Part shown: positions 1 through 22,433 of the stretch, in pieces | Layout: the number at the start of each line of letters is the position of its first letter | How positions within the stretch are numbered: position 1 is the first letter of the stretch | IMG/VR virus record: IMGVR_UViG_3300048029_000018 | Location: 1 to 22,433 of that record | Origin: a virus | DNA: 22,433 nucleotides | Direction: 5' to 3' (one strand) | Made by a program: the position numbers and the translations under genes | Notes under the pieces: model-generated | What the model was told of the DNA's origin: nothing | Database searches by the model: none | Seen by the model: only the letters and a program-made list of their open reading frames with translations

Positions 1-242
1 AGCCTGACGCCTAGTTTTTGTTGGGTTGGTTTTAACATTCGTGAGATTATCGAGCCGTCTTTTCTGCGGCCCACAGTCTTCACATCAAACAAAAGGAACT
101 CACCTTTAGGGGTGAGTGCGATAAGGTCGATAGGACCTTGTTCAATAAAAGGAGCGTAGACGTAACAGTTTTGTGAGATTAACCATTGAGCCGCGATTAG
201 TTCAGAGCGCTTACCGTCTCTAACTTTATGATCTGGTCTCAT
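1..242 (-). CDS. PD-(D/E)XK-type nuclease, partial (C-terminus beyond window edge)
   Basis: The first 80 residues of a protein read leftwards from ATG at 242; the rest lies outside the window. The layout is that of small PD-(D/E)XK nucleases of the Holliday-resolvase/intron-endonuclease type: an N-terminal helix with Glu14 (GKRSELIAAQWLI), a strand with Asp39 (GPIDLIAL), then a strand with Asp53-Val-Lys55 (LLFDVKTV). Glu14, Asp39 and the DxK pair are the expected metal-binding and catalytic residues, all present. Phage members act in recombination, branch resolution, DNA repair or host DNA breakdown; which applies here cannot be told. The gene is divergent from the replication cluster, with about 73 bases between its start and the neighbouring regulator. 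Its ribosome-binding site is weak (AAGTAAGA). Family assignment is fairly sure, substrate unknown. Confidence 0.72.
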   Translation of the reverse strand, partial: MRPDHKVRDGKRSELIAAQWLISQNCYVYAPFIEQGPIDLIALTPKGEFLLFDVKTVGRRKDGSIISRMLKPTQQKLGVR

Positions 243-249
243 ATCTTAC

Positions 250-278
250 TTGACCCCCCGTCTATTTTTAGATATGGT
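250..278 (+). promoter_or_regulatory. Putative sigma70-like promoter P1 for the RHH regulator
   Basis: TTGACC (250-255) and TATGGT (273-278) are separated by exactly 17 bases, a good match to a bacterial sigma70 promoter. A short inverted repeat TCTA-TTTT-TAGA (261-272) fills the spacer just upstream of the -10 box and could be an operator. Transcription would begin near 285, giving a leader of about 30 bases before the ATG at 316. Inference from sequence only. Confidence 0.5.
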
Positions 279-315
279 GTGTAAAGGGTAACACATGAAA
301 CATGAGGTGGCAAAT

Positions 316-456
316 ATGAATCAGAAGAAGTGGCGGTCAGTCGCAGTATCCGTAGACCTTTATAAGGTTTTGAAGGAACGCGCTGACAAGAATGACAGAA
401 GTGTTAGCGGTGAGCTTGCACATATTATTAAGAACGCAGATACAAAAGCTGCTTGA
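316..456 (+). CDS. Small ribbon-helix-helix (Arc/CopG-like) DNA-binding regulator
   Basis: A 46-residue protein, too short for common ORF cut-offs. It starts MNQKKWRSVAVSVDLYKVLK and has the ribbon-helix-helix plan: a short N-terminal strand with basic and polar residues (KWRSVAVS), a first helix (DLYKVLKERADKN) and a second helix opening with Ser and a small turn (SVSGELAHIIKN). Such proteins bind operators as dimers and usually repress their own and neighbouring promoters. I chose ATG 316 because it has a strong ribosome-binding site (GAGGTGG) and suits the upstream promoter. An in-frame ATG at 295, also with a Shine-Dalgarno-like sequence (AAAGGG), would add MKHEVAN. The stop codon lies inside the -35 box of the next promoter, so promoter and gene end are physically linked. 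The fold is fairly sure; the role as early-gene repressor is inference. Confidence 0.7.
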   Translation: MNQKKWRSVAVSVDLYKVLKERADKNDRSVSGELAHIIKNADTKAA

Positions 457-483
457 CATACCTCTGGGGAGTGGGTTTATACT
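453..483 (+). promoter_or_regulatory. Strong sigma70-like promoter P2 for the replication cluster
   Basis: A perfect -35 hexamer TTGACA (453-458) is followed after 17 bases by TTTATA (476-481); the overlapping TATACT (478-483) would give a 19-base spacer. The -35 box overlaps the TGA stop of the ribbon-helix-helix gene (454-456). Transcription would start near 488-491, about 50 bases before the ATG at 540. This is the best promoter I see in the window. Confidence 0.65.
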
Positions 484-487
484 CTCC
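466..487. promoter_or_regulatory. Imperfect inverted repeat over the P2 -10 box, candidate operator
   Basis: GGGGAGT (466-472) and ACTCTCC (481-487) form a 7-base inverted repeat with one G-T mismatch and an 8-base centre, overlapping the -10 element of P2. Occupation by a dimeric repressor such as the adjacent ribbon-helix-helix protein would block the promoter. The short half-sites suit that family, but the link is inference. It could also form a small hairpin. Confidence 0.35.
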
Positions 488-539
488 ATCACGCCCGAAG
501 GGGACAAACTTTAACGTAGAAAGTACAGGAGATTGTACG

Positions 540-1103
540 ATGAGCGATGTGTTTTCGCTATTTGATGAGGAAGTCGATGCCAATAAGTTCGACAAAGTAG
601 ACGGAGAGAAGGGCAGTACATTGTCCAACCTCATCCGTCAGTCAATGGAGGTTGATCAGAAGATTGCAGAAGCAGAGCAATATCTGAAAGACCTCAAGTT
701 CCAAAAACGTAAAGTGAATGAAGAAGACATCCCGAACCTGATGCAGGAGATGGGCATGGATTCTGTGACGGTCGATGGCAACAAGGTTGCTTTGCGACAG
801 TTTGTTCATGCGCGTATTGCGGATGACAAGAAGCATGAAGCATTCACTTGGCTTCGTTCCATAGGTGAGGGCGACATCATCAAGAATGAAGTATCTGTGG
901 CGTTTAAATCTGGAGAGGACAATATGGCAGGGGCTGTTGTCGACGACCTCCGCAACAAAGGTCTGGAGCCAGCGCAAAAAACTCACGTTCATCCGCAGAC
1001 GCTGAAGGCGTGGGTAAAGAACCGTATCGAAAGCGGTAAGGAAATCGACTTCGACACGTTCGGTGTTTACGTCGGAACTGAAGCTACAATTAAGAGGAGT
1101 TAG
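540..1103 (+). CDS. Conserved phage protein of unknown function, early coiled-coil protein
   Basis: A 187-residue soluble protein. The reading frame is open upstream to 453, but ATG 540 is chosen because AGGAG (527-531) lies 8 bases before it and the upstream part overlaps the promoter. It is the first gene after promoter P2. Residues 34-70 are a charged helical stretch likely to form a coiled coil (VDQKIAEAEQYLKDLKFQKR), followed by EEDIPNLMQEMGM, a pattern I recall from phage proteins of the DUF7173 type (from memory, unsure). The second half is mixed alpha/beta and basic near TLKAWVKNRIESGK. There are no membrane segments and no catalytic motif I recognise. Its position before the winged-helix and SSB-like genes suggests an early role linked to DNA replication or its control, not demonstrated. 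Confidence 0.75.
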   Translation: MSDVFSLFDEEVDANKFDKVDGEKGSTLSNLIRQSMEVDQKIAEAEQYLKDLKFQKRKVNEEDIPNLMQEMGMDSVTVDGNKVALRQFVHARIADDKKHEAFTWLRSIGEGDIIKNEVSVAFKSGEDNMAGAVVDDLRNKGLEPAQKTHVHPQTLKAWVKNRIESGKEIDFDTFGVYVGTEATIKRS

Positions 1104-1105
1104 TG

Positions 1106-1420
1106 ATGGACGATACCAAAACTCTTTACAGGAACGATGCTTCTGACACAAGTATAGAAGCTGCTCAAAGCATCGACCCAAGTCGGTTAGAAGCCGTGGT
1201 TTTGTCTGTGATTAAAACATTCAAAAATGGTTGTATCTCAGATGAAGTCAGAGAGTACTGTAAAGAAAAGTACAATATAGATTCCTATTCCTCAGTGACA
1301 GCTAGGTATGCTTCACTGGCGAGAAAACGTCTCATTAGTTTTTCTGGAGAAACAAGACCTGGGAAAAGTGGTAGAGGACAAAGAGTAATGTTTGCCGTAA
1401 TGGAGAAGAACGATGGCTGA
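1106..1420 (+). CDS. Winged-helix DNA-binding-like phage protein
   Basis: A 104-residue protein. ATG 1106 is preferred over an overlapping GTG at 1103 because GAGGAG (1094-1099) is 6 bases upstream of the ATG. Residues about 27-98 look like a winged-helix domain: helix RLEAVVLSVIKTF, helix SDEVREYCKEKY, a recognition-type helix SYSSVTARYASLARKRLI, then a basic glycine-rich hairpin wing (ETRPGKSGRGQRVMFAV). The order and spacing fit phage winged-helix proteins that sit among replication genes. It could be a transcription regulator or an origin-binding protein; the sequence does not decide. The stop overlaps the ATG of the next gene, so the two are probably translationally coupled. Confidence 0.65.
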   Translation: MDDTKTLYRNDASDTSIEAAQSIDPSRLEAVVLSVIKTFKNGCISDEVREYCKEKYNIDSYSSVTARYASLARKRLISFSGETRPGKSGRGQRVMFAVMEKNDG

Positions 1421-2207
1421 AGCAGTAGTAAAAAAAGAAAACACAGCAGTTGCTAATATCATGGACGACCTGTACGAAGCGGCAGGTCAAGGTATGGAGA
1501 CTATCACACAGGAAGATATGCAAATACCATTCCTGCGTTTACTCCAGCCTCTATCACCTCAGTTGATTAAGTCTGACCCGAAGTTTATCAAAGGCGCGTC
1601 CGCCGGAGATATCTTCAACACGGTAACAGGTGATTTCTGGGAAGCAGAAGAAGGTGTGAATGTTCTAATGTGTGCATACACAACAAAGTTTCTGGAGTTC
1701 CAGTTGCGTGAGAACGGTGGTGGTTTTATGGGTGAGATGGATGCAAACAATCCAGACATCCGCAAGACTCAGCGTATGGGTGCGAACGAAGTTCTACCAA
1801 ACGGCAATGAACTTGTGCGGTCAGCGCAGTTTCTTGTCTTAGCTTATGATGAGCAAGGCATGACCAGCCAGATGATCTGTGACATGAAGAAGACACAGAT
1901 GAAGGTTGCAAAGCAGTGGAACACAAGACGGGCGGGGCTAAAGATTATGCACCCAAACAAAGGCTTGTTCAATCCACCTATGTGGTCTGTGCCGTGGAAG
2001 CTGACATCAACTCAAGAGACCAACGACAAAGGTTCGTGGTTCAACTACCAAGTTCAGCAGTTAGAGATGGAGTCCGTGCCAATGTCAGCGTTACAAGAAG
2101 CGCGTGACTTGTACAACTCTTATCGCTCTGGCGAGATTAAAATGAGTACAGGAGAAGAAAGTCAGACTGAAACAGTCACGACTGACGACACTGACATACC
2201 ATTTTAA
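1413..2207 (+). CDS. Probable single-stranded DNA-binding protein with SSB-type acidic tip
   Basis: A 264-residue protein starting at ATG 1413 (GGAGAAG upstream), overlapping the previous gene by 8 bases. I recall similar proteins as the ssDNA-binding protein of marine podovirus-like phages; typical features are MPFLRLLQPLSPQ-like text after a short polar N-terminus (here QIPFLRLLQPLSPQ, residues 37-50), a central basic segment (KKTQMKVAKQWNTRRAGLK) suited to nucleic-acid contact, and a final acidic, disordered tail. The tail ends DDTDIPF, nearly the DDDIPF tip of E. coli SSB, which recruits partner proteins. Its place just before the primase, helicase and polymerase genes fits. I do not see a clear OB-fold signature by eye, so the call leans on the tail, context and family memory. 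A strong hairpin follows the gene. Confidence 0.65.
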   Translation: MAEAVVKKENTAVANIMDDLYEAAGQGMETITQEDMQIPFLRLLQPLSPQLIKSDPKFIKGASAGDIFNTVTGDFWEAEEGVNVLMCAYTTKFLEFQLRENGGGFMGEMDANNPDIRKTQRMGANEVLPNGNELVRSAQFLVLAYDEQGMTSQMICDMKKTQMKVAKQWNTRRAGLKIMHPNKGLFNPPMWSVPWKLTSTQETNDKGSWFNYQVQQLEMESVPMSALQEARDLYNSYRSGEIKMSTGEESQTETVTTDDTDIPF

Positions 2208-2213
2208 CCAGTT

Positions 2214-2251
2214 GGGGGCAGGGTTCTCTATGGTGGTTTTCCCCTGCCTCC
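2214..2251 (+). promoter_or_regulatory. Strong intergenic hairpin between the SSB-like gene and primase
   Basis: GGGGGCAGGG (2214-2223) pairs with CCCTGCCTCC (2242-2251) in a 10-base-pair stem with one G-U pair and an 18-base loop. It starts 7 bases after the stop of the SSB-like gene and ends 22 bases before the primase ATG at 2274. It is followed by TCTCTCTT rather than a clean T-run, so full termination is doubtful. It could be a leaky terminator or a 3' stabiliser giving more SSB-like protein than primase. Confidence 0.5.
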
Positions 2252-2273
2252 TCTCTCTTGCCCGGAGTAAGTT

Positions 2274-3806
2274 ATGAACCAAGCAGAACGGTTCATGGCG
2301 GCGTTTGAAGGCTTCAGTGCCGCACATGGACAGACACAAATATCAGAGGAGCGACGTGCCGGAAAGCAAAAGGCAAAGTCATTCATCGTAAGGAAGCCGT
2401 TAACACTAGAACTTATTGTCGCACACCTAGAAGGTAAGGGTGGCGTAGGTTCTATACCTATCAACGAAAACAACCAATGTAAGTTTGGTGCACTGGACAT
2501 TGACCAGTATCCTTTAGACCTTGTTGCGCTTGACAAGAAGCTACGAGACAACGATATTCCTAGTGTGGTCTGCCGCTCTAAGTCAGGTGGCGCACATATC
2601 TTTTTCTTCTTCACAGAATTTTTTAGCGCAGGTGTTTTTCGTGACAAAGCCACAGAGATTGCAGCCTATCTTGGATATGGTGGGTGCGAGATATTCCCAA
2701 AGCAAGAAGAGATTCTTGTCGAGCGTGGTGATGTTGGCAACTTTATTAACCTTCCGTACTTTGATGCGGAACAAACTATGCGCTATGCGATTAAAGAAGA
2801 TGGCGAAGAAGCAGACCTAACAGAATTTTTGGAGTTGGTAGAAGCCAGAAAGGTTTCACCAAAGGACTTTGAAAAGCTACAGCTAGGCGAACCTGCGGAC
2901 GAGTTTGATCAGTGGGCACCGTGCCTTTCGCACATGTTTAGTCAGGGCATACCTGAAGGAACGCGCAATACAGTTATGTTTGCGGCGGCGGTTGGTGCCA
3001 AGAAAGAACAGCCTGAGAAATGGAGAGAACGTCTTGAAGAAATCAACGTCAAATACTGTACCCCACCTTTGCCAGCTTCTGAGATCGTTACGATACAGTC
3101 ACAGCATGAAAAGAAAGAGTATGGGTTTCCGTGTGACCAAGAACCTCTGAAGTCTTTTTGTAACAAGAGCCTGTGTAAGACAAAGGCTTGCGGGATAGGC
3201 AGTCATGTTCAGCATGTGGAGGTTACTGGTCTGTGCGTGGTCAAGTCTGAGCCGCCAGTGTGGTTCTGTGATGTAGGTGGTCGCCGTGTTGAACTGACAA
3301 CCGATGACCTGCAAACATCTCAGCGTTTTCAGAAGGCTTGTATGGAACAGATTCACGTCATGCCGCCCATGATGAAGACGGCTGACTGGCAAGAGGTTGT
3401 GTCCATGATGATGGCGGACATGAGCGAGATAGATGTGCCAGAAGAACTGACTTATAAAGGCCAGTTCATGGACTTGCTAGAAGCGTTCTGTGATGGTCGG
3501 GTACAAGCACAATCATTTGAAGAGATTGCACTCGGCAAGCCCTTTTCCGATGATGAAGATGGCATGACATACTTCAAGCTAGAAGCATTGATAAAGTTCT
3601 TACGCAACCAGAAGTTCGACAGCTACAGCCGTGGTCAGATTCAGGAACGCTTGAAAGAATTAAATGATAATGGCACTGCGAATGGACAGAAAAGTTTTAA
3701 GACAACAAAGGGGGATTGGAAGAACGCCCGTGTGTGGTGGGTACCATCCTTCAATACCGAGGTCCAAGTACCGAGTATCGAGCTTGAAAGTGAGGTACCG
3801 TTCTAA
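2274..3806 (+). CDS. DNA primase / primase-polymerase of the archaeo-eukaryotic (AEP) type
   Basis: A 510-residue protein with ATG 2274 preceded by GGAG. The N-terminal half shows AEP primase motifs: D75-x-D77 (GALDIDQYP, metal binding), S104-G-G-A-H108 (SKSGGAHIFFFF, nucleotide binding) and a third acidic strand near E139 (CEIFPKQEEI). It resembles the primase domain of TOTE-type proteins. Residues 227-243 (PEGTRNTVMFAAAV) look like a primase C-terminal PriCT motif. Cys287, Cys296, Cys301 and Cys306 are spaced to bind zinc or an iron-sulfur cluster. Family members make primers, and some also polymerise DNA. No helicase domain is fused; the helicase is the next gene. The C-terminus ends ELESEVPF, resembling an SSB tip, an unusual feature shared with the SSB-like protein. 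The stop overlaps the helicase ATG. Confidence 0.8.
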   Translation: MNQAERFMAAFEGFSAAHGQTQISEERRAGKQKAKSFIVRKPLTLELIVAHLEGKGGVGSIPINENNQCKFGALDIDQYPLDLVALDKKLRDNDIPSVVCRSKSGGAHIFFFFTEFFSAGVFRDKATEIAAYLGYGGCEIFPKQEEILVERGDVGNFINLPYFDAEQTMRYAIKEDGEEADLTEFLELVEARKVSPKDFEKLQLGEPADEFDQWAPCLSHMFSQGIPEGTRNTVMFAAAVGAKKEQPEKWRERLEEINVKYCTPPLPASEIVTIQSQHEKKEYGFPCDQEPLKSFCNKSLCKTKACGIGSHVQHVEVTGLCVVKSEPPVWFCDVGGRRVELTTDDLQTSQRFQKACMEQIHVMPPMMKTADWQEVVSMMMADMSEIDVPEELTYKGQFMDLLEAFCDGRVQAQSFEEIALGKPFSDDEDGMTYFKLEALIKFLRNQKFDSYSRGQIQERLKELNDNGTANGQKSFKTTKGDWKNARVWWVPSFNTEVQVPSIELESEVPF

Positions 3807-5320
3807 TGCAGACCACAATCTTTGGGCCTCCGGGCACAGGTAAAACAACAAAGCTTATATCTATCGTCAAGCAAGAACTTGAAGATGGTACAAAGCCGGA
3901 GGACATAGCGTTTGTGTCCTTCAGTCGTAAGGCTGCGGACGAGGCTCGAACCCGTTCTGCATCTGCTTTAAGTATGAACCCAGATCAAATGGTTTGGTTC
4001 CGTACACTACACTCAATGGCATTTCAGTACCAAGGTCTTAGTACCGGACAAGTACTGAGAGGGAATGACTTCACGCAACTTGGCAACATACTGGGGCTAG
4101 AGTTCTCCTCCAACTCCTCTATGCGCATGGAGGATGGGCAACTCTTCTCACCGGGCAAGGGTGGGGATGCTTATCTGTCCATGATCCAGTTAGCCAGGGT
4201 GCGTGGAGTCAGCTTAGAAAAGCAATACAGTGACAGCGCGAACAGGCACATACACTACCAGCAACTAAAGATAGTTGCCGAGGTGCTAGAGTCCTACAAG
4301 AAGGACACTGGCAAGGTGGACTTTGTGGACATGATTGAAGACTTCATAGCACAGGGCGAAGGTCCGAGGTTGGAGGTCCTGATTGTCGATGAGGCACAAG
4401 ACTTGGCCCCGTTACAGTGGCGCATGGTTCATGAGGTGTTGAAGCCGAGAGCAAAGCGTATTTATTTCGCGGGTGATGATGACCAGTGTATCTATTCTTG
4501 GATGGGTGTGAATGTGCGTGATTTCTTGAACGCATCTGACGACAAGATAGTGTTGGACAAGTCATATCGTCTTCCGAGAAACGTGTATAACATTGCAGAT
4601 TCTCTTATAAAACAAGTAGTTGTAAGACAGAAAAAAGTTTGGTCACCTGTACAAGAAGCTGGTCATGTCGTCTGGCATCATGATATCATGGAGGTGGACC
4701 TAACCAGAGGCGAGTGGCTTATCCTTGCTAGAACAAATTACATTGCCAACAAGCTATCAACAGAACTTAAAGAACAGGGCTATCTGTTCTGGCGTGAGGG
4801 TTCTGGTTGGTCCATTTCCCCAAATGTACTAACAGGAATAGAGGTCTGGCTAAAATTATGCAAAGGTTTGACAGCTACTGCGACGGAACTGAAGACGTTA
4901 TCTACCTTATTGAAATCGGATATCGTGACCAAATCTGGAAGGAAGAACCTAGCCACCCTCGACAACGAAGTACCTTACGATCTCGAAAGCATAAAAGAGA
5001 ACTTTACTATCAGCGACTTGAGGCAGAAGCCTTGGCACGAAGTGCTGAAGGTAGCGGAGAAGGAGCGGATTTATATCAGTTCGGTGAGACGGATGGGGGA
5101 GAAGATCCTGACGGACAAGCCGAGGATCAAGATATCGACGATTCACAAAGCCAAGGGTGGCGAGGCGGATAACGTCGCTCTCCTTTTAGATTCCTCTAAA
5201 GCTTGCGTTGAAAGCGCAGATCGGGACGGTGAGATTCGCACGTTCTACGTCGGGCTGACTCGCGCTAAAAAAGCATTACACATTATCGAATCACAATCAA
5301 AGTATGGGTTTTTATTATGA
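3806..5320 (+). CDS. SF1 DNA helicase, UvrD/Rep/PcrA-like
   Basis: A 504-residue ATP-driven helicase that should unwind duplex DNA, probably 3' to 5' as in its family. All SF1A motifs are visible in order: Walker A GPPGTGKT (7-14), motif Ia (FVSFSRKAADEA, 36-47), Ib (FRTLHSMAF, 65-73), II DEAQD (195-199), III (GDDDQCIYSWMG, 223-234), IV region with YRLP (254-257) and WLILART (304-310), V (ISTIHKAKGGEADNV, 443-457) and VI (FYVGLTRAKKAL, 480-491). It is shorter than cellular UvrD (about 720 residues), lacking most of the extra subdomains. TAATG overlap with the primase stop and ATGA overlap with the next gene suggest coupled translation and a functional link to the primase. Likely the replicative or a recombination helicase of the phage. 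Confidence 0.92.
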   Translation: MQTTIFGPPGTGKTTKLISIVKQELEDGTKPEDIAFVSFSRKAADEARTRSASALSMNPDQMVWFRTLHSMAFQYQGLSTGQVLRGNDFTQLGNILGLEFSSNSSMRMEDGQLFSPGKGGDAYLSMIQLARVRGVSLEKQYSDSANRHIHYQQLKIVAEVLESYKKDTGKVDFVDMIEDFIAQGEGPRLEVLIVDEAQDLAPLQWRMVHEVLKPRAKRIYFAGDDDQCIYSWMGVNVRDFLNASDDKIVLDKSYRLPRNVYNIADSLIKQVVVRQKKVWSPVQEAGHVVWHHDIMEVDLTRGEWLILARTNYIANKLSTELKEQGYLFWREGSGWSISPNVLTGIEVWLKLCKGLTATATELKTLSTLLKSDIVTKSGRKNLATLDNEVPYDLESIKENFTISDLRQKPWHEVLKVAEKERIYISSVRRMGEKILTDKPRIKISTIHKAKGGEADNVALLLDSSKACVESADRDGEIRTFYVGLTRAKKALHIIESQSKYGFLL

Positions 5321-5589
5321 AAGACAGAAAGTATTTCTTAGACACAGCCGAAGGTTTAATCAACGGTCCGAGAGCCAAGGAATATGGTCCGGCTAAGATG
5401 AACCACAAGCGTATAGCAGATATATGGGGCATTATATTGAAGCGTGACATCACCCCCGAAGAAGTGGTTGCTTGTATGGTTGGCTTGAAACTGGCGCGTC
5501 TGGCAGAAGATATTACAAAGGACGATTCGTGGACAGACATCATTGGGTACGCGGCTTTGGGTGGTGAGATTGTAAATGACGATGACTGA
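5317..5589 (+). CDS. DUF6378-like small phage protein
   Basis: A 90-residue soluble protein overlapping the helicase stop (ATGA). The text ILKRDITPEEVVACMVGLKL followed by DSWTDIIGYAALG matches, from memory, the DUF6378 family found in many tailed phages. The N-terminal part carries GPRAKEYGPAKMNHKRIADIW. It looks all-helical with an acidic end (NDDD). The biochemical function is not known to me. Its place between helicase and polymerase suggests a nucleotide- or replication-related role. The conserved acidic and Lys-rich helices recall helical nucleotide-handling proteins such as MazG-like folds, but I cannot show this. Confidence 0.75.
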   Translation: MKDRKYFLDTAEGLINGPRAKEYGPAKMNHKRIADIWGIILKRDITPEEVVACMVGLKLARLAEDITKDDSWTDIIGYAALGGEIVNDDD

Positions 5590-5599
5590 GGGCTATCAA

Positions 5600-7498
5600 A
5601 TGGACATCCTAGACTTAGACATGCAAGACGCTGCTATCCAAGGAACGGAAAAGCAATGGGTTCCGCCATCATCTTTTCCTGACCTGACCACACAGGACAG
5701 GATAGCTATTGACCTTGAGACCAGAGACCCAAACATCAAGACACTTGGTCCAGGCTGGTGTCGTGGTGACGGGTATATCATTGGCGTTGCGATAGCAGCG
5801 GGTGAGTTCGTTGGTTACTACCCCATTCAGCATGAGTCCGGCGAGAACTTCTCGAAGAAGAAAGTCTTTGCTTGGCTGAAGAAGCAGATGGAAACACCTC
5901 ACATAGAAAAAGTCATGCACAATGCGATGTATGATTTAGGCTGGTTACGATGGGCAGGGATCGAGGTTCAAGGACCGATTATCGACACCATGATAGCCGC
6001 GCCTTTATTAAACGAGAACCGCATGTACTACAACCTAGACTCACTTGCTCGTGAGTATTTGAGCGAACGCAAGGACGAGAAGGTTTTGAAGGCAGCGGCG
6101 GCAGCGTTTGGTGTAGATGCCAAGGGCGGAATGTGGCGGTTGCCGTCACACTTTGTTGGTCCATATGCCGAGCAGGATGCAGCGGTCACACTGAGGCTCT
6201 GGGACAGGCTACGCGCTGACCTGATAAAGGACGAGTGTACCAGTATCTTTAAGCTTGAGTCAGACTTACTGCCTGTTCTTTTGGACATGAAGACCAGAGG
6301 TGTAAGAGTAGACGTGGGTAAGGCAGAGCAGACACAGAAGATACTGCGCGGAAAAGAAGAAGAGCTTCTACTTGAAATAAAGAATCTTACCAATGTCGAT
6401 GTTGAGCCTTGGGTCGCCACATCTATAGCAAAGGCGTTCGACGCTGTTGGGCTGACCTACCAGAGGACAGAGAATACGGATGCTCCGTCCTTTACAAAAC
6501 AGTTTCTTGCGAACCACGAGCACCCACTGGCGCAGAAGATTGTACGCCTTCGTGAGTTTAACAAAGCCAACACGACATTTGTTGAGACTATTCTTGAACA
6601 TGCGCATGACGGTCGAATCCATTGTGACTTTAATCCTCTTCGTTCAGATGACGGAGGCACTGTAACCGGGCGGTTTTCTTCAAGCAACCCAAACCTCCAA
6701 CAAATCCCTGCTCGTGACCCTGAGATTAAAGCCATGATACGCGGCTTGTTTATCCCAGAAGAAGGATGTAAGTGGGGGTCGTTTGACTATGCCTCACAAG
6801 AACCGCGCTGGCTTGCTCATTACTGTTCTACACTAAAAGGGGCAAACCGTCACCCGCAGATCGACGATGTGGTTAAGATGTACCATGATGGAGATGCAGA
6901 CTTCCATCAAATGGTGGCAGACATAGCGGGTATTAGCCGTAAGCAAGCCAAAACTGTTAACCTTGGTATTATGTACGGCATGGGCATTGCTAAATTAGCT
7001 GGTGTCATGGACATCACTGACGAAGAAGCAAAGTCTTTGCTAAACCAGTATCATCAAAAGGTGCCCTTCGTTAAGGGCATTGCGGACATGACCAAGAACC
7101 GCGCGGAAAATATCGGGCACATCCGTACATGGCTGGGACGTAAGTGTAGATTTGATATGTGGCAACCGAAGTCTTATGGTTTCCAGAAGCCGATGCAGTT
7201 AGAAGCGGCGGCTAAAGAATATGGTGGTAAAGCCGCCATTAAACGTGCCTTTACATACAAGGCATTGAACAGATTGATTCAAGGATCAAGTGCTGACCAG
7301 ACCAAAAAAGCGATGGTTGATTGCTATGCAGAGGGGTTACTTCCTATGCTCACGGTACATGACGAACTTTGTTTCAACATCGAGAGTCAGGAACAAGCAG
7401 ACAAAATAACAGAGATAATGACAACGTGTGTTCCTAACTTAAACATACCCTTTGAAGTTGATGCTGCAATCGTAGACAACTGGGGGGAAGTAGAGTGA
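5600..7498 (+). CDS. polA: Family A DNA polymerase with 3'-5' exonuclease domain, Leu at the Phe762 site
   Basis: The replicative polymerase, 632 residues from ATG 5600, chosen because GAGG (5588-5591) is 8 bases upstream; in-frame ATGs at 5576 and 5582 are possible. Residues about 33-210 form a DnaQ-like proofreading domain with all key residues: D38-x-E40 (DLE), D112, Y189 and D193 (YAEQD). The polymerase domain has motif A D396 with E401 (DYASQEPR), motif B R447/K451/Y459 (RKQAKTVNLGIMYG) and motif C HDE (587-589). The residue matching E. coli Phe762 is Leu455, a natural variant of viral PolA reported to alter speed, fidelity and dideoxynucleotide selectivity. The 5'-nuclease domain of bacterial Pol I is absent, as usual in phages. 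Motif A reads ASQEP where SQIEL is usual, but the catalytic Asp and steric-gate Glu remain. Confidence 0.95.
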   Translation: MDILDLDMQDAAIQGTEKQWVPPSSFPDLTTQDRIAIDLETRDPNIKTLGPGWCRGDGYIIGVAIAAGEFVGYYPIQHESGENFSKKKVFAWLKKQMETPHIEKVMHNAMYDLGWLRWAGIEVQGPIIDTMIAAPLLNENRMYYNLDSLAREYLSERKDEKVLKAAAAAFGVDAKGGMWRLPSHFVGPYAEQDAAVTLRLWDRLRADLIKDECTSIFKLESDLLPVLLDMKTRGVRVDVGKAEQTQKILRGKEEELLLEIKNLTNVDVEPWVATSIAKAFDAVGLTYQRTENTDAPSFTKQFLANHEHPLAQKIVRLREFNKANTTFVETILEHAHDGRIHCDFNPLRSDDGGTVTGRFSSSNPNLQQIPARDPEIKAMIRGLFIPEEGCKWGSFDYASQEPRWLAHYCSTLKGANRHPQIDDVVKMYHDGDADFHQMVADIAGISRKQAKTVNLGIMYGMGIAKLAGVMDITDEEAKSLLNQYHQKVPFVKGIADMTKNRAENIGHIRTWLGRKCRFDMWQPKSYGFQKPMQLEAAAKEYGGKAAIKRAFTYKALNRLIQGSSADQTKKAMVDCYAEGLLPMLTVHDELCFNIESQEQADKITEIMTTCVPNLNIPFEVDAAIVDNWGEVE

Positions 7499-7507
7499 GG
7501 CATACAT

Positions 7508-7726
7508 ATGTTCACAGCAATACTATTCGCGTGTCATGCACTGCTAACAGACCAGTGTATGCAACTAACAGACGACAGAGGTCCTTACAGAACTGAGAGA
7601 GAATGCGAAGTTCGCGTGATGGAAATGATTGATGACACTGTAAGGATATGGAAGCAGTATGATGCGCCTGTATTGATACAAGGTTATAAGTGTGTAAAGG
7701 GACAGACAAATGTTTCAGCAACCTAA
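7508..7726 (+). CDS. Small Cys-containing, possibly exported protein of unknown function
   Basis: A 72-residue protein 9 bases after polA, with a GAGG ribosome-binding site overlapping the polA stop region. The N-terminus is short and hydrophobic (MFTAILFACHALLT) and may be a weak signal sequence or a membrane-contacting helix. Four cysteines (9, 17, 33, 62) and the text RGPYRTERECEVRVMEMI recall small periplasmic-like proteins of Alphaproteobacteria and their phages; in those the cysteines may form disulfides. It is too short and has too few hydrophobic segments to be called a holin. Function unknown. Confidence 0.6.
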   Translation: MFTAILFACHALLTDQCMQLTDDRGPYRTERECEVRVMEMIDDTVRIWKQYDAPVLIQGYKCVKGQTNVSAT

Positions 7727-7892
7727 CTGCTGGTGCTGCGGCACACAATTAATTTGGGGCGGGGATCACGATCAAGAAGACATGGACGGAAGACAGTATA
7801 TAGAGTCAAACCTGTCCTGCCCTAATTGCAATGCGTTTTATCTAATGTATCAGCCGCTAGACAGCGATTCTCAGGGACCTGAAGGTACATAG
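7710..7892 (+). CDS. Small zinc-ribbon-like protein
   Basis: A 60-residue protein overlapping the end of the previous gene by 17 bases. Two cysteine pairs, CWCCG (7-11) and CPNC (37-40), separated by about 26 residues, have the spacing of a zinc ribbon; the middle carries a polar Asp/Glu-rich segment (GGDHDQEDMDGRQY). Similar tiny proteins are common at the ends of phage early operons, with unknown roles (nucleic-acid or protein binding). It is the last plus-strand gene. Its final codons include the left arm of the downstream terminator hairpin. Confidence 0.65.
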   Translation: MFQQPNCWCCGTQLIWGGDHDQEDMDGRQYIESNLSCPNCNAFYLMYQPLDSDSQGPEGT

Positions 7893-7934
7893 ACACAGCT
7901 ATCCTTCACGAAGGCCCTGAGAATTGAAGTTTTT
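7865..7934 (+). terminator. Terminator-like hairpin at the convergence of the two operons
   Basis: CGATTCTCAGGG (7865-7876) and CCCTGAGAATTG (7915-7926) can form a 12-base-pair stem with one G-U pair, closing a 38-base loop that itself contains a small hairpin (CCTTCACGAAGG). The stem is followed by AAG and TTTTT (7930-7934). This fits a factor-independent terminator for the plus-strand replication operon, although the loop is unusually long. Reading on the minus strand there is no T-run after the stem. Confidence 0.55.
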
Positions 7935-7945
7935 ATTGAGTAAAA

Positions 7946-8107
7946 TCAGTCACTTGTGGAGCAGGTTTCACCCTGGCAACAGTCGTAAATTACCTGCCCA
8001 CAGGTAACACACTGCTCGTGACCATGCACAAATACAGTTTTTAGCTCCTCACCGCAGCGGTCGCACCGCTTGCAGTGGCGTTTTATCTCAGGCTTCTGCG
8101 TTGTCAT
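7946..8107 (-). CDS. 53-residue zinc-ribbon protein, last gene of the late operon
   Basis: A short gene that usual ORF cut-offs miss. It starts at ATG 8107 inside the end of the lysozyme gene (20-base overlap), with GAGG about 8 bases upstream, and stops at 7946. The product begins MTTQKPEIKRHCKRCDRCGE and carries cysteine pairs HCKRCDRCG, CVTCG and DCC, then a final Cys in GETCSTSD. CxxC pairs before and after a short beta-type segment (ELKTVFVHGHEQ) are the plan of a zinc ribbon. The function is unknown. Placement after lysozyme, coupling and codon sense support it being real. It faces a second Zn-ribbon gene across the terminator. Confidence 0.7.
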   Translation of the reverse strand: MTTQKPEIKRHCKRCDRCGEELKTVFVHGHEQCVTCGQVIYDCCQGETCSTSD

Positions 8108-8558
8108 CAGCCAATCCTCTCATTCTTGCTACTAAACGCCGTGCGCGGTTAGGGACTTGAGTATACCACTTGGAGTCTACCATCTCGTCGGCTGCGGAGT
8201 TGAAATCCCGCGCGTCCACCCCAGCCTTCATGCCCTTAAATTTTGACAGCCGAGGGTAACCAAGGTTAAACATCATGTTCGCAATGATTAACTGACACTC
8301 CTCTGGCAACTCATTCCAGTCTGAGTACAGGCGGTGACAATCATCTAGCGTTACAGCTATATCAAGCTTGAACACATTATCTACACGCTCTTGCTCAATG
8401 ACAGTGCCGACAGGCTTACCGTACTCAGGGTCGTCCTTCTTAATCAGGTGACCAATGCCGAAGGTCGGCAGATTTAGGTGGTCCAAATATATCTCGTACT
8501 TACAGCCCTCGTCAGAAGCAAGCTCCTGCCGTAGCTGGTCTATCGTTGTAGATTTCAT
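8088..8558 (-). CDS. Endolysin, T4-type lysozyme (GH24 muramidase)
   Basis: A 156-residue protein that should cleave the N-acetylmuramic acid to N-acetylglucosamine bond of peptidoglycan at the end of infection. It has the E-x8-D-x5-T catalytic pattern of phage T4 lysozyme: Glu17, Asp26 and Thr32 (DEGCKYEIYLDHLNLPTFGI), followed by GHLI. The C-terminal half holds the helical segment ANMMFNLGYPRLSKFKGM and the KWYTQVPNRARRLVARM stretch typical of the family. Length is close to T4 lysozyme (164). No signal peptide or signal-arrest-release helix is visible, so export should need a holin, which I do not find in the window. The ATG overlaps the stop of the upstream virion gene (ATGA); it is the second-last gene of the late operon. 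Confidence 0.9.
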   Translation of the reverse strand: MKSTTIDQLRQELASDEGCKYEIYLDHLNLPTFGIGHLIKKDDPEYGKPVGTVIEQERVDNVFKLDIAVTLDDCHRLYSDWNELPEECQLIIANMMFNLGYPRLSKFKGMKAGVDARDFNSAADEMVDSKWYTQVPNRARRLVARMRGLADDNAEA

Positions 8559-11500
8559 TGGTTTCTCTCAAATATTTGCAGGTTCTTCAAAGCGTCAATT
8601 GGATTGCCGCTGGAAAGTAAACCAATTATACCACCACTGCCCTGTGGCTGTGAAGTAGGTGCGGGAGCCGCCACTTGGGCAGGAACGGCCCCCGCTTGCG
8701 CTGCCGCTGGAGGAGGTACGGCTGCTGCAACTGGTTGTTGTGTTTGTGGTGCACTAGGTGCAAGGTCCGGGGTCCGAGGTTCTTCGACCTGTGCTTCGGG
8801 TTCAGGCTGTGCCCCAAGCTTACGACTGCGGAACTCGTTTCTAATTCTAAAAATCTCAGACATCGGAAGATTGTTTCCGTTTTGGCGCACACGCTTCCTG
8901 ATTTCTTTTGACGGCTTGAAGGGAACAAAACGTCCTTGCATCAGGGCCGTGACTTCAGCGACCTTGTTCTTTTTTAGTGTTCTACGGATCTCCGCGTCAG
9001 ATATGCCTAGCTTACGCATGTTCTGCACGACACGATACATCTCATTCATTACTCTAAGACGCGATTCGTTAGCTTCTGTATATGTGTCTATAGCGTTCTG
9101 AGGGTCAAGTTGGCTGCGAGTACTCACCGCAGTATTAAATATCTGAGACGTGCTTTGCAGCGCACGTCCGTATTCATAGCCACGATACATCATAATGTTC
9201 TCAGGCTTAACCTCGTTTTCGGTAATGCCCGTGAACGCTCTGAAAATTTCCTGTGCAACTCGGCGTTCGTTTCCGTTCGGGTCTGTGGTGTCAGACATTA
9301 GTGACCGGGCAAAGCGTCCGAATTCCATCCCCGGATCTTGTGTTTCTTTTCTCATGCCCTTCAGTGTGATGGGAGCCGCTCCAGGCACGAATGAGTCTGC
9401 GATATGAAAGAAGCTCTTCATAGCTTTATCGCCAACGGTGTCTTCATCACGATAGACTTTTGCACCAGTCTGTGTTCTACCGCCTCGAACGGTGGCGTCG
9501 ACAATCCGTTCTGTAATGATTGACTCACTGCCAAAGGGAGCGAATATCTCACCAACAGAACCTAAAATAGCATCTGATGCAATCTTACCAGTATCACTTC
9601 CCATCTCCTCACCTCGGTTGACTGCATTCAATACAGCAAGAAAAGGACGCTGAAGATAATCGTATGGGTTAGTGTAGCTGTAATCAATATAGCCAGTGAC
9701 GCGACCTTTTTTGTCTACACTTGTTGGTATCAATCTACTGTTCTGCTGCCAAGGTGCTGCGGTCTCACGAACAGCTTCCATCTGCTCCTCTGACACACCC
9801 GTCAAATCCATTGCCATCTTTTGTATGGTTGCAGGTGCAACGAACATAGTCATGGTTGAACCCATCAACCGACGCATGCCTATTTCACGAACCTTGGCAT
9901 TGGAACTTGCCAGTTCGTCAAGAGACTGTTTCAGTGTGTTTGCGCTGGTACGAATAATTTCTGCCGGGAAGGCGATAAAGTTACCAACAGGAAGCTTGCG
10001 GAGACTTTTCACGATCTCAGGCACACGTTCATAGTTTGGCACAGTATTCTTCACAATGTCAGCGGCATACTCATCAGAGCTTTTGCCAAAAGCAGCACGA
10101 ACCTCTGCCTCGGAGCCAAGGGCTTTTAGTATCTTATTCTTTTCGAACTCGAAGTTGTACACCTTCCAGACATCATCGCCACCTTGATAAAAGTCCCTAG
10201 CCTTTCTGTTTACACCAGATAAAAAGCTTCCCGCCTTACCTCTGCGAAACGTGTCGGCAAAGCTTCCTGATGAGGGGATGCCCAAGTCGTCTATCTCTGC
10301 GACTCTTGTCCCACCTAGACCTTCTGAAATAAGACGGTCCATCTCTCTGATTTGTGATTGTGTTCCAACAACTCCAAGCCTCTGTAGGTTTTGGAAGTAG
10401 TCGGCCTTGTCAGCGCGTTTGTTGATGTTGTTCCATACTAAACCAACACTGTCCCACAGGTTGGCACCAGCGCCAACATTACCTTGCATTGTCGCAAAAA
10501 GGCCAGCGGATGTTACGTTACGGACCTGTGTGATCGGAGAGTAAATAGTTTTACTGGCCTGAGAAATACCTTTTGCTCTTAGAAAGGCAGAGTAGGTTGA
10601 ACGAGCAATGTTGCCCATAGTTCCTGCGTTTCCAATCACCATGCTTGTAAGGTCGTTATATAATCTTCTAGTTACATATTTTCCCTGTAGAGAACCAAAG
10701 CCCTCACCTAAAGCCTCTTCTGCGTACTTGGCTTTTTCCGCCATTGGCAGTCTTGCATAAGCCTCGGAGCTTAGTACGAGACCTTCTGCCCCGTCGACAA
10801 GATTGTTGTTTACATATCCATAAAAATCATCAATGGCACGGAACTCAGCCATGTCAGCAACGGTGCTGATAAACGCTTCCTGCGGGTCTTTGACCTCACC
10901 AAGCAGACGACGAAGCTGTTCTGGTACCGCTTGTCTTGTAGCAAACAGTCCTGTCTTAATTTTATTTTTAGCAATACGAGTTGGAGTACTAGATTTTTGT
11001 TTGCCTGCACCAGGAAGCTTCCTGTTAGATCCAGCATACTGAGAGACATAGTCATCGGTAAGTCTTTGTGCGTATTCGTCAGTGAGACGTAGCCCCGTAG
11101 CTAATTCAGTGATGTCCCCGTCTTCTATACGATGCCCCTTTTCTAGCATCTCTTCGCCTATTTTTTTCGCTAGTTCGGGATTGTCTTTAAAAAACTGAAT
11201 AGTCTTGCCACGTTCTGCTACAAACTCGTCAGAACCAATGTAAGTCTTGTCTTCAAATATTTTGTAACGACGGCGAAGATACGAGCCAATGTTTTCTTTT
11301 ATGGCTTCTATGACTTTTTCATTTCCTTGATTCGTCAAATAATCCGAGTTGACAATATCATTTGATAACTTATCCACTTGCTGCCGCATTGCTTTGGCAG
11401 GTTCAGCCATGAACGTAGGCAAAGAGCTTAGTTCAGAAGTTCCTGTAAGATACTCATAAAGTCTGTTGTTAAGTTCGCTTCTGGCAATAGGAGACCCGTC

Positions 11501-12448
11501 CATCATAACTTGCTCAGACTTGCCCATCGCATCATCAATGTTTTTCTGCAAGGTACGAAGCGTTGTTGCTGCCTGATTAATGTCTGCCTCGACCTTACCC
11601 GTAATTCTGGAAGACTCTTCGAACATCTCTTGCGTCATGTTTCCGCGTGAACGAAACACAGATAAGAAGGAGTTGACGCCGTTGCCGACCAAAGTGTCTT
11701 GTTCTGCAATTTCTGCAATCGGCTTGCCAATAGCTTTACCAGTTGCCAGTACGCCACGGGCAACAGGAGAAACAATAGGGGCTGAAGCTTTGACAGTCAT
11801 CTTGCCACCAAACCCAACGGCTTTTAGCGCAGGTTCGACAGCGGCAGTGGCACCCATTGCTTCAAGCGCAACCTTTACTCTGTTGCCAATCTGAGCGGCA
11901 GCAAGTTCTCTGCCCTCTAGCCCTATGGTGTCAATGGTTTTTGTGGGTCCAGCGTCAAAAAAGTCCCCGATAGTGGTTACACCATCTGTAGCCACAACCG
12001 CATCCGTCACACCAGCCGCGCCAATCTGTGCAGCTTTCTGTGCTAGGTTCGGAAGATTTTTTATACGGCTTAGTTTGCTAACAGCACCAGCCGCTCCCAA
12101 ACCTGGGATAACAAATTGTGTGATGACTTCCGCAATCTCACCCGCAGCACCTTCAGGGTCTATACCTGCGGCGGCACGAATACCATCGAAAGCTTCTGTA
12201 ACATCACGAGAGTAGCTAGTGTCAAGTGCAAGGTCCACGGCAGAAGCACCGAGTTCCGCGATCCCCTGTGGGATGGCAAGCAAACCAGATGCTACACCTT
12301 CAGCAATCTCCTGTGTCGTTGACTCTTGGGTCTCGGACATAGGTTCTGGAGCGGACTCACCAAAGAGTTGCTGTTCTTCAGGAGCGGACTCACCAAAGAG
12401 TTGCTGTTCCTCCTCAACAGGAACACCAAAGAGTTGCTGTTCAACCAT
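8555..12448 (-). CDS. Very large internal/ejection-type virion protein (1297 aa)
   Basis: The largest gene, with a strong AAGGAGG ribosome-binding site 4 bases before the ATG. I assign it to the virion because it lies between other structural genes and lysozyme, as T7 gene 16 and similar large ejection proteins do; no enzyme motif is visible. The N-terminus has three copies of EQQLFG at 11-residue spacing (residues 3-30). Residues about 46-75 and 103-125 are glycine/alanine-rich and partly hydrophobic (VITQFVIPGLGAAGAV). The middle is long and helical with charged segments, a plan common to proteins that cross the cell envelope with the DNA. The C-terminal 100 residues are Pro/Gln/Ala-rich (low complexity), ending in a hydrophobic GGIIGLLSSGNP segment. 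I see no transglycosylase signature. Exact role unproven. Confidence 0.75.
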   Translation of the reverse strand: MVEQQLFGVPVEEEQQLFGESAPEEQQLFGESAPEPMSETQESTTQEIAEGVASGLLAIPQGIAELGASAVDLALDTSYSRDVTEAFDGIRAAAGIDPEGAAGEIAEVITQFVIPGLGAAGAVSKLSRIKNLPNLAQKAAQIGAAGVTDAVVATDGVTTIGDFFDAGPTKTIDTIGLEGRELAAAQIGNRVKVALEAMGATAAVEPALKAVGFGGKMTVKASAPIVSPVARGVLATGKAIGKPIAEIAEQDTLVGNGVNSFLSVFRSRGNMTQEMFEESSRITGKVEADINQAATTLRTLQKNIDDAMGKSEQVMMDGSPIARSELNNRLYEYLTGTSELSSLPTFMAEPAKAMRQQVDKLSNDIVNSDYLTNQGNEKVIEAIKENIGSYLRRRYKIFEDKTYIGSDEFVAERGKTIQFFKDNPELAKKIGEEMLEKGHRIEDGDITELATGLRLTDEYAQRLTDDYVSQYAGSNRKLPGAGKQKSSTPTRIAKNKIKTGLFATRQAVPEQLRRLLGEVKDPQEAFISTVADMAEFRAIDDFYGYVNNNLVDGAEGLVLSSEAYARLPMAEKAKYAEEALGEGFGSLQGKYVTRRLYNDLTSMVIGNAGTMGNIARSTYSAFLRAKGISQASKTIYSPITQVRNVTSAGLFATMQGNVGAGANLWDSVGLVWNNINKRADKADYFQNLQRLGVVGTQSQIREMDRLISEGLGGTRVAEIDDLGIPSSGSFADTFRRGKAGSFLSGVNRKARDFYQGGDDVWKVYNFEFEKNKILKALGSEAEVRAAFGKSSDEYAADIVKNTVPNYERVPEIVKSLRKLPVGNFIAFPAEIIRTSANTLKQSLDELASSNAKVREIGMRRLMGSTMTMFVAPATIQKMAMDLTGVSEEQMEAVRETAAPWQQNSRLIPTSVDKKGRVTGYIDYSYTNPYDYLQRPFLAVLNAVNRGEEMGSDTGKIASDAILGSVGEIFAPFGSESIITERIVDATVRGGRTQTGAKVYRDEDTVGDKAMKSFFHIADSFVPGAAPITLKGMRKETQDPGMEFGRFARSLMSDTTDPNGNERRVAQEIFRAFTGITENEVKPENIMMYRGYEYGRALQSTSQIFNTAVSTRSQLDPQNAIDTYTEANESRLRVMNEMYRVVQNMRKLGISDAEIRRTLKKNKVAEVTALMQGRFVPFKPSKEIRKRVRQNGNNLPMSEIFRIRNEFRSRKLGAQPEPEAQVEEPRTPDLAPSAPQTQQPVAAAVPPPAAAQAGAVPAQVAAPAPTSQPQGSGGIIGLLSSGNPIDALKNLQIFERNQ
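12348..12442 (-). repeat. Three tandem 33-bp repeats encoding EQQLFG units
   Basis: A 29-base segment at 12348-12376 is repeated identically at 12381-12409 (period 33), and its last 19 bases recur at 12424-12442. In protein terms this gives EQQLFG at 11-residue spacing at the start of the 1297-residue protein. Near-identity at DNA level points to recent slippage or unequal recombination, so copy number may vary between related phages. Confidence 0.9.
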
Positions 12449-12457
12449 GAAACCTCC

Positions 12458-14392
12458 TTATGGTTTCCGTCTTCTTTGTCCGTTTTGTAAGAACTCAGCG
12501 CCGGAGGGAAGATTGTCATATTCTTCTTTAGTTGTGATTTTGGGTATGTCTGACACTGCGCTCTGAACTTGTGCCTGTGGTTGGCCTCCACTAGCACTAT
12601 TGGCAACATAGTCTTGCATCTGTGCTAATGTAGGAGGGTTCTTATCCGAGTACTGGTCAGGAAATGCCTGTATCATTTCAAAAGAGATACTGCTTCGTCC
12701 ATCTTCTGTTTTCAATACTTCTTGCGCAAACCTTGTGGGAACCAATGCTTGACCTGTTGTGGATTTAGAACGCACAAGCTGTAAGTCCATAATAGCGTCA
12801 TCAGTTGTTTTAGCTCTCCATGAGAGACCTTCCTCTGTCCATTCACCTTTTTCGTCTACATACCCTAGTGACCTAGCAACCTTAACAAAATCTGGCTCAT
12901 TCTTTAATTCGTTTACCCTGTTCGTTATTGCGTTTTGAGCAACGGTTTCATCAAGCGTTTCTTGCTTTAACGCCAGCGTGTCCCGTTGAATTTCTAAATT
13001 AGCCAAGGTGCTGCGTAAAGTCACTATCATCTGCTTATTAAACTTATCTCTCTCAATACCCATCATAGTGTTTCGATAGTCCTGAGTGCTTTCAAACTCA
13101 TTTTGTTTTTGCTCAAACTCTGCCTTTGCCACATTGAAGTTGTTTTCAATGTTTGCCATAGCAATCTTTTCATCTTTATCCGTCTTGACAAGATCACGAA
13201 CGGTAGCCCTGTATTCTTTTTGCAACTCAGCATCTTGTGCGCTTATGTCTTTTATGTCCTTGCTGTAAGAATCGAGACCAACCATCAATCCTTTAGCTAC
13301 ATTAGTTAAAGCGTTATCGCTTTCACCTGCGGCGATAGCAAGCCCAGCCATAGTAAGGTTACGCCAGAACGCATCTTTCTTATCACCTTTTGCTTTATCA
13401 GGGTCAAAGCCCATAATGTCTTTTGCCTTGTCCTGCATTTCTGACAAGCTTGTTTCTTCAGGTGTTACCATTTCTGCAAAGACCGCAGCGGCTTGCGGAG
13501 TTGCAGCTTCGTCAGCGTTTAGCTTTACTTTTGTCTTACCAGAATCTGAAAGCAGTGTTCCTGCGGCAGCTTGTTGAAGCATCCCGTTTAGCTTGCTCTG
13601 ATTTATGGTGGGCTTTATCACTTTAGTTTTTTCTGAGACTACACCCGCTTCTTCTGCGGCTTTCTTTTGAGTGGGGGTCTGCGTGGAAGCAATCTCTTCG
13701 CCGGGAGTAACAGGGGTCATTGAAGTGTATTCATCATCAACAATATCTTCATCTGTCACTGATTTAATACCTAGTCCATCACCTCTAAGAACTCTTTGAA
13801 TTTCAGGAGACACAATGGTAGTAGACCCAGGCACAGAAACTTTATTTGAACCGGGAGTAGCCGCTGCCATCGCAGGTTCGGTTCGTGGATCGACGGCATC
13901 AAACTCAGGACCAAGTAAAGCCGCTAATCCACTGGCTTCTCTGGTTTGAGTGCGAGTAGTTTTTGGACGGGCAACTTCACCAGTTCCGCGTATCATGCTC
14001 ATTAAAGACTCGGCGGCTTCATAAACCTCCGGCTGTACTTCTGCTCGTCCTGAGACATCAGGTCCAATGGTTGCGCCATATCCAGAGCGTCGAAGTATCT
14101 CGCCCTGCTGCTGGATAGGAAGGTCTTTTATTTGTTCTAACAATTGTAAGTAACTCTGTGTGCCTTCTGGCATACCTGCACCAGAAAGAGCTTGGCGAGT
14201 TGGTGTGCCTCTACCTCTATTAAAAATATCGGAAACAGTTTGTGACCCAAGACCACCTGTGTTCACACCACCCAGTGCGCGACGCTGAACAGTCTCCACC
14301 ATCTCAGGCGAAGATGCAAGGATCCCGGACGGAGAACGAGAGTCCGACAGCACTGTTTTAAATAACTTACGACGTAGAACTTCGCTGCTCAT
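12458..14392 (-). CDS. Virion-associated protein with long coiled coil (644 aa), probable ejection protein
   Basis: A 644-residue protein between two other candidate ejection proteins. Residues 1-330 are mostly polar and low in complexity, with Pro/Thr/Ala-rich linkers (TEPAMAAATPGSNK). Residues 341-378 carry AFWRNLTMAGLAIAAGESDN, a segment I recall from marine phage structural proteins, containing the only clearly hydrophobic patch. Residues about 380-500 are a long charged helix with coiled-coil character (AKAEFEQKQNEFESTQ, LEIQRDTLALKQETLDE). The C-terminal part is globular-looking and ends in a basic tail (NGQRRRKP). This architecture fits internal core or ejection proteins of podoviruses. 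Start TAATG-coupled to the upstream gene; the stop is 9 bases from the next ATG. Confidence 0.65.
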   Translation of the reverse strand: MSSEVLRRKLFKTVLSDSRSPSGILASSPEMVETVQRRALGGVNTGGLGSQTVSDIFNRGRGTPTRQALSGAGMPEGTQSYLQLLEQIKDLPIQQQGEILRRSGYGATIGPDVSGRAEVQPEVYEAAESLMSMIRGTGEVARPKTTRTQTREASGLAALLGPEFDAVDPRTEPAMAAATPGSNKVSVPGSTTIVSPEIQRVLRGDGLGIKSVTDEDIVDDEYTSMTPVTPGEEIASTQTPTQKKAAEEAGVVSEKTKVIKPTINQSKLNGMLQQAAAGTLLSDSGKTKVKLNADEAATPQAAAVFAEMVTPEETSLSEMQDKAKDIMGFDPDKAKGDKKDAFWRNLTMAGLAIAAGESDNALTNVAKGLMVGLDSYSKDIKDISAQDAELQKEYRATVRDLVKTDKDEKIAMANIENNFNVAKAEFEQKQNEFESTQDYRNTMMGIERDKFNKQMIVTLRSTLANLEIQRDTLALKQETLDETVAQNAITNRVNELKNEPDFVKVARSLGYVDEKGEWTEEGLSWRAKTTDDAIMDLQLVRSKSTTGQALVPTRFAQEVLKTEDGRSSISFEMIQAFPDQYSDKNPPTLAQMQDYVANSASGGQPQAQVQSAVSDIPKITTKEEYDNLPSGAEFLQNGQRRRKP

Positions 14393-15219
14393 TAAGTAGC
14401 CCTCACACCCATATTAAACAAATTACCAAAACCACCTGCTGAACCTGCTGCACCGAGACCCGCTATCCCAAGACCTAGAAGCTGTGAGCCAAGGCTTGGT
14501 GGTGGCGTGGTAGATGTTTGCATAGTTGATTGCAACGCTGGTACACCACGGAAGATGTCTGACAAGAAGCCTATCTCTTGGAATGGCAACGCTTGCTGCG
14601 CTAGTGTGTTTGCCCTTGCAACATCGAGGCCTGCCTGTTGCTGACGCTGCTGCAAGCTACCAATACCTAAAAGCTGGTTAATATCCTGCATACCCATTTG
14701 CTGTTGTGCTTGGCCTAGACCAGCCTGCAACTGTGCTGCGCGTTGCGCTGCCTGTTGTGCCTGCTCAAAGCCCTGCTGTCTTAGCTGACCAGCCGCTCTG
14801 GTCTGCTGTTCTAAAGTCTTACCTGCTAACTCACCCTGCGCTACGCCAAAACGAGAGCCACCAAATGCACCAGAAGCTACGCCTTGACCTGCTAACTGTG
14901 TCTGTGCCTTTGCACCCTCACGACCAATGTCCTGCATTGTCTGCTGAACAACCTGCTGCTCGTATGGGTTCATAAACTGCTGTGCGCCGCCGGGTCCTGC
15001 AAACTGCTGCGCCGCCTGCAAGTATGGCTGATAACCGCCAATGCCTGCCTGTGCCTGTGAGATGGCTTGCTGTTGTGCACTTGACAGCCCTGCTAGCTGT
15101 TGTGGCGCAAAAGGTTGTGGAGTTCCTTTAAGCGCGGTAGCTTGCGCAAAAATATCCTTTAGGAATTGTTCCTGAAAGGGTGCGAGTCTCGCTACTTGTT
15201 CTACTGTTTGTGTTGACAT
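14392..15219 (-). CDS. Gln/Ala-rich virion protein, probable internal (gp14-like) ejection protein
   Basis: A 275-residue protein very rich in Gln, Ala and Gly. The first 50 residues (ARLAPFQEQFLKDIFAQA) look helical. The middle (about 45-220) is an alanine/glutamine helix region with many QQ and AQ pairs (FEQAQQAAQRAAQLQAGL), likely long amphipathic helices. The end is Gly/Leu-rich (LGSQLLGLGIAGLGAAGSAG) and could insert into a membrane or pack in an internal core. Small Gln/Ala-rich proteins in this position (before larger ejection proteins) are typical of marine podoviruses, comparable in place to T7 gp14; sequence similarity to T7 itself is not visible. TAATG overlaps on both sides. Confidence 0.65.
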   Translation of the reverse strand: MSTQTVEQVARLAPFQEQFLKDIFAQATALKGTPQPFAPQQLAGLSSAQQQAISQAQAGIGGYQPYLQAAQQFAGPGGAQQFMNPYEQQVVQQTMQDIGREGAKAQTQLAGQGVASGAFGGSRFGVAQGELAGKTLEQQTRAAGQLRQQGFEQAQQAAQRAAQLQAGLGQAQQQMGMQDINQLLGIGSLQQRQQQAGLDVARANTLAQQALPFQEIGFLSDIFRGVPALQSTMQTSTTPPPSLGSQLLGLGIAGLGAAGSAGGFGNLFNMGVRAT

Positions 15220-16067
15220 TATCCAGTCGCCTCTAGTTCTGACATCATATCATATAATCGTGCCGCACCGATATCTCTATCTCCTTCGCCAGCACCTCTA
15301 ACAGCCTTGGCTGTCAAAACAAATTCCCCGTCGGAGAGTCTCGCAGGCACAGAATCAGATGTTCCTGTCCCCGGTCCGTCAACTTCACCACCACCCGCAT
15401 GTACGTCACCACCATTAGCATATCCAGAAGAACGAGCAACAGGAGCATATGGGTCATTGTAATAATCATAACCCGGCTTTTGAAGCTGCCTTAACTCCTG
15501 ACGATAACTCTCCATCTGTCGTGGGTCATTTACATCATACTCTGTTCCAGACCTGCCGACAACTGTACCAAAGGCTTCACCTGGAGGACCATAGTCAATC
15601 GGCCTTGCTTGTCCTTCTTCTTCCTCACCCAGACCACCAAGCAGACCCAAACCAGCGGCACCCAAACCTAACTTTGTGCCCATACCCATGTCATCAAACA
15701 AGGAGAAGATACCCTTGCTTTCCCCTGACCCAGTAGCGGCTTCGGCTGTTCTAAGGAACTGACCGCTTCCCCTGCTTCCTACTGGCAAAGAAGCCGGAGT
15801 TCCCATCCCCATCATAGACGTGCCTTTGTAACTTGGGACAAGACTACTAATGCCTGTGCCTGTGCCCTGCCCAAAGCCAAAACCTTTTGCAGCGTAGCCA
15901 CTTATACCGCCCAAAGCGGCAGCTTTCAATGCATCCTCTACATCTCCCCCACCAGCAAGTGAACCAATGCCAGAGCCGATAGCCGCGCCCATAGGACCGC
16001 CAAGAGCAAAACCAACAGCACCCCCAATAGGTGCTAGTGCTTTTTTAAATGACTTGAATAAACCCAT
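15219..16067 (-). CDS. Glycine-rich virion protein with conserved phage C-terminal motif
   Basis: A 282-residue protein. After a basic start (MGLFKSFKKALAPIG) come glycine-zipper-like repeats (GGAVGFALGGPMGAAIGSGI) over residues about 10-60, which favour membrane insertion or close helix packing. The middle is Gly/Met-rich, with another hydrophobic Gly/Leu run near 130-145 (LGLGAAGLGLLGGLG). The last 60 residues hold GPGTGTSDSVPARLSDGEFV, a motif widely seen at the ends of phage injection and tail proteins, followed by LTAKAVRGAG. Function in that motif is unknown to me. The context suggests an ejection or neck protein. Coupled by TAATG at both ends. Confidence 0.65.
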   Translation of the reverse strand: MGLFKSFKKALAPIGGAVGFALGGPMGAAIGSGIGSLAGGGDVEDALKAAALGGISGYAAKGFGFGQGTGTGISSLVPSYKGTSMMGMGTPASLPVGSRGSGQFLRTAEAATGSGESKGIFSLFDDMGMGTKLGLGAAGLGLLGGLGEEEEGQARPIDYGPPGEAFGTVVGRSGTEYDVNDPRQMESYRQELRQLQKPGYDYYNDPYAPVARSSGYANGGDVHAGGGEVDGPGTGTSDSVPARLSDGEFVLTAKAVRGAGEGDRDIGAARLYDMMSELEATG

Positions 16068-16294
16068 TATGCAACCTTTACCGTGCCACTATCGTTATAC
16101 AAGGACCCAGTTTCAAGGCCCGTCGCTGAAGTAGGCAGATCCGTCAGCGTTAGTTTAGTTCCTCGCATCTCACCAGGATTACGCTCTTGCTCAATAAAAG
16201 TCTGCAACGAACGTAGTAAATCCGCCATATACTGCTGTGAGTATTCGGTCGGCGGTTCTGGAAGCCTTGGTGGTGCAACCTGATTACTTGACAT
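16067..16294 (-). CDS. Small conserved structural-module protein of unknown function
   Basis: A 75-residue soluble protein, TAATG-coupled to the gp10-like gene before it and to the Gly-rich protein after it. It starts with a Pro-rich segment (VAPPRLPEPPTEYSQQY), has one predicted helix (MADLLRSLQTFIEQERN) and ends with LPTSATGLETGSLYNDSGTV, a short beta-type motif I recall in phage structural proteins next to fibre genes. No enzyme or membrane features. It may be a minor virion or assembly protein. Confidence 0.6.
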   Translation of the reverse strand: MSSNQVAPPRLPEPPTEYSQQYMADLLRSLQTFIEQERNPGEMRGTKLTLTDLPTSATGLETGSLYNDSGTVKVA

Positions 16295-19200
16295 TATCTT
16301 CTACCATCCTGCCTTATGTCTACACGCGGACTACCCAGCTTCCACTTAGACCCTAATGCATTTGATTCTACACGAAGTGCGAAGGAACGTCCACGAACTC
16401 TTAAATCTAACTGTTCAGTAAACTCCTCTACTGGCGTAGTTTGTGTGCGAGTTGCTGTGCCACTTTGCGTGTTATCGAAGTCTGCCCCCGGATTATTACG
16501 GGCTTTAACCGTAAACGTGGCCTGCGGCGTGGCTAAGTTCGTTGACCCGTCAAAGGTTAAATCAGGTATGACCTTGCGCAAATATGTAAATCTGTCGCCG
16601 TCACCAATGTCTATCGCCGCCGACTCAATAAACGAATCCATAGCGGAGCCGTCATCATCATAGCCAAACTCGTGGTTGTAGATGTATCCGTCCCCAACAG
16701 CTAGAGGGAAGGACCGTGTTCCACGGTCCAACCACGCGGTTCTTTCTATCGTGCCAAAATACCACACTTTTTCAGAGTAGTTGTACGTTACATAGCGGTC
16801 ATTGTCGCTTGAATTAGCAGAAGGATAGAACCAAGTCACTTCACTAAACTCGGAGTTAATACCAGATACAACCTTGTCGCGCTCACTTAGGTTAAAATCT
16901 AAAAATACTTTATCCTTGACAGTGCATGGAAGGGTCTGTGTTTGACCAGCATATACATAGAACGTATCAATGCCCATCCAGAACACAAAGTCCTCTGTGG
17001 AAACCGCTGAGTTAGGACTCATAATCGTAATGTTACTGGATAGCTGCTGAAGGCCAAAGGTGAACGGCGGTCCTATGAACCGCATAGAAGTAAGCGCGGT
17101 ATCTGTCCACACCAATATCTCACGCTTTGTCTCTACAGCCTGTACAAAGGTAGAACCAGCCCCCAAGCGCAAATCACCTGCGGTGTTGGTGCTTGTCGGA
17201 TACCACTCAGTAGGGTTCTCTTGGTCAGAGAAGCGAATAAGCAACGGGTCTTGTATCCCGTCACCATCTGTGGCTGAAGAGCTTGTATTTAATCCGTCTG
17301 AACCAAAGGCAATTACATGCCTGTCACGGTCAGAAACAAGAATTTGTTTACACAATGTAGGTACACTGGTCTTCGTGCCTGCAATAGATTTTAGCTCCAC
17401 TGCTCTGGTAGACAGGTTGTTAGTCCTGTCCCAATAATAAATCTTGTCATCACGAGGATTGAGTAGCAAGTCTTCGCCAAAGTTGTCGTGAGACCATAAA
17501 CGTATCTGCGTTTTCGTAGTCAAACCACCCGATGCTGCTTGCCCCCAACCTGAAAAGTCATCTGCGGGGTCGGCATTACCTAAAGCCAACTGCACAACAG
17601 AGCCGTCTGCATGTGTCGTAGCTGTAGTTCCAGAGTGCCCTCTTGTACAACTTGTAAGGTCATTACCAGAAACCCCGCCTACAAGAATAAGCTCTGTGCC
17701 TATGAATACAACGTCACCCGCTACAATGCCGCTCGTACTTGTCAGCGTAATAGTGGTATCAGAAGCCGTTAAAGTTGCACCTTCGTTCAGGGTTGTCTGC
17801 AAGGCTGTGTTGGTAACACCTGACCATAGACCCGCTCCCCAACCTGTACCGCCAACCGTGGTGTTCAAGCCTACATTGACTTGATATTCGCCCACGGTGT
17901 TATTAACCAAGGTAGCAACGTCAAAGCCTAAGACTTGAGGGGAGGAAGTGAGAGCTTGAGGAGAAAAAGCAACAAAACTGGCTATAGGAAAGGCAAAGGT
18001 AAAAGAATCGCCCACAGACCAACCACTGCCAGCGGCTGTTATTTCTTTAACAGCGTAGCTGTAATCAAATCTGTATGAATAAAGAACAGGAGGCCCCGGG
18101 TTCACAACACTAGTACCCACCACATCCGTTGTGGCTTCTAAAACAACAGTCACAGTTTGACCGCCAGAATTATATGTTTTTGAAATAGTACCTTTTACAA
18201 CTGTGTCGATATCTAAGACAAGATCGTTGGTTGGACTTGTTCCACCAAGGTCTGTCCCTAGTATTGTTATTGTTCTGGATGCATCGTAACCAGTGCCTCC
18301 ATTAGTAACTGCATCTACAGTATATCCACCAGCACCATCAGTGGTGATGGTAAATTCTGCATCTACCCCACTGCCACCACTTACCGTACCTGTTACGCCA
18401 GTAAAGGTCGCCGCACCAGTAGATGTGCCTGAGTTTACGATTACTGTAGAAACAGGGTTGTTGTTTTCAAAAGGATTCCAAAATTCTGCGGAAAGTTGTG
18501 TGCTTGGCCCTAGAACATGTCTTTCAAAGCTAACACCCGCATTTGTTGTGCCAGTTAAAGAAAAAACCCCGTCTGTAGACCCATCAAGAGTGTCGCCACC
18601 TATAGACGCTACTGTAATCACCAAATCGTTTGCAGGCGTTAAACCACCTAACTGTGTACCTAATATTGTTATGGTGTCGCTTACTGCGTAATCAACTCCA
18701 AGATCAGTAACAGTAACTACATAGGTACCCGAAGAGTTTACTACAGTAAATGTAGCCCCTGTTCCCGAACCACTTGTAGAATCTTGTGTGACCCCTGAAT
18801 ATGTTCCGGCTGTAACAACTGGAGTTCCTGACACTGTGGTTGTGAGTATCCCTGATGTTGTTGCTGTGGCAGAAGTGGTGATTTCATAGTTGTCTGCATC
18901 AATAACACGAGAGATTTGATGTTCTTTGTTTAATACCGCAGAGGTAATATTTCCACCAAGACTTTCGGCATTGGAAAAAGTAACATAGTCAAACTGTGCC
19001 GCACCGTGTCCTGCATCTGTGACTGTAACCACAGAACTTTTGTGCGTTGCAGAAAAACTAACGGCTCCGTTTGCACTAGTTGTTCTACGCACAGGTGTGA
19101 TGTCGTTAAGGTTGCCGCCCTCTTCAATGTAGTATTTTAGATGGGAGCCGATGCCTAGATAGTTCGCGCCATCTAGTGCAATCCAGTTATGTAAAGCACG

Positions 19201-19368
19201 AGCCGTGCCTAGATAGGTGCTACTGGTGTACTTCTCCCACCCACCTATCTTTTCAGGAAAGCCAAACCGAAAGCGTATTTTATCGCAATCACGCCAGCCA
19301 CCTTCATTAGAATACGAAGTGACTTCTCTGTTTATACCGGGTTTAAATTGTAATTTGGTAAGCGGCAT
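16294..19368 (-). CDS. P22 gp10-like packaged-DNA stabilization / tail hub protein with inserted beta domains
   Basis: A 1024-residue tail protein. Residues 1-92 (FKPGINREVTSYSNEGGW, then LGIGSHLKYYIEEGG) and about 600-1024 resemble, from memory, the tail-accessory/DNA-stabilization proteins of P22 gp10 type found in many marine podoviruses. The C-terminal part is beta-rich (propeller-like) and ends LRVRGRSFALRVESN and GSPRVDIRQDGRR. Such proteins close the portal after packaging and connect to the fibres. Residues about 100-600 are an insertion of Thr/Ser/Gly-rich beta domains, including two related copies (about 184-253 and 309-386) each ending TITILGT-x-LGG-x-x-P-x-NDLV. A further module near 529-596 contains CTRGHSGTTATTHADGSVV, a pattern common in phage surface proteins. 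The insertions roughly double the usual length (P22 gp10 is about 470). Confidence 0.72.
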   Translation of the reverse strand: MPLTKLQFKPGINREVTSYSNEGGWRDCDKIRFRFGFPEKIGGWEKYTSSTYLGTARALHNWIALDGANYLGIGSHLKYYIEEGGNLNDITPVRRTTSANGAVSFSATHKSSVVTVTDAGHGAAQFDYVTFSNAESLGGNITSAVLNKEHQISRVIDADNYEITTSATATTSGILTTTVSGTPVVTAGTYSGVTQDSTSGSGTGATFTVVNSSGTYVVTVTDLGVDYAVSDTITILGTQLGGLTPANDLVITVASIGGDTLDGSTDGVFSLTGTTNAGVSFERHVLGPSTQLSAEFWNPFENNNPVSTVIVNSGTSTGAATFTGVTGTVSGGSGVDAEFTITTDGAGGYTVDAVTNGGTGYDASRTITILGTDLGGTSPTNDLVLDIDTVVKGTISKTYNSGGQTVTVVLEATTDVVGTSVVNPGPPVLYSYRFDYSYAVKEITAAGSGWSVGDSFTFAFPIASFVAFSPQALTSSPQVLGFDVATLVNNTVGEYQVNVGLNTTVGGTGWGAGLWSGVTNTALQTTLNEGATLTASDTTITLTSTSGIVAGDVVFIGTELILVGGVSGNDLTSCTRGHSGTTATTHADGSVVQLALGNADPADDFSGWGQAASGGLTTKTQIRLWSHDNFGEDLLLNPRDDKIYYWDRTNNLSTRAVELKSIAGTKTSVPTLCKQILVSDRDRHVIAFGSDGLNTSSSATDGDGIQDPLLIRFSDQENPTEWYPTSTNTAGDLRLGAGSTFVQAVETKREILVWTDTALTSMRFIGPPFTFGLQQLSSNITIMSPNSAVSTEDFVFWMGIDTFYVYAGQTQTLPCTVKDKVFLDFNLSERDKVVSGINSEFSEVTWFYPSANSSDNDRYVTYNYSEKVWYFGTIERTAWLDRGTRSFPLAVGDGYIYNHEFGYDDDGSAMDSFIESAAIDIGDGDRFTYLRKVIPDLTFDGSTNLATPQATFTVKARNNPGADFDNTQSGTATRTQTTPVEEFTEQLDLRVRGRSFALRVESNALGSKWKLGSPRVDIRQDGRR
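18211..18819 (-). repeat. Two divergent copies of a beta-domain within the gp10-like protein
   Basis: Copy A is residues about 184-253 (18819-18610) and copy B about 309-386 (18444-18211). Both run GTG-or-GSG, a strand, Y-x-V-x-x-V-T, a G-x-x-Y turn, then TITILGT, LGG and NDLV. A weaker third echo (residues about 421-461) has AAGSGWSVGDSFTF. This looks like duplication of an Ig-like or carbohydrate-binding surface module. Confidence 0.7.
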
Positions 19369-19369
19369 T

Positions 19370-20389
19370 TTACACCCCTGTCACTGAGCCATTTGTGGCT
19401 CCACCTGTTAAGGTGTCTAAAATACTGCTTCTACGGCTGTTACTTGTAGTCAAGCTAGTTGAAAGCCATCCCGGTTGAGAATAAACGGTGGCTCCTGAGT
19501 CCATGTCAGTGGCCTTGGCGTTAGAAGCAAACCAAAAGTGACGCTGACCATTAATGACCCTAGAGCCAAAGGCTAAATCTCTAGCATCTCTGCCAAAATA
19601 AGTGTAAATAGTGTTTATAACATATGTTGATGTATCGCTAATGTTTAACGCGCCAGAGCCATCTAAAGGAAAAATGGATGAAATATTATATGACCCTGAA
19701 CCTCTATTACTGTAATCAAGTTCGTTGTATGTCCAGCTTGCAGTGAACGTGTTACCAGAGCGCGTAAGTTTACAGTTAAAGCCAACGCCATAATCACTGT
19801 GATAAATGTCAGGGGCTGAAGCGCCGCCAAAACCACCTACAAAATTCATCTGTGCAGAGCCGTTGCCAGAGAAGGTGGAGTTAAACCCTTCACTGGTTGA
19901 ACCTGTCACAGACCCATTATTTGTAACAGCGACAGTTTGAGAACTTAAATTGTTTATAGCATATGCGCCTGTGGAAGTAATTGTACCGTTATTAGTTATA
20001 GTTAGTGTACCCGCCGCACCAGAAGGATATTTAATTGCGTCTGTTCCAACGCTACTAGAAACGGTTATGCTAGCATTTACAACAATTCTTTTTGGGTAGT
20101 TAACGGTGTAGTCAGAACCAAATATAGTAGACGCATCTTGGTCTGTGTCATTAGAAGAAAATGTTTTTTGAAAAGCTCTCTCTTGAGAGTGAAAGTTACC
20201 CAAGGAAAACGCACCACTTGTCGGCACATTTGCAGATAAATTAACAGCGTTGCTGTTTCCAGCTAACGAGCGTACCAGACTACCACCTCTGTAGTAGTCC
20301 GCCATAGATATAGCGGTGTTACTACCAGTATTGTACTCCGTTCTGAGGTCGCCAAAACTGATAGGATTTCCAGATGCTGGTAGAGCCAT
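19370..20389 (-). CDS. Tail fibre / tail tip protein
   Basis: A 339-residue, Ser/Thr/Asn/Gly-rich, beta-predicted protein starting one base after its neighbour. The N-terminus has PISFGDLRTEYNTGSN then ISMADYYRGGSLV, a widespread adapter motif at the start of phage fibre and tip proteins. Residues about 125-165 show strand repeats (LTITNNGTITSTG, VAVTNNGSVTG), as in glycine/asparagine-rich adhesin tips. The C-terminal part (YFGRDARDLAFGSRVINGQRHFWFAS) looks like a separate globular tip. It probably contributes to host recognition. Next to the gp10-like hub, as expected for a fibre attached there. Confidence 0.7.
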   Translation of the reverse strand: MALPASGNPISFGDLRTEYNTGSNTAISMADYYRGGSLVRSLAGNSNAVNLSANVPTSGAFSLGNFHSQERAFQKTFSSNDTDQDASTIFGSDYTVNYPKRIVVNASITVSSSVGTDAIKYPSGAAGTLTITNNGTITSTGAYAINNLSSQTVAVTNNGSVTGSTSEGFNSTFSGNGSAQMNFVGGFGGASAPDIYHSDYGVGFNCKLTRSGNTFTASWTYNELDYSNRGSGSYNISSIFPLDGSGALNISDTSTYVINTIYTYFGRDARDLAFGSRVINGQRHFWFASNAKATDMDSGATVYSQPGWLSTSLTTSNSRRSSILDTLTGGATNGSVTGV

Positions 20390-21027
20390 TAAGGTGTTCC
20401 ATAAGCCGTAATATTATCAGAGGCGACAACCGCGCCTGTGTTAGATAGTTTAAATACCGTAGTCCCATTATACTTGAACCGAAGATCATTACTCCCTGGA
20501 GCAAGTTCAATTTCCCATTTACTAGAACCAAACAAAATTGCGTTTCCGTTTGTATCTAAGTCACCGCCCAACTGCGGAGTTGTGTCGTTCACAAGGTCAG
20601 TGGGGGCAGCAAGAGTGCTAGTGAAATCTGATACCTGTGCACCCGCACCTGCGCCATCCGCATAAATAATAGAGGTGTCGCCATTGTTTACAGTTGCTAT
20701 GCCGCCCGTGCCTTGCCTAAATTCAACTTGCTGACCAGAGTTGTTCTGCACAAAATATAGCTTCTCCTGGTCATTGGGGCTAATGGTAATAAGGGTTGTA
20801 CCTGTTGGCGCACCGCCTAAAACCAACACTTTATAATGCCCGTCAGAAGGCTGCCCATCGGTGGTGGTCAGGGTGTGGCTAGTTCCCGCAAGTGTTATTG
20901 CACCAACACCGCCAGCAACACGGTCAATAATATCAAAGTTTGTATTTACAGTCGCACCCCAAGCACCCGCCTGTTCACCTGAACCGGGCTTTTGTATGCC
21001 TGAGTTTGAAGTATATGTACTTGCCAT
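20389..21027 (-). CDS. Tail fibre protein with conserved marine-phage N-terminus
   Basis: A 212-residue protein. Residues 2-38 (STYTSNSGIQKPGSGEQAGAWG, NTNFDIIDR) are a known N-terminal module of fibre proteins in marine and other podoviruses, where it attaches the fibre to the tail. Residues about 40-120 are a beta-rich segment with ITLAGTSHTLTTTDG, LVLGGAPTG and ISPNDQEKLYFVQNNSGQ, resembling repeated strands of fibre shafts. The end (LGGDLDTNGNAILFG, FKYNGTTVFKLSNTG) is a short beta repeat often seen near fibre tips. Probable receptor-binding or shaft component. TAATG overlap with the next gene; it directly abuts the previous gene. Confidence 0.72.
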   Translation of the reverse strand: MASTYTSNSGIQKPGSGEQAGAWGATVNTNFDIIDRVAGGVGAITLAGTSHTLTTTDGQPSDGHYKVLVLGGAPTGTTLITISPNDQEKLYFVQNNSGQQVEFRQGTGGIATVNNGDTSIIYADGAGAGAQVSDFTSTLAAPTDLVNDTTPQLGGDLDTNGNAILFGSSKWEIELAPGSNDLRFKYNGTTVFKLSNTGAVVASDNITAYGTP

Positions 21028-21750
21028 TTAGACCACCTTCTCAATCCACTGCTCTATTGTACCACCAGCGTTGATTTGTGTCCATGTATCACCGCTATGT
21101 GTAATAGGCGTCCAGTTTTCTACGCCGCCTGTTGCCGCGTTTATATTTACCCAAAGCAGTTCGCCAAAAGTGCTCTGTACGAATAGATGTACCATATCAG
21201 ATTCTGCTGGAACAATTAAGCCACCAAGACTAGATTGGTCAAACTGCGAAATCTGCGTTGAGTTACCACTAAAGATAACACTAAGTATGGTATCCCCCTG
21301 CTCGAAGCTGGCATCCATTTCTGCCGCACCACCCGCTAATTTATTAGCTAGTGCAGACTGTATGGTCGTGAAGTCCTGCTCTGATACACCACCTAGAACC
21401 GCTACGCCGTCAGAGACTTGTGTGAAACTGAAGTCCTGGTTTGACGCACCCTTTAGTATGGCTTGCGGTGTTGTTGTCTGTGTGGTGTTGATTACCTGTG
21501 CAGATATCCCCGTAGCAAAGCGGGTAAGGTCAGAGCTTAGTACAAAGTCCGTGGAGCTTTCAACAAGACCCACGAGAATGCCAACACCAACCGAGGTCTT
21601 AGTAGCAATGGCGGACATTTCTGCCCCGCCATCCGCCACCAATGTAGCGGTGTTTACTGCCTGAAAGTTTGCATCAGACGTAGACGTGCCGAACGCAATG
21701 ATACCGTGCGCCGCTATAGCTCTTTCAGATAATGCAAACTCACCGAACAT
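21028..21750 (-). CDS. Fibre-like protein built from 20-residue repeats
   Basis: A 240-residue protein in the fibre cluster. From residue 1 to about 180 the sequence can be laid out in lines of exactly 20 residues, with Gly opening seven successive lines (21, 41, 61, 81, 101, 121, 141). Within the lines position 4 is often Glu, position 6 often Asp/Ser, position 11 often Gln/Lys, and positions 18-19 mostly hydrophobic (examples: GASNQDFSFTQVSDGVAVLG, GVSEQDFTTIQSALANKLAG). This suggests a repetitive beta fold such as a solenoid or fibrous trimer shaft. The last 60 residues are Trp-rich (LLWVNI, NWTPI, TWTQI, QWIEKV), a pattern common in virion surface proteins. No named domain recognised. Probably a host-contact fibre or accessory spike. 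Confidence 0.6.
   Translation of the reverse strand: MFGEFALSERAIAAHGIIAFGTSTSDANFQAVNTATLVADGGAEMSAIATKTSVGVGILVGLVESSTDFVLSSDLTRFATGISAQVINTTQTTTPQAILKGASNQDFSFTQVSDGVAVLGGVSEQDFTTIQSALANKLAGGAAEMDASFEQGDTILSVIFSGNSTQISQFDQSSLGGLIVPAESDMVHLFVQSTFGELLWVNINAATGGVENWTPITHSGDTWTQINAGGTIEQWIEKVV
21211..21690 (-). repeat. Eight tandem 60-bp-period protein repeats (20 residues each)
   Basis: Residues 21-180 of the fibre-like protein form eight successive 20-residue units without insertion or deletion; Gly begins units 1-7. DNA identity between units is low, so this is an old, structurally constrained repeat rather than recent slippage. The first 20 residues may be a ninth, weaker unit. Confidence 0.65.
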
Positions 21751-22337
21751 TAGCCAGCAATCTCCATTAAAACAAACGCGCTTCCTGATGCTATGCTATC
21801 GCTCCCTGAATCGTTTTCAGCGCGATTCCATGCCATAAACTCATTATTGCTAGAAGCCAATTTAGGAGTTCCTCTATTCCCGGAACTAACAGTCCCTTGG
21901 ATACCCCCACCTTTAATAGAGTAGGTGATTGCAGATGTTGTTGCGGGGTTATCAAGATACTGAAAACTAATTGCATTAGGGCTGTAAGCATTGTCACTAT
22001 ATTGCCCTGTCCCCAAAAACCCAACAGCATTCATTGTTGTGTCTGTGCTATTTCCAATAACTGTAGAATCTCTTAAAAGCCAGAAGCAAACGTCATTGTT
22101 GTTACCAAAATGAAACATCCCATAAAACATTACTAAGATTTTACTGGACGTTGAAGAAGGGGTTATTGTAGCGGTAGCGGGGCAAGCAATAGCGTCGCCA
22201 TTGGCTGAAGTTGTAGTCTTCGACTGAGTATCAGACCAACCTTGGACAACCTGCAACACCGTACCACTAGACAGCTTAGAAGACGGCACTGTGGTGCTTG
22301 TTCCCATTAAGTCAGCAAGTGTTCTAGCATTACTCAT
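21750..22337 (-). CDS. Tail fibre / receptor-binding-type protein
   Basis: A 195-residue protein with a GGAG ribosome-binding site in the end of the preceding gene. The N-terminus (MSNARTLADLMGTSTTVPSS) matches a short leader I know from fibre proteins of marine phages. The rest is beta-predicted and polar: VLQVVQGWSDT, a strand set SSKILVMFYGMFHFGN, then FWLLRDSTVIGNSTD and a C-terminal YSIKGGG, FVLMEIAG. This strand order is that of small jelly-roll-like fibre heads, such as those that bind sugars; the fold call is inference. First complete gene of the fibre group in the window, coupled by TAATG to the repeat protein. Confidence 0.65.
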   Translation of the reverse strand: MSNARTLADLMGTSTTVPSSKLSSGTVLQVVQGWSDTQSKTTTSANGDAIACPATATITPSSTSSKILVMFYGMFHFGNNNDVCFWLLRDSTVIGNSTDTTMNAVGFLGTGQYSDNAYSPNAISFQYLDNPATTSAITYSIKGGGIQGTVSSGNRGTPKLASSNNEFMAWNRAENDSGSDSIASGSAFVLMEIAG

Positions 22338-22340
22338 AGC

Positions 22341-22433
22341 TTACTCCGGCTTTACAGGCCACACTACATCGTCCAGTGAGGTGTATGTGTTAGTGATGTC
22401 TCGCAGTGCCTGACGATAGGCAGTACGTTCTGC
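22341..22433 (-). CDS. Tail fibre assembly chaperone-like protein, C-terminal fragment
   Basis: The last 30 residues of a gene entering from the right edge, in frame from 22433 to TAA at 22341. The text TAYRQALRDITN followed by DDVVWPVKPE is the typical ending of phage tail-assembly chaperones/fibre-assembly proteins (Phage_tail_APC-like), in which RxAYRxALRDI is followed by a WP-x-x-P tail. It sits immediately before the fibre genes, as such chaperones often do. Only the C-terminus is visible. Confidence 0.7.
   Translation of the reverse strand, partial: AERTAYRQALRDITNTYTSLDDVVWPVKPE

Follow-up and report, generated by a model that had tools for sequence, protein, structure and literature searches.

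A gene for a protein of 20-residue repeats, the probable proximal shaft of a marine podovirus tail fibre

The window, that is the whole stretch of 22,433 nucleotides of viral DNA analysed here (IMG/VR record IMGVR_UViG_3300048029_000018), carries on its minus strand a gene for a repeat protein of 240 amino acids (P0001; positions 21028-21750, with the ATG at 21750 and the stop at 21028-21030), and both start and stop of this open reading frame are conserved across relatives. The neighbouring genes on the same strand are of fibre-like character. Upstream, a 195-aa protein (21750-22337) is similar to the C-terminal portion of a tail fibre family (phrog_6942, E 5e-14) and, directly downstream, a partner gene (20389-21027) whose ATG follows the stop of the repeat-protein gene as TAAATG encodes a tail-fibre-like protein of PHROG 31104 with a constant N-terminus (MASTYTSNSGIQKPGSGEQAGAWG...). 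Promoter and terminator matches near the repeat-protein gene were no better than shuffle level. Further along the strand, a protein of 1024 aa (16294-19368) matches the tail nozzle or 'stabilization' proteins (phrog_3287, E 2.7e-66), which marks the region as a podovirus tail module. Homologues of this nozzle-like protein are present in HTVC023P, HTVC027P, CRP-901/902 and DSL-LC04, and weakly in PaP4-type phages. It is longer than the 712-aa counterpart in the related locus L008 by about 310 residues, lying roughly between residues 190 and 510, and this extra stretch contains two similar beta-rich segments (..TITILGT.LGG.. repeated). Other proteins encoded on the minus strand also contain short motifs. 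An 11-residue motif (EEQQLFGESAP-like; 12292-12448) occurs three times at the N-terminus of a 1297-aa protein, and the frame opposite also has a period of 11. A 282-aa protein (15219-16067) ends in the motif GGxVxGPGxGxSDSVPARLSDGEFVLTAxAV, which is similar over short stretches to several tape-measure PHROGs and is odd for a podovirus module.

The repeat protein opens with a signature of 20 residues (MFGEFALSERAIAAHGIIAF; 21691-21750), which is conserved in relatives, also opens gp68 of HTVC023P and is a probable virion anchor. Thereafter the unit profile places unit 1 at residues 21-40 (21631-21690), unit 2 at residues 41-60 (GGAEMSAIATKTSVGVGILV; 21571-21630), units 3-7 at residues 61-160 (21271-21570), a single extra residue, 161 (21268-21270), giving a spacing of 21 between units 7 and 8, and units 8 and 9 at residues 162-181 and 182-201 (21148-21267), with the junction motif GELLW at their end. 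The remaining 39 residues before the stop (202-240; 21031-21147) form a Trp-rich C-terminus (WTPITHSGDTWTQINAGGTIEQW) with Trp spaced 10-12 residues apart, also conserved in relatives. A preliminary description of this DNA had reported a 20-residue period over residues 1-180 (21211-21750), with Gly at residues 21, 41, 61, 81, 101, 121 and 141. These glycines lie exactly as claimed, and in a BLOSUM62 autocorrelation of residues 1-180 the period is evident at lag 20 (z=5.3) and lag 40 (z=5.8), with no other lag above z=2.6. Significance was assessed with 20,000 shuffles of the protein at lags 5 to 59; the lag 20 score was reached by none of them, and 5e-5 of shuffles attained such a z at one or other of these lags. 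The period is stronger still (z=9.2) in the L008 relative, which is 54% identical to the window protein. The further statement that eight units run without indels needs amending, since the exact register extends over seven units (residues 21-160) and is then broken by residue 161, the total being nine units.

The unit consensus is G-V-S-[ETD]-[MLQ]-D-[AF]-N-F-T-Q-T-[ST]-x-G-x-x-I-x-x. Hydropathy alternates along it, with positions 5, 7, 9 and 18 hydrophobic, positions 4, 6, 8 and 11 polar, and Gly conserved at positions 1 and 15; on sequence grounds, such a pattern would result if positions 4-11 made an amphipathic strand, followed by a turn near Gly15 and another, short strand. An RTX beta-roll was considered and rejected, as the consensus is without the GGxGxDxUx nonapeptide. 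The composition of the protein is fibre-like, free of Cys and rich in Thr, Ser, Ala and Gly. AlphaFold2, run on the monomer with 33 homologues, gave a mean pLDDT of 42.6 and placed two low-confidence strands in each unit (residues 3-11 and 15-20), while the monomer of a more regular relative (pLDDT 40.2) was drawn with strands of about 16 residues, in disagreement with the first model. Since both models are weak, nothing more specific than a beta-rich repeat shaft is claimed, and within that explanation two alternative folds have to be weighed.

In a monomeric, two-sided beta-solenoid, each 20-residue unit would make one turn and the strands would stack in register into an adhesin-like rod. 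Two strands and tight turns within 20 residues suit a flat solenoid, and Foldseek found that the first, low-confidence model resembles mainly beta-solenoids in the PDB (pectate lyases, haemolysin A and ice-binding proteins), although all matches were at E 0.34 or worse with a TM of about 0.25. True monomeric solenoids are usually predicted well by AlphaFold2, and yet a pLDDT of only about 42 was reached here; moreover, no asparagine ladder or capping motif was recognised. Such a solenoid is possible but doubtful. The other fold, an intertwined homotrimer like a triple beta-spiral or beta-prism with the 20-residue units set along the fibre, has close to an even chance of being correct. It agrees with the phage fibre gene context, the fibre-like composition and the strand-turn-strand pattern with its conserved Gly, and the failure of a monomer prediction that nevertheless draws strands gives a slight lean towards a trimer. 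On the other side, profile searches gave no significant match to any solved fibre, and the unit of 20 residues is unlike the approximately 15 residues of adenovirus shafts. Other PDB matches were to capsid proteins (whole-protein profile, E 0.003 to 0.01, over a low-complexity stretch) and to S-layer proteins (three-unit profile, E 0.013); these were rejected as chance or compositional, because they are marginal and no fibre is among them.

Scans of IMG/VR, reaching down to 26% identity, yielded 64 distinct relatives after the removal of duplicates, all from marine virus contigs and 154 to 340 residues long. They share one architecture, consisting of a short N-terminal signature (family pattern M[FL]GxxA[IFL]SExxI), 4-14 units of 20 residues and a Trp-rich C-terminus, which is joined to the units by the motif G-x-L-[LY]-W, with Phe in some. 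Trp is absent outside the last 75 residues in every relative. By the unit profile, 373 of the 423 intervals between units measure exactly 20 residues and 34 measure 21; random indels between units were not seen in the relatives. Measured from the start, the junction Trp or Phe lies 120-123, 139, 159, 199-201, 219-221 or 301-302 residues away, with a single exception at 208. Among periods of 13-30, the fit of these lengths to multiples of 20 is the highest (mean resultant 0.88 over the whole set of proteins and 0.81 when each length is counted once). Clustering of the lengths at whole-unit intervals indicates that the shaft changes length stepwise, by whole units. Neighbouring units in two relatives (L030 and L036) are still 70-77% identical in DNA, suggesting that units probably arise by tandem duplication. 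In addition, a 14-unit relative (L055, 3914-4933) has a self-repeat at 140 residues, or seven units, with a second copy of a special SVGVGILV unit, and block duplication may therefore be a growth route of long shafts.

Another reading is that the sequence is low-complexity and beta-prone, without any repeating structure, and that the period is a relic of gene duplication. Average identity among the units of a single protein is only about 29%, and the window gene itself retains little DNA trace of duplication, its best unit pair being 50% identical. Nevertheless, exact spacing has outlasted this divergence and total length varies by complete units. Both observations imply that the period is under selection, and a mere relic is highly improbable. 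Genome context, conserved architecture and quantised lengths, by contrast, give good support to the preliminary description's proposal of a phage fibre that has a repeating shaft and a Trp-rich end.

In every relative with enough downstream sequence, the gene for the MAST... fibre partner is the next gene, at a gap of 0-34 nt, and the exact TAAATG junction of the window recurs in 44 of the 64 relatives. Partner proteins combine a constant N-terminus with a C-terminus very variable in length; complete partners measure 207 to 590 aa. Conservation within the repeat protein is highest in the last 30 residues (mean identity 0.65). In 25 nine-unit proteins, unit 2 is the most conserved of the units (0.51 versus 0.35-0.47 for the others); it is without the consensus Phe, occupies a fixed place in most relatives and may be a contact site or hinge. 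The Trp-rich end also contains additional 10-residue copies in the L008 and L057 relatives. The earlier suggestion of a Trp-rich attachment or binding end is upheld as regards the presence of such an end, but coupling to the next fibre protein is better supported than receptor binding. Were the Trp-rich C-terminus instead a receptor-binding tip, the shaft would be a terminal fibre not connected to the next protein; ends rich in aromatic residues are able to bind sugars, and the fibre does end there. This alternative is unlikely, in that a C-terminus better conserved than any unit is the opposite of a usual receptor-binding tip, while the variation sits behind the constant start of the next gene's product.

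Covariation of sequence distances was examined over 43 non-redundant loci, using partial correlations that allow for the nozzle protein. The C-terminus of the repeat protein tracks the N-terminus of the partner (partial r 0.40, P 0.001), a correlation confounded by the fact that the two stretches adjoin in DNA and stay linked under recombination. The N-terminus of the repeat protein does not track the partner (0.07, P 0.16) and follows the nozzle instead (0.26), so that the two ends together fit a shaft coupled to its partner. The repeat protein of L009 (5001-5780) is 81% identical overall to that of L008 (4832-5611) and strongly different in the first 40 residues, suggesting an exchange of the N-terminal module, which fits modularity.

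Taken together, the repeat protein is probably the beta-rich proximal rod of a marine podovirus tail fibre, anchored N-terminally and coupled C-terminally to the next-encoded fibre protein; its presence in the virion is suggested by synteny. The N-terminal 20 or so residues would anchor the shaft on the virion, and nine units, each with the sequence pattern of two short beta strands and a fold predicted from it, would form a rigid shaft. The number of units would act as a ruler, and the quantised lengths of the relatives are consistent with this role. The Trp-rich C-terminus, with beta repeats of about 10 residues, would couple to the constant N-terminus of the partner, and the variable C-terminus of the partner would contact the host; the strict pairing of the genes argues for both steps. 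A bolder interpretation, offered tentatively, is that the protein has a fibrous beta fold not described before, built on an invariable unit of 20 residues, through which marine podoviruses tune fibre length by whole units while anchor and coupling end stay constant, with shaft and receptor-binding part as separate, interchangeable genes. The finding names one component and predicts its partner, the natural series of 4- to 14-unit shafts is material for studying fibre length and reach, and the repeat protein is a clean candidate for a new repeat fold.

The preliminary description could name no family for the protein, and none in Pfam, NCBIfam or PHROGs covers it. There was no homologue of the window protein at E<=1 in 50,697 phage records, none of two regular relatives at E<=0.1 in the phage records, and no confirmed relative in bacterial and archaeal genomes; a literature search for phage tail repeats of 20 residues turned up no account of such a protein. 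Membership of the T7-type tail fibres (PF03906) was rejected, there being no Pfam match above cut-off. Similar layouts do occur in the same slot of isolated phages. HTVC023P gp68 (QGZ17697.1) and URG13121.1 of 023Pt_psg01, a 'hypothetical protein', stand, as in the window, just before the MAST... fibre gene, and share with the window protein the AIS.xPxA N-terminal signature, tandem beta-type repeats and a Trp-containing C-terminus. However, HTVC023P gp68 has a period of about 22 and another consensus (xVTGxQ...G), and only its first 23 or so residues align significantly with the family profile (hhalign E 3.6e-4), whereas the repeats do not. WJZ48131.1 of DSL-LC04 and HTVC027P gp68 (QGZ17849.1) likewise have repeats and a Trp-containing end before the partner gene, but WG-rich stretches replace the MFG signature, there is no significant profile alignment, and the repeats of WJZ48131.1 are of 22 residues rather than 20. 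The 22-residue VTG-type repeats of DSL-LC04 (L100, 1150-2280) and HTVC023P (L099, 7988-8668) are annotated only as 'hypothetical protein'. These differing repeats suggest that beta repeats of more than one kind can occupy the slot while the ends stay similar, and the similar layouts in HTVC023P, 023Pt_psg01 and DSL-LC04 are counted in favour of a fibre shaft. Roseobacter phage CRP-902 gp53 (WED25149.1) also has a 20-residue period (lag 20 z 6.4) and lies in a tail gene cluster, but its unit is unrelated (GVAGTGAIGTE...), its N-terminal domain is another one (phrog_28581), and two genes separate it from the fibre gene. Repeat shafts are already known in marine phage fibres (PMC3909814), and the protein is accordingly a recognisable phage fibre shaft and not wholly unknown; what is new is the separate shaft gene, the fixed 20-residue unit and the stepwise length. 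The T7-like tail fibres of pelagiphages combine a constant PF03906 N-terminus, a fibre-specific repeat pattern and a variable end (PMC3909814), whereas here the shaft and the variable part are split over two genes.
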